DNA from: Coriobacteriia bacterium
GTDB lineage: Bacteria; Actinomycetota; Coriobacteriia; Anaerosomatales; Anaerosomataceae
NCBI GenBank assembly: GCA_030651765.1
Contig: JAUSBY010000003.1
Location: forward strand, 186,001 to 250,000
Reading direction: 5' to 3'
Length of the DNA: 64,000 nt
Below the pieces are notes generated by a model, which had not been told where the DNA came from, ran no database searches, and saw only the letters and a list, made by a program, of their open reading frames with translations. The position numbers were made by a program, and so were the translations under genes. Below are positions 1-64,000 of this stretch, piece by piece. Positions within the stretch are counted from its first letter, which is position 1. Each line of letters starts with the position of its first letter.

Positions 1-448
1 CGAACGCGAAGAACGCGAGCCCGATGAGATAGCGCAGTCCCATCCCGGTGCGGTCGAGCCACTTCGGTGGGCGGATGTTGCGGCCGATCAGGCGTCTGCC
101 GAGTGCGGCGGCGGCCTCCCACACGGTGCCCACCGGACAGATCCAACCGCAGAAGCCGCGCTTGAGCACGAGCGAGGTCGCGAGCGCCGCGAGGATGATC
201 ACGAGGCCGGCGGGCAGGAGCGTGTCCCAGCCGCCGCCTTTGAGCCACGCGAAGAAGCTCGTGAAGTGGCCGACCGGCAGGATGCCGGCGACCGCCTCCG
301 GCCTCGGCACGAACGGTCCCTCGCCGCGAGCCCACGCGGCAAACGCGAGGAGGCGGGTCGCAAGCCAGACGAAGAACGCGAGGAAGGCGCCCTTGACGAA
401 CCAGCGCGAGGTGATGACGTCGAGCACACGTAGCAGCGGACCGGGCAT
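1..448 (-). CDS. Membrane 4Fe-4S protein, NapH/CcoG-like (C-terminus cut by window)
   Basis: The reading frame starts at an ATG preceded by GAGAGG and runs off the left edge, so about 149 N-terminal residues are visible. Hydrophobic segments lie near residues 18-40 and 78-95 and again from about 138. The motif FCGWICPVGT (Cys100 and Cys104) is the membrane-side signature of NapH/NosR/CcoG-type proteins, which carry further ferredoxin motifs C-terminally, outside this window. Members pass electrons between quinol, periplasmic enzymes or cytochromes. The exact partner cannot be told from this fragment. It is divergent from the cold-shock gene; the 227-bp gap between them must hold both promoters. 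Confidence 0.75.
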   Translation of the reverse strand, partial: MPGPLLRVLDVITSRWFVKGAFLAFFVWLATRLLAFAAWARGEGPFVPRPEAVAGILPVGHFTSFFAWLKGGGWDTLLPAGLVIILAALATSLVLKRGFCGWICPVGTVWEAAAALGRRLIGRNIRPPKWLDRTGMGLRYLIGLAFFAF

Positions 449-675
449 CGCGGACCTCTCGGTACGGGCCGGCGGGGAAGGGCCGACGGGTGCTGGAAAC
501 ACAGCGATGGATTCTAGCACGGCGGAATCACTGCTAGCGTGCTCCGGCAAGGTCGCTTACACTTCGAGACGGGCCAGAGGAGGCCCTTTGGATCTGCGAC
601 GTGACACTCGCGATCACGCGGGGGACGAGTCGCGTCGCAACTGTTTTGCCCTGCGGGGCGAGAGGATGGGTTTGT

Positions 676-879
676 ATGGCACAGGGTACCGTCAAGTGGT
701 TCAATCCGGACAAGGGCTATGGCTTTATCTCGCGTGAGGATGGCGACGATCTGTTCGTCCACTTCTCCGAGATCCAGGGCGACGGCTTCAAGACCCTCGA
801 TGAGGGAGCGGCCGTTGAGTTCGACGTCACCGCCGGCCAGAACGGCAAGATGCAGGCGAGCAACGTTCGCAAGGTCTAG
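676..879 (+). CDS. csp: Cold-shock protein (CspA family)
   Basis: A 67-residue single-domain OB-fold protein that binds single-stranded RNA/DNA and melts RNA structure. The start [10 protein letters not shown] is typical, and both nucleic-acid-binding motifs are present: KGYGFI (RNP1) and LFVHFS (RNP2). The frame is open further upstream to 601, but the ATG at 676 has the AGAGGATGG ribosome site and gives the canonical family length. The transcript probably has a leader of about 100 nt: a TACACT -10-like hexamer lies at 558-563, although no good -35 is visible. The gene ends in a strong hairpin terminator, so it is likely monocistronic. Confidence 0.96.
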
Positions 880-902
880 CCTTCGGCTCAACATGACAAA
901 AT

Positions 903-930
903 GAAGAGCGGCCCTTCGGGGCCGCTCTTC
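903..930 (+). terminator. Intrinsic terminator of the csp gene
   Basis: A perfect 12-bp stem (903-914 with 919-930) is closed by a UUCG tetraloop at 915-918. No long T-run follows, but the stem is very stable and sits 23 nt after the csp stop codon. Confidence 0.8.
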
Positions 931-988
931 TGCGTTGCACAGCTGACCGAGTGGTAGCGTGGTGTCGACCACGGTAGGAGGGAGCGGA

Positions 989-1360
989 ATGGCAGGCTGG
1001 CTCGCGGTGGCCGGAGGCGGTGCGATCGGTGCGATGCTGCGCTACGGGGTGACGTTGGCTCTTTCGCGTCCCGGTGCTGTGTCGCTCCCCTGGCACACGC
1101 TTGGCGTCAACGTGCTCGGCTCACTTCTCCTCGGACTCCTCATGGCGCTGCTACCCGCTGACCAGTCTGCCGAGCAGTGGCGGCTGTTTCTCGGCCTCGG
1201 CGTCTTGGGAGGGTTCACGACGTTTTCGACCTTCAGCTACGAGACGCTGTCGCTCGTGCAGCACGGCGCCTGGGGAACCGGTGCGCTGTACGTGTTCGCA
1301 AGCGTCGTGGCGTCGATTCTGGGAGCGGGACTCGGTTACGCGCTCGGGCGGGCACTCTAG
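989..1360 (+). CDS. crcB: Fluoride channel CrcB/FluC
   Basis: A 123-residue membrane protein with four hydrophobic helices. FluC works as a dual-topology dimer that exports fluoride from the cytoplasm. Family signatures visible are GGGAIGAMLRY near the N-terminus, GVNVLGS in the second helix, and GGFTTFSTFSYE, the phenylalanine-box and central sodium-site region. The frame opens at a GTG at 959, but the ATG at 989 is preceded by TAGGAGGGAG and gives the normal N-terminus. It is a single gene here, whereas some species carry two adjacent crcB copies. I could not find a fluoride riboswitch in the short upstream region. Confidence 0.93.
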   Translation: MAGWLAVAGGGAIGAMLRYGVTLALSRPGAVSLPWHTLGVNVLGSLLLGLLMALLPADQSAEQWRLFLGLGVLGGFTTFSTFSYETLSLVQHGAWGTGALYVFASVVASILGAGLGYALGRAL

Positions 1361-1397
1361 CGGGCACCCGCCCGTCGCGTGAGGCTCCGGTGCGTGG

Positions 1398-2186
1398 CTA
1401 CGCCTGCCGGGCGGCGTTGGCAAGGATCGCGTCGTGCACGTAGCGCGCCATGCCGACGTGGATCTTCTCGTAGGTCGCCGTGAAGCGCGGGTCGGCGATG
1501 TACATCTCGGCGAGGCTCACGTGCATCTCGTGCGAGCAGGGGTAGAACCACGTGTCGATCTGCAGGCGCGCGCGCTCGATCGCGTCCATCGCCTCGATGC
1601 TGTCGGTCGGCAGGTCGGCGTCCATCGCCGCGGTGATGGAGGCGCTGATCTCCAGGCTTTCGCCCTTGAAGCGCTCCCAGTCGGCTTTGGTGTACCGGGC
1701 GGTCCGGCGGGCCGATTCACGGTATGCGTCCGTGTCGCCCCACCGCTTTCTGGCCTCGTCTTCGTGCTCGGCCGGATCGAAGTCACCGAAGACCTCGAAC
1801 ATCTCTTCTTTGGTCATGCGCACACCTGTCCTTTCTGCAGTGATGGTCCGCTCTACCGAGACGATCAGCGCCCCGAGCCGAGCGGCCTTCTGTTCCAGCA
1901 TGTCGCGCTGCAGTTCCAGTGCGGCGCGGCGATCGAACGCGCCGCCCGCGAGGAGCACCCGGATGTCGTCCAGCGGGATCTCGAGCTCGCGAAAGAGCAG
2001 GATCTCCTGCAGGCGCTCGAGATCACGACGGTCGTAGAGGCGGTAGCCCGCATCACTCCGGGCCGAGGGCTCGAGCAGCCCTATCGCGTCGTAGTGGTGG
2101 AGCGTTCGCACGCTGACTCCGGTGAGTCGTGCGACCTCGCGTACCGTCTGGGTCTCGCTCGCGATCGGTGCCGTCGTATCGGTCAT
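1398..2186 (-). CDS. MerR-family regulator with TipAS drug-binding domain
   Basis: A 262-residue transcription regulator. Residues about 14-80 form a MerR winged helix (VREVARLTGVSVRTLHHYD), then a coiled-coil dimer helix, and a C-terminal TipAS/antibiotic-recognition domain with WFYPCSHEMH. In TipA the Cys of this motif covalently captures thiopeptide antibiotics. The start is the third in-frame ATG because GGAGGTGAT lies five bases before it. The gene faces a strong MerR-type operator at 2207-2237 and probably controls itself. No transporter or target gene is adjacent, so the inducer is unknown. Confidence 0.88.
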   Translation of the reverse strand: MTDTTAPIASETQTVREVARLTGVSVRTLHHYDAIGLLEPSARSDAGYRLYDRRDLERLQEILLFRELEIPLDDIRVLLAGGAFDRRAALELQRDMLEQKAARLGALIVSVERTITAERTGVRMTKEEMFEVFGDFDPAEHEDEARKRWGDTDAYRESARRTARYTKADWERFKGESLEISASITAAMDADLPTDSIEAMDAIERARLQIDTWFYPCSHEMHVSLAEMYIADPRFTATYEKIHVGMARYVHDAILANAARQA

Positions 2187-2206
2187 CGGTATCACCTCCA
2201 TGGGGC

Positions 2207-2237
2207 AGGGTAAACCCTCACGTAACGTCAGGGTCAA
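2207..2237 (-). promoter_or_regulatory. MerR-type promoter/operator of the TipAS regulator
   Basis: On the minus strand TTGACC (2232-2237) and TACCCT (2207-2212) are separated by 19 bp. This over-long spacer is typical of promoters that MerR proteins untwist. Between them is an inverted repeat, 2214-2223 and 2225-2234, matching at 9 of 10 positions around one central base. It lies just upstream of the regulator start, which suggests autoregulation. Confidence 0.72.
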
Positions 2238-2314
2238 GCCCGCTGCGCGAGTTTCTCGTGCGCGGCCTCCGGAGGGGTACGATTGACGCGGGTATCCGAG
2301 AGGGGGAGGCGCGC

Positions 2315-2836
2315 ATGGCAGGCGGCGGATGGCGCACGAAGCGCGGCCGCAAGGCGGTCGCGGCTGTGGTGTTCGCGGTCCTGGGACGCGGGCTGGTCGC
2401 AGCTGCCCGACTCGACGAACGTGTGCGTGCCGAGGCGGGAGCCTGGCCGGAGGGCACGGTCATCACACTCGGCATCGGCCCGTTCGGGCCCCAGGTCTCG
2501 TGGCGGGCGGGCGGCGGCATGCTCGAGTATCTTGGCGGCGCGGAGGTCGAGCCGACGCTTGCCGTGACCTTCAAGAGCGTGGACGGCGCGCTGCCGCTGC
2601 TTCTCGGCATGAAGTCCGTTCTCGGTGCGTTTGCCGAGCACCGGGCGACGGTGACGGGCGATCTGGCGCTTGCGATGTCGTTCGTGCGCTGCCTGCACAT
2701 CGTCGAGGGCTACCTCTTCCCGGACCTCATGACGCGCCGCATCCTGCCGCGACCGGCCGAGCGCCGGGCAGGCCATCTCATCGCCTACGGGGCGCTCGTG
2801 CACCGTCGCGCCCGGCTGGAAGGAGCCTCCTCGTGA
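2315..2836 (+). CDS. SCP2-like sterol-carrier fold protein, first gene of AOR operon
   Basis: A 173-residue protein. Residues about 50-150 resemble the SCP2 sterol-carrier superfamily, a hydrophobic-pocket fold: a TLAVTFKSVDGAL-type strand/helix, then a helix-rich part. The N-terminus is basic and hydrophobic, possibly a membrane-associated helix rather than a cleaved signal. The ATG at 2315 follows GAGAGGGGGAGG. Its stop overlaps the GTG of the alcohol dehydrogenase by 4 nt, so the two are translationally coupled. The function is unknown; carrying or sensing a hydrophobic substrate of the two redox enzymes is inference. Confidence 0.6.
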   Translation: MAGGGWRTKRGRKAVAAVVFAVLGRGLVAAARLDERVRAEAGAWPEGTVITLGIGPFGPQVSWRAGGGMLEYLGGAEVEPTLAVTFKSVDGALPLLLGMKSVLGAFAEHRATVTGDLALAMSFVRCLHIVEGYLFPDLMTRRILPRPAERRAGHLIAYGALVHRRARLEGASS

Positions 2837-4014
2837 TCCCCGACTACTACGAGTTCTGTAACTCCACCAAGATCGTCTCCGGCACCCGCGCGCTCGAGCA
2901 CATCGGCTATGAGCTCGCGGCACTCGGGGCCTCCCGGCCGCTTGTGCTCACCAACACGCAGCTGCTCGAGCTCAAGGTGGCCACGCTCGTACTCGATGCC
3001 CTCGCCGACACAGAGGCCGAGGTCGTGGGCGTGTACCAAGAGATCCCGGTCGACTCCTCGGCGAGCGTGGTGGATGACGTCGCACGCGCGTACCGCGAGA
3101 GCGGAGCGGATGCGATCGTCGCCGTTGGCGGCGGTTCGGTGCTCGACACCGCCAAGGGCGCGACGATCGTGCTCTCGCATGGCGGGACCCTGATGGAGCA
3201 TCGCGGCGCCGAGAGCCTGCTCGGCAGGCGTGCGGTAGCGTTCATCGCTATCCCCACCACGGCGGGCACCGGCTCGGAGGTCACCTCGGCGGCAGTCATC
3301 AAAGACACCGAGCGTCATGTGAAGATGGGCTTCACGTCACTGTCGCTCCTGCCCGACGTGGCTATCCTCGACCCGCGCCTCACGGTGGGGCTGCCGGCGC
3401 GACTCACGGCGTCCACGGCCATGGACGCACTGACGCACGCCGTGGAGGCGGTGAGCTGCGTGCAGGCCAATCCGCTCTCGGACTGCTATGCGAAGGCGGC
3501 CATCGGGCTTATCCGGGACCACCTGCCTGCGGTGCTCGACGATCCGCAGGCCCCGGCGGGGCGCCTCGCGCTCGCCAACGCGGCGCTCATGGCCGGTGCG
3601 GCGTTCTCCAACGCGATGGTAGGCATCGTGCATGCGATGGGACACGCTGCCGGCGGCGTGGCCGGCATACCTCACGGCGACGCGATGGCCGTGCTCCTGC
3701 CGCACGGCATGGCGTACAACACCGATGCGGTCGGCGACCGGTACGGGGAGCTCTTGCTCGACCTGGCTGGCGCCGACGTCTACGCATCCACGCCCGCAGA
3801 CGAGCGCGCGGCCGCGTCGATCGCCACGGTCAGGGCCATGCTCGACATGCTGCACACCACCGCCGGCCTGTCGGTGACGCTCGGGCAGCTCGGCGTGCTT
3901 CCCGAACAGATCCCGGACATCGCGCGCGCCGCCCTCGATGACGGCGCCATGTCGATGAATCCCAAGCAGCCGAGTTTCGAGGAGCTCGTCGGGATCCTGA
4001 AGGGCGCACTGTGA
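2833..4014 (+). CDS. Iron-containing (group III) alcohol dehydrogenase
   Basis: A 393-residue NAD(P)-dependent dehydrogenase that interconverts alcohols and aldehydes using Fe2+. The N-terminal dinucleotide-binding part has GGGSVLDTAKG, followed by the PTTAGTGSEVTS motif. The metal site is in the C-terminal helical domain: an Asp plus histidines in DALTHAVEA, VHAMGHAAGG and PHGDA. The start is a GTG inside the GTGA overlap with the SCP2-like gene, and the end overlaps the next gene in the same way. Placed before an aldehyde:ferredoxin oxidoreductase, it probably makes or removes the aldehyde that enzyme handles. Substrate chain length cannot be judged. Confidence 0.9.
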   Translation: MIPDYYEFCNSTKIVSGTRALEHIGYELAALGASRPLVLTNTQLLELKVATLVLDALADTEAEVVGVYQEIPVDSSASVVDDVARAYRESGADAIVAVGGGSVLDTAKGATIVLSHGGTLMEHRGAESLLGRRAVAFIAIPTTAGTGSEVTSAAVIKDTERHVKMGFTSLSLLPDVAILDPRLTVGLPARLTASTAMDALTHAVEAVSCVQANPLSDCYAKAAIGLIRDHLPAVLDDPQAPAGRLALANAALMAGAAFSNAMVGIVHAMGHAAGGVAGIPHGDAMAVLLPHGMAYNTDAVGDRYGELLLDLAGADVYASTPADERAAASIATVRAMLDMLHTTAGLSVTLGQLGVLPEQIPDIARAALDDGAMSMNPKQPSFEELVGILKGAL

Positions 4015-5927
4015 GCGCGTCTCGTGGCGGGTGGATGGGGCGCGTGCTCAAGATCGACCTGTCCACGCGCGAGGTGAGCGACTACCCCTGGAGCGATGAT
4101 GACCGCCGGGTGTGGCTCGGAGGCAAAGCGATGGCGGCCCGGATCCTCGCCGACACGCTGCCTCTCGACGCGGACCCGCTCGGGCCGGCCAACGTGCTGG
4201 TGATCGCCACCGGACCGCTCACCGGGACCGGCGCGCCGTCGAGCGCGCGGTTCGACATCTCGGGCCTCTCGCCGCTCACCGGACTCGTCGCGTCGTCGAA
4301 CTGCGGCGGGCCGTTCGGCACGTATCTCAAGCGCGCCGGTTACGACGCGCTCGTGCTCGTGGGCAGCTCGTCCTCGCCTGTCTGGCTCGAAGTGGCCGAG
4401 CAGGGCGTGGTGTTCCGCGATGCAGGCGAGCTTCGGGGCATGCGCACTACCGAGGCGCAGGAGGCGATCGCCGAAGCTGTGGGCGAGCGGTGTGGCACCC
4501 TCGCGATAGGGCCGGCGGGCGAGAACCTCGTGTCGTACGCGTGCGTGCTCTCCGGCGAGCGGGCGGCCGGGCGCGCGGGCATGGGTGCTGTGCTCGGCAG
4601 CAAGAACGTGAAGGGACTCGCCGCGTGGGGAACCCGCAGCGTGCCGGTCGCTCGTCCCGACGAGTACCGCGCACACCTGAAGAAGTGGACGGCATCGATC
4701 AAGGCGCATCCCATAGCCGGGGGCTCGCTTCCGCGCCTGGGCACCGCGGGCTTCCTGGCGCCGATGCAGGAGCTCGGCATCGTCGCCACGCGGAACTTCA
4801 AGGCCAACCGGTTCTCCGGCGCGGCCGATATCGACGGTGAGGCGCTCGCCGGGCGCCGGCTCGTCGGCACGGCAGGGTGCCTTGCGTGTCCGATCAGGTG
4901 CGGGCGCGTGGTCGAACTCGGCGGCCGGCGGATCAAAGGACCGGAACTGGAGACCCTCGTGCTTCTCGGCGCCAATATCGAGAATCCCGACCTCGATCGC
5001 ATCATCGAGTGGAATGCGCTTCTCGATGAGCTAGGGCTGGACACGATGAGCACCGGCGTGACGGTGTCGTTTGCCATGGAGGCCGCCGAGAAGGGGCTGT
5101 GGCGCAACGGGCTGCGCTTTGGCGAGACGGACGGTCTGGCCGCGCTCTTCGAAGACATCGCCTACCAGCGTGGCCTCGGCGCTGAACTCGCCGAAGGATC
5201 GAGGCGTCTGGCGACGCGCTACGGCGGCGAGGGCTTTGCGATGAACGTGAAGGGCCTCGAGCTGGCTGCCTACGAGCCGCGTGGAGCCGTGGGCCAGGGT
5301 CTCGGCTACGCGGTCTCAAACCGCGGCGGCTGTCACCTGAACGCCGGGTATGTCGTGGCGCTCGAGGGGCTCGCGCTCCGCATGGACGGCCGTTCACCAA
5401 GGAGCAAGGCGGCGCTCGCCGCTTTCTTCCAGGACCTCATGGAGGTGGTCTCCTCGGCAGGCGTGTGTCTGTTCACGACCTTGAGCGTGTTGCCGGGATC
5501 GCTCGTGAAGGAGCCCGATCGGGGCATCGGCGCGTTCGTGGGACGGGCGTTCTCCTACGCCGGCGGCGTCATGCGGCTGCTCAGGGTGCTGCCGCGGCCC
5601 CTGCTGGCGATCCCGATGCCGCTCGTGCCGCACCTGCGCGCGATCGAGCTCGTCACCGGCGAGCGCTACGGTTTCGGAGGCTTCTGGTCACTCGGCGAGC
5701 GCGCGTACACGCTCGAGCGAATGCTTGGCCTGCGCTTCGGCACCGGCGGAGCACGTGGCGACACGCTGCCGAAGCGGCTGCTCGAGGAGACCGCCGAGGG
5801 CCGCGCGGGTGCGGGCGGCGTTCCGCTCGCCAGGCTCAGGCGCGACTACTACCGGCAGCGCGGCTGGGACGAGCACGGCGTGCCGCGGCCGGGCGTGCTC
5901 AAGCGGCTGGGTGTGTCCGGGCGGTAG
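4011..5927 (+). CDS. aor: Aldehyde:ferredoxin oxidoreductase (tungsten/molybdenum pterin)
   Basis: A 638-residue enzyme oxidising aldehydes to carboxylic acids with ferredoxin as acceptor, or reducing acids in reverse. The single [4Fe-4S] cluster ligands are present as CLACPIRC (Cys290, 293, 297) plus Cys486 in SSAGVCLF. The pterin-binding region EPRGAVGQGLGYAVSNRGGCH near residue 422-441 is well kept. Length and domain order match the AOR/FOR family. The GTG start overlaps the alcohol dehydrogenase stop by 4 nt, making a three-gene operon. No molybdopterin or tungstate-transport genes lie in this window. AOR versus a formaldehyde- or other-substrate paralogue cannot be separated here. Confidence 0.92.
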   Translation: MSASRGGWMGRVLKIDLSTREVSDYPWSDDDRRVWLGGKAMAARILADTLPLDADPLGPANVLVIATGPLTGTGAPSSARFDISGLSPLTGLVASSNCGGPFGTYLKRAGYDALVLVGSSSSPVWLEVAEQGVVFRDAGELRGMRTTEAQEAIAEAVGERCGTLAIGPAGENLVSYACVLSGERAAGRAGMGAVLGSKNVKGLAAWGTRSVPVARPDEYRAHLKKWTASIKAHPIAGGSLPRLGTAGFLAPMQELGIVATRNFKANRFSGAADIDGEALAGRRLVGTAGCLACPIRCGRVVELGGRRIKGPELETLVLLGANIENPDLDRIIEWNALLDELGLDTMSTGVTVSFAMEAAEKGLWRNGLRFGETDGLAALFEDIAYQRGLGAELAEGSRRLATRYGGEGFAMNVKGLELAAYEPRGAVGQGLGYAVSNRGGCHLNAGYVVALEGLALRMDGRSPRSKAALAAFFQDLMEVVSSAGVCLFTTLSVLPGSLVKEPDRGIGAFVGRAFSYAGGVMRLLRVLPRPLLAIPMPLVPHLRAIELVTGERYGFGGFWSLGERAYTLERMLGLRFGTGGARGDTLPKRLLEETAEGRAGAGGVPLARLRRDYYRQRGWDEHGVPRPGVLKRLGVSGR

Positions 5928-5951
5928 TCTCACTGGGGTATCCTGTGCACC

Positions 5952-6809
5952 ATGACCGCAACCGTCCTTCTCGCCCTCGCCACCTCACTCCTGTTCGGCG
6001 TCGGCGACTTCCTCGGGGGCGTCGCGACCCGACGCGACTCGGCGTACGCGGTCACGGGGACGTCGCACCTGCTCTCTATCGTGCTGCTCGGCATCGTGGT
6101 GCTGCTGCTGCCCGCTGCATCACCTACGAAGGCGGATCTCCTGTGGGGAGCGGTGTCGGGATTCTCGGGCGTGATCGGCGTGATGTCGCTGTTCGCTGCG
6201 CTCGCTGTCGGACGGATGAGCATCGTCGCGCCGATCGTGGCAGCGCTGTCGGCGGCCCTGCCGGCGGCGTTCGACCTCGCGGGTGGGACGCGTCTGTCGC
6301 CGATGACGCTTGCCGGCATCGGTCTCGCGCTGGTTGCGATCGTGATCGTGAGCATCGCACCCGATGATGCGTCACACGCCGCGGCGCACGAGTACCGGCC
6401 TCGCCGTGCGCTCGCGTTGTCGCTGCTGGCGGGGGTCGGCTTCTCCGGCGCGTTCGTCGCCTTCTCGTTCACCGCACCGGCAAGCGGGCTGACACCGGTG
6501 CTCGCGGCGCGCTGCGTCTCGATCGCGGTCGCGGTGGTTCTCGCGATGCGGTTCGGCCGGGGATTCCCCGCCGACCGGACCGCGATGCCCGCTTCGCTCG
6601 GCGCGGGTCTGACCGACGCGCTCGCCAACGTCACCATGCTCACGGCCATCCGTCTCGGTCCGCTCGCCGTCGCCTCGGTCCTCGGCTCGCTCTTCCCGGT
6701 CGTCGTCGCCGTGCTCGCCCGCGTCTTCCTCGGGGAGCGTCTGACCTGGCTTCAGCGCGTGGGCGTGGCGGTCGCGCTCGCCGCAGTGCTGCTCGCCGCG
6801 CTGCCGTAG
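5952..6809 (+). CDS. EamA/DMT-family permease
   Basis: A 285-residue membrane protein with about ten hydrophobic helices arranged as two EamA repeats (roughly residues 1-137 and 150-285). This is the drug/metabolite transporter architecture. The N-terminal helix carries FGVGDFLGG and the C-terminal repeat ends in GERLTWLQRVGVAVAL, a common closing motif of the family. The ATG lies 24 nt after the aldehyde oxidoreductase stop and has only a weak ribosome site, so co-transcription with that operon is possible. The substrate is unknown. Confidence 0.82.
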   Translation: MTATVLLALATSLLFGVGDFLGGVATRRDSAYAVTGTSHLLSIVLLGIVVLLLPAASPTKADLLWGAVSGFSGVIGVMSLFAALAVGRMSIVAPIVAALSAALPAAFDLAGGTRLSPMTLAGIGLALVAIVIVSIAPDDASHAAAHEYRPRRALALSLLAGVGFSGAFVAFSFTAPASGLTPVLAARCVSIAVAVVLAMRFGRGFPADRTAMPASLGAGLTDALANVTMLTAIRLGPLAVASVLGSLFPVVVAVLARVFLGERLTWLQRVGVAVALAAVLLAALP

Positions 6810-6868
6810 GCGCTGCGCCTGTCGCTCATCGGGTAACCTTAGTGCGACACCGTCGTTTAGGAGCGCAC

Positions 6869-7339
6869 GTGCTCAAGATAGACATCCCGGGACACGGGAC
6901 ACTGGCACTGGATCACCTGCTGCTCGACGTGAACGGCACGATTGCGGCGGGTGGCGAGCTGCTGCCGGGCGTGGCCGAGACGCTCGCCGCGCTCGGGGAC
7001 GTGCTCGACATCGTGGCGGTCACCGCTGACACGCACGGGACGGCTGCGACCCTCAAGGCCGAGGCGGGCATCGCCGTTAAAATCATCGAACGCGGCGGCG
7101 AGGGCGAACAGAAGCGTGACCTGCTTCGGGAACTCGGCGCGGAGCGGACGGTGGCGATCGGCAATGGCGCCAACGACGCTCTCATGCTCGGCGAAGCCGC
7201 AGTGGGCATCGTCGTCATCGGCGCCGAGGGTGCGGCGGCGGGTGCCGTCCGGGCGGCCGATGTGGTCGTGACCGACATCGGCGACGCGCTTGCGCTGCTT
7301 GCCGACCCGCGACGCCTCGTCGCCACGCTCCGCTCGTGA
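6869..7339 (+). CDS. HAD-superfamily protein of the soluble P-type-ATPase-like group (COG4087)
   Basis: A 156-residue HAD fold without a cap domain. Motif I reads LLLDVNGTIA; the nucleophile Asp is present but the usual second Asp (general acid) is Asn, as in this COG. Motif II is at VTADT, and motif IV is AIGNGANDALML, like the GDGxND loop of P-type ATPases. A GTG at 6842 is in frame, but the GTG at 6869 has TTAGGAG at the right distance. The end overlaps psuK by 4 nt. In this context it may remove phosphate from a pseudouridine-pathway intermediate, but that is inference. Confidence 0.75.
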   Translation: MLKIDIPGHGTLALDHLLLDVNGTIAAGGELLPGVAETLAALGDVLDIVAVTADTHGTAATLKAEAGIAVKIIERGGEGEQKRDLLRELGAERTVAIGNGANDALMLGEAAVGIVVIGAEGAAAGAVRAADVVVTDIGDALALLADPRRLVATLRS

Positions 7340-8256
7340 ACGCACAGCCCACACGTCCGCGCATCACCGTCGTAGGTGGCGCAAACACCGACATCATCGG
7401 ACTGCCCGCAGGGCGGTTCGCTCTGCGTGACTCCAACCCCGGGCACGTGCGCGTCAGCCCCGGCGGGGTGGGGCGCAACATCGCCGAGAACCTTGCGCGA
7501 CTCGGCGTCGATGTCCGGCTCGTGACGTCGTTCGGCTCGGACGTCGAGGCTCGCGCGCTCGACCAGGAGTGCCGTCGCGCGGGGATCGACACGAGCTACA
7601 GCCTGGTTGCCGAGGGGAGCCCCGGCTCCCGGTACCTGGCGGTGCTCGACGCGGGCGGCGACCTGGCGGCGGCGGTGTCGGACATGCGGGCGCTGGCCGC
7701 CCTCACGCCGGACGAGCTAGATCCGGCGGCGTTCGAAGGAGCGGCTGCAGTCGTGCTCGACACGAATCTGCATGCCTCGACCATCGCGCGCGCCGCCGAA
7801 CTCGCGGGCCCGGCACTGCTCGTCCTCGACCCCGTCTCCACTGCCAAGGCCCCGCATGCGCGTCCGATCCTCGGCCAGCTCGCCGCGCTCAAGGCGAACC
7901 TGCGCGAAGCCGAGGAACTCTCGGGCGGCGCTGGTCCTGAAGGGGCGGCGACCCGCCTGCTGGAGGCGGGCGTGGCGCGGGTGTTCGTGACCATGGGGCC
8001 CGACGGCGTGTGGTGCGCGGACGGGCATGAGTCCTTCGTGCTTCCGGCACCGCGCGCGACCGTGGTCAACGTCACCGGTGCGGGCGACGCGTTCACCGCC
8101 GGTGTGGCGTGGGGACTCGCCACAGGCGCGAGCCTGCGGGAGACGGCCGAGGCCGCGAGCGCCCTGGCGGCGATCGCGCTCGAAAGCGAGCGAACGGTGA
8201 GCGAGAGTATCAGCGCCGAGTCACTGCACGTCAGAGTGAGGGAGTCCGCCCGATGA
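7336..8256 (+). CDS. psuK: PfkB-family kinase, probable pseudouridine kinase
   Basis: A 306-residue ribokinase-fold sugar/nucleoside kinase. The N-terminal substrate loop is VVGGANTDI and the PGGVGRNIAENLARLG motif follows. The C-terminal PfkB signature VNVTGAGDAFTAG carries the catalytic Asp and anion hole. PfkB members have many substrates. The call to pseudouridine kinase rests on the immediately following psuG, which it overlaps by 4 nt (ATGA). PsuK would phosphorylate pseudouridine to pseudouridine 5'-phosphate for cleavage by PsuG. The GTG start is coupled to the preceding HAD gene. Confidence 0.85.
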   Translation: MNAQPTRPRITVVGGANTDIIGLPAGRFALRDSNPGHVRVSPGGVGRNIAENLARLGVDVRLVTSFGSDVEARALDQECRRAGIDTSYSLVAEGSPGSRYLAVLDAGGDLAAAVSDMRALAALTPDELDPAAFEGAAAVVLDTNLHASTIARAAELAGPALLVLDPVSTAKAPHARPILGQLAALKANLREAEELSGGAGPEGAATRLLEAGVARVFVTMGPDGVWCADGHESFVLPAPRATVVNVTGAGDAFTAGVAWGLATGASLRETAEAASALAAIALESERTVSESISAESLHVRVRESAR

Positions 8257-9197
8257 GACCGCACATGCGTGTTGCGCCCGAGGTCGCCGAGTCCCTCGAG
8301 GCCGGCCGGCCGGTTGTCGCGTTCGAGTCCACGATCATCTCGCACGGTTTCCCGTATCCCGCCAACGTCGAGTGCGCGGTGGAGTGCGAGCGCATCGCGC
8401 GCGAGGAGGGCGTGGTCCCGGCGACGGTCGCGGTCATCGGTGGCGAGCTGGCCGTCGGCATCACGCGCGACGAGATCGAGATGCTCGGCACGGCGGGCGA
8501 CACGCCCAAAGCGTCACGCCGGGACCTGCCGGTGCTCGTGGCGCGCGGCTCCAACGGCGCCACCACGGTCGCAGGCACGATGGCGGTCGCGGCGATGGCG
8601 GGCATCAGCGTGTTCGCGACCGGCGGGATCGGCGGCGTGCACCGCGGCGCGGAGCGCTCATTCGACGTCTCGGCCGACCTCGAGGAGCTGGCGCGCACGA
8701 GCGTGGCGGTCGTCTCGGCGGGAGCCAAATCGGTGCTCGATATCGGCCTGACGCTCGAGTACCTCGAGACCCGCGGTGTGCCCGTCCTCGGCTTCCAGAC
8801 CGATGCGTTCCCCGCTTTTTACACCCGTGACAGTGGCTTCGGTGTCGACGCCCGATTCGAGACGCCCGCCGAGGTGGCCGAGGTGCTTGCGGCCAAGTGG
8901 GAGACCGGGCTTGCGGGCGGTGTGGTCGTGGCCAACCCGATCGATGCGGAACACGCACTCGACCCCGCCGAGATCGAGCGCATCATCGAGCACGCGGTCG
9001 CTGACGCCCGCGAGCGCGGTGTCCGCGGCAAGGCGATCACACCGTTCCTCCTCGCTCGCATCCACGAACTCACCGGCGGGGCGAGCGAGGCCGCCAACAA
9101 GGCCCTCGTATGGTCGAACGCGCAACTCGGCGCTCGAATCGCCGTGGCGCTGTCCCACCGAGGCCATATCGGACACATCGAGGGGTGGCGCGCATGA
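8253..9197 (+). CDS. psuG: Pseudouridine-5'-phosphate glycosidase
   Basis: A 314-residue enzyme that reversibly cleaves the C-C glycosidic bond of pseudouridine 5'-phosphate to uracil and ribose 5-phosphate. Family signatures are VAFESTIISHGFPYP near the N-terminus, RDLPVLVARGSNGATTVAGTM with the catalytic Lys/Asp region around it, and ATGGIGGVHRGAE. Length matches the trimeric, Mn-dependent family. The ATG at 8253 is fixed by the 4-nt overlap with psuK; the stop overlaps the LOG gene by 4 nt. This is a confident catabolic pseudouridine pair. Confidence 0.95.
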   Translation: MRPHMRVAPEVAESLEAGRPVVAFESTIISHGFPYPANVECAVECERIAREEGVVPATVAVIGGELAVGITRDEIEMLGTAGDTPKASRRDLPVLVARGSNGATTVAGTMAVAAMAGISVFATGGIGGVHRGAERSFDVSADLEELARTSVAVVSAGAKSVLDIGLTLEYLETRGVPVLGFQTDAFPAFYTRDSGFGVDARFETPAEVAEVLAAKWETGLAGGVVVANPIDAEHALDPAEIERIIEHAVADARERGVRGKAITPFLLARIHELTGGASEAANKALVWSNAQLGARIAVALSHRGHIGHIEGWRA

Positions 9198-9925
9198 CCG
9201 ACAGACCCGACGGCCGACGCGCGTATGACGAGTCGCTGCTCGAGATGGCGAACGGCGCCGAGGCCGACTTCCTGGCGAGCAAGGACGATCGCCACGAGAA
9301 CGTCGAGGGCGCGGTGCGGATCTTCCTCGAGTTCCTGCGCGGCTTCGAGTTCCTGAAGATCGACCGGCCCTGCGTGACGGTGTTCGGCTCGGCGCGCTTC
9401 CGCGAAGGTCACCCGCACTACGAGCAGGCGCGCGAGATGGGCCGGGCGCTTGCCGAGGCGGGCTTCTGCGTCATGACCGGCGGTGGCCCCGGCATCATGG
9501 AGGCCGCCAACCGCGGGTGCCGGGAGGCCGGTGGCCTGTCGCTCGGCGTGAACATCCACCTGCCGAACGAGCAGCAGCCCAACGAGTACGTGGACGGTTT
9601 CATCGAGTTCGAGCACTTCTTCGTGCGCAAGGTGATGCTCGTAAAGTACTCGTGCGCATTCGTGGTGTGCCCCGGAGGGTTCGGCACGCTCGACGAGGTC
9701 TTCGAGACGCTCACCCTCATTCAGACAGGCAAGATCGACGGCTTCCCGGTCATCACGCTCGGCAGCGCGTTCTGGGCGCCCATGTTCGACTTCTTCGAGA
9801 AACGTATGGTGGCCGAGGGTACGATCACTCCCGGTGACCTCGATCTCATCCATATCACCGACTCGGTGGACGACGCGGTGGCACACATCAAGCGACATCC
9901 CCACGGTTGTCGGCTGGCACCGTGA
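9194..9925 (+). CDS. LOG-family (TIGR00730) nucleotide phosphoribohydrolase
   Basis: A 243-residue Rossmann-fold protein. The two LOG signatures are present: GGGPGIMEAANRG and PGGFGTLDEVFE, which form the nucleotide-binding and catalytic site (Arg and Glu). LOG proteins split nucleoside 5'-monophosphates into base and ribose 5-phosphate. Being coupled by ATGA to psuG, which releases the same ribose 5-phosphate, it fits a nucleotide-salvage operon rather than cytokinin synthesis. Its natural substrate here is not known. A long-looped inverted repeat lies directly after the gene. Confidence 0.88.
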   Translation: MTDRPDGRRAYDESLLEMANGAEADFLASKDDRHENVEGAVRIFLEFLRGFEFLKIDRPCVTVFGSARFREGHPHYEQAREMGRALAEAGFCVMTGGGPGIMEAANRGCREAGGLSLGVNIHLPNEQQPNEYVDGFIEFEHFFVRKVMLVKYSCAFVVCPGGFGTLDEVFETLTLIQTGKIDGFPVITLGSAFWAPMFDFFEKRMVAEGTITPGDLDLIHITDSVDDAVAHIKRHPHGCRLAP

Positions 9926-9933
9926 CGGTTGCA

Positions 9934-9988
9934 TCCGGCGCGTGAGGCGTTCGCACGGACCGCCGGCGATCGCTCGTGATGCGCCGGA
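9934..9988. terminator. Possible bidirectional terminator between convergent genes
   Basis: TCCGGCGC at 9934-9941 is exactly complementary to GCGCCGGA at 9981-9988, with a 39-nt imperfectly structured loop. It lies between the LOG stop and the stop of the minus-strand flavoprotein. No T-run is present. Confidence 0.3.
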
Positions 9989-10924
9989 CTACTGTCGCTT
10001 GAGGTCGCGCGCAGCCGCGATGGCCGCCCGGGCACCCTCGCCAGCCGCGATGATGATCTGCTTGCCGAGCCCGTCGGTCACGTCGCCCGCCGCGTAGATC
10101 CCCGGGGTGCTCGTGGCGCAGCGTCGGTCCACGATGATCTCGCCCCGGTCGCTCATCTCGACGAGTCCGCCGGTGAACTCGGAGACCGGGATCGACCCGG
10201 TCTCGATGAAGACACCCGAGACCGCCAGTGTCTCCTCGGCGCCGGTGGCGGCGTCGCGCACGGTGAGCCCCGTGACGCGGGTCTCACCCTCGATCGCGGT
10301 GACCGTGCGTCCGTGCACTATCGTGATCGCGTCGGATTCCGTCACGCGCTTCAGGAGCGCGTCATTCGCCTTGACCGGACCGGTCGCCACCACCGTGACG
10401 GCGGCATCGAGCCCGGCAAGCACAAGGGCCGCGTCGAGTGCCGACTCGGTGGAGCCCACGACCGCCACGGGCTGCCCCCGGAAGAACGCGGCGTCGCATG
10501 TCGCGCAGTAGGAGACGCCCCGGCCGATGAGCTCGGTTTCGCCCGGTACGGCGAGCCGGTTGGGCGCCCGTCCGGTGGCGATGATCACTGCGCGAGCGTG
10601 CAGGCTGGTGCCTTCGCGGGTGAAGACGTCGAACCCGCCGCCGTCGGCCGGCACGATGGCGTTGGCGAGCTGCCCTTCGAGACAGGTGAGTTCGAACTGC
10701 GAGATGTGCTCGCGAAAGCTCCTGACGAGCTCCGGCCCGCTCACAAGCTGCCAGCCGAGGTAGTTCTCGATCTCGCCGGCCCAGGCAGCCTGGCCGCCGA
10801 TCTCGCCGGCGACGATCGCGGTCGCGAGCCCCTGCCGCGTCGTGTACATGCCAGCCGTCAGCCCGGCCGGGCCGGCGCCGATCACGATGATGTCGTAACG
10901 CGCCGCCGTCGCGTCGGTCTGCAT
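9989..10924 (-). CDS. Thioredoxin-reductase-like flavoprotein lacking NADPH motifs
   Basis: A 311-residue two-domain flavoprotein. The FAD motif GAGPAG is at residues 16-21, the redox dithiol CATC is Cys140/Cys143, and the C-terminal FAD motif AGDVTDGLGKQ is present. In classical TrxB the second nucleotide-binding site has GGGxxA and HRRxxxR; here the first reads VVGSTES (155-161) and the second is replaced by VATGPVKAND. That suggests another electron donor such as ferredoxin or another flavin source, as known for ferredoxin-dependent flavin thioredoxin reductases of clostridia. The start is set by GAGGGAGG before the ATG at 10924; a longer frame upstream is unlikely. Confidence 0.85.
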   Translation of the reverse strand: MQTDATAARYDIIVIGAGPAGLTAGMYTTRQGLATAIVAGEIGGQAAWAGEIENYLGWQLVSGPELVRSFREHISQFELTCLEGQLANAIVPADGGGFDVFTREGTSLHARAVIIATGRAPNRLAVPGETELIGRGVSYCATCDAAFFRGQPVAVVGSTESALDAALVLAGLDAAVTVVATGPVKANDALLKRVTESDAITIVHGRTVTAIEGETRVTGLTVRDAATGAEETLAVSGVFIETGSIPVSEFTGGLVEMSDRGEIIVDRRCATSTPGIYAAGDVTDGLGKQIIIAAGEGARAAIAAARDLKRQ

Positions 10925-11011
10925 CGGCGTTCCTCCCTCGCTGTGGTGCCGTCGGCAGGTTTCGCTCGTGGAAGCATCGTACACCTGGTGCGTGGGATGG
11001 CCGCAGGGCGG

Positions 11012-11548
11012 TCAGCGACGGGCGCGTACCAGCACGAGGCGTCCCGCGAGTACGGCGGCGCCGAGCGCGACCAGGGCGAGCGCGATGAGGCGGCCGCGGT
11101 CGAGCGTCTCGGGAGTCTCGGCCCCGGGCCGAACGATGCGGATCGCGTGCGCGTGGACGTCCATGTCGCCGCCGTGCTGCGAGCACGCCGCATTGAACAC
11201 GCCGGTGACCTCGATGAGATCGCCCTGGTGGCGGTGATCGCCGAAGACCCGCACGACCTCGGCGATCTCCGGCGGCGCGACTACGGCGTGTCCGGAGTTG
11301 TAGCCGACTGGAGCGGCCCCGCTTGCGATCGAGGCGTCCGCGTAGGCGTCGTCATTGACGTGCAGCCATGCTTCGGAACCGCGAACCATGCTCTCACCGA
11401 TCGCCTCGCCGGTGAAGGTGATCGTCTCGCCGTCCCACGCTTCCGGATGCTCGATGAGTTCTCCGCTCGCCACGGGCGCGGCGAGGGCGGCGGATGGCAC
11501 CGCGACCAGGATCGCGGTGAGATAGTGGATCAGCCATCTGTGTCTCAT
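11012..11548 (-). CDS. Membrane-anchored OB-fold-like exported protein of the trk locus
   Basis: A 178-residue protein with an N-terminal signal peptide (LIHYLTAILVAVPSAALA), an extracytoplasmic domain and a C-terminal hydrophobic helix (about 153-172) ending in a basic tail. The central part (GELIEHPEAWDGETITFTGEA, then VEVTG-like strands) looks like an OB-fold nucleic-acid/oligosaccharide type barrel, as in bacterial tRNA-binding-like membrane proteins. It contains one Cys in CSQHGGDMDVHAH. The start overlaps the trkH stop by 4 nt, so it is made with the potassium transporter. The function is unknown. Confidence 0.6.
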   Translation of the reverse strand: MRHRWLIHYLTAILVAVPSAALAAPVASGELIEHPEAWDGETITFTGEAIGESMVRGSEAWLHVNDDAYADASIASGAAPVGYNSGHAVVAPPEIAEVVRVFGDHRHQGDLIEVTGVFNAACSQHGGDMDVHAHAIRIVRPGAETPETLDRGRLIALALVALGAAVLAGRLVLVRARR

Positions 11549-13050
11549 CGGCCCCTCACCACCGACCACATCCAGCCGAGGAGCGCCAGCACCGCCAGGA
11601 ACTCCATACGGCCCAGCCACATCGCGACGATGTAGACGGTCTTGAGACCCCATGGAATCGCCGGTGAGATGAGTCCGCAACTCAGCCCGGTGTTCGATGC
11701 GGCCGAGACGCCATCAAAGGCCGCCTCGATCAGCGGATAGCCGGCCAGGACGCCGGCGGTCGTCACGACGCTGTGCATGACGAAGAACGCGACGGTGATG
11801 AGCAGGGCCGATCGCACGGCAGTCTCACTCAGCAACCGATCCTTGATGTGATGGTAGTGACTGGCGATGACCGCGGTATCGGGTACGAGGAGTCGTCGGG
11901 CATCTTCGCGAAGCGCGCGGGCAATCAGTGACACTCTGATGCCCTTGATGCCGCCGGCGGTCGAGCACGACGAGCCGCCCAGGATCATGGTTCCGATGAT
12001 GGCCAGCATCGCGAGCGGACCCCACTGAGTCACGAGCGCTCTGGAGTAGACGGTGCCGAAGCCGGTGGTCGTGTGTCCCGAGACGAGCAGGTAGAAGCAC
12101 TTCCTGACGAACGACATCGCATCGGGGTAGATGCCGGCGCGGGCGAGGCCCACCGCGGCCAGCAGCACGAAGATCCCGAGTGTCACGATGAAACTGCGGG
12201 TCTCGACGTTGCGGCGCAGCTCGGCGCGATCGCCGGTCCACACAGCCCAGTGCACTGCGAAGTTGAGCGACCCCGCGACGAAGATGATGATGCACAGGAT
12301 CTCGAACACCACCGAGTGATACCAGAAGGTGTTGAACGACTGGGGCGCGAAACCTCCGGTGCTGAACGCGCCCATGAAGACCCATAGCCCGTGCAGCACG
12401 GCACGGACCGGCGTCTGCCCGAGCCACAGCGCAGCGGCGGTGAGCACCGCGGTGCCGACGGCGAGCCATCCGAGACTGATGAGCCAGATGACGCGGGCCG
12501 TCTGCACCACGTTGGGCAGAAGTCGGTCCTCCTTGCCCTCGCCACTGTACAGGTGGTAGATGCCGCCCGCAGTTCCCTTGAACAGGAACGTGAGCGCGAT
12601 GACCACGATCCCCTGGCCTCCGACGAACGTGAGGACGAACCGCCACATGTTGAGGCCATTAGAGATGTGGTCAAGGTCCTGGATGAGGAACAGTCCCGTG
12701 GTCGTGAGGCCGCTCATCACGTCGAAGACCGCGTCCAGGTAACTGCCCATCTGGCCGGAGAGTGAGAAGGGTAGAGCGCCGAGGAGTGTGGCCAGCACCC
12801 AGGAGAGCGACACGGTCACGAGTCCGTGCCGGCGCTTCAGCTCGTGCGTCGTGGCGCACGCCTGCTGCAGACCGAGGCCAACTACAAGGCACGCAGCCAG
12901 GCCGATGCCGAAGTCGACTGCGGTCCGCCACTCGGCGAACACGATGGAGGTCACAAGCGGCAGTATCATGAGCAGGCCGAAGCCAGTGACGATCTTGCCA
13001 GTGTGCATGCCGACGACGCGGTGGTCGGCGGCGCTCGGTCGCAGCATCAT
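11545..13050 (-). CDS. trkH: Potassium transporter membrane subunit TrkH/KtrB
   Basis: A 501-residue polytopic K+ transporter built from four M1-P-M2 repeats. Each repeat has a pore loop with a filter Gly; examples visible are SGLTTTG, FSTGGFAP, GHTTTGFGT and AASNTGLSCG. Cytoplasmic gating needs a TrkA/KtrA-type RCK protein, and a TrkA-N gene lies just upstream. The first of two adjacent ATGs (13050) overlaps the stop of the 54-residue membrane protein by 4 nt. The C-terminus overlaps the next gene by 4 nt. TrkH versus KtrB cannot be decided firmly; the symbol is tentative. Confidence 0.92.
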   Translation of the reverse strand: MMLRPSAADHRVVGMHTGKIVTGFGLLMILPLVTSIVFAEWRTAVDFGIGLAACLVVGLGLQQACATTHELKRRHGLVTVSLSWVLATLLGALPFSLSGQMGSYLDAVFDVMSGLTTTGLFLIQDLDHISNGLNMWRFVLTFVGGQGIVVIALTFLFKGTAGGIYHLYSGEGKEDRLLPNVVQTARVIWLISLGWLAVGTAVLTAAALWLGQTPVRAVLHGLWVFMGAFSTGGFAPQSFNTFWYHSVVFEILCIIIFVAGSLNFAVHWAVWTGDRAELRRNVETRSFIVTLGIFVLLAAVGLARAGIYPDAMSFVRKCFYLLVSGHTTTGFGTVYSRALVTQWGPLAMLAIIGTMILGGSSCSTAGGIKGIRVSLIARALREDARRLLVPDTAVIASHYHHIKDRLLSETAVRSALLITVAFFVMHSVVTTAGVLAGYPLIEAAFDGVSAASNTGLSCGLISPAIPWGLKTVYIVAMWLGRMEFLAVLALLGWMWSVVRGR

Positions 13051-13211
13051 CCGCCTGCCAGGAAGACGATCACCATCAGTGCGCCACAGAACGCTGCCAG
13101 TGCGAGGGCGAATACGCCCTCGGCCAGCATCCCGCGCAACGACCTGACGCAGGCAGCCGCGACCCGGCGCGAATCGGGCGCACGACGACGTACGCGGGTG
13201 CGAGGAGTCAT
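13047..13211 (-). CDS. 54-residue single-pass membrane protein between trkA-N and trkH
   Basis: A short gene encoding an Arg-rich cytoplasmic N-terminus (about residues 1-28) followed by one strong hydrophobic helix (about 32-52) that ends at the C-terminus with Gly-Gly. The ATG overlaps the stop of the TrkA-N gene by 4 nt, and its stop overlaps the trkH start by 4 nt. This tight coupling on both sides supports a real gene. No family is recognised. By analogy, small subunits such as KdpF stabilise potassium transporters; a similar role here is inference. Confidence 0.62.
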   Translation of the reverse strand: MTPRTRVRRRAPDSRRVAAACVRSLRGMLAEGVFALALAAFCGALMVIVFLAGG

Positions 13212-13630
13212 CGAGCGCCTGACCCGACACGACCGTCCACTGCCGAGAGCAGCCCGGCGGCCATGACCTCGCTGCATGAGACGTACGGGATCCCGAGCGT
13301 CTCGAAGGTGTACGCATTGCGCCGCTGCCCGACGAGTCCGGTCACCGTGCGGACGCCGAACACCTCCCGCGCCAGCAGGCACGCCGTGAGGTTCGTCGCG
13401 TCATCATCGGTCGCTGCTACCAGACAATCGGCCTCGGAGGCTCTCGCTCGCCTCAGCACCTCGACATCCCGGGCGTCTCCTGCGAACACCAGGATCTCCG
13501 GGAACGCGAGTGCGAACTCCTCCGCCTCGAGCGTGTGCGCGGTGATGAGCTCGATCTCGTGGCCGCGGGCCTCGACGGCTTCGATGAGGTGGGCGGCCAG
13601 GTCGCCGCTGCCCACAACGATGGTGGTCAT
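13208..13630 (-). CDS. TrkA-N (RCK N-terminal) potassium gating protein
   Basis: A 140-residue Rossmann-fold protein starting MTTIVVGSGDLAAHLI, the NAD(H)/ATP-binding glycine motif of RCK-N domains. It continues with the DARDVEVLRRA and DCLVAATDDDATNL segments typical of TrkA/KtrA. The RCK-C domain is absent, so it is about a third the length of TrkA and shorter than KtrA. GAGGAGG precedes the ATG. It is the first of four overlapping genes ending in trkH and the membrane-anchored protein, and presumably gates that TrkH. Confidence 0.85.
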   Translation of the reverse strand: MTTIVVGSGDLAAHLIEAVEARGHEIELITAHTLEAEEFALAFPEILVFAGDARDVEVLRRARASEADCLVAATDDDATNLTACLLAREVFGVRTVTGLVGQRRNAYTFETLGIPYVSCSEVMAAGLLSAVDGRVGSGAR

Positions 13631-13744
13631 GCCGGGCCTCCTCTCGGGTGCGTTCGGCAGGCACGGCGATGAGTCTACGTTCGGGCGCGTTCAGAAGACG
13701 TAAACACCGAGGCGCGCGGCATAAAAGTCCCGCAAAGATGCGGA

Positions 13745-14440
13745 TCAGCGGGAATCGAAGCGCAGTCCGACACCCGGCTCGGTAAGGATGTGGCGTGGCA
13801 CGGCGGGGTGACGCTCGATCTTCTTGCGGAGGTTGCTCACGTGCACCCTGATGGTGCGGACGTCAACTAGGTACTCCGGCCCCCAGACGGCATCGCTGAT
13901 CTGAGACCAAGTCACCAGACGGTCGGCGTTCTGGACGAGGACCGACAGGATGCTGAACTCGATGGGCGTGAGCAGCACGTCCTCGCCGTCTCGCGTTACC
14001 CGCCGGGCAGCGATGTCGATGGTCAACCCATCGATCGACATCACCGGCACCGCCGCGACTTCGCCGGTGGCGCGCCGGAGCAGCGCGCGGACCCGCGCGA
14101 CGAGTTCACCTGCCGAGAAGGGCTTGGTCAGGTAGTCGTCGGCTCCGGTCTCAAGCGCCGCGATCTTGTCGGTCTCCTCGGATCGCACTGACAGCACCAG
14201 GATCGGGACGCGGAGCCACGTTCGCAGCTGCTCGCAGAGCGCCACGCCGTCGATGTCGGGCAGCGAGAGGTCCAGGATGATCAGATGCGGGGTGCGGGCG
14301 GTCAGCGCCTCGACAGCCTCCGCTCCACTCGCCGCACAGTCGACCGCGTAGCCGCGGGCCTCGAGGATCGTCGTGAGCGCCCGGCGGATCTGGGACTCGT
14401 CGTCGATGACGAGCACACGCTCGGTCGTCTTCGCCTTCAT
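13745..14440 (-). CDS. kdpE: OmpR/KdpE-type response regulator
   Basis: A 231-residue regulator: receiver domain (residues 8-120) with phospho-acceptor Asp57 in LIILDLSLPD, conserved Lys in LTKPF, and a C-terminal winged helix (about 133-230) ending RHILTEPGVGLRF, close to the KdpE tail. The ATG overlaps the sensor-kinase stop by 4 nt. The pair lies 114 bp upstream of the TrkA-N/TrkH operon on the same strand. KdpE normally drives kdpFABC; here no kdp pump is present, so the likely target is the Trk locus. Confidence 0.88.
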   Translation of the reverse strand: MKAKTTERVLVIDDESQIRRALTTILEARGYAVDCAASGAEAVEALTARTPHLIILDLSLPDIDGVALCEQLRTWLRVPILVLSVRSEETDKIAALETGADDYLTKPFSAGELVARVRALLRRATGEVAAVPVMSIDGLTIDIAARRVTRDGEDVLLTPIEFSILSVLVQNADRLVTWSQISDAVWGPEYLVDVRTIRVHVSNLRKKIERHPAVPRHILTEPGVGLRFDSR

Positions 14441-15981
14441 GCGTCCTCCACTTCGCGGGGGAGCCGTAGCAGGATTCGCGTCCCGTGTGGCAGGCGCCCC
14501 TCGATGGCGATCTCACCGCCGTTCGCCCAGATGATCTCCCGTGCGATCGAGAGCCCGAGACCGGTGCTCGAGCCCAGCGCTCGTCCGGAGGTGCCACGGT
14601 AGAACTTGTCGAAGACGAGGTCCTTCTCGCTTTCGGGAATGCCCGGACCCGAGTCGTCGACCCACAGCAGCATGTCGCGCTCCCCCGCGGCGGCGCCTAC
14701 CGTCACGGTACCATCGCTGTACTCCATCGCGTTGCCGACGACGTGGTGCAGCGCCCGCGAGAGCTGGACGAAGTCGAGGTGGAGCATCGGCAGTCCTTCG
14801 GGGACTGCGAATGTCACACGTTCCCGGGAAGACCGGGGGAGTCTGGTGACAACGGCGCCCACCAGCTCGCCGACCTCGAACTCCGTCGGACGTGGCTGCC
14901 ATGCCTGGGCCTCCAGACGGGATACGTCGAGAAGATCTGCGATGGCGTCATCGAGGCGGTGCAGGTCCTCCTCCACGTCCCCCAGCTTGCTCCTGACATC
15001 GTCAGGCTCCCGGTGGACGTCCGTTTCAAGCAGGTCGGTGACGGCAGCCGTGATCGAGGCGAGCGGTGTCTTGAGTTCGTGCGAGACGGATGAGACCACC
15101 GCTGAGCGCAGGCGCTCGGCCTCGCGCTCAGCCGCCGCCTGCATCGCCACCGCGTTCAGCCTGCGACTCTGGAGGAACGCGGCCAGCAGGTGGGCGAGCG
15201 CCGTGACGAAGGAGGCCCTCGCGTCATCGGGCGGTGCGTCCAGGGTGACCTCAAGCAGTCCCTCGACGCTCTCGGCAGAGACCAGCGGGAGCAGCAGCCG
15301 GTGTGAAGGCGGCGTACCGTCGGCATCTTGCCGCTCGATGCGCATCGGCGGGTCACCGTGCACGGTGACGTCCTCCGCGGCAAGCACCCACAGGCTGGCG
15401 ATGTCGTCCGGGGGCGACACGGTCTCGCGCTCGTGCCGGGTGACCGGCACCAGCGCGAGCGTGCTCTCGTCCGGAATCCACAGCTCGACTGACGAGGCTC
15501 CGACGACCAGGGTCAGCTCCTCGGCGGCTGCCGAGGCGAGTCCCTCGGTCGATGTCTCGGAGACGAGCGAGGTGCTCAGCCGATTGAGCGCCGCAGCATG
15601 CCGCTCCTCGCGCTGCGCGACCGCTTCGCGATCCCGCAGGCGGCCGGTCTGAAGGCCGACAGCGACACTCACCACGAGGTAGACGCCGAGGTGGACGACG
15701 TCGCCGCGCTCGGCGACCAGCAGCGTGTGGAACGGCGGGATGAAGAAGAAGTTCCACGCGAAGAAGGAGAGAACCGCGGAGAGCACGGCGGGCCCGACGC
15801 CTGCCGTGCCGGCGACGAAGCCGAGCACGAGGAGGTAGAGCCACCCCCACTGCTCGCGTCCGAGCGACTCCCGGAAGGGCACGAACATCGTCGTGGCGAG
15901 CACGACGGACCCCACCGCGGTGAGGTAGCCATGTCGCCTGATCTTGTCCCGAACCGCGTTCGGTGCTGCGGGCATGTCCAT
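14437..15981 (-). CDS. KdpD-like sensor histidine kinase without the N-terminal KdpD domain
   Basis: A 514-residue kinase. Residues about 18-112 are the hydrophobic DUF4118 sensor segment (FFAWNFFFIPPFHTL is the typical KdpD stretch). A GAF-like domain follows (about 130-270), then a HisKA domain with His301 in SVSHELKTPLAS and a HATPase domain (DDSGPGIP, STGLGLSIA). KdpD proteins usually begin with a cytoplasmic KdpD plus USP domain of about 370 residues; this one lacks it, so its potassium sensing must rely on the remaining parts. AGGGAG precedes the ATG. It is coupled to the kdpE-like gene. Confidence 0.9.
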   Translation of the reverse strand: MDMPAAPNAVRDKIRRHGYLTAVGSVVLATTMFVPFRESLGREQWGWLYLLVLGFVAGTAGVGPAVLSAVLSFFAWNFFFIPPFHTLLVAERGDVVHLGVYLVVSVAVGLQTGRLRDREAVAQREERHAAALNRLSTSLVSETSTEGLASAAAEELTLVVGASSVELWIPDESTLALVPVTRHERETVSPPDDIASLWVLAAEDVTVHGDPPMRIERQDADGTPPSHRLLLPLVSAESVEGLLEVTLDAPPDDARASFVTALAHLLAAFLQSRRLNAVAMQAAAEREAERLRSAVVSSVSHELKTPLASITAAVTDLLETDVHREPDDVRSKLGDVEEDLHRLDDAIADLLDVSRLEAQAWQPRPTEFEVGELVGAVVTRLPRSSRERVTFAVPEGLPMLHLDFVQLSRALHHVVGNAMEYSDGTVTVGAAAGERDMLLWVDDSGPGIPESEKDLVFDKFYRGTSGRALGSSTGLGLSIAREIIWANGGEIAIEGRLPHGTRILLRLPREVEDA

Positions 15982-16096
15982 AACCGACTCCCTGGAGGGC
16001 CAGCGACCACGATAGCACCGTTCACGCGCAGCCGACTGCGAGAAGCCGTGCTGCTATAGTGCGCTCGTCTGCTGTCGCGCAGCGAGAGGACCCGTG

Positions 16097-17233
16097 ATGA
16101 GCCCCGCCCGCGTTGCCGTCGTGGCGTGCGATACGTATGAGCCGGCTGTCGTCGACGCTGCTGTCGGACGCGCGATCGGCCTGCTCGGTGGGGCGGAGCG
16201 ATTCGTGAGCGCCGGTGAGCGGATCGTTCTCAAGCCCAATCTGCTCGTTGCCAGCACGCCGGAGAAGGCAGTCACCACGCATCCATCGGTGTTCGCGGCT
16301 GTCGCACGCGTGCTCGCCGAGGCGGGTACGATGCTGACGTGGGGCGATTCACCGGGGTTCGGTTCGACCGCCGGCGTGGGCAAACGCGCGGGACTCGTCG
16401 CCGAGGCGGCCCGGCTCGGCGTACGCACCGCGGACTTCTCGCACGGGCGAGAGGTGCCGTTTCCCGAAGGCGCGCTCATCAAGCGTTTCACGCTGGCTGC
16501 AGGCGTGCTCGAGGCCGATGGTCTGGTGAGCCTGCCGAAGCTCAAGACCCACGCGCTCACCCGTATGACCGGTGCGGTGAAGAACCAGTTCGGCTGCATA
16601 CCGGGCATGCTCAAAGGCGAGTTCCACACGCGGATGCCCGACGTCGACCGGTTCTCGCAGATGCTTGTCGATCTCAACCGGCTGATCGCTCCGCGTCTCG
16701 TGGTGATGGATGCGGTCGTCGCCATGGAGGGCAACGGTCCTCGCGGCGGCGATCCGCGGCATGTCGGCGTGCTGCTCGTCTCCGATGATCCGGTGGCCGT
16801 CGACGCCCTCGGGTGCCGCATCATGAACCTCGACCCCGCCCTCGTCGGTACGGTGTCGTGGGGCGAGCGGCTCGGGCTCGGCAGCGCGAGCGACATCGAA
16901 CTCCTGGGCGACGAGCTGCCCGTCTTCGCCGACTACGTCGTCAACCGAAGCGTCGCATCCACCACCGGAGGCGGCATCGGCTCGCCGCTTGGCAAGCGCC
17001 TGCTGGCGCCGCGGCCGTTCATCGTGTCCGAGCGCTGCACGCAGTGCGGCACCTGCGTTCAGGTCTGTCCGGTGGAGCCGAAGGCGGTGACCTTCCCCGA
17101 TGGCGATCGGTCGCTGTCACCCGTGTACGACTACGGGCACTGCATCCGCTGCTACTGCTGCCAGGAGATGTGTCCCGAGCGAGCTATCGAGGTGAAGACC
17201 CCGCTACTCGGCAGGCTCATCAGGCGTACGTGA
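16097..17233 (+). CDS. DUF362 protein with C-terminal 2x[4Fe-4S] ferredoxin domain
   Basis: A 378-residue cytoplasmic protein. The long N-terminal part (about 1-290) is the DUF362 domain, with LKPNLL, GDSPGFGS and LPKLKTHALTRMTGAVKNQFG. The C-terminus has CTQCGTCVQVCP and CIRCYCCQEMCP, the ligands for two [4Fe-4S] clusters. DUF362 proteins are widespread in anaerobes, often annotated as iron-sulfur proteins of unknown reaction. A GTG three bases earlier is an alternative start. The 3' end overlaps the convergent 5'-nucleotidase gene by 14 nt. Confidence 0.9.
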   Translation: MSPARVAVVACDTYEPAVVDAAVGRAIGLLGGAERFVSAGERIVLKPNLLVASTPEKAVTTHPSVFAAVARVLAEAGTMLTWGDSPGFGSTAGVGKRAGLVAEAARLGVRTADFSHGREVPFPEGALIKRFTLAAGVLEADGLVSLPKLKTHALTRMTGAVKNQFGCIPGMLKGEFHTRMPDVDRFSQMLVDLNRLIAPRLVVMDAVVAMEGNGPRGGDPRHVGVLLVSDDPVAVDALGCRIMNLDPALVGTVSWGERLGLGSASDIELLGDELPVFADYVVNRSVASTTGGGIGSPLGKRLLAPRPFIVSERCTQCGTCVQVCPVEPKAVTFPDGDRSLSPVYDYGHCIRCYCCQEMCPERAIEVKTPLLGRLIRRT

Positions 17234-18686
17234 GCCTGCCCTCCACTGCACGCCCCTCCAGCTGGTGGTCGCGCAGCCACACCTCGAGCACCTCGGCCGC
17301 CGACGTCGTGACCACCTTGCTCGAACCCGCTGCCAGCAGCTCCTCCTCGGTCACGTCGAGGTACGCCACGCAGTTCTTGGCGTGGTAGCCCTGGAGCGCC
17401 ACGGTGTAGGTGGCCGCGTCGTCCACCGTCGCGCCCGCTACCTCGAGTGAGATCAGGCGTTGCTCGGCATCCGAGTACAGGGCCCGCACCGCGCCGTTGA
17501 CCTGGTAGCATTCGCCCTCGCCGTCGCGGTTCTCGGGCCGCATCCAATGCGCGAACATCCGCTTGAGCGTGGCCCCGGTCACCGTGTAGCGGGTCACGGT
17601 GTCGTCGTACGGGAAGCAGCCCATGAAGTCCATGAGCGTCACGACCGGCCCGAGCTTCTCCACGCGAACCGATCCGGCCCCCAGGAGCACCACGTCGGCC
17701 TGCGTCTCGGCAGCGAGCGCGTCGGCCATGAGGTTGCCGAGGTCGGTCTCGACCTCGCGGCGCGGGTGCGTGTGCTCGTGCGTGAGTTTCGTGACCACGA
17801 TCGAGTACTTGCGATCCACCTCGGACTTGTAGCGGGCGATGAAGTCGACCATGCCCTGGTCGGGCTCGACAAGATCGCTGCTGATGGGGATGAGCTGCCA
17901 CGTCCATTCGACGATGGAGTTGGTGTCGTCATCGACCACGATGTCGAACCGGCCGATCTGGTCGGTTCCGGTGCCTGCCTGCGTCACGAGGATGCCGTTG
18001 ACCACTGCAGGTTGCTCGAGGACGGTGTGGGAGTGCCCGCCGATGATCATGTCGACGCCCCACGCCGGGTCGAGGAGCGCGGCCAGCTCCACGTCGGATT
18101 CGAAGCCGATGTGGGTGAGCAGGATCGTGAGGTCGATGTCGTCGTTGCGGTACGCGTTGCAGATGCGGCCGACCTCGTCAGCTGCCTCGTGCACGTCCAT
18201 GAACGCACCGATGACATCGTCGAGTCTCATCGCGTCGACGACCTTCTCGGTGATGATGCCGGTGAACAGCACGTCAAAGCCGGCCTTTTCGATGATCACG
18301 TACGGGTCCATGAGCCGCTTGTCGAACCCCTTGATGTACAGGTTGGCGCTCACGATGGGGAAGTTCGCGATCTTCTCCAGGAACAGGAGGTGCGGCACGC
18401 CGTAGTCGATCTCGTGGTTGCCGACGCCGACGACGTCCGGGGTGATGTAGTTCATGATGTCGATCGTCGAGATGCCCTTGAAGTCCGAGTCGATGATCGA
18501 GCCCTGCAGCATGTCCCCGGCGATGACGTAGAAGACGTTCTCCTCTTCGGCGCGCACCTTGTTCACGTAGGCCGAGAGCAGTGCCAGTCCACCGTGGAGC
18601 GGCCCGCCGCCTTCGCGCTCCTCGGCGAGGAAGTCGCCGTGCATGTCGTTGGAGTGCAGGATCGTGAACTTCTTCGTGATTCCCAT
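17220..18686 (-). CDS. 5'-nucleotidase/2',3'-cyclic phosphodiesterase family (UshA-like)
   Basis: A 488-residue dinuclear-metal phosphoesterase. The N-terminal metallophosphatase domain shows LHSNDMHGDF, GDMLQGS, GNHEID, LTHIG and GGHSHT, the full set of metal ligands. The C-terminal domain (from about 300) carries the nucleotide-binding region, with ETDLGNLMADA and FMGCFPYDD. Unlike most UshA relatives no signal peptide is visible: the start MGITKKFTILHSNDMH goes straight into the first motif, so the protein may be cytoplasmic. The gene is convergent with the DUF362 gene and overlaps it by 14 nt. Confidence 0.9.
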   Translation of the reverse strand: MGITKKFTILHSNDMHGDFLAEEREGGGPLHGGLALLSAYVNKVRAEEENVFYVIAGDMLQGSIIDSDFKGISTIDIMNYITPDVVGVGNHEIDYGVPHLLFLEKIANFPIVSANLYIKGFDKRLMDPYVIIEKAGFDVLFTGIITEKVVDAMRLDDVIGAFMDVHEAADEVGRICNAYRNDDIDLTILLTHIGFESDVELAALLDPAWGVDMIIGGHSHTVLEQPAVVNGILVTQAGTGTDQIGRFDIVVDDDTNSIVEWTWQLIPISSDLVEPDQGMVDFIARYKSEVDRKYSIVVTKLTHEHTHPRREVETDLGNLMADALAAETQADVVLLGAGSVRVEKLGPVVTLMDFMGCFPYDDTVTRYTVTGATLKRMFAHWMRPENRDGEGECYQVNGAVRALYSDAEQRLISLEVAGATVDDAATYTVALQGYHAKNCVAYLDVTEEELLAAGSSKVVTTSAAEVLEVWLRDHQLEGRAVEGRLTYA

Positions 18687-18716
18687 TGAGTCCCCCCGCC
18701 GTCGGGTGCGGTCACC

Positions 18717-19349
18717 TTACGAGATTCCGACCTCCGCTAGCGCCTTCTTGACGGCACTGACCGAACCGTTGACCTGCAGCTTGTGCTTCCCGCTGGTGGT
18801 CGTGATGATCATCCTGTCCGGCGAAGAGGTGCCATCGTCGTTGGTCATGCCGTGCTTGTACTTCATACCGCGGATGGCCGAGCGGTCGATCGCGAAGTTG
18901 CCCTCGGTTTCGGCAAGCGCGGCCGCGGGCGTCATCTGCCAGTAGGCCTCGTGGTACCTCATCGACGAGCCGATCTGCGCGCCCCACTGGCCGAAGAAGC
19001 CCTTGCCTGCCGACTTGGCCTCGTCGCGCGCCGCATTGACCATCGCGCTCATCCTCTCCTTGGTGAGCCGCGCGAAGATGATGCGCGATTCGGTGACGAC
19101 AAGCGTGTACGTCTTGGACTTCACGCCCATGAAGCCGCCGATCTCGGTCAGGTTCCCGATGACGGCGACCACGGTTTCGCCCGAGCCGGCCGCCGGGGGC
19201 GCGGGCGCCGGGATCGGCTCGGGAGTGTATGACGCTGGCGGAGCGGGAGGCACTGCCGTGGCGCGCGCCCCGCACGAGGTGCAGAACGTATCGCCAGGCA
19301 TCAGGGCGGAACCACACGCGCCGCAGAAACGGGACTGGTTATCGCTCAT
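18717..19349 (-). CDS. Zinc-ribbon protein with C-terminal PH-like domain, unknown function
   Basis: A 210-residue protein. The N-terminus is a zinc ribbon (CGACGSAL and CTSCGA), then a Pro/Ala-rich linker of about 30 residues, then a folded domain with TYTLVVTESRIIFAR and a final HKLQVNGSVSAVKKAL, which resembles the bacterial PH-like (bPH) domain. A longer frame runs upstream, but GAAGGAG precedes the ATG at 19349 and the zinc ribbon begins there. It lies 30 nt upstream of the 5'-nucleotidase gene on the same strand. The role is unknown. Confidence 0.78.
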   Translation of the reverse strand: MSDNQSRFCGACGSALMPGDTFCTSCGARATAVPPAPPASYTPEPIPAPAPPAAGSGETVVAVIGNLTEIGGFMGVKSKTYTLVVTESRIIFARLTKERMSAMVNAARDEAKSAGKGFFGQWGAQIGSSMRYHEAYWQMTPAAALAETEGNFAIDRSAIRGMKYKHGMTNDDGTSSPDRMIITTTSGKHKLQVNGSVSAVKKALAEVGIS

Positions 19350-19441
19350 CCGGGCGCTCCTTCGTCGGAGGGTGCTCATGCGTATGAGTGTACCGCTAAG
19401 GGACATTCTGTCAGCGGTGTTTGGGCAGCGATAAGATGAGG

Positions 19442-19480
19442 TATGATATTGAACGTTCAGAACGTCGTGAAAGTTCGGTA
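19442..19480 (+). promoter_or_regulatory. Probable promoter and operator of the GbsR/MarR-ABC operon
   Basis: TATGAT at 19442-19447 resembles a -10 box, with a poor -35 (TTTGGG, 19420-19425). Directly downstream are GAAC/GTTC half-sites: the palindrome GAACGTTC at 19451-19458 and a second pair, GAAC at 19460-19463 and GTTC at 19473-19476. Such repeats just upstream of a MarR-like gene suggest binding of its own product. Confidence 0.4.
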
Positions 19481-19512
19481 CGCGAGGTTCATTGCCGACG
19501 GAGGGATGCGGC

Positions 19513-19980
19513 ATGGTTGCTGAAAGCGAGCTCACCAGGCGGGTCGCCGTACTCGACCGGCTCTCCGCGATGCTCGAGACGGCCGGCTTTCCCCACAACA
19601 TCGCCCGCGTCTACTCGGCGCTCACACTCGCGGAGGGAGAAGGGCTCTCCACGAGCGAGATCATGGATGAGCTCGGCATCAGCAAGGCGTCGGTCAGCAC
19701 CGCGATGCAGTTCCTGGTGAGCACCGACCTTGCCGAGCGCTATCGCGTGCGCGGGAGACGTGAGGCGCACTACCGCATCCTCAAGGGGCGCTGGGCCGAC
19801 ATACTCGCTCGCAAGTTCGCTGGTTCAACGCACGTGCGCATGGCGGTCGAGGACGCGCTCGAGTTCACGACCGCTCCGGCGGCGCGCGAGCGTCTTGAGG
19901 AGATGCGCGAGGTGTACGCGTTCTTCGAGCGCGAGTTCGAGGATGTCATGCAGAGGTTCAACGAAAGGAACACGTCATGA
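19513..19980 (+). CDS. GbsR/MarR-type winged-helix regulator of the ABC exporter
   Basis: A 155-residue regulator. Residues about 25-85 form a winged helix-turn-helix (LSTSEIMDELGISKASVSTAMQFL), followed by a basic wing (YRVRGRREAHYRI) and a C-terminal helical dimer region. The arrangement is that of GbsR-like transcription regulators. The ATG at 19513 follows GACGGAGGGATG; a TTG at 19492 is less likely. The stop overlaps the ABC ATPase start by 4 nt. It most likely represses this operon and responds to a substrate of the exporter, by analogy with similar arrangements. Confidence 0.83.
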   Translation: MVAESELTRRVAVLDRLSAMLETAGFPHNIARVYSALTLAEGEGLSTSEIMDELGISKASVSTAMQFLVSTDLAERYRVRGRREAHYRILKGRWADILARKFAGSTHVRMAVEDALEFTTAPAARERLEEMREVYAFFEREFEDVMQRFNERNTS

Positions 19981-20840
19981 CCGGTCCGGCGATCGCAGTT
20001 GAGAGCCTGAGCTACGCATACGGCAGCCTCGAGGCGGTGAAGGGTGTCAGCTTCGACGTGCAGCCCGGTGAGATCCTCGGCTTTCTGGGTCCCAACGGTG
20101 CGGGCAAGTCCACGACCATCAAGATGCTCACTGGTCAGCTGACGCCCAAGGGCGGCAGCGCCCGGATCCTCGGCGTGGACGTCGCCCTCGACGACCCCGA
20201 GGTGCAGGCGCAGATCGGCGTTTGCTTCGAGGAGAAGAACCTGTACCTGCAGATGACCGCGCTCGAGAACCTCGAGTTCTTCGCGTCGCTGTTCGGCATT
20301 CGCGACGTGGACGCGATGGAGGTTCTGCGGCGCGTGGGTCTGGCCGACCGCGCGCGCGACCGCGTCGGCAACTTCTCCAAGGGCATGCGTCAGCGCATGA
20401 TGATCTCCCGCGCGTTCATCAACAAGCCCAAAGTGCTGTTCTTAGACGAGCCCACCGACGGGTTGGACCCGGTCACGTCGGCCGCGATCAGGGCGACCAT
20501 CCGTGAAGAGGCCGACCGCGGGGCGGCCGTGCTGCTGACGACCCACGACATGTTCGAGGCCGATGAGCTCTCGGACAGGGTCGCGTTCATCAACGAGGGG
20601 GAGATCGTCGCCCTTGATACCGCCGAGAGCCTGAAGCTCAAGTACGGGACCCGTTCGGTGCTCGTCCGCCTGCGCGACGGGGACGGCGTTCGTCAGGAGC
20701 ATCTGCCGCTCGGCGGCGGTGGCTCTCCAGCGCGGCTAGCCGAGTTGGCGGCGTCACCGGACCTTCTGACCATCCACACGGAAGAGGCCACGCTGGAGGC
20801 CATCTTCATCAAGCTGACGGGCAGGGGGCTGGAAGGATGA
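19977..20840 (+). CDS. ABC-2-type exporter ATPase subunit
   Basis: A 287-residue ATPase. Walker A is GPNGAGKST, the signature is NFSKGMRQRMMI and Walker B is VLFLDEPTDGLDP, with the switch His in LLTTHDMFEADEL. The Q-loop region is altered, with CFEEKNLY. The C-terminal 60 residues (SLKLKYG onward) form the regulatory extension seen in drug/Na+ exporter ATPases of the CcmA/NatA type. It is coupled by ATGA overlaps to the regulator and to the first permease. Confidence 0.93.
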   Translation: MTGPAIAVESLSYAYGSLEAVKGVSFDVQPGEILGFLGPNGAGKSTTIKMLTGQLTPKGGSARILGVDVALDDPEVQAQIGVCFEEKNLYLQMTALENLEFFASLFGIRDVDAMEVLRRVGLADRARDRVGNFSKGMRQRMMISRAFINKPKVLFLDEPTDGLDPVTSAAIRATIREEADRGAAVLLTTHDMFEADELSDRVAFINEGEIVALDTAESLKLKYGTRSVLVRLRDGDGVRQEHLPLGGGGSPARLAELAASPDLLTIHTEEATLEAIFIKLTGRGLEG

Positions 20841-22084
20841 GCAGTCCGGTCTCGCGCGGCGCCATCATCACGGCGCTGCTGAAGAAGGAGCTCATCGCGT
20901 ACTCGCGCGACAAGCTCTATCTGTTCCTGACCGCCCTCACGGTGGTGGCGGTCGTGTCCGTCTTCTGGCTGCTGCCCGACTCGGTCGAGGAGTCCATCAC
21001 GCTCGCGGTCTCTCCGCCGGTGCAGACCATGGTCGAGGACGCCCGTGAGACGCTCAAGGCGATGGGCGCCACCGACGAGCAACTCGCCGAGCTCGACGAA
21101 GCGGATCTCACCGAGGGCGAGGAAGGCATCGCACTCGTGGAGTTCGAGAGCGCCGAGCAGATGGCCGCAGTGATCGAGGGAACCCTCGAGGCGTATCGCA
21201 CGAATGAGGGCGCGCTCGTCTTCCGGGACCCCGGGGCCGATGAGGACAAGCCCAAGGACGCGCATCGGATGAACGTGGACATCGGCATCGCGTTCCCGGA
21301 GACGTTCATCAGTGACGTGGCGGCGAAGAAGGACGGCGTGCGCGTGACAATCTACTCGGATGCAGCAGTGCCCGAGGAGATCGAGGGCGCCATGCACAGC
21401 TTCGTGCGTGAGATGGCCTACCAGTTCGCCGGCGTCGCGCTGCCCGTCGGCATGCCGGACGCCGACCAGATCGTGCTCGGCGAGGACCGCGTGGGCAACC
21501 AGGTCACGATGCGAGAGAAGATGCGCCCCATGCTCGCCTTCATGATCCTGTTGATCGAGACGTTCTCGATGAGCTCGCTCATCTCGCTGGAGGTGGCGCA
21601 GCGGACTGTCACCGCCGTGTTGGTCACCCCGGCCAAGGTCGCAGACTTCCTGATCGCCAAGACCGTATTCGGCACGGGACTCTCGCTCGTACAAGGGACC
21701 ATCGTCCTGGCGCTGGTGGGAGCGTTCACACCGCAGAACTGGTCGATCCTGCTCGCCACGCTCCTTGTCGGAGCGATGATGTTCACCGGTGTGGCGCTGT
21801 TCGTGGGCTCGGCCGGTAAGGACTTCATGGGACAGTTGTTCTACACCATGATGTTCACGATCCCGCTCCTCATCCCGTCGTTCTCCGTGCTGTTCCCCGG
21901 TTCGGCGGCGCCCTGGGTCAAGGCCATTCCGAGTTACCCGGTCCTCGACACGCTCGTCAACACGACCATGTACGGCGCGGGCTGGGACGAGGCGGCCGGC
22001 TCGCTCGCCTACGGTCTCGTATGGGTCGTCGTGCTGTACGGCATCGGCTTGTTCGCACTGAAGAGGAAGGTGGAGTCGCTATGA
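20837..22084 (+). CDS. ABC-2-type exporter permease, NatB-like
   Basis: A 415-residue membrane protein. One N-terminal helix (about 28-48, LYLFLTALTVVAVVSVFWLL) is followed by an extracytoplasmic domain of about 180 residues and five or six C-terminal helices (from about 232). This is the ABC2 membrane architecture of NatB/YhfK-like exporters. A typical ABC-2 segment is SSLISLEVAQRTVTAVLVTPAKVADFL. It overlaps both neighbours by 4 nt. With the next gene it would form the heteromeric permease of the exporter; the substrate is unknown. Confidence 0.88.
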   Translation: MSSPVSRGAIITALLKKELIAYSRDKLYLFLTALTVVAVVSVFWLLPDSVEESITLAVSPPVQTMVEDARETLKAMGATDEQLAELDEADLTEGEEGIALVEFESAEQMAAVIEGTLEAYRTNEGALVFRDPGADEDKPKDAHRMNVDIGIAFPETFISDVAAKKDGVRVTIYSDAAVPEEIEGAMHSFVREMAYQFAGVALPVGMPDADQIVLGEDRVGNQVTMREKMRPMLAFMILLIETFSMSSLISLEVAQRTVTAVLVTPAKVADFLIAKTVFGTGLSLVQGTIVLALVGAFTPQNWSILLATLLVGAMMFTGVALFVGSAGKDFMGQLFYTMMFTIPLLIPSFSVLFPGSAAPWVKAIPSYPVLDTLVNTTMYGAGWDEAAGSLAYGLVWVVVLYGIGLFALKRKVESL

Positions 22085-23145
22085 GCCTCGCGCGCATTTG
22101 GAGGGTGCTGCGAAAGGATCTGGCACTCGGTCCGCGCTCTCCGTTCTTCCTGTGGGCCCTCGTGCTGCCCGTGGGCATGACGCTGCTCGTCCAGGTGGCG
22201 TTCGGCTCGCTGTTCGAGCCAGTGCCCCGCATCGGAATCCTGGACGAGGGCTCCTCGGCCATCACGGCCTCGGTGGTCGAGATGGAAGGCATCGTGCTGG
22301 AGCGCTTCGACGATGCCGGGGAGCTCAGGGCCGCCGTCGAGGCCAACGACCTGGACGCCGGGCTCATCCTGCCGGCAGGCTTTGATGATGCGGTGCGTGC
22401 GGGAGAGCAACCGTCCCTGGAGTTCTTCATCGGCGGCGAGAGCTACGCGGCCAACCGCATCATCCTGAGCGTCACGACGATCGACCTCATCCGCGAGGTC
22501 GAAGGCAGCGCGGCACCCGTGGAAGTGGAGGTCGTCTCCTTCGGTGATGAGGGGCTGCCGATATCGTCGAGACTCGTTCCGGTGGTCGTCTTCTACGCGC
22601 TCGTGATGGCCGGCGTGTTCGTTCCGGGTTCGAGTCTGGTGGAGGAGAAGGAGCACGGCACGCTCATGGCGATGCTTGTCACTCCCGTGAGATCCCGCGA
22701 GGTCATGGTGGCCAAGTGGGCACTGGGTCTCCTTCTGGCCTCGGTCATGTCGGTCGTGACGCTGATGCTCAACCGGGCGATGGGTGTACGACCCCTCGAG
22801 GTCGTCCTCGTCGTCGTCGTGGCGGGAGCGCTCAGCTCGATGATCGGCATACTGGCCGGCGTCATCGCGAAGAACTCCACGATGTTCTTCGGCCTGGTCA
22901 AGGGCGCCGGTGTCTTGTTGTTCGCACCCGTGATCTTCTACGTGTTCCCCGACTGGCCGCAGTGGATCGCAAAGCTGTTCCCGCTCTACTGGGTCATCGA
23001 GCCGATCTGGCAGGTGTCCGTGATGGGAGAGTCGATCACGACGGTGTGGCAGGAGCTTGCCATCGCTCTCGGCATCACGGTTGCCCTGATCCCGATCACC
23101 GCGTTTCTTGCCCGACGCATGCAGGCGCAGATGGCCGGGCAGTAG
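22081..23145 (+). CDS. Second ABC-2-type exporter permease
   Basis: A 354-residue permease with the same plan as the preceding gene: one N-terminal helix (about 20-42), an extracytoplasmic domain, and five or six C-terminal helices. The segment GSSLVEEKEHGTLMAMLVTPVRSREVMVAKW is the ABC2 signature. The ATG at 22081 is set by the 4-nt overlap with the upstream permease; the frame is open earlier but without support. The two dissimilar permeases probably heterodimerise over the shared ATPase. Confidence 0.88.
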   Translation: MSLARIWRVLRKDLALGPRSPFFLWALVLPVGMTLLVQVAFGSLFEPVPRIGILDEGSSAITASVVEMEGIVLERFDDAGELRAAVEANDLDAGLILPAGFDDAVRAGEQPSLEFFIGGESYAANRIILSVTTIDLIREVEGSAAPVEVEVVSFGDEGLPISSRLVPVVVFYALVMAGVFVPGSSLVEEKEHGTLMAMLVTPVRSREVMVAKWALGLLLASVMSVVTLMLNRAMGVRPLEVVLVVVVAGALSSMIGILAGVIAKNSTMFFGLVKGAGVLLFAPVIFYVFPDWPQWIAKLFPLYWVIEPIWQVSVMGESITTVWQELAIALGITVALIPITAFLARRMQAQMAGQ

Positions 23146-23175
23146 GGAGTCAGCTGGCCTCGGGCCGGTCGCAGT

Positions 23176-23193
23176 GCGGCAGCGCGCTGCCGC
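23176..23193 (+). terminator. Short hairpin after the ABC exporter operon
   Basis: A 7-bp perfect stem (23176-23182 with 23187-23193) with a CGCG loop lies 31 nt after the permease stop. It lacks a T-run, so it may attenuate rather than end transcription. Confidence 0.4.
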
Positions 23194-23216
23194 GTCGATG
23201 AGAGGAGTGTCTTGTG

Positions 23217-23351
23217 ATGGAGTGGTACTGGTGGGCGCTGATCGGTGTGGGTCTCGTCGCTCTCGCCTACGTGAAGATCATCGTCCTCGGCAAGATCGTC
23301 GCGTCTCAGAAGGCGAAGAAGGCGGCCCAGGCCGCTCTCGATGACGAGTAG
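23217..23351 (+). CDS. 44-residue single-pass membrane protein
   Basis: A short frame starting MEWYWWALIGVG, with one hydrophobic helix (about 4-27), then a Lys/Ala-rich cytoplasmic tail (QKAKKAAQAALDDE). AGAGGAG lies about 10 nt upstream of the ATG; a GTG directly before it would add one residue. Its last 11 nt overlap the first 11 nt of the amidohydrolase frame. Codon usage is GC-rich as in its neighbours. No family is recognised and no function is proposed. Confidence 0.5.
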   Translation: MEWYWWALIGVGLVALAYVKIIVLGKIVASQKAKKAAQAALDDE

Positions 23352-24177
23352 ATCCCGGGAAGCAACCGTTCCGGGAGAAGGACGCCCGGTGGGAGTGCTC
23401 GACGCACACACGCATGCGTTTCCTGACGCGATCGCGGCCAAGGCGGTTGCGGCGCTCGCAGCGGAAGGCGGCATCACGGCGTACTACGACGGCACCATCG
23501 CGGGGCTACTCGCGGCGATGGACCGGGGTGGTGTCGGCCGTGCTCTCGTAGCACCCGTTGCCACGAAGCCGTCGCAGGTGCGTGGCATCAACGACTGGAT
23601 GGCCGCGCTCGGCGAGCAGCGCATCGTGCCGTTCGGCGCGATGCACCCCGACTTCCCGGATCCGGCGGGCGAGATGGCGCGGATCGCGGCACTCGGCATC
23701 CGTGGGATCAAGTTGCACTCGCAGCACCAGGGTTTCACGCCCGCGGAGAGGCGCATGGCGCCGATCTACGAGGCGGCGTCCGACCTCGGCATGATCGTGC
23801 TCTTCCACGCCGGGGGCTATGTCGTGAGGCACGAGCAGGAGGCCCATCCCGCCGATCTTGCCCGCGTGCTCGACGCGTTTCCCGGGCTCACGTGCATATG
23901 CGCGCACATGGGCGGTTACGGTGAGTGGGACGCCGTTCGCGAGCACCTCTGCGGGAGGGACGTGTACCTGGACACGGCGTACGTACCCGGGCGCCTGCCG
24001 GATGTGGAGTTCCTCTCGCTGGCGCGCGATCACGGGATCGAGCGCATCGTCTTCGGCACCGATGGTCCGTGGACCGACGCGGGAGCCGAGGTAGCCTACG
24101 TGAGCGATATGGGGTTCACCGACGACGAACTCGACGCGATACTCCATGGCAACGCCGAGCGGTTGCTTGACCTCTGA
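23341..24177 (+). CDS. Amidohydrolase-family metal-dependent hydrolase
   Basis: A 278-residue TIM-barrel hydrolase of the amidohydrolase 2 (PF04909) type. Metal-ligand motifs are DAHTHAFP at the barrel start, GIKLHSQHQG, LFHAGG (third His), CAHMGG and FGTDGPW (final Asp). The ATG at 23341 overlaps the small membrane gene by 11 nt and has a poor ribosome site. A GTG at 23389, just before LDAHTHAF and preceded by GAGAAGGA, is a credible alternative start giving 262 residues. Members act on decarboxylation or hydrolysis of many organic acids; the substrate is unknown. Confidence 0.82.
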   Translation: MTSRSREATVPGEGRPVGVLDAHTHAFPDAIAAKAVAALAAEGGITAYYDGTIAGLLAAMDRGGVGRALVAPVATKPSQVRGINDWMAALGEQRIVPFGAMHPDFPDPAGEMARIAALGIRGIKLHSQHQGFTPAERRMAPIYEAASDLGMIVLFHAGGYVVRHEQEAHPADLARVLDAFPGLTCICAHMGGYGEWDAVREHLCGRDVYLDTAYVPGRLPDVEFLSLARDHGIERIVFGTDGPWTDAGAEVAYVSDMGFTDDELDAILHGNAERLLDL

Positions 24178-24246
24178 TTGCGCAGTCTTGAGAAACCTTG
24201 TCGTAGCGGCTCAGGGGTGCTACCGTCGCTGCCAGGGGGTGCCTCG

Positions 24247-25335
24247 ATGGTGCGGCTCAAGATTCTCGCACTGCTTTCCGTGACGATCGCGTTCGCGAGC
24301 GTCACGTCCTCCGCGTTCGGGTGGGCCGAAGGTGACGTCACGTTCGACGGGGACGGGATGGACTGCCCCGCCTGCCACCAGTCGGAGCTCTTCTTCCCCG
24401 ATCGCGCCGGGCCGCACGGCGGCTACACGGCTACCACCACGAAGTGCGCCACGTGCCATTCGGTCCACGATGCGCCCGGGGACGGCGTCCTCCTCCTGCC
24501 CGCATCCACGATCAAGGCGTCCTGCGAGTTCTGCCACGACGGGACCGCCGGCATGGGTGTCTACGGTGCGATCGAGGCCCGGGGCGGGACCGTTCTCGGC
24601 GGGCACAGCATCGACGCCACCAACGTGGTTCCCGGCGGAGACGCGGGTACCGGAGGGGCCTCGGTGGGTTCGTTCGGTGGCGAGAGCGGCTATCTGAGTT
24701 GCGATGACTGCCATTCGCCGCATGACGCCCGGACGGTGGATGCGTTCAGCGGCGAGCGGGTCCGCTTCCACGCGAGCGACCGCAGCTGGCTCACGTCCTG
24801 GGCGAGCACCAAGCTCCTGAAGCGGCTTCCGACCGGCGCCGAGGACGAGACGGACGTGTACGGCTCTGACTGGTGCGCGGGGTGTCACGCCGGACGCAGC
24901 TCGGGCGGTGCCGTCCACAACCACCCGGTCGACTCTCAGGCGAGTACCGCGACGCCCTTCTCCTACGACCACGTCGCCATCGTGACCGCCGACGACTCGC
25001 TCGAGACGACCTACGGCACACTCGGCCTGCTTGGCTTCCCTCCGGGGATCTGGCACAACCGCGGGTTCGTGATGCCGGATCCGCGAACGGAGGAGCAAGC
25101 GGGGCACGCGCCGATCTGCCAGCAGTGCCACGAGGACAGCAGGATCGTTGGCGAGCCGGGTGCCGTGATGCCGGCGGAGGTGTACCGCTACGGCGACGGC
25201 CGCACGAGCGGCGATGCGGGCACCGACAACCCGCTGTTCCAGAACTTCCCCCACGAGACGCAGAACCGCTTCATGCTCGTGGAGACCGACGACAACCTGT
25301 GCCTCAACTGCCATGCGGTCTCGTCGCTGCCCTGA
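24247..25335 (+). CDS. Exported heptahaem cytochrome c
   Basis: A 362-residue protein with a signal peptide (about 1-26: MVRLKILALLSVTIAF...AFGWA) and seven CXXCH haem sites: Cys40-His44, 67-71, 93-97, 152-156, 210-214, 291-295 and 352-356. Seven spaced c-type haems point to extracytoplasmic electron transfer, as in anaerobes that reduce metals or other outer acceptors. Several extra His (HAD, HNHP, HHV-type positions) may be second haem ligands. An ATG at 24247 with AGGGGGT upstream is chosen over an earlier in-frame start. No cytochrome maturation genes are in the window. Confidence 0.9.
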   Translation: MVRLKILALLSVTIAFASVTSSAFGWAEGDVTFDGDGMDCPACHQSELFFPDRAGPHGGYTATTTKCATCHSVHDAPGDGVLLLPASTIKASCEFCHDGTAGMGVYGAIEARGGTVLGGHSIDATNVVPGGDAGTGGASVGSFGGESGYLSCDDCHSPHDARTVDAFSGERVRFHASDRSWLTSWASTKLLKRLPTGAEDETDVYGSDWCAGCHAGRSSGGAVHNHPVDSQASTATPFSYDHVAIVTADDSLETTYGTLGLLGFPPGIWHNRGFVMPDPRTEEQAGHAPICQQCHEDSRIVGEPGAVMPAEVYRYGDGRTSGDAGTDNPLFQNFPHETQNRFMLVETDDNLCLNCHAVSSLP

Positions 25336-25341
25336 TCGAAG

Positions 25342-25380
25342 CGGCGCCAGCGCGCGCCGAGCTGCGATGCCGTGGCGCCG
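25342..25380. terminator. Convergent hairpin between cytochrome and hydrolase genes
   Basis: CGGCGCCA (25342-25349) pairs with TGGCGCCG (25373-25380); the GC-rich loop can fold further. It sits between two convergent stop codons only 48 nt apart, so it may serve both genes. There is no T-run. Confidence 0.4.
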
Positions 25381-25383
25381 GAC

Positions 25384-26160
25384 TCAGATGTGCTCGAGGA
25401 GCCCGGCGACGGCGTCCGCGGTCGCGCGGATCTGCTCCTCGCGGGTGATCGTGGCCTCGCCGTCGCGTGTCTGCCGTCCGTAATCGCCGAACTGCGCGTG
25501 GTTGCCGCCGTCGAGCTTCAGGTACGTGGTGTCGGCCGGAAGCCGCTCAACGGCCTCGGCAAACACCTCCGGATCGACCACGCGGTCCTCGGTGCCGATG
25601 ATGGAGAGCACGGCCAGGCCGCTTGCGGTCAGGTCGGTCGATGCCGCCGGGTACGCCGCCAGCAGCACCAGCCCCGCGACGCGATCGTCTTCAGTGGTGG
25701 CATAGGCCGCGGCCATGGCGCCGCCGAGACTGTGCCCGCCGACTGCCCATCGGACCACCTCCGGTGCCGAGTCCATCAGGGTCTCCGCCCGCCCGGGGTC
25801 TAGGACTGCGAGGCTCAGGGGCATCGAGGCGAGTGCAACGGTGTAACCTCGCTGTGCGATCGCCCGCGCGAGGGGGGCGTACGAGCGCGCGTCCACCCGT
25901 CCGCCGGGATACAGGACGAGGCCCGCATCGGCCGATCCATCCGCTGGAGCGAACAGCCAGCCTTCGGCGCCGGTGGTGACCGTCACCGTGCCGTCCGAGC
26001 CGAGCGCCTCGAGCGCCTTCGGTGTCGGGCCGAGCGGGGTCAGGATCCACACCACGGCCATGGCCAGCCCGATCACGATCACGGCGGTGGTGGCCAGGAG
26101 CGCGAGGCGGACGTGCGAGCGCTCTACGCTCTGCATGCCGCGCGATAGGTTCGGCGTCAT
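25384..26160 (-). CDS. Membrane-anchored alpha/beta hydrolase
   Basis: A 258-residue protein with an N-terminal transmembrane anchor (about residues 18-42) and an exported alpha/beta hydrolase domain. The nucleophile elbow is GHSLGG, an oxyanion strand reads LVLYPGGRVD, the acid is in IGTEDRVVDPE and the catalytic His is in DGGNHAQFGDYG. This matches the PF12695-type alpha/beta hydrolase 5 family. CCGGAGGATC precedes the ATG. The substrate is unknown; lipid or ester hydrolysis at the outer membrane face is a guess. Confidence 0.83.
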   Translation of the reverse strand: MTPNLSRGMQSVERSHVRLALLATTAVIVIGLAMAVVWILTPLGPTPKALEALGSDGTVTVTTGAEGWLFAPADGSADAGLVLYPGGRVDARSYAPLARAIAQRGYTVALASMPLSLAVLDPGRAETLMDSAPEVVRWAVGGHSLGGAMAAAYATTEDDRVAGLVLLAAYPAASTDLTASGLAVLSIIGTEDRVVDPEVFAEAVERLPADTTYLKLDGGNHAQFGDYGRQTRDGEATITREEQIRATADAVAGLLEHI

Positions 26161-26292
26161 AGGAGATCCTCCGGCTCGGGCTCACGGGTGACGCGCACCA
26201 TCATGCCCCACCTTGTCCGGGATGGACAGACGATGGCATGCGCCGGACCGTGTCGAGTAGAATGACTGGAGGCGCACTCGAGGAGGCGGACG

Positions 26293-26661
26293 ATGGCGGC
26301 ACGGATACTGCTCGTGGAGGACAATCCACAGAATCGCTACCTGATGACGTTCTTGCTCGAGAAGAACGGTTACACGGTGGACGTGGCCGAGGATGGCGAG
26401 CAGGCGCTCGACATGCTCGAGTCATCCACGCCCGACCTCATCCTGATGGACATGCAGCTTCCCAAGGTGGACGGATACGAGGCCACCGGCCGCATCAAGG
26501 CGGACGAGCGACTACGTTCGATCCCCCTTGTCGCCCTCACCGCCCATTCGATGAAAGGCGACCGCGCCAAGGCCATCGATGCGGGCTGTGATGCGTACGT
26601 GACCAAGCCGGTGGACGCCGATGAGATCCTCGCTCTGATCGAGCGCCTGATCGCGGGCTGA
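26293..26661 (+). CDS. Single-domain CheY-like response regulator
   Basis: A 122-residue receiver domain with no output domain. The acidic pocket is in LLVEDNPQNRY, the phospho-acceptor is Asp53 (LILMDMQLPKVDG), and the Thr/Lys switch residues are in LTAHSM and VTKPV. The layout matches DivK-like stand-alone receivers. CGAGGAGGCG lies before the ATG. The partner kinase is not adjacent; it may relay to a hybrid kinase elsewhere. Confidence 0.9.
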   Translation: MAARILLVEDNPQNRYLMTFLLEKNGYTVDVAEDGEQALDMLESSTPDLILMDMQLPKVDGYEATGRIKADERLRSIPLVALTAHSMKGDRAKAIDAGCDAYVTKPVDADEILALIERLIAG

Positions 26662-26687
26662 CGCTCGCGCGCCGCGCGTCGACCCCC

Positions 26688-26693
26688 TATACT
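26688..26693 (+). promoter_or_regulatory. -10 box of the SRP RNA gene
   Basis: TATACT lies 7 nt before the inferred 5' end of the SRP RNA at 26700. No good -35 hexamer is visible at the normal distance. Confidence 0.5.
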
Positions 26694-26699
26694 TGGTAT

Positions 26700-26828
26700 C
26701 CGCGCTCCGGCGCTCAGGTCCGGGTCTCGGACGGCGGTATGTCGTGAACCTGGTCAGGTCCGGAAGGAAGCAGCCATAAGCGGCCTCTGCCGGGTGTTCG
26801 GGGCCCGGGCCTGAGTCTCGGAGCGCGG
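26700..26828 (+). ncRNA. ffs: Signal recognition particle RNA (4.5S, small bacterial type)
   Basis: The conserved SRP domain is clear: GTGAACCTGGTCAGGTCCGG, then AAGGAAGCAGCCATAAG, covering the asymmetric loop, symmetric loop and GGAA tetraloop that bind Ffh. The outer ends are complementary (CCGCGCTCCG at 26700-26709 with CGGAGCGCGG at 26819-26828), giving the closing stem and a molecule of about 129 nt. It lies just upstream of dnaX, as in many Gram-positive bacteria. Ends are inferred from base pairing, not mapped. Confidence 0.93.
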
Positions 26829-26830
26829 CC

Positions 26831-26860
26831 GCGGGACGGATGGCAGCGCCATCGACCCGC
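26831..26860 (+). terminator. Hairpin after SRP RNA
   Basis: An outer stem GCGGG/CCCGC (26831-26835 with 26856-26860) and a perfect inner stem GATGGC/GCCATC around AGC form one hairpin directly 3' of the SRP RNA. It lacks a T-run and may also lie within the dnaX leader. Confidence 0.45.
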
Positions 26861-26898
26861 ATCCGACCGGTAGACCGTCGCGCGAGGAGCCCGAGTTC

Positions 26899-28611
26899 AT
26901 GGCCCATGTCTCCTGGTACCGCAAGTACCGACCGCAGACGTTCGCCGATGTCGTCGGGCAGTCTCACATAGAACGCACGCTCAGCAATGCGGTCGCCGAG
27001 GGCTCGGTGGCGCATCTCTATCTGTTCACGGGGCCGCGCGGCACGGGCAAGACCACCACCGCCCGCATCCTGGCCAAGGCGCTCAACTGTGAACAGGGCC
27101 CCACGTCCACCCCCGACGACACGTGCGAGCAGTGCCGGGCGATCGCCGACGGGGTTCATCCGGACGTACACGAGCTCGACGCGGCATCACGCCGGGGTAT
27201 CGACGACGTGCGCGAGCAGATCATCGGCCGTGTGAGCTTCGCCCCCTCGCGTGGCGCCTGGAAGGTCTACATCATCGATGAGGTCCACATGCTCACGCGC
27301 GAGGCGTTCAACGCGCTGCTCAAGACCTTCGAAGAGCCGCCGCCTTCCACCGTCTTCGTGCTCGCCACGACCGATCCGCACAAGGTGCCCGAGACCATCC
27401 TGTCGCGCGCGCAGCGCTTCGACTTCCATCGGATATCGGTGGAGGACATCGTCGGCAGGCTGCGGACGATCGCCGATGCCGAGGGCGTCACGGTTTCCGA
27501 CGGCGCCCTCACGCTCATCGCCAAACACGCTCTCGGTGGGTTGCGCGACGCGATTGCGACCCTCGAGCAGCTTGCATCGTTCGGCGGCGGGACGATCGCT
27601 ATCGAAGACGTCGAGGGGCTCCTCGGCGAGGTTGATGCCGAGTTGCTCTTCCAGGCTGCCGGGATCGTCATCGATCGGGATGTGGCCGAGGCGTTCCGCT
27701 TCGTCGCGCGCCTCGCCGAGGCCGGTATCGACATGTCCGAGTTCGTCAAAGGCTTCGTGCGTCACGCGCGCGACCTGTTCGTGCTGGCAGCAGCCGATGC
27801 CGGTGGCGCCGTGGACACCACGGCCGAGGATCTCGGCCGGCTCGAGAGTCAGGCTGCACGTCTCGGCATGGATCGCGCGGCCCGGATCCTCGAGGTGCTG
27901 GCCCGCCTGACCACCGAGCTCCGGTACGCGTCCGACCAGCGCCTTGCCGTGGAGGTCGCCCTCACGCGGATGGCCCGGCCTCAGGCTGACCTCACACTCG
28001 AGGCGCTTGCCGAGCGCGTCGACGCGCTCGAGGCCGGCGCGCCGCTTAACGATCGCGTCCTCGCCGCCGCCCCGCACCCGGCGCCGGTCTCCGTAGTGAC
28101 GCCCGCAGCCAAGGCGCCCGTCGGCGACACGCCGCCCAAGAAGAAGGCGTCCGGTCCGGTGGACGCCGAGGCGTCGGCTGCCGCGGACGTGTCGTCGGAC
28201 CGGTTCGACATCGCCACCGTCAAGCGCGCGTGGCCAGCGATCCAGGCCGAGTTCAAGAAGGTCAAGCCGTCTCGCTCGCAGTTGTTCAACGGCACCGAGG
28301 CCGAGGTGGCTGGTCAGACGCTCGTGGTGGAGTTCCCGGTGGACCAGGCGTTTTCCATGGGACTCGCGGGAGACACCGAAACGCTCGCGTTGCTGCGGCG
28401 GAGCGTTGCCGCCGTGCTCGGCGTGGAGCCGCCGGTCGAGTTCCGCCTCGGTCGCGAGGGGAGCTCGAGCGCCCCGTGTCCCCCGGCGCCTGCGCCCGAT
28501 ACCGGGGATGTCGCATCGGCTGCGGACGCACTCGCAGACGACGATCTTGAGGCCCAGGTCATCGCGGAGCTCGGAGCGGAGATCGTGGGCGATGTCACAC
28601 CTGATGAGTAG
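26899..28611 (+). CDS. dnaX: DNA polymerase III subunits gamma/tau
   Basis: A 570-residue clamp-loader ATPase. It starts MAHVSWYRKYRPQTF, with Walker A GPRGTGKTTT, a zinc knuckle (LNCEQG and CEQCRAI), Walker B YIIDEVHML and the sensor 1 region SRAQRFDF. The AAA+ part ends near residue 220, followed by domain III and a Pro/Ala-rich tau tail with a small C-terminal domain (AWPAIQAEFKKVKPSR). It is about the expected length for a tau-only product. No slippery heptamer for a gamma frameshift was found. It heads the dnaX-ebfC-recR cluster. Confidence 0.97.
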   Translation: MAHVSWYRKYRPQTFADVVGQSHIERTLSNAVAEGSVAHLYLFTGPRGTGKTTTARILAKALNCEQGPTSTPDDTCEQCRAIADGVHPDVHELDAASRRGIDDVREQIIGRVSFAPSRGAWKVYIIDEVHMLTREAFNALLKTFEEPPPSTVFVLATTDPHKVPETILSRAQRFDFHRISVEDIVGRLRTIADAEGVTVSDGALTLIAKHALGGLRDAIATLEQLASFGGGTIAIEDVEGLLGEVDAELLFQAAGIVIDRDVAEAFRFVARLAEAGIDMSEFVKGFVRHARDLFVLAAADAGGAVDTTAEDLGRLESQAARLGMDRAARILEVLARLTTELRYASDQRLAVEVALTRMARPQADLTLEALAERVDALEAGAPLNDRVLAAAPHPAPVSVVTPAAKAPVGDTPPKKKASGPVDAEASAAADVSSDRFDIATVKRAWPAIQAEFKKVKPSRSQLFNGTEAEVAGQTLVVEFPVDQAFSMGLAGDTETLALLRRSVAAVLGVEPPVEFRLGREGSSSAPCPPAPAPDTGDVASAADALADDDLEAQVIAELGAEIVGDVTPDE

Positions 28612-28635
28612 TCTGGGATACGGAACGGAGAACCG

Positions 28636-28953
28636 ATGAAACCGAACATGCAGAACATGATGAAGCAGGCACAACGTATGCAGGCCGAGATGGCTCGCGT
28701 GCAGGAGGAGCTGAAGGACGAGCGCGTCGAGGCGTCGGTCGGCGGTGGCGCGGTCAAGGTGGTCATGACCGGCGAGTTGTCCGCCGAGTCGATCGCCATC
28801 GATCCGGCCGCGATCGATCCCGATGACGTCGCGATGCTCGAGGACATGATCGTCGCGGCGGTCAACGAGGCCATCCGACAGGCGCAGGACGTGGCCGCCC
28901 GCAAGATGTCGGCGGTCACCGGCGGACTCGGCTTGCCGGGAGGGCTCTTCTAG
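28636..28953 (+). CDS. ebfC: Nucleoid-associated protein YbaB/EbfC
   Basis: A 105-residue small DNA-binding protein. It opens with a Met/Gln-rich helix ([22 protein letters not shown]) and contains the conserved strand turn [12 protein letters not shown] and the acidic segment typical of YbaB. It dimerises and coats or bends DNA. The gene sits between dnaX and recR, the usual arrangement, with 2 nt to the recR start. Confidence 0.96.
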
Positions 28954-28955
28954 CC

Positions 28956-29555
28956 ATGGCGTTCTACGCGCCACCGATAGCGCGCCTTCTCGAGGAACTG
29001 GAGCGCCTGCCCGGTATCGGCCCCAAGTCGGCCCAGCGGCTCGCATACCATATCCTGCGTGGCGATACCGAAGCGGCGGCGCGTCTGGCCGACGCCATCG
29101 TGGAGGTCAAGCGCGCGATCCGGTTCTGTGAGCGCTGCTTCAACTTCGCCGAGAGCGAACTGTGCGAGATGTGCGCGGACCCCACGCGTGATGCCACGAC
29201 CATGTGCGTTGTCGAGGAGCCGCGTGACGTGGTCGCGGTGGAGCGCACGGGGGAGTTCCGCGGCACCTACCACGTGCTGCAGGGCGCGATCTCGCCCATA
29301 GACGGCATCGGGCCGGAGCAGTTGCGGGTGCGCGAGCTCATCGACCGTCTCGGCCGTGAATCCGTGTCCGAAGTCATCCTTGCGACAGATCCGGACATCG
29401 AGGGCGAGACGACCGCGCTCTATATCGCGCGGCTCGTGAAGCCCCTCGGCATACGGGTCACGCGTATCGCATCCGGTCTGCCGGTCGGCGGTGATCTAGA
29501 GTATGCGGACGAAGTGACGCTCGGCAGAGCGCTCGAAGCCCGCCGCGAGATGTGA
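28956..29555 (+). CDS. recR: Recombination protein RecR
   Basis: A 199-residue protein acting with RecF and RecO to load RecA at gaps. The N-terminal helix-hairpin-helix is [15 protein letters not shown]. The zinc finger is [17 protein letters not shown], and the Toprim domain has [13 protein letters not shown]. Length is typical. The gene is followed by 183 bp before the por operon; that gap contains a consensus TTGACA at 29571-29576 but no matching -10 at the normal spacing. Confidence 0.97.
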
Positions 29556-29738
29556 CGATCTTGACAGATTCTTGCTACCGTTCACCGATTCGCCTCGGCC
29601 GCTCGCAGGGGCGGACGCGCCGCTTGCCGCCGGAGCGCTCGTATCCTGGTTAGGCTTACGTACTCCCGCCGATGCACTACGCCGCACCGCGTATCGGCCG
29701 GGAACACGAACGGCCCTAGGTGAAGGAAGGGGAGATCC

Positions 29739-30314
29739 ATGCAGCAGCTGACGGAGATCCGTTGGCATGCGCGCGCAGGCCAGGGCGCCGTAACGGCAGC
29801 CAAGGTCGTCGCCGAGACAGCGCTGGCCGCTGACCAGTACCTCCAGGCGATGCCCGAGTATGGCCCCGAGCGTATGGGAGCGCCGATCAAGGCGTTCACA
29901 CGCATCAGCTCCGATCCGATCGAGATCCACTGCAATATCGAGAATCCGGACATCGTCATCGTCCTTGACGACTCGCTGCTCGACATCGTCGATGTGGCCG
30001 AGGGCCTCACCGATGACGGCGTCATCATCATCAACACGTGCACACCGCCCGAGCAGGTACGCACCGCGATCTCGATCCCGGTGACCGCCCGGATCGCGTG
30101 TGTGGATGCCACGGGCATCGCGCTCGACACGATCAAGCGTGACATCCCCAATACGCCGATGGTGGGCGCGCTCATCAAGGTCGCGGGTGTCATCGACATG
30201 GACACGTTCAAAGGCCTGCTCGCCAAGAACCTCGGCAAGAAGTTCGGGCAGGAGATGATCGATGCCAACTGGGCCTCGGTCGACCGTGCGTACGAGGAGG
30301 TGACCGTGGCATGA
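29739..30314 (+). CDS. porG: Pyruvate:ferredoxin oxidoreductase gamma subunit
   Basis: A 191-residue subunit. The opening EIRWHARAGQGAVTAAKV is the gamma-family motif, and PEYGPERMGAPIKAF is the conserved contact loop. It is the first gene of porGDAB. The whole complex oxidises pyruvate with CoA to acetyl-CoA and CO2 and reduces ferredoxin, or works in reverse. GAAGGAAGGGG precedes the ATG. The stop overlaps porD by 4 nt. A related 2-oxoacid specificity cannot be excluded from this subunit alone, but the other subunits favour pyruvate. Confidence 0.92.
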   Translation: MQQLTEIRWHARAGQGAVTAAKVVAETALAADQYLQAMPEYGPERMGAPIKAFTRISSDPIEIHCNIENPDIVIVLDDSLLDIVDVAEGLTDDGVIIINTCTPPEQVRTAISIPVTARIACVDATGIALDTIKRDIPNTPMVGALIKVAGVIDMDTFKGLLAKNLGKKFGQEMIDANWASVDRAYEEVTVA

Positions 30315-30631
30315 AGTGGGACATCTCGGACATGGATTCGTGGACGTACAAGCAGTTCCCGCCTGGCGCGGTGATCCCGGAGTCGGGCAACAGCGACGAC
30401 TACGTCACCGGTGGCTGGAGAAGCGAGCGGCCATGGCGTGACGACGAGAAGTGCACGCAGTGCCTCCTGTGCTGGATCGTGTGTCCGGACACATCGATCA
30501 ACGTTGCCGGGGAGAAGGTCACGACCTTCGATCTGGACCACTGCAAGGGCTGCGGCATCTGTGCGCAGGTCTGTCCGGTGGATGCGATCGAGATGGTTCC
30601 TGAAGGCTGCGACCTCCCGGGGGTGAAGTAG
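30311..30631 (+). CDS. porD: Pyruvate:ferredoxin oxidoreductase delta subunit
   Basis: A 106-residue ferredoxin-type subunit. CTQCLLCWIVCP and CKGCGICAQVCP are two [4Fe-4S] motifs. The N-terminal 40 residues (with GGWRSERPW) are the usual delta extension that docks to the other subunits. It passes electrons from the thiamine-site clusters to free ferredoxin. Tight order with porG and porA confirms the assignment. Confidence 0.95.
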   Translation: MKWDISDMDSWTYKQFPPGAVIPESGNSDDYVTGGWRSERPWRDDEKCTQCLLCWIVCPDTSINVAGEKVTTFDLDHCKGCGICAQVCPVDAIEMVPEGCDLPGVK

Positions 30632-30632
30632 A

Positions 30633-31829
30633 ATGCCGACACACACGACACTCGCCGCAACCGGCAACAGCGTGGTCGCCGAGGCGATGCGCCAGTGCAA
30701 GCCCAACGTGATGGCCGCCTACCCGATCACACCCCAGACCACGATCGTCGAGGAGTTCGCCGGCTTCGTGGCCAAGGGCAAGACGGACTGCGAATACGTG
30801 ACGGTCGAGAGCGAGCACTCGGCTATGAGCGCGTGCATCGGCGCTTCGGCTGCCGGCGCCCGCGTGATGACCGCCACATCCTCGCAAGGGCTCGCGCTCA
30901 TGTGGGAGGAGCTGCACATCGCCTCGGGCATGCGCCTGCCGATCATCATGGCCAACGCCAACCGCGCGCTCTCCGCGCCCATCAACATCCACTGCGACCA
31001 CTCAGACATCATGGGCGCGCGCGACACCGGCTGGGTCACGCTGTTCGCCGAGACGGCGCAGGAGGCGTACGACAACACGATCATGGCGACCCGCATCGCC
31101 GAGCACCCGGACGTGATGCTGCCGGTCATGAGTTGCCTCGACGGTTTCATCACGACGCACTCGATCGACCGCGTCTCGGTGATGGACGATGAGTCGGTCG
31201 CCGGGTTCGTCGGCGAGTACGAGCCAAGAAACGCGCTGCTCGACACCGGGACACCGGTCACCCACGGCGCGTTCGCCGGTCTCGGCGGTCCCTACTTCGA
31301 GTTCAAGAAGCAGCAGCGTGAGGCCATCGAGAACGCTCGCGCGGTGGTCTCCGCCGTTGGCGCCGAGTATTCGGCGCTCTCAGGCAGGCCGTTCGGCGCC
31401 ATCGAGACGTGGGGCATGGACGACGCCGAGGTGGCCCTTGTGGTCATCGGCTCGACGGCGGGCAACGCCCGCGCGGTGGCCCGCCACCTGCGCGCCGACG
31501 GCATGAAGGTCGGCGTGGTCAAGGTACGCGTGTGGCGTCCGTTCCCGTACGCCGAACTGGCAGCAGCGCTCAAGGGGATGAAGGCCGTCGCCGTGCTGGA
31601 CCGCGCCGAGTCTTTCGGCGCCGAGGGCGGCCCACTGTACCTGGAGGTGCGCAGCGCGCTATACGATCTCGAGATGCGCGTGCCGGTGGTCGGCTACATC
31701 TACGGCCTCGGTGGCAGCGATGTGAAGCTCGAGCTGATGGAGCGCGTGTTCAGCGACCTTGCCGACATCGCCGCGGGCACCGCGGCACCCGCCGGGCTCG
31801 TCTACCTCGGCGCCCGAGAGGAGGCGTAA
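30633..31829 (+). CDS. porA: Pyruvate:ferredoxin oxidoreductase alpha subunit
   Basis: A 398-residue subunit with domains I and II. The motif MAAYPITPQTTIVEE binds pyruvate/CoA-side residues, with VESEHSAMSACIGASAAGARVMTATSSQGLALM following. Domain II, from about residue 255, has the VVIGSTAGNARAVARHLR nucleotide-like fold. It lies 1 nt after porD and pairs with PorB in the catalytic heterodimer. Confidence 0.95.
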   Translation: MPTHTTLAATGNSVVAEAMRQCKPNVMAAYPITPQTTIVEEFAGFVAKGKTDCEYVTVESEHSAMSACIGASAAGARVMTATSSQGLALMWEELHIASGMRLPIIMANANRALSAPINIHCDHSDIMGARDTGWVTLFAETAQEAYDNTIMATRIAEHPDVMLPVMSCLDGFITTHSIDRVSVMDDESVAGFVGEYEPRNALLDTGTPVTHGAFAGLGGPYFEFKKQQREAIENARAVVSAVGAEYSALSGRPFGAIETWGMDDAEVALVVIGSTAGNARAVARHLRADGMKVGVVKVRVWRPFPYAELAAALKGMKAVAVLDRAESFGAEGGPLYLEVRSALYDLEMRVPVVGYIYGLGGSDVKLELMERVFSDLADIAAGTAAPAGLVYLGAREEA

Positions 31830-31831
31830 GC

Positions 31832-32764
31832 ATGGCGAACTTGAAGGAGCTCACCCATCGCGAAGATCGGCTCGCCGGCGGACACCGCCTGTGCGCGGGA
31901 TGCGGCGCCTCGATCGCTGTCCGTCAGGTGCTGCTCGGCGCTGGTGAGGACCCCGTCGTCGTCGGCTGCGCCACAGGCTGCCTCGAGGTGTCCACGACCA
32001 TCTACCCGTACTCCTCGTGGAAGACCCCGTTCATCCACAACGCGTTCGAGAACTCCTCGGCCACCATCTCCGGCGTGGAGGCTGCCTTCAAGGGTCTGAA
32101 GCGCGCGGGCAAGATCCCCGCTGACAAGACCATGAAGTTCGTCGCGTTCGGCGGAGACGGCGGCACCTACGATATCGGCCTGCAGGCGCTCTCGGGCGCC
32201 ATGGAGCGCGGGCACGACATGGTCTACGTGTGCTACGACAACGGCGCGTACATGAACACCGGCATCCAGCGCTCGTCGGCCACGCCCAAGGGCGCCTGGG
32301 CCACGACCGCCGAGGTGGGCGCCGCCCAGCAGGGCAAGATCCAGCGCCGCAAGGATCTCACGCAGATCATGGCCGCGCACGGGATCCCCTACGTCGCGCA
32401 AGCGTCGATCTCCCACTGGAAAGACCTCACGACCAAGGCCGAGAAGGCGTTTGCTGTCGAGGGTCCCGCGTTCCTCAATGTCTTTGCGCCGTGCCCCCGT
32501 GGTTGGCGCATCCCGTCGAGCCAGTCGGTCGAGATCGCGAAGCTTGCGGTCCAGACGGGATTCTGGCCGCTGTACGAGGTAGAGGACGGCGAGTTCCGCC
32601 ACACGGTCAAGGTGCATAACCGCAAGCCGATCGAGGAGTTCTTGCGTCCGCAGGGCAGGTTCCGTCATCTGTTCTCGCCCGGCAACGAGGAGCTGCTCGC
32701 CGAGATCCAGGGCGACGTTGACCGTGCGTGGGATCGGCTGATGGCACGCTGCTCACAGGTCTGA
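31832..32764 (+). CDS. porB: Pyruvate:ferredoxin oxidoreductase beta subunit
   Basis: A 310-residue thiamine-diphosphate subunit. The thiamine-binding core is FGGDGGTYDIGLQALSGAMERGHD, and the Mg/product loop is YDNGAYMNTGIQRS. The cluster Cys are in CAGCGAS, GCATGCLEVS and the later APCPRGW. These match archaeal-type pyruvate ferredoxin oxidoreductase beta, so the por cluster is most likely pyruvate-specific. GAGAGGAGGC lies just before the ATG. A strong hairpin terminator follows. Confidence 0.95.
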   Translation: MANLKELTHREDRLAGGHRLCAGCGASIAVRQVLLGAGEDPVVVGCATGCLEVSTTIYPYSSWKTPFIHNAFENSSATISGVEAAFKGLKRAGKIPADKTMKFVAFGGDGGTYDIGLQALSGAMERGHDMVYVCYDNGAYMNTGIQRSSATPKGAWATTAEVGAAQQGKIQRRKDLTQIMAAHGIPYVAQASISHWKDLTTKAEKAFAVEGPAFLNVFAPCPRGWRIPSSQSVEIAKLAVQTGFWPLYEVEDGEFRHTVKVHNRKPIEEFLRPQGRFRHLFSPGNEELLAEIQGDVDRAWDRLMARCSQV

Positions 32765-32793
32765 TCCTCGCAGGATAGGCATCTGTCGTGAGA

Positions 32794-32826
32794 CGAGGGT
32801 CTCGACGCATCGCGTCGGGACCCTCG
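32794..32826 (+). terminator. Terminator of the porGDAB operon
   Basis: A 14-bp stem (32794-32807 with 32813-32826, one G.U pair) closed by a 5-nt CATCG loop. It lies 30 nt after the porB stop. The downstream sequence is AT-richer (ATGTTAGAATGTTC) but has no long T-run. Confidence 0.72.
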
Positions 32827-32912
32827 ATGTTAGAATGTTCTCAGCGTGCGGCTGCGTCGGCACGCGACAGGCAGGTGTGCGCATCGGGTTCGAGCAGCAA
32901 GGACAGCCATCC

Positions 32913-35486
32913 ATGATCCGACGCCCTCTAGGCAAACACCTCCACAGTCAAATCATCTGGCCGCTCGCCATCGCATCGGTCGTGGTGGCCATCATCGCGA
33001 CGATAGTCGCGGTCAGCGCGATCGGTACGATCGTCGACAGGTGGATAGGCAGGAGCGCCGAGAGCGCCGGCACGCTCGTGCAGGCACGCATCGCACATCG
33101 CTCTCAGTCCACCCAGCGGAGTCTTGAGCTGATCGCGACCGATCCGCGGGTCATGGAGGCGGTAGCGACAGACGACTACTCGGAACTGCGGACTCACTTG
33201 TCGCTGGCCGGTCGTGCGCTCGGCGTCGACGGACTCATGGTTCTCGACGGCTCCGGGGCGGTGATAGCCTCCGTAGGCGGGCTCGCCGTAGCCGACGGCG
33301 AACGACCGTTGGAGGCGGACGCGCTCGACCAGAACCCCGGCGCGGGAGCGCTTCCCTACCTGCTGCACGATGGCGGCGGGCACTTCACCGTCGTGGCGAC
33401 TCCGCTGGCCGGCCCTGGTGGGCAGACATGGCGGCTGGTAGCCGCGACCGATCTGAACCATCTTCTCGGGGCAGAGTGCGGGGCCGTCACCGGCGTGGGT
33501 TTCACGGTGCTCGATCGTGACGGGACCCGGATGGCCTCGGCCGTGCACGGCGACCCCTCCCTGGGGAGCGTGGTCCTGGCGCTCGATCGTGAGACGCTCC
33601 AACGCGCGGTGGCAGCCGCCGGTTCGGACCCGGAGGGTTCCGATCGCGTGAGCACCGATCTCGATGGAACCTCGTACCGCGTCCTCGGGCGCAAACTCCA
33701 CTTCGCCAACGACGCAGGTGGCCCAGGCGCGTTCCTGATCACGGTGGTCGATACGCAGATCGCCCGCGACGCTCAGACGACCACGACCTTCCTCATCGGC
33801 ATGTGGCTTGTGTTCGGAGTCGTGGGGCTCGCGATCATGAACTGGTACGTGGCGCGCCGCGTGACCCGACCGTTGGAGACGCTCTCAGCGAGCGTCGCCC
33901 GCGTCGCCGGCGGTGACTTCACAGCCAAGGTGGAGATCGGCGGTTCCAACGAGATCGCCGATCTGGCGGACGACTTCAACCGGATGACCGTCTCACTCAA
34001 GGAGCGCAGCGACTCCCTTACCAAGAAGGTTCTCGAGCTGGCGACCCTGTATGAGATGAGCCGGTCGCTCGGCTCCACACTGGAACTCGAGACGCTACTC
34101 GACTCGGTGCTTGACTCGGCCATGCGCATCTTCGACGTTGAGATCGGCTATGTCACGATGGTCGACCGCGAGACGGGCGCTCTCGAGGCCACGATCTGGC
34201 GCGGAGTCGATCTCTCCCGGGTCGGTGAGACGTCGGTGCGTAGCTCGATGTCGGACTGGGTGGTGCGCGAAGGGCGACCGCTGATCTTCAATCCGCCTGC
34301 AGACGGTGTCGGCATCGACGATGCCCGGGGGCACGCGGACGCAGTGTCCGGTGCCCTGGCTGCGTTGTGCGTGCCGCTGCTCTCCAACGAGGGCACGACC
34401 GGCGCGATCACGGTGGGCACGCGCAATTCGGAGCAGCGCTTCACGAGCGACGACGTTCGGCTGCTCGCGACGATCGCGAACCACGTCACCATCGCGGTCG
34501 GCAACATCAGCCTGTTCTCGAGCGTGCAGGAGGCGTATCTGGCGACGGTCCGCGCGCTCGCGGCGGCCGTCGACGCGAAGGACCCGTATACCCGGGGCCA
34601 CTCGGACGGCGTCGCCGAGTACGCCCTCATGATCGGCGAGGCGATGGACCTGTCCGCCGAACAGATGATCGCGCTGGAGATGGCGGCGTACCTGCATGAC
34701 ATCGGCAAGATCGGCATCAGCGAGGACATCTTGCTCAAGCCCGGCAAGCTCACCGATGCCGAGATGAGTCAGATGCGACACCATCCACTCATCGGCGCGA
34801 ACATCCTGAAGCCGGTGGCGTTCCCCTGGCCGATCGCACCGATCGTGCGCCACCATCACGAGCACTACGACGGAGAGGGCTATCCTGCCGGACTGCGCAG
34901 CGAGGAGATCCCGATCCTTGCGCGCGTGCTGACGGTCGCGGACGCCTTCGAAGCGATGGTTGCCGACAGGCCCTACCGTCGTGGGCGCTCGCAGCAGGAG
35001 GCGATCCTCGAGCTCCGCCGGTGTGCGGGATCGCACTTCGATCCCCGCGTCGTCGATGCGTTCATCGGCGTGCTCGAGCGTGTCGACACCGGCGTGACCG
35101 ACGTGTTCCCCGCCGACGAGGACCCGGGGCTCGAAGAGACGCAGGCTGTGCTTGTCGCGATGTGCGACGGGATGTTCGCAAGCTTCCGGCGTCTCGGTGG
35201 TCCGCGCCTGGCGAACAACCTGGAGCGCTCGGCGAACCAGGAGTTCGGTTCGCTCGGGATGCCGCTTTCGTTGCATGCGGGTCATCTCTCGGTCGAGGGC
35301 GAAGAGGAGATGACGGACGAGGAGCTCGTCGAGCACCTCCGGACCGCGATCGGCGTCATCTCCGAGTGCATCGAGCGGGCATCGGGCGCGGGGCTGGCGG
35401 ACCACTTCCAGTCCGAGGCGCTCGCCGGCCTTCCGGAGCGGCTGCGTGTCTGCGCCGGACGGCTTGGTTTCGCGACGGCTACCTAA
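32913..35486 (+). CDS. Membrane HD-GYP c-di-GMP phosphodiesterase with HAMP and GAF domains
   Basis: An 857-residue sensor. Transmembrane helices lie at about 12-38 and 292-312, enclosing a 250-residue extracytoplasmic cache-like domain. HAMP follows to about 366, then GAF (about 385-540), then HD-GYP with YLHDIGKIGI (His595-Asp596) and HHHEHYDGEGYP (about 647-658), the full metal and GYP motifs of an active enzyme. A further C-terminal region of about 140 residues (helical, ending SECIERASG...) is not recognised. Upstream ATG 32835 is in frame, but AAGGAC precedes the ATG at 32913. It probably degrades c-di-GMP in response to an outside signal. Confidence 0.9.
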   Translation: MIRRPLGKHLHSQIIWPLAIASVVVAIIATIVAVSAIGTIVDRWIGRSAESAGTLVQARIAHRSQSTQRSLELIATDPRVMEAVATDDYSELRTHLSLAGRALGVDGLMVLDGSGAVIASVGGLAVADGERPLEADALDQNPGAGALPYLLHDGGGHFTVVATPLAGPGGQTWRLVAATDLNHLLGAECGAVTGVGFTVLDRDGTRMASAVHGDPSLGSVVLALDRETLQRAVAAAGSDPEGSDRVSTDLDGTSYRVLGRKLHFANDAGGPGAFLITVVDTQIARDAQTTTTFLIGMWLVFGVVGLAIMNWYVARRVTRPLETLSASVARVAGGDFTAKVEIGGSNEIADLADDFNRMTVSLKERSDSLTKKVLELATLYEMSRSLGSTLELETLLDSVLDSAMRIFDVEIGYVTMVDRETGALEATIWRGVDLSRVGETSVRSSMSDWVVREGRPLIFNPPADGVGIDDARGHADAVSGALAALCVPLLSNEGTTGAITVGTRNSEQRFTSDDVRLLATIANHVTIAVGNISLFSSVQEAYLATVRALAAAVDAKDPYTRGHSDGVAEYALMIGEAMDLSAEQMIALEMAAYLHDIGKIGISEDILLKPGKLTDAEMSQMRHHPLIGANILKPVAFPWPIAPIVRHHHEHYDGEGYPAGLRSEEIPILARVLTVADAFEAMVADRPYRRGRSQQEAILELRRCAGSHFDPRVVDAFIGVLERVDTGVTDVFPADEDPGLEETQAVLVAMCDGMFASFRRLGGPRLANNLERSANQEFGSLGMPLSLHAGHLSVEGEEEMTDEELVEHLRTAIGVISECIERASGAGLADHFQSEALAGLPERLRVCAGRLGFATAT

Positions 35487-35565
35487 GGCGCGACCCCGGG
35501 CATATTGCTGGTACACTATCTGCCATTCTCTGGCGGCCGCGGCATGTCCGCGACGAGGGGTGCGC

Positions 35566-36828
35566 ATGGCCATCATCGTGCAGAAGTACGGCGGGACCTC
35601 GGTCGGCACACCCGACCGGATCCGCGCTGTGGCGTCCAGGATCGTCGCCGCCAAGGAGGCCGGGGCGAGCATTGTGGCCGTCGTCTCGGCGATGGGTGAT
35701 GTGACCGACGAACTCGTCGCCCTGGCCGCGGCTGTCGACCCCGAGCCTCCCGAGCGTGAGATGGACATGCTGCTCGCAACCGGTGAGCAGGTTTCCATCG
35801 CGCTGCTGGCGATGGCGATCCACGCACTCGGACATGAGGCGATCTCGTTCACAGGTCCGCAGGTGGGCATCGTGACCGATCACGGTCATACCAAGGCGAA
35901 GATCCTCGAGGTTCGTGCTGATCGCGTACGCGATGCGCTCGACGCGGGTCGCATCGTGATCGTCGCGGGGTTCCAGGGTACGACTGCCGATGGCGCTATC
36001 ACGACGCTCGGCCGGGGCGGCTCGGACACCACCGCGGTCGCCGTTGCGGCCGGCGTAGGTGCCGCTGTCTGCGAGATCTACACGGATGTCGACGGCGTGT
36101 ACACCGCCGACCCCCGCGTGGTGCCCTCGGCGCGCAAGATCGACGAGATCTCCTACGAGGAGATGCTCGAGCTTGCTGCAAGCGGGGCCGGCGTGCTCAA
36201 TCTGCGCTCAGTGGAGTTTGCTCGCAACCACGGTGTTGCCGTCCACTGCCGGTCGAGTTTCACCGACGCACCCGGCACACTCGTCAAGGAGGTCGACGGA
36301 TCGATGGAGCAGGCGATCATCTCGGGCGTGGCATACGACGCTTCCGAGGCCAAGGTGACCATACGTGATGTGCCCGACCGCCCCGGGGTGGCCGCGACGG
36401 TGTTCACGCGCATGGCAGATGCAAACGTCAACGTGGACATGATCATCCAGAACGTGTCCGAAGCAGGGACGACGGACATCTCGTTCACGGTGCCGGAGAC
36501 CGATCTCACCCGCGCGCGGCGCACCGCCGCAGCGGTCGTGGCCGAACTCTGCGCCCGGGACTTCACGGTCGACGAGTCGATTGCGAAAGTGTCGCTCGTC
36601 GGCGCCGGCATGAAGACGCATCCGGGCGTCGCGGCGCAGATGTTCCGGGCGCTGTCGGACGCCGGCGTGAACATCGACCTCATCTCGACGTCCACGATCA
36701 GGGTCACCTGCGTGGTCGACGGTGATCAGGTCCATACGGCGGTGCGGGCGTTGCACGACAGCTTCGGACTCGAGAGCGCCGAGGTCACCACGGACTCGGT
36801 ACCTGGCTGCGGGGAGGGTGAGCGCTGA
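35566..36828 (+). CDS. lysC: Aspartate kinase
   Basis: A 420-residue enzyme making beta-aspartyl phosphate, the first step to Lys, Thr and Met. The N-terminus VQKYGGTSVGTPDRI and GRGGSDTTAVAVAAG are the kinase signatures; the C-terminus carries two ACT regulatory domains with VSLVGAGMKTHPGVAAQMF and the preceding VDMIIQNVSEAGTTDISF. GAGGGGT precedes the ATG. An internal start giving a separate beta subunit, common in Gram-positive bacteria, cannot be judged here. The stop overlaps asd by one base (TGATG). Confidence 0.96.
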   Translation: MAIIVQKYGGTSVGTPDRIRAVASRIVAAKEAGASIVAVVSAMGDVTDELVALAAAVDPEPPEREMDMLLATGEQVSIALLAMAIHALGHEAISFTGPQVGIVTDHGHTKAKILEVRADRVRDALDAGRIVIVAGFQGTTADGAITTLGRGGSDTTAVAVAAGVGAAVCEIYTDVDGVYTADPRVVPSARKIDEISYEEMLELAASGAGVLNLRSVEFARNHGVAVHCRSSFTDAPGTLVKEVDGSMEQAIISGVAYDASEAKVTIRDVPDRPGVAATVFTRMADANVNVDMIIQNVSEAGTTDISFTVPETDLTRARRTAAAVVAELCARDFTVDESIAKVSLVGAGMKTHPGVAAQMFRALSDAGVNIDLISTSTIRVTCVVDGDQVHTAVRALHDSFGLESAEVTTDSVPGCGEGER

Positions 36829-37853
36829 TGACCTGGGACAAGACGATGCCGGAGCGGCCGGTCGTGGCGGTCGCGGGCGTGACCGGCGCGGTGGGCCGCG
36901 AGATGCTCACCGTGCTCGAGCAGCGTGCGTTTCCGGCCGAGCGTGTGGTCGCGCTCGCCTCGGCGCGCTCGGCTGGCAAGCGTATCCCGTTCGCGGGTGG
37001 CGAGCTCGTGGTGCAGGAGATGACCGAGTCGAGCTTCGAGGGCGTCGACATCGCGCTGTTCAGCGCGGGGGCCTCGATCAGCACGAGGTTTCGTGACGCG
37101 GTGACTGCTGCCGGTTGCGTGATGATCGACAACTCCTCGGCCTTCCGAATGGACGACGACGTTCCGCTCGTGGTGCCTGAGGTCAACGCAGGGGATCTCG
37201 CATGGCACAGTGGCGTCATCGCCAACCCCAACTGTTCGACGATCCAGCTGGTGGTCGTCCTCGCGGCGCTTGCCGGGTTGGCGCCTCTTCGGCGTGTCGT
37301 CGTCTCGACCTATCAGGCCGCCTCAGGTGCCGGACAGGCAGCGATGGACGAGTTGTACACGCAGACCGGTGACTTCCTGGCCGGCCGGCCGCTCGTCTCC
37401 GACGCGTTCGTGCACCGGATCGCGTTCAACTGTATCCCGCAGATCGACGTCTTCCTTGAGGACGGTTCGACCAAAGAAGAGTGGAAGATGGTCGTCGAGA
37501 CGCAGAAGATCATGCACGAGCCGGCGCTTCGGATCGCCGCGACATGTGTGCGGGTGCCGGTGCTGAGGTGCCACTCCGAGGCGATCGCCGTCGAGTTCGA
37601 TGCCGCCGTTTCAGTGGCGGAGGCCCGGGCTACGCTGATGGCGACCTCCGGTGTCACCGTGCTCGACGACACCGCCGCGCGGGAGTATCCGATGCCGGCC
37701 CTGCTCGAGGGCACGGACGACTGCTACGTCGGCAGGCTGCGGACCGACGAGAGCGTCGCGCACGGACTCCAGATGTGGGTCGTCGCGGACCAGCTGCGCA
37801 AGGGTGCGGCGCTCAACACGGTTCAGATAGCCGAGGCGCTGCTCGGGCGTTAA
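36828..37853 (+). CDS. asd: Aspartate-semialdehyde dehydrogenase
   Basis: A 341-residue NADPH-dependent reductase converting beta-aspartyl phosphate to aspartate semialdehyde. It has VAGVTGAVGREML (NADPH loop), the active-site Cys in NPNCSTIQLV, and TYQAASGAGQAAMDEL. It follows lysC by one-base overlap, so the two enzymes of consecutive steps are made together. A hairpin terminator follows the stop codon. Confidence 0.96.
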   Translation: MTWDKTMPERPVVAVAGVTGAVGREMLTVLEQRAFPAERVVALASARSAGKRIPFAGGELVVQEMTESSFEGVDIALFSAGASISTRFRDAVTAAGCVMIDNSSAFRMDDDVPLVVPEVNAGDLAWHSGVIANPNCSTIQLVVVLAALAGLAPLRRVVVSTYQAASGAGQAAMDELYTQTGDFLAGRPLVSDAFVHRIAFNCIPQIDVFLEDGSTKEEWKMVVETQKIMHEPALRIAATCVRVPVLRCHSEAIAVEFDAAVSVAEARATLMATSGVTVLDDTAAREYPMPALLEGTDDCYVGRLRTDESVAHGLQMWVVADQLRKGAALNTVQIAEALLGR

Positions 37854-37857
37854 GATA

Positions 37858-37885
37858 CACGTAGGGGAGGGTGCTCCCCTGCGTG
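37858..37885 (+). terminator. Terminator of lysC-asd
   Basis: A 12-bp stem (37858-37869 with 37874-37885, one wobble pair) and a GGTG loop begin 5 nt after the asd stop. No T-run follows. Confidence 0.6.
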
Positions 37886-37916
37886 GGAGTCGAGCAGATC
37901 ATGGGGGATCGTCGGG

Positions 37917-38597
37917 ATGAGCGAGCAGACTATTCTGATCGTGGAAGATGATGTGACGATCGCGCGCTTCGTCGAGCTCGAGTTGCGTCATGCGGGTTTC
38001 TCGGTCGTGATAGCCGGTGAGGGTCCGACCGCTATCGAAGCGCTCGATGCCAGCCCGGTTGACCTGGTCATCCTCGATCTCATGCTTCCGGGCATCGACG
38101 GCCTCGACGTCGCGAGGCACATCCGCAAGAAGGGATCGGCCATTCCGATCCTGATGCTCACCGCGCGCGCCGAGACCCATGATGTCGTCTCGGGTTTCGA
38201 CGCCGGCGCCGACGACTATCTCCGCAAGCCGTTCGAGATCCCCGAACTGCTCTCCCGCGTGCGTGCGTTGCTCAAGCGGGCGGCCGGCTCGCAGGCGCAG
38301 TCAGCATACGAGGCGTCCGGCGTGCGCATCGACCCCGAGCGCCGGTCCGCGACCCTCGGCGAGGTGACGCTCGATCTCACCGCCAAGGAGTTCGATCTCC
38401 TTGCGTACCTCGTGGCCAACGCCGGACGGGTGATCTCGCGCGACGAGATCCTCTCCGCCGTGTGGGGCGCGCAGCACTCCACCGACTCCAACGTGATCGA
38501 GGTCTTCGTCTGCCACCTGCGCAACAAGATCGACGACCGCGACAACCGAATCATCCAGACGATCCGCGGAGTCGGCTACTTCTTCGCGAGGGGCTAA
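37917..38597 (+). CDS. OmpR-family response regulator
   Basis: A 226-residue regulator: receiver domain (about 1-120) with Asp54 in VILDLMLPGIDG and the Lys in LRKPF, and a C-terminal winged-helix domain (about 130-225) ending NRIIQTIRGVGYFF. It directly precedes its kinase at 38598; the two genes abut with no gap. The target genes are unknown, but the downstream queT and H-cluster-like/GGDEF genes overlap in the same run and may share the transcript. Confidence 0.92.
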   Translation: MSEQTILIVEDDVTIARFVELELRHAGFSVVIAGEGPTAIEALDASPVDLVILDLMLPGIDGLDVARHIRKKGSAIPILMLTARAETHDVVSGFDAGADDYLRKPFEIPELLSRVRALLKRAAGSQAQSAYEASGVRIDPERRSATLGEVTLDLTAKEFDLLAYLVANAGRVISRDEILSAVWGAQHSTDSNVIEVFVCHLRNKIDDRDNRIIQTIRGVGYFFARG

Positions 38598-40100
38598 GTG
38601 CGCCTCAGGTCCATACGCGTGCGGGTCTCGTTGTTGTCCGCTGCCTTCGCGCTCGTCTTAGTCGGCAGCGTCACCGTCGCCACGTTCTACTTCGTGGCTG
38701 CGGGTATGAGCACGACGGCCGAGGAGACCTCGGACCGGCTTGTCTCGGCGGCCGGTCGCGTCTACATGAGCATCCTCGGGCTGGCCGAGGACGACGCCAC
38801 ACGACGCGGGCTTACCGGTGCTGAGGCCGACGCGTACGCGGCCGAGCAGATCCTGGCCAGACTCCCGGAGGTTCTTTCGCAAGGTCTCGTGTTCGAGGGG
38901 GCATTCGCGCTCCGTGTCGTCGACGAGCCCGGTGCCGAGATGCGCCTCGTCTGGTCCAACGGCGCCAGTGAAGGAGTCGGTACCGACGAGGGGCGCCGCA
39001 CCGCGCTGGCCACGGGAGAGGCTACACACGAGCACCCGAAGACGCAGCCGCTGTTCCTCGGCATGGTGATCGACGCCGATCTCGCCGCACACGTCGCACA
39101 TCTCCCCCTCGACCTGCCCGGTCCCTCGATAGCCCTCCTCGATGTGGTGTACACACCGGCACGCGAGGAGGCGGTGCTCGACTCGATGCGTCTGCCGATG
39201 GCTATCGTCACCGTGCTCGCGCTGATCGTGGCGGCGATGTTGACCACGCTTACGACCGGGTGGGTGCTCTCGCTCATCGACAACATCCGGCAGGCGGCCG
39301 ACTCGATCGATGCCGGTCAGCTCGACGTGCATCTCCCCGAGGACGGCGACAACGAGATCGCCGAGCTCGCGCACTCGCTCAATCGCCTGATCGACAACCT
39401 GAACCGGCGCAATGAGGCGCAGACCCGCTTCATCGCCGACGCTTCACATGAGCTTGCCACACCGGTTGCGGGGATTCGCGGCTACGTGAACATCCTGCGT
39501 GCGTGGGGAGGCGAGGATCCGGGCCTTCGCGAGGAGGCCGTCGGCGCCATCGACCGCGAGTCCCGCCGTATGGCGCGCCTGTGCAGCGACCTGCTCTCGG
39601 TGATCAGGTCCGAGGAGATGGTCGAGTACCGGTCTATCCGGTACGACATCAACGGCGTCTGCCGGGAGGTGCTCGCCAATGCGGCCACACGGTACATGGA
39701 TAAAGGCCTCGCGTTCAGTGGTCCCGACGAGGGTCCGCTGTGGCTGTACGGAGACCCTGACCGCGTAGAAGAGGCGCTCGGCATCATCGTTGACAACGCG
39801 TGCAAGTACACGCCCGAGGGCGGGAGCGTGAGCGTTTCGACACGGCGGCGGCGGGAGCGCATCGTGGTGCGAGTCGCGGATACCGGCGTCGGCATCCCGC
39901 CAGAGGACCTGCCGAGCGTCTTCGAGCGCTTCTATCGCAGTGATGCATCCCGCTCGAAGGAGACAGGCGGGTTCGGACTCGGACTTGCGATCGCCAAGCA
40001 CATCATCGACTTGAGCGCGGGTACGGTGACCGTTTCGAGCACGGTCGGCCGCGGTACGACCTTCGAGCTGTCCCTCCCGCGCAGGCGGATCGGTGCGTGA
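38598..40100 (+). CDS. Sensor histidine kinase (HAMP-HisKA-HATPase)
   Basis: A 500-residue kinase with transmembrane helices near 10-34 and 200-222 around an outer sensor domain of about 165 residues. A HAMP domain follows, then HisKA with His284 (ADASHELATPVAGIRG) and HATPase motifs DNACKYTPEG, DTGVGIP and GGFGLGLAIAKH. The GTG start abuts the response regulator stop. The outer domain has no motif I recognise, so the signal is unknown. Confidence 0.9.
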   Translation: MRLRSIRVRVSLLSAAFALVLVGSVTVATFYFVAAGMSTTAEETSDRLVSAAGRVYMSILGLAEDDATRRGLTGAEADAYAAEQILARLPEVLSQGLVFEGAFALRVVDEPGAEMRLVWSNGASEGVGTDEGRRTALATGEATHEHPKTQPLFLGMVIDADLAAHVAHLPLDLPGPSIALLDVVYTPAREEAVLDSMRLPMAIVTVLALIVAAMLTTLTTGWVLSLIDNIRQAADSIDAGQLDVHLPEDGDNEIAELAHSLNRLIDNLNRRNEAQTRFIADASHELATPVAGIRGYVNILRAWGGEDPGLREEAVGAIDRESRRMARLCSDLLSVIRSEEMVEYRSIRYDINGVCREVLANAATRYMDKGLAFSGPDEGPLWLYGDPDRVEEALGIIVDNACKYTPEGGSVSVSTRRRRERIVVRVADTGVGIPPEDLPSVFERFYRSDASRSKETGGFGLGLAIAKHIIDLSAGTVTVSSTVGRGTTFELSLPRRRIGA

Positions 40101-40107
40101 GCTCGAG

Positions 40108-40683
40108 ATGAGGACCCGGAGCATCGCGCAGGCCGGCGTGATCGGAGCAGTCTACGCCGCGCTGACACTCGTGGTCATCCAGAGCCCGCTCGGCTACGGC
40201 CCGGTCCAGATTCGGCTCTCCGAGGCGGTCACGGTGGTGGCCTGCCTCACGCCCGCCGCCATTCCGGGGCTGTGGATCGGTACAGCCGTGGCCAACGCGT
40301 ATCTCGCAACGCAGTTCGGGATCCTGGCGCTCCTGGATGTCGTCTTCGGTTCCGTGGCCTCGCTTCTCGGCGCGGTCTGGGCATGGCGCCATCGCGACAG
40401 GCCGGGTATCGCGCTTGCGGGGCCGGTCGTCGCCAACGCCCTCATCGTTCCGGCGTACCTGCCGCTGATGCTCTCGGGGCTCGCGGGCCTGGACTACTAC
40501 CGGATCCCGGCACTCGGCATCGATGCGAGCGGCGCGTGGTGGGCGATGTATCTGTTCGGCGTGGTCGCTGTGGGCTTCGGGCAGGCCGTCGTCGTCTACG
40601 GACTCGGGTTGCCGCTCTTGCGGTTGCTCAAGCGCCTCGGTGCCGAGAGGATCCTCTCCGGCGGTTCGGATGTGACGCCATGA
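40108..40683 (+). CDS. queT: QueT-family queuosine-precursor transporter (ECF S component)
   Basis: A 191-residue protein with six hydrophobic helices. QueT S components carry queuosine precursors using an ECF module encoded elsewhere. Recognisable family parts are AQAGVIGAVYAALTLVV at the first helix, YGPVQIRLSEA, and the loop GLDYYRIPALG. It overlaps the kinase end slightly if the earlier GTG at 40093 is used; the ATG at 40108 is preferred but uncertain. The stop overlaps the next gene by 4 nt (ATGA). No ECF A/T genes are nearby. Confidence 0.82.
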   Translation: MRTRSIAQAGVIGAVYAALTLVVIQSPLGYGPVQIRLSEAVTVVACLTPAAIPGLWIGTAVANAYLATQFGILALLDVVFGSVASLLGAVWAWRHRDRPGIALAGPVVANALIVPAYLPLMLSGLAGLDYYRIPALGIDASGAWWAMYLFGVVAVGFGQAVVVYGLGLPLLRLLKRLGAERILSGGSDVTP

Positions 40684-42467
40684 CGAGTGGTCTTCTCCCG
40701 GGCGCGCCTCTGCTTTCGCGACACGTCGAGACGTGTGACGGCTGTGGCGGATGCGCGCGGAGTTGTCCGGCGAAGGCCATCAGGGTGATTGGCGGGCGCT
40801 CGGAGATCATCGGGGAGAAGTGCGTGTCCTGCGGCGTGTGTGTGGGAGAGTGCGGACGGGGCGGCTACTCGGTTCGCGACGACACCCCGCGTGTCGAGGA
40901 GCTGCTGCGTTCCCGTCGGCCGGTTGTCGCGCTTCTCGCCACCGAGTACGCGGCCGCGCTGAGCCCCATGACGTCGGGGCAGGTGGAACGGGCACTCGAG
41001 ATGCTCGGGTTCTGCTCGGTCGAGACCACGGTGCTCGGCGAGGAGGTGGTCGCCGAGAGCTACGAGATGCTGCACAGTCGCGAGGACACGCTCATGAGCA
41101 TCAGGTCGACCTGCCCGGTCGCTGTGGACTTCGTGCGGCGGTTCCACCCGGGGCTCGTTGCCGCGCTGGCTCCGATCGTCCCGCCATACGTCGCTCAGGC
41201 GCGGCTGATTCGGGCACTGTATGACACCGACATCGCGATCGTCTATGTGAGCCCGTGCTATGCGCGCAAGGACGAGGTGTACGATCCGCAGTTCGATGGC
41301 GTGGTGGACGTGGCGATCGACTTTCTCGAGCTCAGACGGCTCATAGAGGCGCAGGCGGCCGATCCTTCCCATGGCCGGACGGTCAGACCGTCGGTGCGTC
41401 GGCCGGGCGTGCTCAAGGAGGTCTCGCTCACCGACGGTTTTCCGAAGAACACGGTGGTGTCGCGATACCTGACCGGCGCTGAGGTCCACACCGTCCGGGG
41501 CCTTGCCGACCTTGACCGGCTGCTCAAGGCGATCGAGGCGGGTGAGACCGGTCCGGTCGTGATCGACATGCTCAACTGTGAGGGCTGCATCGATGGACCG
41601 GCGGTGGCGCCGGGTCTGTCCCTGTATGCGAAGCGGAGCATAGACGCGGCCGCACGCCAGGACCAGAGCACGACCCACGTGAGCACGCGCGCTCTCCTCA
41701 GCGTGCTCCCCGCAGTCGAGCTGGTGCGCTCGTTCTCGCCGCTGCCCGTGCACGTTGCGACGCCCGCCGACGCTCAGATCGACGACATGCTCGCGGCCGG
41801 CGGCTTGACGCGCGACACCGCGCCCGACTGTGGGGCCTGTGGCTGGCCGACATGCGTCGAGCATGCGGCTGCCGTGTTCGTCGGAGACTCGACCTGGGAT
41901 CTGTGCCTCCCGCTGCAGCGCTCGCTGCTGCAGGCACAGACGACGCTACTCAAGGAAAGCGAGACGCTCGATCCGGTGACCGGCCTGTGGAACAGGCGCT
42001 CGTTCAAGGACCGTCTCGACCTCGAGTACGCGCGCCATGTGCGGTACGATTCGGCGCTCGCCGTCGTGCTGCTCGACGTCGATGGGTTCGGGGCCGTCAA
42101 CGACCGGCACAGCGAGGCGACCGGCGATCTGGTGCTCGCCGGACTCGGTGAGCGGCTCGCACGTCTGATCCGGTCGACGGACCTCGTGGCGCGCTGGGTC
42201 GGTGATCAGTTCGCGGTGATCCTGCCCGGCATCGGCAAGACCGCCGCCTTCGCCGTGGCAGAAAAGCTGCGCGAGGCAGTCGCGCAGGCGCCGGTCCCGG
42301 TGAGCACCGACGGGTATACACACGAGGTGAGTGTCACCGTATCGATCGGGGTGGCCTCTGCACGCGGTGCCGCCTTCGGGCCGGGCGACCTGCTCGAAGC
42401 CGTCGATACCGCACTGCGCGAAGCTATGGCGGCCGGAGGTGACCAGGCGCGGCTGGCCCCCGGCTAG
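40680..42467 (+). CDS. Ferredoxin/[FeFe]-hydrogenase-like/Fe-S/GGDEF fusion protein
   Basis: A 595-residue soluble protein. Residues 19-29 and 48-58 are two [4Fe-4S] ferredoxin motifs. Residues about 80-330 match the [FeFe]-hydrogenase large-subunit core: STCP (Cys145), SPCYARKDE (Cys193) and NCEGC (Cys300, Cys303) keep the four Cys that hold the H-cluster cubane, but the proton-relay Cys before Cys145 is Thr. CGACGWPTC (384-392) with Cys409 is a further Fe-S domain. A GGDEF domain fills 427-590: metal Asp466 and the inhibitory-site RSTD (498-501) are present, but the GGDEF loop reads VGDQF (507-511). It is likely a sensor. It overlaps queT by 4 nt. Confidence 0.85.
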   Translation: MTSGLLPGAPLLSRHVETCDGCGGCARSCPAKAIRVIGGRSEIIGEKCVSCGVCVGECGRGGYSVRDDTPRVEELLRSRRPVVALLATEYAAALSPMTSGQVERALEMLGFCSVETTVLGEEVVAESYEMLHSREDTLMSIRSTCPVAVDFVRRFHPGLVAALAPIVPPYVAQARLIRALYDTDIAIVYVSPCYARKDEVYDPQFDGVVDVAIDFLELRRLIEAQAADPSHGRTVRPSVRRPGVLKEVSLTDGFPKNTVVSRYLTGAEVHTVRGLADLDRLLKAIEAGETGPVVIDMLNCEGCIDGPAVAPGLSLYAKRSIDAAARQDQSTTHVSTRALLSVLPAVELVRSFSPLPVHVATPADAQIDDMLAAGGLTRDTAPDCGACGWPTCVEHAAAVFVGDSTWDLCLPLQRSLLQAQTTLLKESETLDPVTGLWNRRSFKDRLDLEYARHVRYDSALAVVLLDVDGFGAVNDRHSEATGDLVLAGLGERLARLIRSTDLVARWVGDQFAVILPGIGKTAAFAVAEKLREAVAQAPVPVSTDGYTHEVSVTVSIGVASARGAAFGPGDLLEAVDTALREAMAAGGDQARLAPG

Positions 42468-42476
42468 GAGGGGCCG

Positions 42477-43487
42477 ATGCGCGAGGCGCTGCTGTGGGAG
42501 CGCGAGGCCGGGCGGATCCACTGTCTGCTCTGTCCCCATGACTGCCGGATAGCCGAGGGCGCCCGGGGCATCTGCGGCGTCAGGGAGCACCGCGACGGCG
42601 CGCTGTGGGCGCTCACGTACGGGATGGTCTCCTCGGTGGCGGTCGACCCGATCGAGAAGAAGCCGGTGTTCCACTACCGCCCGGGCACGACCGCGCTCTC
42701 GCTCGGCAGCGTGGGTTGCTCGATGAGGTGTGGCCACTGCCAGAACTGGCAGATCAGCCGGGCGCGTCCGGGCGGCGATCAGCCGCTTCAGTATCTCGGT
42801 CCGGAGGAGGTCGTCCCGCTCGCCCGGGAACACGGCTGCGAGGGCGTCGCCTTCACCTACAACGAGCCGGTCATCTGGGCCGAGTACGTCCTGGACGTGG
42901 CGCGCGCGTGCCGGGAGGCCGGCATCTACACGGTGATGGTCACCAACGGCTACATCACCGAAGCCGGACTCGATCTTCTCGGGCCGTACATCGATGTGTG
43001 GAGGGTCGACATCAAGGCCTTCGATGACGAAACGTATCGCGAGTTCTGTCACGCGCGCTCGGTGCGCCCCGTGCTCGCCGCAGCCGAACGCGCGCACACG
43101 GTCTGGAACATGCACGTTGAGGTCGTGACCAACGTGGTGCCCACCGTCAACGATACCGGGGAGACGCTCGGTGCGATCGCGACATGGATCGCCGGGAGCC
43201 TCGGCCCGGACACGCCGTGGCACGTGACGCGTTTCTTCCCCTACCTCGACCTCGCGCACCTTCCGCCGACGCCGATCGAGACGCTCGAGAACGCTCGCCG
43301 GATCGGTACGGAGGCCGGGCTGCACTTCGTGTTCGCAGGCAACGTCAGGATGCCGGGCGCCGAGGACACCGTGTGTCCCTCGTGCGGTGCCGTTGCGATC
43401 GGGCGCGACGGCTACAGCGTGACGAGACGCCAGACGCGCGCCGGGGCCTGCGCGGCGTGCGGCACACCGCTCGGCATCGTCGACTAG
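42477..43487 (+). CDS. amrS: AmmeMemoRadiSam-system radical SAM enzyme AmrS
   Basis: A 336-residue radical SAM protein. The cluster motif is CSMRCGHCQN, the PFL-activase-like CxxxCxxC form. A N-terminal Cys block (HCLLCPHDC, GICGVRE) and a C-terminal zinc-ribbon pair (CPSCGA, CAACGT) are both typical of AmrS. The AmrS protein works with AmrA and AmrB/Memo in an unsettled radical pathway; neither partner lies in this window. TAGGAGGGG precedes the ATG. The gene follows the fusion protein by 9 nt. Confidence 0.9.
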   Translation: MREALLWEREAGRIHCLLCPHDCRIAEGARGICGVREHRDGALWALTYGMVSSVAVDPIEKKPVFHYRPGTTALSLGSVGCSMRCGHCQNWQISRARPGGDQPLQYLGPEEVVPLAREHGCEGVAFTYNEPVIWAEYVLDVARACREAGIYTVMVTNGYITEAGLDLLGPYIDVWRVDIKAFDDETYREFCHARSVRPVLAAAERAHTVWNMHVEVVTNVVPTVNDTGETLGAIATWIAGSLGPDTPWHVTRFFPYLDLAHLPPTPIETLENARRIGTEAGLHFVFAGNVRMPGAEDTVCPSCGAVAIGRDGYSVTRRQTRAGACAACGTPLGIVD

Positions 43488-43610
43488 CGGGAGCCTCCCC
43501 AAGTCGCGCAGGCGTCTGGCGTGGAGGTGTGGGCGCCGCCGAAACGCTATAGTGAACTCTGTCGCTATCAGGCGGCCGTTGGCCGCCCGTGTACTCAAGA
43601 AGGGACGTCC

Positions 43611-44855
43611 GTGTACCCGACCGTCATCATCCCCACGTTCTGGACACGCCGCCGCACGCGTGGCGGAGAGCGCGGAGGCATCAACTACGACCACCCGACG
43701 CCGATCGACCAGGACGGGACACTGCCCGACTGCCTGCGCTCGCTCGAGACGGTCCAGGGCCTCGGGAAGGTCATGCTCATCGTCGCGACGACAGACGAGT
43801 CCATCGAACACACGGCCGAGGACCGGGTCCGCGGGATTCTCGCCGACTTCCCGGGCATCGATTCGCTCATCGTCGGTTCGGCCGAGATGGGGTCGCTGCG
43901 CCGCCGCATGGAGCAACTCGAGTTCGCCGACGCGCTCGGCGGTGTCGGGTTGTCCGGCTACGGGGGCGTACGCAACGTCGGCCTCATCCTTGCGGCGGTG
44001 CTCGGTAGCGACTCGGTGGTCTTCGTGGACGATGATCAGATCGTCACAGATCCCGAGTTCCTCGCGCGAGGCGCCGAGGGGCTCGGCGAGACCGGCGGTC
44101 CGGGTGGCCTGCCCGTGCTTGCGAAGACCGGCTACTACGTGGACGATGCAGGCTCGTTCAAGGCGGCCGACCCGCGCGCATGGTACGACATGTTCTGGCG
44201 GCAGCTCGAGTTCTACAACAAGGCCGTGTCGGCCGTCGCCACGCCGCCGAGGCTCAAATCGAGCACGCTTGCGTTTGGCGGGTGCATGGCTCTGCACCGG
44301 GATATGTACTGCAACGTGCCGTTCGATCCGTGGTCGGTCCGTGGCGAGGACATCGACTACGTGATCAACGCACGCATGCACGGTGGTGATGTCTTCATGG
44401 ACACCGAGTGGTCTCTCGTCCATCGGCCACCCGCGCCGCCGAGTGCGGCCGTGCTGTTCCGCAACGACGTCTTCCGGTTCGTGTACACGCATCGGAAGCT
44501 CGAGTTCTCCAAGTCGCAGGTCGACTTGCGGCAGGTCACCGCCGAGTCGCTCATGCCGTACCCGGGGCATCTCGTGGACTCGTCGATCAACTGGCGCGCG
44601 CGGACCACGGCGCTGCTCAGGGCGATCGCCGGCCCCGAGCGCTCCGCATACCTCGAAGTCGCGCGCAAGGCCGTTCCGCAAGCGCAGCAGTACGCCCGCG
44701 AGAACTGCGAGCGGTACTTCGCGTTCCAGCGGCGCTGGCCGATGCTCATGGACCGGCTGTGGGAGGACATCGCTCTCAAGTCGCTGTTCACCGGTGAGCG
44801 CCACGTCGACCGCGGCGCGATAACGGGCCGCTTCCCGATAATCGGGGCCGACTGA
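43611..44855 (+). CDS. Glycosyltransferase-like protein (GT-A fold), unknown acceptor
   Basis: A 414-residue protein. The N-terminal start YPTVIIPTFW and the metal-binding acidic triad VVFVDDDQIVTD near residue 140 resemble GT2-type nucleotide-sugar transferases, and RGEDIDYVINARM resembles the later acceptor/ED motif. The C-terminal 120 residues are helical and not recognised. The start GTG at 43611 has GAAGGGAC before it; the frame is open further upstream without support. No transmembrane helices are seen, so it may be cytoplasmic. The substrate is unknown. Confidence 0.65.
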   Translation: MYPTVIIPTFWTRRRTRGGERGGINYDHPTPIDQDGTLPDCLRSLETVQGLGKVMLIVATTDESIEHTAEDRVRGILADFPGIDSLIVGSAEMGSLRRRMEQLEFADALGGVGLSGYGGVRNVGLILAAVLGSDSVVFVDDDQIVTDPEFLARGAEGLGETGGPGGLPVLAKTGYYVDDAGSFKAADPRAWYDMFWRQLEFYNKAVSAVATPPRLKSSTLAFGGCMALHRDMYCNVPFDPWSVRGEDIDYVINARMHGGDVFMDTEWSLVHRPPAPPSAAVLFRNDVFRFVYTHRKLEFSKSQVDLRQVTAESLMPYPGHLVDSSINWRARTTALLRAIAGPERSAYLEVARKAVPQAQQYARENCERYFAFQRRWPMLMDRLWEDIALKSLFTGERHVDRGAITGRFPIIGAD

Positions 44856-44860
44856 GTCCC

Positions 44861-45637
44861 GTGTGGGATCTCCTGCAAGCCGCCATGATCGGCCTGGTTG
44901 CGGGCTACCTCTCCGGACAGTTCGGTGTGGGCGGCGGTATCGTGACGACACCGGCCATTCGGCTGCTGCTGGACCGCCCCGAGCTCGTCGCGGTGGGGAC
45001 GCCGCTCCCGGTCATCATTCCGACAGCGGTGGCAGGTGCGATCGCGTATGCGCGACGCGGCCTGATCGACCTGCGTGTCGGTGTCTCCGTAGGCATCATC
45101 GGCGCCGGTTTCGCGGTGCTCGGCGCCTGGGCGACCCAGCTCGTCGGCGGGCGGGTCGTATTGCTCGTCACGGCAGGACTCATCGCGTGGATGGCGGTCG
45201 ACATGGCACTGCTCGCGCTCACATCGACCGCCTCGGCCGACGCACGGAAGGCGCGCGCCGCGAGGAGCGCGTCACCCCTCAAAGTCGCACTGCTCGGGGT
45301 GGGCGCCGGTCTGTACTCCGGATTCCTCGGTCTCGGCGGAGGGTTCGTCGTCGTCCCTGTGCTCGTCCGGCACTTCGGCTTCGACATGAAGCGCGCTATC
45401 GGCACGAGCCTGGTGGTCGTGAGCATCCTGGCGGTGCCGGGTTCGATCACGCACTACCTCCTCGGCAACGTCGAAGTCGGGCTGGCCCTCGGACTCGCCC
45501 TCGGTGTGGTGCCCGGAGCGCTCCTCGGCTCGCACGTCACCGTTCGGGCTCAGGAGAAGAGCGTGCGGCTGGCTTTCGCGGGGTTCCTCGCCGCAGTCGG
45601 TGCGGTCCTAGCGCTCTCGGAGCTGGGGGTCTTCTGA
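44861..45637 (+). CDS. TSUP-family (TauE/SafE) permease
   Basis: A 258-residue membrane protein with about eight hydrophobic helices in two related halves. Each half has a TSUP signature: SGQFGVGGGIVTTPAI in the first and SGFLGLGGGFVVVPVLV in the second. Family members move sulfite, sulfoacetate or other organosulfur anions. The GTG lies 5 nt after the glycosyltransferase stop. The stop overlaps the acetyltransferase by one base. Confidence 0.9.
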   Translation: MWDLLQAAMIGLVAGYLSGQFGVGGGIVTTPAIRLLLDRPELVAVGTPLPVIIPTAVAGAIAYARRGLIDLRVGVSVGIIGAGFAVLGAWATQLVGGRVVLLVTAGLIAWMAVDMALLALTSTASADARKARAARSASPLKVALLGVGAGLYSGFLGLGGGFVVVPVLVRHFGFDMKRAIGTSLVVVSILAVPGSITHYLLGNVEVGLALGLALGVVPGALLGSHVTVRAQEKSVRLAFAGFLAAVGAVLALSELGVF

Positions 45638-46458
45638 TGCCCCGCCGGGTGTTTGCTCCCGTTTCGTCCCGGGAGTTCGAACGCATCACGGCCACGCTGG
45701 TCGGCGGGCGCGTCTTCGCCGATGCCGATGAGGCCCGGGCGGTACACGAGGCGACGCCATGGCGCATCCAGACCACGCGGGGTGGCGACATCGCGGTGCT
45801 CGACCGGTGGCGCGATCATCTCGACATGCTCGCTGTCGAGGCGCTGTGGTGTGCCGAGCGGGGGATCCCGGGCGCCATGCGGCAGCTTCGCCAGGCGGCG
45901 CTCTCGCTCGGCTATCGTGACCTGCTCGGCCCGCCCGCGCCCCTGACGCAGGTCTACGCATACGAGGCCGCAGGCATGCACGTCCGGGAGACGGCATCGG
46001 TGTGGACGTCACGCGTGGTGCCGGATGTGCCGATCGAGGTCATCTCGCCCGCGGGAGTGGTGTTCCGCGAGGGTGACGCACGGGATCTCGCGACCGTGCT
46101 GGCGGTGGATGCCCGCTGCTTCGATGATTTCTGGCGCTACGACCCGCGTCATCTCCGGCGTCTGATCGCGCTTCAGCGGCTCGTCATCGCCGAGGGGGGC
46201 GGAGAGGCAATCGGCTATACTCTGAGCACCACGGACCACGGCGTTGCTACGCTCGGACGTCTGGGTGTCGTGCCCGAGTGGCGGCGCCGGGGCGTGGGCA
46301 GGATGCTCGCCACCGAGGTGATGCGCTGGGCGGGTGGGGAGAGCACAGCCAGGCTCAGCCTCTGCACCCAGTCCGACAACGCTGCGGCGCGCGGACTGTA
46401 TCGGACCCTCGGGTTCCGGGAGGCACCCGACAGGTTCGCGTTCCTGCAGTTCGAGTAG
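45637..46458 (+). CDS. GNAT-family N-acetyltransferase
   Basis: A 273-residue protein. The C-terminal 150 residues form a GNAT fold with the acetyl-CoA motif LGVVPEWRRRGVGRMLATEVMRWA and the closing NAAARGLYRTLGFRE. The N-terminal 120 residues are a less conserved region that may be a degenerate first GNAT lobe. The ATG overlaps the permease stop by one base (TGATG). A RimI-like target (protein N-terminus) or a small amine is possible; it is not decided by sequence. Confidence 0.85.
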   Translation: MPRRVFAPVSSREFERITATLVGGRVFADADEARAVHEATPWRIQTTRGGDIAVLDRWRDHLDMLAVEALWCAERGIPGAMRQLRQAALSLGYRDLLGPPAPLTQVYAYEAAGMHVRETASVWTSRVVPDVPIEVISPAGVVFREGDARDLATVLAVDARCFDDFWRYDPRHLRRLIALQRLVIAEGGGEAIGYTLSTTDHGVATLGRLGVVPEWRRRGVGRMLATEVMRWAGGESTARLSLCTQSDNAAARGLYRTLGFREAPDRFAFLQFE

Positions 46459-46476
46459 GCAGTGAGGGAGGCAGGC

Positions 46477-47799
46477 GTGTCGAGCGTTCGCTCGTGGGTC
46501 GTCGATGCGACGCTGGTGACCGTGACGTTCATCATCGCGGTCGTCGCCGGCGCCGGTCTCGTGGGCATGGTCCCCCGCCCGGTCTTCATCGCTGCCACCG
46601 TCGGTCTCGTGCTGATCGCGATCGGCACCGTTGCGGCGCGGCTGCTCACCCGGCCCGATCACATGAAGGCCATGCACTCGCATCACGTGCTCAAGATCGC
46701 CGACCGGTCGCTCGCATACCTGAGGCAGGGTCTTGACGCCGAGACGGCGCAGGAGGTGTGCAGGCTTGCCCTCGACGAGAGTGAGGCGGCCGCTGTTGCG
46801 ATAACCGACACCGAGCGAGTTCTCGGCTTCGCAGGTATCGGCGAAGACCATCACGAGGTCGGCGGCCCGATCCTGACGAGGGCGACGCGGGAGTCCATCG
46901 AGACGAACGAACACCGTATCCTCGGGTCCCGTGATGAGATCGGATGTCCGAAGCGGGAGTGCCTGCTGCGCGCCGCGATCGTTGTGCCGCTGGAGTCCCG
47001 CGGCGAGGCGGTCGGCACCCTCAAGTTCTACTACACGACCCCTCGGCTCCTGAACGAGACGCAGGTCACGATGGTAGAGGGGCTTGCGAAGTTGCTGTCG
47101 ACCCAGCTTGAGCTCTCGGAGTTGGAGCGCCAGACCGAGCTTGCCTGCCGGATGGAACTCAAGGCGCTCCAGGCGCAGATCAACCCCCACTTCCTCTTCA
47201 ACACCATCAACACCATCGCGATGCTCATCCGCACCGACCCCGCCACCGCCCGCGATCTGCTGCGCGAGTTCGCGTTCTTCTACCGCCGCATGCTCGAGGA
47301 CAACGAAGGCCTCGTGCCGCTTCGCCAGGAACTCGAGTACGCGCTCACGTACCTGCGGTTCGAGCAGGCGAGGTTCGGTGACCGCCTCCGTGTGGAGGAC
47401 CGCTTCTCGGCCGATGTCCTCGACACTCCCGTACCCGCCTTCATCTTGCAGCCGCTCGTGGAGAACTGCGTCCAGCACGGGACGCGGGCCGAGGGTCCGC
47501 TCACGGTCTGCATGACCGGCGAGCGCTCGGGACGCGTGGTGACGGTCACAATCGCCGATGACGGACTCGGCGTCGCGCCGGCCGATCTGCCCCGCGTTCT
47601 CGAGGCCGGCTTCGGCAGGGGGCTAGGCATCGCGCTCAAGAACGTGGACGATAGGCTCAAAGGACACTTCGGCGCCGGGAGCGGACTTGCGATTGCGAGC
47701 GAGCCGGGGATCGGCACCACGGTCACGATGACGATCGTCGAGGGGACTTCGACAGATACGGACGATGAAGACGATGCTCAAGGCACTCCTGGTCGATGA
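46477..47799 (+). CDS. LytS-type sensor histidine kinase
   Basis: A 440-residue kinase. Two N-terminal helices (about 8-58), then a GAF-like domain (about 75-205) with a CPKREC pair, then the His_kinase domain with His238 in QINPHFLFNTINTIAML and a HATPase region ending GRGLGIALKNVDDRL. LytS kinases usually carry five helices; this one has two. The GTG at 46477 is chosen because AGGGAGGC precedes it. The end overlaps the response regulator by 35 nt. Confidence 0.9.
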   Translation: MSSVRSWVVDATLVTVTFIIAVVAGAGLVGMVPRPVFIAATVGLVLIAIGTVAARLLTRPDHMKAMHSHHVLKIADRSLAYLRQGLDAETAQEVCRLALDESEAAAVAITDTERVLGFAGIGEDHHEVGGPILTRATRESIETNEHRILGSRDEIGCPKRECLLRAAIVVPLESRGEAVGTLKFYYTTPRLLNETQVTMVEGLAKLLSTQLELSELERQTELACRMELKALQAQINPHFLFNTINTIAMLIRTDPATARDLLREFAFFYRRMLEDNEGLVPLRQELEYALTYLRFEQARFGDRLRVEDRFSADVLDTPVPAFILQPLVENCVQHGTRAEGPLTVCMTGERSGRVVTVTIADDGLGVAPADLPRVLEAGFGRGLGIALKNVDDRLKGHFGAGSGLAIASEPGIGTTVTMTIVEGTSTDTDDEDDAQGTPGR

Positions 47800-48481
47800 C
47801 GAGGTTCCCGCGCGGTCCGAGCTGAGGTTCCTGCTCGGCGAAGCGGGAGGCGTCGAGGTGGTAGGCGAGGCGGGTAGCGCCAACGAGGCGCTGCAGCTCA
47901 TCCGTGCGATCGCCTATGACGTCGTGTTCCTCGACGTCAATATGCCGGGCCTGTCGGGCATCGAGCTTGCCGAGACGCTGACCGCTCTCGACCATCCGCC
48001 TGCGATCGTGTTCGTCACCGCGCACAGCGAACACGCGGTGGATGCGTTCGAGGTCGCGGCCGCCGACTACCTGGTCAAGCCGGTGGATACCCGCAGGCTC
48101 CGCATGGCGATAGACCGCATCGCGCCTGCGTCACAGGCGCCGACACGCATCGAGCGGATCCCCGTGGAGAAGGCGGGGAAGAAGCTCCTCCTCCAGGTGG
48201 TTGACATCTTCCACATCATGGCCAAGGACGACTACAGCTACATCTTCACCGACGGAGAGCGCTATCTCTCAACGCTCTCGCTCGCCGACCTCGAGAACAA
48301 GCTCTCCTCCCAGGGCTTCTTCCGCGTTCACCGGCGTTACCTCGTCAATCTTGCGCAAGTACGGGAGGTCGCGCCGATGTACGGCGGGACGATGGAGCTC
48401 ACACTCAAGGACTCCGCGTCGACGCAGGTGCCGGTGTCCCGGCGCCGCGCCCCCGCGCTGAAGCGGGCACTGGGGCTGTAA
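47765..48481 (+). CDS. LytTR-family response regulator
   Basis: A 238-residue regulator: receiver domain with Asp57 in VVFLDVNMPG and Lys in LVKPV, and a C-terminal LytTR DNA-binding domain (about 125-235) with HIMAKDDYSYIFT, FFRVHRRYLVNL and VPVSRRRA. The start overlaps the kinase by 35 nt, so the pair is coupled; an ATG at 47774 is a second choice. The target is unknown. Confidence 0.93.
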   Translation: MKTMLKALLVDDEVPARSELRFLLGEAGGVEVVGEAGSANEALQLIRAIAYDVVFLDVNMPGLSGIELAETLTALDHPPAIVFVTAHSEHAVDAFEVAAADYLVKPVDTRRLRMAIDRIAPASQAPTRIERIPVEKAGKKLLLQVVDIFHIMAKDDYSYIFTDGERYLSTLSLADLENKLSSQGFFRVHRRYLVNLAQVREVAPMYGGTMELTLKDSASTQVPVSRRRAPALKRALGL

Positions 48482-48485
48482 AGGA

Positions 48486-48941
48486 ATGCTCGTTGGCGTC
48501 ATATCCGATACGCACGGCACCCTTCCCGACGCGGTCACCCAGGCCTTCCGGGGTGTCGAGCAGATCGTGCACGCCGGTGACGTCGGCTCGCAGCAGGTCC
48601 TCGACGAACTCGAGGCCATCGCGCCGGTTGTGGCCGTGCGCGGCAACATGGACGCTGGGGAACTTGAGTGGCGGCTACCCGAGGTCGCGGTTCTCCGCTG
48701 TGGCCCCTATCGGCTTGTGGTCGGCCATATCGTCGAACACCTCAGGCGTAGCGAGGTCGTGTCCAGGGCCGACATCGTCGTGAGCGGACACACCCACCGC
48801 GCTGACGTCACGCGCTCGGCCGGCGTGGTGTTCGTCAACCCCGGCAGCGCCGGGCATGGAGGTCGTGACGGGCGCGGCCGTACCGTCGCCGTTCTCGATT
48901 GCGCCGCTGACCCCCCAGCTGTGAGCATCATCGAGCTCTGA
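48486..48941 (+). CDS. YfcE/MJ0936-type metallophosphoesterase
   Basis: A 151-residue metal-dependent phosphodiesterase. Motifs visible are VISDTHGTLP, HAGDVGS, VRGNMD, VVGHIVE and SGHTHRAD, with NPGSAGHGGR near the end. The family hydrolyses phosphodiester model substrates; the natural substrate is unknown. It lies 4 nt after the LytTR gene. The 228-nt gap that follows, up to the universal stress gene, shows no convincing feature beyond a weak 6-bp hairpin (48940-48945 with 48954-48959). Confidence 0.93.
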   Translation: MLVGVISDTHGTLPDAVTQAFRGVEQIVHAGDVGSQQVLDELEAIAPVVAVRGNMDAGELEWRLPEVAVLRCGPYRLVVGHIVEHLRRSEVVSRADIVVSGHTHRADVTRSAGVVFVNPGSAGHGGRDGRGRTVAVLDCAADPPAVSIIEL

Positions 48942-49169
48942 GGGCCGTCTTCAGCCCTCGTGGACGCCGGTGAGCGGCCGCCGTGCGCCGTGAGCGGTCG
49001 TACGTGACCCGGATGCCCGGCACCCGCGCCGCTCGCCGCCGCGATGGCCCCTTCCGCCGACGCCCCGCCGCCGCATGCGGCAGCTTCATCGCGCTCACCG
49101 TCATCGCGCCGTAGCCTGTGTCTGCGGGCGCAGAAGACGCCCGGTCACGTTGCTGGGGAGGTGGGACGC

Positions 49170-49664
49170 ATGAAGGTCTGCATCAAGGGCGCGGCAGAGG
49201 ACATCAGGCTCGGCGATATCGACGAGGTCTGCCACGAGATCGATCGCATCCTCGTACCGACCGACGGCTCCGAACCGTCGGTGGCGGCCACGGAGTACGC
49301 GGTCATCATGGCGCGCACGTTCGGCGCGACGGTCAAGGCCATCTATGTCGACACGGGACTCGAGGCACTCGAGCTGCCCGAAGAGGTGATGACCGAGGAG
49401 GTCTACGAGGGTGTCCACCCCTCGGTCAAGGGTCTCGTCATCGCACGGACGCTGTGCGAGCGCAACGGCGTCGAGTGCGAGGCGGAGATCGTCCAGGGCG
49501 GCGTCGCCAAACGGATCCTGGCCGTGGCCGAGGAGTGGAAAGCCGACATGATCGTCATCGGCGATACCGGCCGCACCGGCATCAAGCGGATCGCTCTTGG
49601 CAGTGTCGCCGAGACGGTCGTCAAGGGCTCACCCATCCCGACGATGGTTGTAAAAGCCGACTGA
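49170..49664 (+). CDS. Universal stress protein, UspA family
   Basis: A 164-residue single-domain protein. The N-terminal 27 residues (MKVCIKGAAEDIRL...) are an extra lead-in before the usual DRILVPTDGSEPS strand. The ATP-binding signature at the end is VIGDTGRTGIKRIALGSVAETVVKGSPIPTMVV. It is likely an ATP-binding stress protein, common next to acetate and sodium symporters. CTGGGGAGGTGGG precedes the ATG. Confidence 0.92.
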   Translation: MKVCIKGAAEDIRLGDIDEVCHEIDRILVPTDGSEPSVAATEYAVIMARTFGATVKAIYVDTGLEALELPEEVMTEEVYEGVHPSVKGLVIARTLCERNGVECEAEIVQGGVAKRILAVAEEWKADMIVIGDTGRTGIKRIALGSVAETVVKGSPIPTMVVKAD

Positions 49665-49708
49665 TCAGCCGATGATTCTCGGCTTTGACGCACGAAGGAG
49701 GTGCGCAC

Positions 49709-50059
49709 GTGGGAGACACGACGGATAGTGCCACGCAAGTCCAGCACGGCGATCACATCGACACGATCGAGAGCGTCGACCTGGTCTTCCGGGCACAGCG
49801 AAAGCTCAGTTTCACGTATGGTGCGGTGTTCTTCGCCGTGACCCTCGCCATCCCGGCCCTGTCGGTGTGGTGGAAGAGCTGGTACGCGGTTCCCATCTGG
49901 GGCGGCTTCACCGCCAACTACCTGTTCGTTTCACTTCTGTACTACGTGTTCCTGTGGACGATGGCCTGGGCGTACTCGAAGCAGGCCGACAAGCTCGACG
50001 ATCGACTGTCAACCATGGCCGATGAGATCACGGCCCGAACCACCGGAGAGGAGGCATAG
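49709..50059 (+). CDS. yjcH: DUF485/YjcH-like membrane protein, partner of ActP
   Basis: A 116-residue membrane protein with two hydrophobic helices (about 50-70 and 78-100). YjcH/DUF485 proteins are encoded just before the acetate permease ActP, as here, where 2 nt separate the genes. The GTG at 49709 follows a consensus AAGGAGGTG; the frame extends a little upstream. The exact role of YjcH proteins is not settled. Confidence 0.88.
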   Translation: MGDTTDSATQVQHGDHIDTIESVDLVFRAQRKLSFTYGAVFFAVTLAIPALSVWWKSWYAVPIWGGFTANYLFVSLLYYVFLWTMAWAYSKQADKLDDRLSTMADEITARTTGEEA

Positions 50060-50061
50060 GC

Positions 50062-51894
50062 ATGAACACCATAGCCATCATCCTGGTCATCGCGCTGACG
50101 ATCTTCACGATCGGACTCTCGGTCTTCTCGCGGCGCTTCACACGCACGACGGCCGACTTCTACCTGGCCGGACGCAAGGTCGGCTCGTTCGCGAACGCCT
50201 CGGCCATCTCCGGTGACTACCTGTCGGCCGCCTCGTTCCTCGGCGTGGCTGGCGCGGTCTACGCTTCCGGCCTCGACGGCGTGTGGTACGCAGCCGGATT
50301 CGCCGGCGGCTTCATGGTCGTCGTGCTGTTCATCGCGTCGGCGCTCCGGCGCTTCGGCGAGTACACGGTAGCCGACTTCGCCTTCGGCCGCTTCGGGTCG
50401 AATCGGATCCGGTTGCTCACGGTTGTCGCCGTCCTCATCACGTCGCTGTTCTATATGGCGCCGCAGATGTTCGGCGCAGGCACGACCTGGCAGGTGCTCG
50501 TCGGCCAGGGGATCTTCGGTTTGGACGCGTACACCTCAGGTGTCATCGTGGTCGCGGCCATCATCGCGTTCTACGTGTCTGTGGGTGGCATGAAGGGCAC
50601 CACCATGAACCAGATCTTCCAGTTCTGGTGGCTCGCGTTCGCGATGATCCTGGTCGTCGTCTTCGCCTTTGGCAGCGGGTTCAAATACCCGACGGCGCTT
50701 GCAGACGAGTCGGCCCAGCCGATCGTCAACACCAAGGCGTACACGGTCGCCGAGCTCACTGCGCCTGACGCGAACGGCGTCACGCCGTACGACAAGGCGG
50801 CCAAGATCATGACCGCTGAGGAGCTCGCGAAGGTCGACGAGTTCATCGCTGCGGGCTCGGACGGTAAGATCCCGGTGGCCTTCAACGCCGGCAACAAGCT
50901 CCACGAGCTTCGCGACATGCTGTTCCGCGAGCCCGGACATCGCTACAACACGTTCGATCAGTTCTCGATGGTGCTCGCGCTCGTGCTCGGCACCGCGGGC
51001 CTGCCGCACATCCTGAACAGGTACTACACGAACCCGTCAGGCAAGGCTGCGCGCCGGTCGACGTTCTGGGTGCTCGTCTTCATCGGGACGTTCTACATCC
51101 TGGCTCCGATCGCGGGCCTCGCCGGACTTGGGATCATCCGCGACTACCTTGCCGGGGGCGGCACGATCAACGCCGCCACGGTGCACGGTCTCCTGGTCAA
51201 GCCTGACCAGATCATGCCGACGCTCGGTGAGATCCTCGGCGGCCAGTGGCTGATGGGCATCGTCACCGCCGGTGCGTTCGCGGCCATGTTCTCCACCGTC
51301 GGCGGTCTGCTCATCGCAGCGGCCTCCGCCCTCGGCCACGACGTCTACGAGAAGTACATCAACAAGGGTGCGACGGAGGCCAAGCGCGTGGCGTTCGGCA
51401 AGGCATCCGTGCTCGTGTTCGCCGGCGTCGCGCTCCTGATAGGTCTGGCCATCCCCAAGTTCGGCCTTGACCAGGCGTATCCGGCGCTCATCGCGATGAT
51501 GGTGACCTGGGCGTTCTCCGTGGGCGCGAGTGCGTTCGTGCCGATGCTGCTCACCGGCATCTGGTGGAAAGGCACCACCGAGCGTGGCGCTACCGCCGGC
51601 ATCGCGGTTGGCTTGAGCAGCGCTATCCTGATCATCTTCCTGAACATCTTGCAGCAGCTCGGCCACGTTGGTAAGGAAGGCATCCTCGGCTTCTTCGGGG
51701 CGCTCACCTTCCCCGTGCTGTTCACCTTCCCGCTTGCGGTGCTCACCATCATCATCGTGAGCAAGATCGACGGACAGCTGCCCAAGAACGTGGACGCCAT
51801 CTGGATGCGCATCCACGGGACGGCAAGCGAGCGGCACGAGAAGCAGCACGGCCTGGACAAGGTCGGCTCGATGTTCAGTGGTGGCAAGAAGTAG
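50062..51894 (+). CDS. actP: Cation/acetate symporter ActP
   Basis: A 610-residue sodium:solute symporter with about 13 helices. The sodium/substrate region in helix 1 has DFYLAGRKVGSFANASAISGDYLSAASFLG; a typical mid-protein motif is GTAGLPHILNRYYT. An 80-residue hydrophilic insert (about 208-292) is typical for this actinobacterial ActP branch. It takes up acetate, perhaps also other short acids, fitting the ferredoxin-linked acetyl-CoA metabolism of the por and aor genes. It is probably expressed with yjcH. Confidence 0.9.
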   Translation: MNTIAIILVIALTIFTIGLSVFSRRFTRTTADFYLAGRKVGSFANASAISGDYLSAASFLGVAGAVYASGLDGVWYAAGFAGGFMVVVLFIASALRRFGEYTVADFAFGRFGSNRIRLLTVVAVLITSLFYMAPQMFGAGTTWQVLVGQGIFGLDAYTSGVIVVAAIIAFYVSVGGMKGTTMNQIFQFWWLAFAMILVVVFAFGSGFKYPTALADESAQPIVNTKAYTVAELTAPDANGVTPYDKAAKIMTAEELAKVDEFIAAGSDGKIPVAFNAGNKLHELRDMLFREPGHRYNTFDQFSMVLALVLGTAGLPHILNRYYTNPSGKAARRSTFWVLVFIGTFYILAPIAGLAGLGIIRDYLAGGGTINAATVHGLLVKPDQIMPTLGEILGGQWLMGIVTAGAFAAMFSTVGGLLIAAASALGHDVYEKYINKGATEAKRVAFGKASVLVFAGVALLIGLAIPKFGLDQAYPALIAMMVTWAFSVGASAFVPMLLTGIWWKGTTERGATAGIAVGLSSAILIIFLNILQQLGHVGKEGILGFFGALTFPVLFTFPLAVLTIIIVSKIDGQLPKNVDAIWMRIHGTASERHEKQHGLDKVGSMFSGGKK

Positions 51895-51940
51895 CGTTCC
51901 CTGTTTCGGCGCCCCACCCCCAGGGGGCCCGAGGCGCACA

Positions 51941-51976
51941 GATGCCGGTCCCGTCCGAAGCGACGGGGCCGGCATC
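51941..51976. terminator. Bidirectional terminator between actP and pgi
   Basis: A 15-bp stem (51941-51955 with 51962-51976, one G.U pair) with a 6-nt loop lies between the actP stop and the pgi stop. It is symmetric, so it can serve both convergent genes. Confidence 0.7.
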
Positions 51977-51985
51977 GGCCTGTCG

Positions 51986-53638
51986 CTACCGGGCCGCGTC
52001 CGCCAGATCCGCCGCGAGTGCCTCTACGTCGGAGACGCCACTGGTCGGCAGATCGAGCCGAAGGACCCTGCGCCCGTGCCGTGCCAGGGTGACGAGGTCG
52101 CCCTCGGCCTGGGCACGGTGGAGGGCCGCCAAGCCGAACCGTTTGCCGGGGATCTCGAGATCGACGCGGTCGCGTGCGGTCACGAGGATGAACACGCCTG
52201 TGTTCGGGCCGCCCTTGTGGAGCTGGCCGGTGGAGTGCAGGTAGCGGGGCCCGAGCTCGAGCATCGCTGCCCGGCCGGTCGCGCGCGAGAGCTCCGCAAC
52301 CGCCGCGCGCAACGGGGCGAGCCGCTCCTCGTCTTCAGGCAGGTACGCGAGAACGGCGAGGTAGTCCGCAGGCCCGGCCGCCTCGACTGCGATGCGCATC
52401 GCCGAGCGCCGATCGGCAGGAGGCGACGTCGGCGGTGTGAGCCCACCCGCGTACGTCACCCAGGTCCCGGCGAGCTCGGCCTGGGCCGTGGGGACCTCCT
52501 CGGCCCCGCCCTCGAGGATTCGCGTGGTGGCGACCTTGGCCTCGGTCACCGCCGGCTCGTCGAAGGGATTCACGCCGAGCAGGAAGCCGGCGAGTGCGGT
52601 GGCGAACTCCCAGCGGACGAACTCGGCGGCCAGGTCGAACACGTCGGTCACCGTCAGTTCGAAGACGGGATGTGATGCCGCGATCTCCCGCGACCAGGCC
52701 GACAGAGCGTCGTCGTCGGTGAAGCGGACGACGACCACGGCGCGGTCGTCGCCGTAGCCGGTCGCCGAGAACGGCTCGTACTCGATGACGGGTACGACGC
52801 CCCGGCCATCTTTTCCGAGCGATTCGGCCACCAGTTGCTCGATCCACAGCCCCAGCGGTACGAACCGCTCGGAGAAGGCGAGCGTGAGTTTGTCGCGGCC
52901 CGCCTCGGCGGCGTCGGCGATCCACGCCGCCAGCAGTGCCCCCGGGTTCTCGGCAGCCGGGGCGGCGCATGCGTCCTCCATCGCCTGAGCGCGGCCGACG
53001 AACGTCGGGAGATGGATGCCGATGAGCGCCGCCGGAGCCAGCCCGAACATCGAGAGCGCCGAGTAGCGACCTCCCACGGTCGCGGGTGCGGAGAGCGCCG
53101 TGCGCATGAGGTCGCGCTGCCGGATTTTTTCAAGCGGCGTGCCCTGATCGGTGATGACCGCGCACCGGCGGCCGGACTCGGCGCGCGTCGTGCCGTCGGC
53201 CTCGAGCCATGCGCGGACGATCGCGTAGAGCGACATCGGCTCGATCGTCGTGCCCGACTTGCTCGCGACGAGCACGAACGTGTGCGCCGGATCGAGCGAG
53301 GCGAGCGTGTCGGTCACCTGGGTCGGTGAGGTCGTGTCGAGCACGTGCAGCTTCGGGAACCCGTCGGCGCTGCCGATGACGCGGGACATCACGAGAGGCG
53401 CGAGCGACGAGCCGCCCATTCCGAGCAGCAGGATGTCGGTGATCTTCTCGGCGATGAGCGCGTCGGCCAGGCTGTCGAGCAGGGGCGCACGGCCGAGCGC
53501 CTTGCCGGCGAGATCGGTCCATCCAAGGCGCTGGACGATGGGCATGCGGGTGTCGAGGTCTGTTGTGAACAGACTCGCGTCACGGTCGCGCAGCCGATCG
53601 ATCGCGTCAGCCTCTATGAGTCGGTCGAGTGCCGTCAT
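51986..53638 (-). CDS. pgi: Glucose-6-phosphate isomerase
   Basis: A 550-residue SIS-type isomerase interconverting glucose 6-phosphate and fructose 6-phosphate. Segments visible are LLLGMGGSSLAPLV, VASKSGTTIEPM, a Glu in PTFVGRAQAMEDA and the C-terminal His region YLHSTGQLHKGG. The sequence resembles the PGI half of transaldolase/PGI fusions rather than E. coli Pgi, but here it stands alone without a transaldolase part. GAAGGAG precedes the ATG. It is convergent with actP. Confidence 0.92.
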   Translation of the reverse strand: MTALDRLIEADAIDRLRDRDASLFTTDLDTRMPIVQRLGWTDLAGKALGRAPLLDSLADALIAEKITDILLLGMGGSSLAPLVMSRVIGSADGFPKLHVLDTTSPTQVTDTLASLDPAHTFVLVASKSGTTIEPMSLYAIVRAWLEADGTTRAESGRRCAVITDQGTPLEKIRQRDLMRTALSAPATVGGRYSALSMFGLAPAALIGIHLPTFVGRAQAMEDACAAPAAENPGALLAAWIADAAEAGRDKLTLAFSERFVPLGLWIEQLVAESLGKDGRGVVPVIEYEPFSATGYGDDRAVVVVRFTDDDALSAWSREIAASHPVFELTVTDVFDLAAEFVRWEFATALAGFLLGVNPFDEPAVTEAKVATTRILEGGAEEVPTAQAELAGTWVTYAGGLTPPTSPPADRRSAMRIAVEAAGPADYLAVLAYLPEDEERLAPLRAAVAELSRATGRAAMLELGPRYLHSTGQLHKGGPNTGVFILVTARDRVDLEIPGKRFGLAALHRAQAEGDLVTLARHGRRVLRLDLPTSGVSDVEALAADLADAAR

Positions 53639-53651
53639 GGTCGCGGCTCCT

Positions 53652-54587
53652 TCAGATCGTCGTGTCGGGGCCGATGACCGGCCCCGGTGTCTCGATACCC
53701 GGTGCTGGCTTCATTCTAGCCACCACCGTCCCGGCAAGCACGACAAGGGCGCCGCCTACGGCGGTAGGCAGCGTCAGCGGCTCGGACAGGAACAGCGCAG
53801 CGAAGACGACGGCGCTCACGGGCTCGGCGTAGGTGAGTATCGCCGCGTGGTCGGCGCGGACCGTCCGAAGCGCCGACAGGAACAGGAACCCCGTGAACGC
53901 GGTGTGTACGGCGCCAAGGGTCAGGAGCGACCCCCACTCGCTTGCGGACGATGGCCCCGGCGAGAGCACGACGATCGGCAGGAGCACAAGGGCCGCGGTG
54001 ATGTCCTCACCGAGCATGTAGACGGTCGCGGGGATACCCTTGAGGAGCCGCTTGGCGTTGAGAACGAGGATCGCGTAGGTGAACGCCGAGGCGAACGCCA
54101 GGCCGGCGCCGAGCAGATGCGTGCCCTCCGTGAGCTGGAGCTCCCGCGGGCCGACGATGACCGCGGTGCCGACTAGCGCGAGTACGAGCGGCACGATCAC
54201 GCGGCGATCGAACCGCTCGCGGGTGATGACGGGAGCGAAGGCGGTCACGAAGATCGGACCGCAGTACGCAAGCAGGACCGCGACGGCCACATCGGTCAAC
54301 TTGAGCGCGCTGAAGAAGAGCACCCAGTTGAGCGCGAGCAGACTGCCCATTCCGGCCAACGCGAGTTTGCGGCGGGCGGGGAGGCGCACGAGTTCGCCGA
54401 GGCGACCCTTGAGCCCCAGGTAGGTCGCGATCGTCAGCCCGGCGAAGGTGACACGCCAGAAGACGATGACGAATGCGCTCACCCCGACATTCCGCGTGAG
54501 AAGTGCGATGGAGCCCCAGATCACGCCGGCGAAGGCTATGCGGGCGAGGCCTCCGCGATAGGATGCTGTGGCGAGAGGGGAGCGCAC
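53652..54587 (-). CDS. EamA/DMT-family permease downstream of hypE
   Basis: A 311-residue membrane protein with ten hydrophobic helices and two EamA repeats. It has the signature RVTFAGLTIATYL in the first repeat, and the second ends with a low-complexity tail after VVARMKPAP. The frame is open far upstream into hypE, but a GTG at 54587 starts just after the hypE stop (7 nt apart) and gives the normal length; that start is tentative. It may be transcribed with hypE. The substrate is unknown. Confidence 0.78.
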   Translation of the reverse strand: MRSPLATASYRGGLARIAFAGVIWGSIALLTRNVGVSAFVIVFWRVTFAGLTIATYLGLKGRLGELVRLPARRKLALAGMGSLLALNWVLFFSALKLTDVAVAVLLAYCGPIFVTAFAPVITRERFDRRVIVPLVLALVGTAVIVGPRELQLTEGTHLLGAGLAFASAFTYAILVLNAKRLLKGIPATVYMLGEDITAALVLLPIVVLSPGPSSASEWGSLLTLGAVHTAFTGFLFLSALRTVRADHAAILTYAEPVSAVVFAALFLSEPLTLPTAVGGALVVLAGTVVARMKPAPGIETPGPVIGPDTTI

Positions 54588-54594
54588 CGCGCGC

Positions 54595-55605
54595 CTAGCA
54601 GATCCTCGGCAGCTGCTCGCCGACGAGCATGTCCATGATCCGGGTCGCCCCGAAGGCCGTGCGTACATACACCTTGCCGGCGGGACTCCCGGCGACCACG
54701 CCCACGATCGCGGCATCCTCGCCGTAGGGAGCGCCGCGCATCGCGGCGAGCGCCGCTTCGGCCTGCTCGGCGGGTACTACGACCACCATCTTGCCTTCGT
54801 TTGCCACCTGGAAGACATCGTAGCCGAGCATCTCGCACGCACCGCGCACCTGGTCGTGCACCGGCACGTCGCGTTCCTCGACGGTGATCGAGACGCCCGA
54901 GGCGCTCGCAAGTTCGTTCAGGGTGCTCGCGAGACCGCCGCGGGTGGGGTCGCGGAAGCAGCGGACATCGGGTGCGGCCACCAGCACCGCGGCCACGAGG
55001 TGGTTGAGAGGCGCCGCATCGGAGCGGATGTCTGTGGAGAACGAGAGCCCCTCGCGGGTGGAGATGACCGCGATGCCGTGATCTCCCAGTGTGCCCGAGA
55101 GCAGTATCACGTCGCCGGGGCGGCAGTGCGAGCCGGAGAGGTCGACGCCTTCGGGAAGCGCGCCCACGCCAGCGGTGTTGATATAGACGCCGTCACCGTG
55201 CCCGCGCTCCACGACCTTCGTGTCGCCCGTGACGATGCGAACGCCCGCCTCGGCGGCTGCCTCACGCATCGAGACGAGGATGTTTCGCAGGTCCTCGACC
55301 GGCAGGCCCTCCTCGAGGATGAAGCCCACCGAGAGGTAGAGCGGGTGGGCTCCCGAGGTGGCCACGTCGTTCACCGTGCCGCAGACCGCCAAACGGCCGA
55401 TGTCGCCGCCCGGGAAGACGAGTGGGGAGACCACGTACGTGTCGGTCGAGAACGCCAGCCTGCCCGCCGGCAGGTCGAGCGCGGCCGCGTCGTCCATGCG
55501 CTTGAGGCTCTCGTCGCCGAACTCGGCCACGAACAGATCCTCGATGAGTTCCTTCATCATGGTGCCGCCGCTGCCGTGTGCGAGCAGGATGCGGTCAGAG
55601 CGCAT
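54595..55605 (-). CDS. hypE: Hydrogenase maturation protein HypE
   Basis: A 336-residue ATP-dependent dehydratase that converts the thiocarboxamide on its C-terminal Cys into the thiocyanate used as the cyanide ligand of [NiFe] hydrogenases. It has HGSGGTMMKELI, DDAAAL and the glycine-rich DPTRGGLASTLNELA motif. The essential C-terminus PRIC is intact. GGAGGAACGC precedes the ATG. It follows hypD by 34 nt. Confidence 0.95.
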   Translation of the reverse strand: MRSDRILLAHGSGGTMMKELIEDLFVAEFGDESLKRMDDAAALDLPAGRLAFSTDTYVVSPLVFPGGDIGRLAVCGTVNDVATSGAHPLYLSVGFILEEGLPVEDLRNILVSMREAAAEAGVRIVTGDTKVVERGHGDGVYINTAGVGALPEGVDLSGSHCRPGDVILLSGTLGDHGIAVISTREGLSFSTDIRSDAAPLNHLVAAVLVAAPDVRCFRDPTRGGLASTLNELASASGVSITVEERDVPVHDQVRGACEMLGYDVFQVANEGKMVVVVPAEQAEAALAAMRGAPYGEDAAIVGVVAGSPAGKVYVRTAFGATRIMDMLVGEQLPRIC

Positions 55606-55639
55606 GCGTTCCTCCGATGGTCACGGGCGGTGTGCCCGG

Positions 55640-56737
55640 CTAGTCCTTGCCGTAGTCGGTGTAGCGGTAGTACGCGGCGCAGCTGCCCTCGCTCGAGACC
55701 ATGCACGGGCCGACGGGATGCTCCGGCGTGCAGCCGCGCCCGAACAGCTTGCAGTCAAACGGCAGAAGCACGCCACGGAGCACGTCGCCGCACTGGCAGC
55801 CCTTGATCTCGCGGGGTGCCGGAGGTGTCACGGGAACGCGCACGCGCGCATCGTAGTGCGCGAACTCGGGCCGCAGCGCGAGCCCCGTACCCGGGATGAC
55901 GCCGATGCCACGCCACTCGGCATCCACCGCCGTGAACGCTTCTTCCATGGCGGCGACGGCTGTCGGGTTGCCCCCGGCGGACACGCCACGCCCGTAGGCG
56001 ATCTCGACCTCGGCTCGGCCCTCGGCGAGCTGCTTGGTAAGCATCCAGACGCCCTGGAGCACGTCGACCGGCTCGAAGCCGGTGATCACGCTTGGGATGC
56101 CGTACTCGTCGGCCAGGAACCGGTAGGGCTCCAGGCCGATGATCGTCGAGACGTGGCCGGGTAGGATGAAGCCGGTCACGCGGACATCGGGGTCGTTGAC
56201 GAGCGCGCGGAGCGCCCCGGGTACCGTCTTGTGCAGCGAGAGCGCCGACCAGTTGGGGAGCGCGCGGCGCGCGGCTTCGCGGATGGTGAGCGCCACGGTG
56301 GGCGCGGTGGTCTCGAACCCCACGCCGAGGAAGACGACGTGCTTGTCCGGCTCGCGCTCGGCGATGGAAAGCGAGTCGAGCGGGGAGTAGACGACGCGCA
56401 CGTCCCGGCCGTCGGCCTTCTCGGCGGAGAGCGAGGAGTACGAGCCGGGAACCTTCATCATGTCGCCGAAGGTGGCGAGCACCACGCCGGGCTGGCGGGC
56501 GATCTCGATGGCCAGGTCGATGTCGGCGTTGGCCGTCACGCACACCGGGCAGCCGGGGCCGGAGAGCAGTGTGATCGTCTCGGGCATCAGCCCGCGCAGG
56601 CCGTGCTTGGCGATCGCCATCGTGTGCGTGCCGCAGACCTCCATGAGCGTGCAGGGGGACTGCGCCGTCTCGCGGATGGCGTCTACCAGTCCGCGCGCTA
56701 CATCCGGGTCGCGGAAACCGTCGAGCAGTTGGCTCAC
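55640..56737 (-). CDS. hypD: Hydrogenase maturation protein HypD
   Basis: A 365-residue iron-sulfur protein that, with HypC, carries the Fe(CN)2CO unit. The signature CGTHTMAIAKHGLRGLMP and GPGCPVCVT are present, along with FETTAPT and GFILPGHVSTIIG. The C-terminal Cys block includes CQCGDVLRGVL, GRGCTPEHPVGPC and SEGSCAAYYRY. The GTG start overlaps the hypC stop by 4 nt. The order hypC-hypD-hypE matches a typical operon. Confidence 0.95.
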   Translation of the reverse strand: MSQLLDGFRDPDVARGLVDAIRETAQSPCTLMEVCGTHTMAIAKHGLRGLMPETITLLSGPGCPVCVTANADIDLAIEIARQPGVVLATFGDMMKVPGSYSSLSAEKADGRDVRVVYSPLDSLSIAEREPDKHVVFLGVGFETTAPTVALTIREAARRALPNWSALSLHKTVPGALRALVNDPDVRVTGFILPGHVSTIIGLEPYRFLADEYGIPSVITGFEPVDVLQGVWMLTKQLAEGRAEVEIAYGRGVSAGGNPTAVAAMEEAFTAVDAEWRGIGVIPGTGLALRPEFAHYDARVRVPVTPPAPREIKGCQCGDVLRGVLLPFDCKLFGRGCTPEHPVGPCMVSSEGSCAAYYRYTDYGKD

Positions 56738-57030
56738 GGCGCGAGAACCTCGGCGGCGGCGGCCTCTGCGGCATCGAGCTCGGCTGCCTCGGCTTCGAGG
56801 TCCTCGGCCGTCTTGATGCCCATCTGCCGCAGCATAGCGAGTGACTCGGCGGCGAACTCCTCGTCCACGATCTGGATGGCGAAACCGGCATGGACGAGCA
56901 CGTGGTCGCCCTTCTTGGCCGCGGGAGCCATCATCGTGGAGATGTGGCGGCGCACGCCGAGGATGTCGACTTCGACCATCTGGATATCGTTAGGCTCACT
57001 GACGAGCTGCGCCGGTATGGCGAGACACAT
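56734..57030 (-). CDS. hypC: Hydrogenase maturation chaperone HypC/HybG
   Basis: A 98-residue chaperone with the essential N-terminus MCLAIPAQL; Cys2 binds the iron unit and the hydrogenase precursor. The core ends near residue 75, followed by an Ala/Glu-rich tail (residues about 75-98) longer than in most HypC proteins. CCAGGAGGTCC precedes the ATG, so the longer upstream frame is not used. It is coupled to hypD. Confidence 0.95.
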   Translation of the reverse strand: MCLAIPAQLVSEPNDIQMVEVDILGVRRHISTMMAPAAKKGDHVLVHAGFAIQIVDEEFAAESLAMLRQMGIKTAEDLEAEAAELDAAEAAAAEVLAP

Positions 57031-57116
57031 AAGGGACCTCCTGGGGCGGAACGCGGGGGCAGCACCCACCTACTATAGCCGGAGTACGGTACGCGGGGTA
57101 GGAGCGGAGCTCGTGC

Positions 57117-59492
57117 CTACGCCTCGTGCCTGCGCGCCCACGCGACCACTGCCTGGCCGAACGCGATCCCTCCGTCATTGGCGGGCAGTCGCAGGTGCGT
57201 GAGCGGCGTGAGCCCCGCCTCACGCACGCCGTCGGCCACGCCGCGCACGACGAGCCGGTTCATGAACACCCCACCCGCGAGCGCCACGTGCGCCAGGCCA
57301 AACTCGGGTGCCAGACGCGCGCAGGTGTCGATCACCGCGGCCGTCACGGCACGGTGGAAGCGGGCCGAGATGACCGACGCCGGCGTGCGGTAGACGATGT
57401 CGTCGAGCACCGCGGCGAGCACCGGTGCGCAGTCGACCACGAGCGGTGCGCCGCTGTCCCGAATCACGATTTCGAACGCGTACGCACCCTCGGCGGTCAT
57501 GTCGGCCACCGCCTCGAGCTCGATGGCCGCCTGGCCCTCGTAGAGCGCGTCGTCGCGCACGCCCGCAAGCGACGCCACCGCGTCGAACAGGCGCCCCATC
57601 GAGCTCGTGCGCGGCGTGTTGATGCCGTGCTCGATCATCGCGAGCACCGTGGACTCCTCGCCCTCGCTGAGGCGCTCGTAGAAGGGTCCTGCCCCCGGAT
57701 GGTCGAGAAGCCCGCACTCCGCGAGCGCCCCGAGCGCCATGCGCGCCGGGCGGCGGATCGCCGCAGCGCCGCCGGGCAGCGGCAGTTGACGCAGGTGCGC
57801 CACCCGCTCGAAACCGGCCCAGTCGGCGGCGAGCCACTCACCGCCCCAGATGGTGCCGTCGGTCCCGTACCCGGTGCCATCGAGCGCCACACCGAGCACC
57901 CGGCCGGCTACGCCGTGCTCGGCGGTCACACTCGCGATGTGCGCGTGATGGTGCTGCACGCCCACGCTCGGCAGGCCGAGTGAGAGCGCGTGCTTGGTCG
58001 AGAGGTACTCCGGGTGCAGGTCGTAGGCGACGATCCGGGGCCGCACGCGGAACAGGCGCTCGTACAGCTCGACGGTGTGCTCGAAGCTTTCGAGCGTCTC
58101 GGCGTTCTCCATGTCGCCGATGTGCTGCGAGACGAAGGCGTGTGAGCCCGTGAGCAGGCAGAAGGTGTTCTTCTGCTCGGGGCCGGTCGCCATGATGTCC
58201 ACGTCTGCGGTGAACGGCGCCTCAAGCGGGAATGGCGCGAACCCGCGCGCCCGCCGGATGAACTCGACGCCCACGCCGGGCGTGTGGCGCAGGACCGAGT
58301 CGTCGTAGCGCGTGTAGATGTCGCGGTCGTGGAGCAGGAACGCATCGGCGATGTCGGCCAGGCGCGCGAGCGCCTCGGCATTGCCGGTGGCGATGGGCTC
58401 CTCACTGCGGTTGCCCGACGTCATCACGAGCGGTCCGCCGAAAGCATCGAGCAGCAGGTGGTGCAGCGGCGTGTACGGCAGCATCACGCCGAGCTCGCGC
58501 AGGCCCGGAGTGAGGGATGGCGCCAGGGCGGGGGTCGCCTGCGCAACGCCGTCCAGCAGTCGCAACAGCACGATGGGGGCGGCGGGACTTGTGAGCAGCG
58601 TCTCCTCCTCGGCCGACATCTCACAGTACTCGCGAGCGGCCTCAAGCGATGGCGCCATCACCGCAAGCGGCTTGCCCCAGCGGTTCTTGCGCTCGCGCAG
58701 ACGCGCGACGGCCGCCTCGTCAGTAGCGTCGCATGCGAGCTGGAAGCCGCCGAGACCCTTCACGGCCACGATCGTGCCCTCGCGCAGCAGCCTGACGGCC
58801 TCCGCGATGATCGCCGAGGCGCGCTCGCGCTCGGCGTCCGGGTCGCGGTGGGGCCGTGGGACGCTCTCGCACTCCGGGGTCCACCGCCAGTCGTCCGGGG
58901 TACCGCCCGCCTGAAGGTAGAGCCTCGGCCCGCATCGGAAGCACGCGTTCGGCTGAGCGTGGAAGCGGCGGTCAGCGGGGTCGGCATACTCGGCGGCGCA
59001 CGTCTCGCACAACGGGAAGTCGCGCATGGTGGTCATCGGACGGTCGTAGGGCACGTCCGCGATGATCGTGAAGCGGGGCCCGCAGTTGGTGCAGTTGGTG
59101 AACGGGTAGCCGTACCGGCGGTCGGACTCGTCGCGCACCTCGGCAGCACACGCGTCGCAGGTGGCGATGTCCGGCGACACGAGCGTCATCGCGCCCTCGA
59201 CCGTCTCCGAGGCGGCGATGGTGAACGCGTCGTGACCCTCGTACTCCACATCCTCGGCGATGACCGAGGTCACGACCGCCATCGGTGGCGCCTCGGCACG
59301 AAGCGCCCCGGCAAGCGCGCCGAGGGCGTCGTCTGTGCCCTCGGCCAGGATGAAGACGCCGTCGGTGGTGTTCTTCACCCAGCCGGTGAGGCCGAGCCGA
59401 CGTGCGAGCGCGTAGACGAACGGCCGGAATCCGACGCCCTGGACGATGCCCGTGACGTGCAGCGAGACAGCGCGCACGCCGTCATGCTCCAT
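57117..59492 (-). CDS. hypF: Carbamoyltransferase HypF
   Basis: A 791-residue enzyme that makes the carbamoyl group for the cyanide ligands. Domains in order: acylphosphatase-like (about 1-95, with VTGIVQGVGFRPFVYAL), two zinc fingers (about 108-185, CDACA...CTNCG and CETCA...CFRCG), YrdC-like (about 210-400, with VKGLGGFQLACDAT and KNRWGKPLAVM), and Kae1-like (about 430-790, with VQHHHAHIAS and LALDGTGYG-like segments). All four parts are present. It precedes hypC by 86 nt. The 5' end overlaps the upstream zinc-ribbon gene by 11 nt. Confidence 0.95.
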   Translation of the reverse strand: MEHDGVRAVSLHVTGIVQGVGFRPFVYALARRLGLTGWVKNTTDGVFILAEGTDDALGALAGALRAEAPPMAVVTSVIAEDVEYEGHDAFTIAASETVEGAMTLVSPDIATCDACAAEVRDESDRRYGYPFTNCTNCGPRFTIIADVPYDRPMTTMRDFPLCETCAAEYADPADRRFHAQPNACFRCGPRLYLQAGGTPDDWRWTPECESVPRPHRDPDAERERASAIIAEAVRLLREGTIVAVKGLGGFQLACDATDEAAVARLRERKNRWGKPLAVMAPSLEAAREYCEMSAEEETLLTSPAAPIVLLRLLDGVAQATPALAPSLTPGLRELGVMLPYTPLHHLLLDAFGGPLVMTSGNRSEEPIATGNAEALARLADIADAFLLHDRDIYTRYDDSVLRHTPGVGVEFIRRARGFAPFPLEAPFTADVDIMATGPEQKNTFCLLTGSHAFVSQHIGDMENAETLESFEHTVELYERLFRVRPRIVAYDLHPEYLSTKHALSLGLPSVGVQHHHAHIASVTAEHGVAGRVLGVALDGTGYGTDGTIWGGEWLAADWAGFERVAHLRQLPLPGGAAAIRRPARMALGALAECGLLDHPGAGPFYERLSEGEESTVLAMIEHGINTPRTSSMGRLFDAVASLAGVRDDALYEGQAAIELEAVADMTAEGAYAFEIVIRDSGAPLVVDCAPVLAAVLDDIVYRTPASVISARFHRAVTAAVIDTCARLAPEFGLAHVALAGGVFMNRLVVRGVADGVREAGLTPLTHLRLPANDGGIAFGQAVVAWARRHEA

Positions 59493-60120
59493 GGAAGCCG
59501 TCGGCCACGAACTTGTTGTTCATGAGCACGAAGAGCTGGTACGCCTGATCGAGGAGGTCCATCGCGTCATCGCCCATCGACGGCAGGAGCGCCTCCTTGG
59601 CGCCGTTGAACGGCGAGTCGTGGATGAACGCGTTGCGCGCCTCGCGGAGCTGTCGCCATCGGTACGGGAAGTCGCGATAGCCGAGTTCGGCGGCTGCATC
59701 CTCGAACTCCTCGCCCGCCAGCGACGGGAAGACCTTCCCGATACGCACGCCGATCGAGCGCTGGGTGTCCATCACCATGCGGCGAAGCGGCAGATCCGCC
59801 CCGTGCGCGTTCATGATGCGGTCGAGGATGTCCTCGAGGATCGTCTCGAGGAACGTCATCACGAGGATGACCACGATCTCGTGGTCGCCTTCGCGGTGAT
59901 ACGAGCGGATGCGCGCGTCGAGGCGTCGGATGCGCTCGGTGGGGAAGGAGCGCCGCTCGGTCCCGGTCGCCTTGCAGAAGGGGCACGGGTGCTGTGCGTC
60001 GAGGAAGGCAGGGTCTCCGGAGATGTAGCCACAAGACGGGCACTCCCAGTAGAGGGGAGCCTCGCCAGTCTCGGGCGCGAGGATCGTTCGATGGGGTGGC
60101 CGGTGCCTCTTCTTGCTCAT
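59482..60120 (-). CDS. Zinc-ribbon protein with HEPN-like helical domain
   Basis: A 212-residue protein. The zinc ribbon uses Cys27, Cys30, Cys46 and Cys49 (ECPSCG and PCPFCK). The rest is helical and has the HEPN-type RNase signature R-x4-H at RNAFIH (Arg162-His167). I could not recognise a named family. The stop overlaps hypF by 11 nt, so it is probably expressed with the hydrogenase genes. The ATG has no visible Shine-Dalgarno, but a TACAAT-like box lies just upstream. A toxin-like or a nucleic-acid-binding role is speculative. Confidence 0.68.
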   Translation of the reverse strand: MSKKRHRPPHRTILAPETGEAPLYWECPSCGYISGDPAFLDAQHPCPFCKATGTERRSFPTERIRRLDARIRSYHREGDHEIVVILVMTFLETILEDILDRIMNAHGADLPLRRMVMDTQRSIGVRIGKVFPSLAGEEFEDAAAELGYRDFPYRWRQLREARNAFIHDSPFNGAKEALLPSMGDDAMDLLDQAYQLFVLMNNKFVADGFHGA

Positions 60121-60126
60121 GGACCG

Positions 60127-60132
60127 ATTGTA
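60127..60132 (-). promoter_or_regulatory. Possible -10 box for a leaderless transcript into the zinc-ribbon gene and hypF
   Basis: TACAAT on the minus strand lies six bases before the ATG at 60120, so initiation would fall at or near the start codon. No ribosome site is seen and no good -35 is present. This is a leaderless-start candidate only. Confidence 0.3.
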
Positions 60133-60181
60133 TCAGGATAGGCCGTTCTCGCAGGTCCATCCGGTCCGGTCCGGCCGGCCC

Positions 60182-60934
60182 TCACGCGCGGCGCGAACGC
60201 ACAGCCCACGGCAGGTCGAGCCCGTGTCGCTCGAGGAGCTCCTCGTCGGTGAGTATCGTCTCGCGTGGGCCGCAAGCCACGATCACGCCGTCGTCGATGA
60301 CGGCCGCATCCGCGCACAACTCCCACGCGACGTCCATGTCGTGGGTAGCGATGAGCGCCGTGGTGCCGAGTGAGGCTAGGAGCGCCAGCATCTGCCGTCG
60401 CGAGCGCGGGTCGAGGTTCGCGGTGGGCTCATCGAGCACGAGCACGCGTGGCGCCATCGCGAGCACGGTCGCCAGAGCTGCCCGCTTGCGCTGGCCGAAG
60501 CTCAGGTGGTGCCCGGGTCTGCTTGCTGCATCGGCCAGACCGACGTCGTGGAGGGCACGATGCACGAGCTCATCGACCTCGGCGGGTGTGCGGCGCTGAT
60601 TGAGCGGACCGAACGCCACGTCTTCGTAGACCGTCGTCATGAACAGCTGGTCGTCGGGATCCTGGAAGACGAGGCCTACCTGCTCGCGGACATCACGGAC
60701 GGTGGCGGACGTCACCTCGACCCCGTCGAGGCGCACACTGCCCTCCGATGGCCTGAGGATGCCGTTGAGGTGCAGCAGGAGGGTCGACTTGCCCGCGCCG
60801 TTGGGGCCGAGAAGCGCGAGCGAGCGGCCCTCGCTCACGGTCAGATCGATGCCGCGGAGCGCCTCCGTGCCGTCAGGATAGCGGTGTCGGACCCCTTCGA
60901 GTTCGATCACGGCGGGTGCGGCCTTCTCGTCCAT
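60182..60934 (-). CDS. cbiO: Energy-coupling factor ATPase CbiO (nickel/cobalt)
   Basis: A 250-residue ATPase. Walker A is GPNGAGKST, the Q-loop region is FQDPDDQLF (typical for ECF ATPases of the CbiO/EcfA type), the signature is LSFGQRKRAALA and Walker B is VLVLDEPTANLDP. It drives the CbiMQO transporter. The order cbiM-cbiQ-cbiO on this strand, next to hyp genes and CooT, favours nickel as substrate over cobalt, but the sequence does not prove it. Confidence 0.93.
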   Translation of the reverse strand: MDEKAAPAVIELEGVRHRYPDGTEALRGIDLTVSEGRSLALLGPNGAGKSTLLLHLNGILRPSEGSVRLDGVEVTSATVRDVREQVGLVFQDPDDQLFMTTVYEDVAFGPLNQRRTPAEVDELVHRALHDVGLADAASRPGHHLSFGQRKRAALATVLAMAPRVLVLDEPTANLDPRSRRQMLALLASLGTTALIATHDMDVAWELCADAAVIDDGVIVACGPRETILTDEELLERHGLDLPWAVRSRRA

Positions 60935-60943
60935 CTCGGCCCC

Positions 60944-61822
60944 TCAGTACAGTGCCACGGCGGCGGCCGTGAGCAGGGCGGTCATGACGAACAGCACCTC
61001 GGCGGGGCCGATGCGGCCGGCCGCGGAAGCGGGAAGCGTGCCGGTGTAGCCACGCGAGAGCATGGCCTGGTAGATGCGCTCTCCACGTTCGTAGGAGCGC
61101 ACGAACAGATTACCGGCCAGGCTTCCGGACGAGCGCAGGAGTGCCCGCCCGCTCAGGTGCGGCGCCCTGCTCGCCAGCGCGATGCGCAAGGAGCGGAGTT
61201 GGCTTGCGAGCACACCCACGTAGCGTGCGATGAACGACAGCAGCATCACGAACACGTCGGGGACCTTGAGCCTGCGGAGTGCCGCGAGCAGGTCCGCGCT
61301 CCGCGTGCTCGCTGCGAGCACGATCATCGCAAACGCCGAGAACCATGCTTTGCTCAGGATGCCCCACGTGATCATCCAGCCGCCGCCGGCCCACGACGAC
61401 GCGAGCCCTGCGGCGTTCCACGAGCCGCCGCTGTGCTGGAGCGGAGCGAGCAAGGCGATGGTCGCGGCGAACGGCAGAACGGCCGCGCTTCGCCTGAGCA
61501 GCCGTCCGATCGGGAGACGCGCGATCGCGGCGACCCCAAGCATGAGGGAGGCGAGGAGCAGCGCCTCCACGGCTCGCAGCGGCGGGGTGAGCACGATGCC
61601 GCAGATGAGCAGGAGGGTCGCCGCGATCTTCGCGCGCGCGTCGAGGCCATGTATCGGTGACAGGATGTAGGTGAGCGACTCGAACGACGTGGCATGCACA
61701 TGGTCGTGACCACCGCGCGGCGGCTTCCCGCGGTGGTGGTGCGGGTGCCGATGTTCCGGTGCGTCGGCATGCCGGTGGCTGTGACCGTGCAAGCCGGTGT
61801 CGTGTGGGTGTCGCTCGGCCAT
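60944..61822 (-). CDS. cbiQ: ECF transporter transmembrane subunit CbiQ with His-rich N-terminus
   Basis: A 292-residue protein with about five hydrophobic helices from residue 65. The first 43 residues contain 14 histidines (GLHGHSHRH, PHHHRG, HDHVH), which could bind nickel or cobalt at the cytoplasmic face. The T-component signature is ASRAPHL, with the R-G motif ERGERIYQAMLSRGY that couples to the ATPase. It lies between cbiM and cbiO. Confidence 0.92.
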   Translation of the reverse strand: MAERHPHDTGLHGHSHRHADAPEHRHPHHHRGKPPRGGHDHVHATSFESLTYILSPIHGLDARAKIAATLLLICGIVLTPPLRAVEALLLASLMLGVAAIARLPIGRLLRRSAAVLPFAATIALLAPLQHSGGSWNAAGLASSWAGGGWMITWGILSKAWFSAFAMIVLAASTRSADLLAALRRLKVPDVFVMLLSFIARYVGVLASQLRSLRIALASRAPHLSGRALLRSSGSLAGNLFVRSYERGERIYQAMLSRGYTGTLPASAAGRIGPAEVLFVMTALLTAAAVALY

Positions 61823-61838
61823 CCTCGCCTGTCCGCCG

Positions 61839-62783
61839 CTACTCGGCCGTGTCGGCTGCGCGTCGGGCGCGCAGGGCTGTCAGAAGCGTGTAGGCCAGCA
61901 CGCCGGTCACGATCACGCCGACGATGCCCGCCAGGATTCCGGCGAGCGTCTCGTTGCCGATGCCGGGCATGAGGTAGTCGGGCATCGGGCTGCTGAGGAG
62001 CGTGACATCGGCCAGCGCGCCGCCGACGTGCTCGTAGGCGTACTCGAGCCCGTCGGGACTGGACGACGCGACGAAGGAAAGGCCAGCCGCCACGAGTGCG
62101 AGCGCGCCCAGACCAACGAGGGCCTTGCGTGCGACACGCATGTCGATCGGACGTCCGGCGTCATCGAGCAGATCGGGCCTGACCGCGAGCAGGTAGCCGA
62201 CGAGTCCCGCGGTGATCGCTCCCTCGCCGATGCCGATGAGGGCGTGCCACATGCTCATGACGCCGACGACGGGGACCAGCGGTGCCCGTCCCGAGAGCCA
62301 CAACATGAGCGCGGCCACGATCGCGGCGCTGACGCAGGAAAGCCACGCGGCTGCGAACGACGCGCCGAGCCGGGCGCCGCGCGAGCTCGTCGGCCGTACG
62401 ATGATGCGGTGTACCGTCCAGCCGACAAGAGGCGCGACGACGGCCAGCGTGAGCATGTTGGCGCCGAGCGCGGTGATCCCGCCGTCGGCGAAGAAGAGCG
62501 CCTGCACGGTGAGGACCGCCGCCATCACGAGCATCGCCGGCCACAGGCCGAGCACGATGGCCGCCGCAGCGCCGCCGGCGAAGTGACCGGACGTGCCGCC
62601 TGCCACGGGGAAGTTGAGCATCTGCAGCGCGAAGATGAGCGCGGCCATGACGGCCATCATCACGATGGTGCCGTCGGAGAGCGTCTGCCGGACGCGGCGG
62701 ATCCCGTAGGCGAGTACGCCTGCCGAGCCCAGCCATGCAGGGATCCAGGTCCGTGCTTCGAGCATGCCGTCAGGAATGTGCAC
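61839..62783 (-). CDS. cbiM: ECF substrate-binding subunit CbiM fused to a CbiN-like (PDGLE) part
   Basis: A 314-residue membrane protein. The signature MHIPDGMLEA at the N-terminus has the His2 metal ligand of CbiM/NikM. The first part (about 1-210) is CbiM; from about 225, SSSPDGLEYAYEH marks the PDGLE domain that replaces the separate CbiN subunit. The start is GTG, with AAGGAG upstream. Substrate is Ni2+ or Co2+; context favours nickel. Confidence 0.92.
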   Translation of the reverse strand: MHIPDGMLEARTWIPAWLGSAGVLAYGIRRVRQTLSDGTIVMMAVMAALIFALQMLNFPVAGGTSGHFAGGAAAAIVLGLWPAMLVMAAVLTVQALFFADGGITALGANMLTLAVVAPLVGWTVHRIIVRPTSSRGARLGASFAAAWLSCVSAAIVAALMLWLSGRAPLVPVVGVMSMWHALIGIGEGAITAGLVGYLLAVRPDLLDDAGRPIDMRVARKALVGLGALALVAAGLSFVASSSPDGLEYAYEHVGGALADVTLLSSPMPDYLMPGIGNETLAGILAGIVGVIVTGVLAYTLLTALRARRAADTAE

Positions 62784-62872
62784 GAGTGATCTCCTTCTGT
62801 CGGTACGTGGAATCGTCTCGTGCGAACCCTCGGGGGAACGCGCTTTCGGCCCTGCGCCGGGCCAGTCGTGTC

Positions 62873-63118
62873 CTACAAGCGCTCTACGGTCACGTCGTCA
62901 TCGGTGACCGTGAGTTGGCTCACTGCCGAGTCGAGCTTCTCGCGCGCTTCGCCGAGCATGACGGTGACCTGCGCCAGCTCGGCACTCGTGGCCGCGCGGC
63001 GTCCCTGGTCGGCCAGGTGATGGAGCTGCTCGAGGTGCTGCTGCGCGAGCGCGAGTGTGTCGTTGACCATGGCGACGGCCAGTTTCATCTGGCCGGTGTT
63101 GATGCCGCCTTCACACAT
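62873..63118 (-). CDS. Small Cys2 helical protein of the nickel cluster, unknown
   Basis: An 81-residue protein starting MCEGGINTGQMKLA. It is predicted to be mostly one or two long helices (about 10-70), with three His in QHLEQLHHL and an acidic end. The only Cys is residue 2, the same position as in CooT and HypC. GAGGAGGTACG gives a strong ribosome site. It lies between cooT and cbiM on the same strand. A metallochaperone or small helper role is suggested by position only. Confidence 0.68.
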   Translation of the reverse strand: MCEGGINTGQMKLAVAMVNDTLALAQQHLEQLHHLADQGRRAATSAELAQVTVMLGEAREKLDSAVSQLTVTDDDVTVERL

Positions 63119-63187
63119 GGGCGTACCTCCTCTCGGACGGGGCTGGTGCGGTGTACGTCACCGCGTGGGGACCGTCGCGCGGTCCGG

Positions 63188-63382
63188 TCAGGTCGTGGAA
63201 GAAAGCACGACGGTGTGATCGAGCAGCCGTACTTCCTTGAGTATCGCCTTGACCGTGCGGTGACCGCCGTACAGGTCGTAGAGCTTGAGGAACCCCTCTT
63301 CCGGAACGATCGTCGTCACATCGTCGATCGTCTCGACTTCCGAGCCGTCGGCGGCTTCAACGATCACGCGGGCTTCACACAT
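63188..63382 (-). CDS. cooT: CooT-family nickel-binding protein
   Basis: A 64-residue protein starting MCEARVIVEAADG; Cys2 is the nickel ligand of CooT, a chaperone in CO dehydrogenase maturation. Later parts match the family: EVETIDDVTTIVPEEG and KAILKEVRLLDHTVVL. GGGAGGTG precedes the ATG. Its presence with cbiMQO and hyp genes suggests nickel delivery; it may also serve CO dehydrogenase, whose gene is outside the window. Confidence 0.85.
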   Translation of the reverse strand: MCEARVIVEAADGSEVETIDDVTTIVPEEGFLKLYDLYGGHRTVKAILKEVRLLDHTVVLSSTT

Positions 63383-63386
63383 GGAC

Positions 63387-63815
63387 CTACACCTCCCTTT
63401 GGCCGAGGATGGAGGCCACTACTGCGATGGCCTCCTCGAGCAGATGGGGCAGTGGGTCCTTCGTGGTCCCGACCAGGTCGATCCTGGGATTCGTCAACGG
63501 TAGCATGACCTTGCGCGCTCGTGCGAGCGAGAGCGCCTCGGCCATCCCGGGCGTCACCTCGCCCATCATCGAGTCGGGAATCAGCGCGGACAGCGGCCCG
63601 ATGAGTATGTCGGCCTCTCGCACCGTGACCCGCACCGCGTTCTCACCGGTGGCGCCCCGGTTCGCCCCGGCCTTGAGCATCGAGGAGGTCGCCGTGGAGT
63701 TCGTCCCCACGGCGAGGATCTCGATGCGTTCGCCAAAGCTGGCGCGGAGCCGCTGAACGATCTCCTGACCGATGCGGCCCCCCATACCATCGACGACCAT
63801 GATGCGTGTCGTCAC
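63387..63815 (-). CDS. DUF3842-family protein
   Basis: A 142-residue protein with a Rossmann-like start (TTRIMVVDGMGGRIGQEIV) and internal SALIPDSMMGEVTPGMAEAL, matching the DUF3842 family. It is often found with CooT and nickel genes, but its role is not established. The start GTG at 63815 is chosen because the upstream part of the longer frame has no family match; an ATG at 63800 is a second choice. It ends 5 nt before cooT. Confidence 0.75.
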   Translation of the reverse strand: MTTRIMVVDGMGGRIGQEIVQRLRASFGERIEILAVGTNSTATSSMLKAGANRGATGENAVRVTVREADILIGPLSALIPDSMMGEVTPGMAEALSLARARKVMLPLTNPRIDLVGTTKDPLPHLLEEAIAVVASILGQREV

Positions 63816-63828
63816 GTCTGGCCCCGGA

Positions 63829-64000
63829 TCAGCCGAGCCAGGGGGCGATCTCGTCGGCCAGGCGCTTCTTGGGCATGGCGCCGACCATCTTCTTGACGAC
63901 CTCGCCATCCTTGAACACCAGAAGCGTCGGGATCGAGAGGACATCGAACTTGGTCGCGGTCACCGGGTTCTCGTCCACGTTCAGCTTGGCGACCACGATG
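63829..64000 (-). CDS. trxA: Thioredoxin (N-terminus beyond the window)
   Basis: The last 56 codons of a thioredoxin fold are visible, including [13 protein letters not shown], the cis-Pro strand [12 protein letters not shown], and [15 protein letters not shown] at the C-terminus. The redox CxxC motif lies upstream, outside the window. Its stop is 13 nt before the DUF3842 start on the same strand, so it likely heads the nickel cluster operon. The flavoprotein at 9989-10924 could be a reductase partner, but that is distant. Confidence 0.85.

Follow-up and report, generated by a model that had tools for sequence, protein, structure and literature searches.

The locus and the architecture of the protein

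The window analysed here, a stretch of 64,000 nucleotides from a member of the Coriobacteriia, carries at positions 40680-42467 a single open frame for a protein of 595 aa, and this, like all other features of the window described below, lies on the forward strand. Four Pfam domains were recognised in it, all above their own cut-offs: Fer4_10 at residues 14-58 (1.2e-7), Fe_hyd_lg_C at 81-307 (4.3e-30; 105.6 bits, cut-off 22.1), the iron-sulfur module PF04060 at 383-411 (3.6e-5; 23.8 bits, cut-off 23) and GGDEF at 430-588 (1.9e-35).

The N-terminus (residues 14-61; positions 40719-40862) holds two [4Fe-4S] ferredoxin motifs with Cys 19/22/25/29 and 48/51/54/58, and is followed by a domain with the H-domain fold of hydrogenases (residues 81-307; 40920-41600), in which the four cubane cysteines 145, 193, 300 and 303 are present and Thr144 (41109-41111) occupies the position of the proton-relay cysteine. 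The C-terminal [4Fe-4S] module (residues 383-411; 41826-41912) contains CGACGWPTC at 384-392 together with Cys409, and a predicted connecting helix (residues 410-427; 41907-41960; AlphaFold2) leads from it to the GGDEF domain (residues 430-588; 41967-42443; Pfam and Foldseek). In the latter, RSTD, the RxxD of the I-site (498-501; 42171-42182), precedes the degenerate loop VGDQF (507-511; 42198-42212), V507 being separated from D501 by exactly five residues. These motifs had all been correctly placed in a first-pass annotation of the sequence, which nevertheless missed that the last two cubane cysteines form a CxxC (CEGC), as opposed to the CxxxC of HydA and of R. albus HydS.

AlphaFold2 models, built from 48-row alignments, were confident over most of the full length (mean pLDDT 88, pTM 0.73) and for residues 1-415 considered separately (mean pLDDT 86). 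In Foldseek searches [FeFe]-hydrogenases matched the sensory half (E about 1e-18, TM 0.65 by query), whilst the full model also matched PleD, WspR and other GGDEF structures with c-di-GMP bound; domain order and fold thus agree with the earlier proposal of a hydrogenase-derived sensory module fused to GGDEF. No Rfam families were found between positions 32000 and 50000 of the window.

Distribution of the protein

About 60 of the 69 genomes of the host's order encode a full-length homologue, at 47-96% identity, and a profile of the sensory half recovered about 30 more of the GGDEF type, with the same architecture, from other Actinomycetota families, along with three relatives from other Actinomycetota in which the output is a histidine kinase. 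Within the order, PF02906 (Fe_hyd_lg_C) is found solely in this protein, once per genome save for one copy split between contigs. A further homologue (L062, genome G007) is split over two reading frames, either as a broken copy or through sequencing error. The protein is therefore real and conserved, its conservation across the order ruling out chance or artefact. The domain order picked out at first pass proved to be common across genomes and is not peculiar to the window; a unique fusion is ruled out, as the architecture is widespread in Actinomycetota.

Relationship to the sensory hydrogenases

In architecture the sensory half matches the sensory [FeFe] hydrogenases, HydS groups C and D. 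The two N-terminal [4Fe-4S] motifs, the Fe_hyd_lg_C domain with its cubane cysteines and the C-terminal [4Fe-4S] module are shared with the group C proteins of T. maritima (TmHydS) and R. albus, with the group D protein of T. mathranii (TamHydS) and with HfsB of Thermoanaerobacterium, for all of which a regulatory role has been proposed, as it is here. The C-terminal module behind the H-domain has been described for both groups (PMC13104023), and the PF04060 module of the window protein aligns with that of R. albus HydS; TmHydS and TamHydS, like the window protein, are without the relay cysteine. However, known HydS end in PAS or in nothing, whereas here the GGDEF domain follows directly on the C-terminal cluster and the PAS domain that group C HydS have behind that cluster is missing (Pfam, AlphaFold2).

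A hydrogenase-derived module placed on a signalling output is in itself familiar. HydDB lists [FeFe] group C1 as histidine kinase-linked, C2 as chemotactic and C3 as phosphatase-linked, with no GGDEF-linked class, and its one link to a diguanylate cyclase, a putative one, is for [NiFe] group 2c (PMC5037454), which shares the kind of output with the window protein but is an [NiFe] enzyme. Papers on sensory hydrogenases likewise connect [FeFe] sensors with PAS, kinase, chemotaxis and phosphatase functions. In the open-licence literature searched, HsfB proteins were met only in brief annotations as PAS-bearing hydrogenases. Clostridial proteins with the same sensory half have a PAS-like tail at the end. 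The gene for one of them, R. albus 7 RUMAL_RS17375, adjoins that of a SpoIIE phosphatase as well as a second gene, which is HydA-like, a locus which matches the HydS/HydA2 arrangement reported previously (PMC11837493), and as Pfam calls no PAS domain in this protein its tail is termed PAS from the literature. A 460-aa Fe_hyd_lg_C-PF04060-like protein without an output domain was seen in Parabacteroides distasonis (L165, 3953-6932), where it adjoins ATP-binding (anti-sigma-type), DRTGG and PHP genes. Among the records compared, that of Acetoanaerobium noterae (L162; NZ_CP154629.1; 2.6 Mb, four annotated features) is labelled a plasmid and is probably a mislabelled chromosome.

The histidine kinase-fused relatives (genomes G319 and G400) have the same Fer4 motifs, an H-domain with CxxC in L3, the PF04060 module and a cytosolic output domain, in their case HisKA/HATPase, and keep both APS and the lysine discussed below. 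In G319 the kinase lies directly behind HydA: the locus (L186, 173-15000) reads HydA, HydS-like histidine kinase with CxxC, response regulators, HydE, HydF and HydG, all three maturases exceeding their cut-offs (HydG 542 bits). G400 has two HydG pieces below the cut-off, perhaps a broken copy.

The [2Fe] pocket and the maturation genes

The cysteine positions checked in the hydrogenase-like and PF04060 parts are invariant in 61/61 homologues, as are those of the ferredoxin part in the 48-row alignment, and since the cubane cysteines never vary a [4Fe-4S] cluster would be expected in the H-domain. Position 144 is Thr in 59 and Ser in two of the same 61. In HydA the [2Fe] subsite is held by the serine of APS and the lysine of PCxxK. 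These second-sphere residues, which also mark HydS, are not found in the window protein: Glu89 (40944-40946) is present in all GGDEF-type rows, as against Ser or Ala (APS/APA) in HydA and in the PAS-type and kinase-type sensors, and Arg196 (41265-41267), at the position of the anchoring lysine, is present in 61/61 homologues of the order, where PAS and kinase types keep Lys. Across the GGDEF type as a whole this position is Arg, Ala, Gln or another residue; a few proteins outside the order retain Lys, all of them with Glu at the other site. The L3 loop (41559-41603), VIDMLNCEGCIDGPA, has CxxC in place of the CxxxC of HydS and is one residue shorter, with the four cysteines still invariant. Taken by itself this spacing decides nothing, since it is also seen in the kinase-type relatives that occur beside maturases.

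The maturation genes point in the same direction as the pocket. Neither HydG nor HydF exceeded its cut-off in any of the 69 genomes of the order, mostly MAGs, nor did HydG in the 30 GGDEF-type genomes outside it. The few HydG matches in the order reached at most 192 of 312 bits and were interpreted as different radical SAM enzymes; HydF profile matches were present in all 69, but at 93 bits or fewer against a cut-off of 325 and confined to the GTPase part, and were attributed to other GTPases.

Unlike TmHydS and TamHydS, both of which bind an H-cluster (PMC13104023, PMC10407848, PMC10055695), the window protein combines a rebuilt [2Fe] pocket with the absence of HydF and HydG. The H-domain of the GGDEF type thus apparently lacks an H-cluster, and the earlier suggestion of an H-cluster in the window protein, and hence of H2 or CO sensing at one, now looks unlikely. 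A true sensory hydrogenase, its complete H-cluster assembled by other maturation genes, would accord with the invariant cubane, with the HydS architecture including the C-terminal cluster, with the lack of a relay cysteine in group C/D HydS, with the kinase-type relatives beside HydA and HydEFG, and with the growth on H2 of cultured members of the order noted in PMC9686372; however, the passages of that paper covered here report [NiFe] hydrogenases in the cultured strains and do not mention FeFe. Set against the sub-threshold HydG and HydF of 69 genomes, the replacement of Ser by Glu and of Lys by Arg/Ala/Gln, and the shortened L3, we regard a true sensory hydrogenase as very unlikely. Because HydG and HydF are absent, the [2Fe] pocket rebuilt and the cubane cysteines invariant, we read the sensory half as a putative multi-[4Fe-4S] redox or Fe-S sensor derived from HydS.

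The GGDEF output

The description of the GGDEF domain as degenerate holds for the host's own family but not for the wider protein type. A canonical loop is found in 33/35 homologues of the order outside the host's family and in 29/30 from other families (62/65), and in 0/26 members of the family itself, where the fourth loop position is never Glu (Q in 16, R in 9, T in 1). The R and D of the RxxD I-site are kept in 91/91 homologues, including all 26 of the family. Since loop and I-site are distributed in this way, a redox-gated diguanylate cyclase is the probable ancestral state, proteins of the wider type are probably genuine cyclases, and the window protein is probably a non-catalytic effector of c-di-GMP (or GTP). 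The family forms one clade with support 100 in a tree of the sensory half from which the GGDEF domain was left out, and a single loss of the loop therefore suffices. An AGGEF loop in two further loci of the order (L045 and L048; genomes G045 and G058) is apparently a separate loss of the canonical sequence.

The loss is not spread evenly over the protein. Of the columns conserved elsewhere in the order, 102/105 in the sensor and 28/46 in the GGDEF domain are still conserved in the family (Fisher p 2e-8; with no correction for shared ancestry this value overstates significance, because related sequences are treated as independent). The columns lost include K471, H479, G507, E510 and K583, of which K471 and H479 are gone from all 26 members, whilst the I-site region keeps R498, D501 and R505. 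The window protein has the fold of a diguanylate cyclase, lacks both the (G/S/A)G(D/E)EF loop and the substrate-site lysine (VGDQF; K to G471), and has the combination of retained RxxD and dead loop which marks degenerate-GGDEF receptors and which is found in 26/26 of its family. PopA and CdgG are receptors of this kind, in which the catalytic loop is lost and the I-site kept. FimX likewise has a dead GGDEF domain that binds nucleotide (PMC8846402). The window protein resembles all three in its lost loop and differs in its sensory domain; its own ligand binding is predicted. The simplest reading is thus a dead cyclase which would still bind c-di-GMP at the I-site, as was proposed when the protein was suggested to bind rather than make c-di-GMP.

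Alternatively, diguanylate cyclase activity may persist in the window protein, its odd loop being a tolerated variation. D466, D509 and K529, metal- or phosphate-binding positions of active cyclases, are near-invariant in the family, so that residual cyclase activity or GTP binding is possible, and VCA0965 is an active cyclase which tolerates changes at the first loop residue (PMC3974145). However, a valine at position 1 is reported not to be tolerated in VCA0965, where AGDAF is inactive, and the family combines the constant absence of Glu at position 4 with the universal loss of K471 and H479; an active enzyme is accordingly improbable in our estimation. It is less probable still, and very unlikely, that the domain is decaying and functionless and the Fe-S half alone matters: within the family the GGDEF domain does change faster than the sensor, but it is full-length in essentially all members, its I-site and fold residues are invariant, and many of the losses fall on the catalytic site. 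A non-catalytic receiver remains the preferred reading for the family.

Genomic context and the c-di-GMP network

The gene lies within a tight run of co-directed genes. A QueT-family transporter gene (40093-40683) overlaps its start codon by 4 nt and is found upstream in 48/49 loci of the order. Downstream lies the gene for an AmmeMemoRadiSam-system radical SAM enzyme (42477-43487; TIGR04337, 328 bits), as in 45/49 loci of the order, and the two are also adjacent in seven genomes of other Actinomycetota families, several of them distant. This adjacency would be explained if the Fe-S half carried electrons to the radical SAM enzyme or regulated it, with the GGDEF domain tuning the electron supply and signalling secondary. 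However, that the genes are neighbours in one order may reflect general synteny, and in lineages f39, f27, f67 and f86 they do not lie side by side although the domains of the protein are the same; we therefore consider such a role rather improbable.

Several of the 11 GGDEF matches in the host genome have GGEEF/GGDEF loops. The genome also encodes one EAL protein, an HD-GYP protein and four MshEN domains; no PilZ domain was found in it. Given these other GGEEF/GGDEF, EAL and HD-GYP proteins, the host probably has a c-di-GMP network in which the messenger is both made and degraded. Within the window, positions 32835-35486 encode a dCache-HAMP-GAF-HD-GYP protein, likely a c-di-GMP phosphodiesterase, with a relative close to the sensor gene in about 10/49 loci of the order.

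Proposed mechanism and significance

We propose, as the reading that we on balance favour, that the protein is an Fe-S sensor derived from HydS and wired to GGDEF, without a [2Fe] site, whose GGDEF domain in the host's family would serve as a receiver of c-di-GMP or GTP. It would be a cytosolic protein descended from the sensory [FeFe] hydrogenases, with four [4Fe-4S] clusters inferred: two of the ferredoxin type, the H-domain cubane and the PF04060 cluster. Low-potential electrons, reflecting the redox state of ferredoxin, or cluster damage may alter the state of the unit formed by H-domain and PF04060, which helix 410-427 would relay to the GGDEF domain. In most lineages the relayed state would gate c-di-GMP synthesis. 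In the host's family, where the domain is probably no longer a cyclase, it may act as a receiver, with c-di-GMP bound at the I-site or else GTP at what remains of the active site; the protein would thereby integrate redox state with c-di-GMP level and pass the signal to a partner, perhaps the products of neighbouring genes. For this family the c-di-GMP reading is plausible.

More tentatively, and at slightly less than even chances, these proteins may represent a class of c-di-GMP sensor spread across the phylum, in which HydS has lost the [2Fe] site and kept the cubane, an invariant Glu stands in the place of the [2Fe] ligand, the H-domain acts as a redox or small-molecule switch and the cyclase of one family has become a c-di-GMP receiver. 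In line with the first-pass annotation, which knew of no system with such a domain set, a search of open-licence literature, its matches judged by title and abstract, yielded no description of an [FeFe]-type sensor with GGDEF output, a scope which allows for a prior description elsewhere, and a 2022 census of c-di-GMP sensors names none of the Fe-S or hydrogenase type in its main text (PMC8846402).

The lineage provides natural versions of the sensor from which the H-cluster has apparently been discarded and the rest kept. As their output, c-di-GMP, lends itself to direct assay, what the [4Fe-4S] frame alone contributes becomes testable. If the proposed reading is true, a low-potential Fe-S sensor would be added to c-di-GMP networks.
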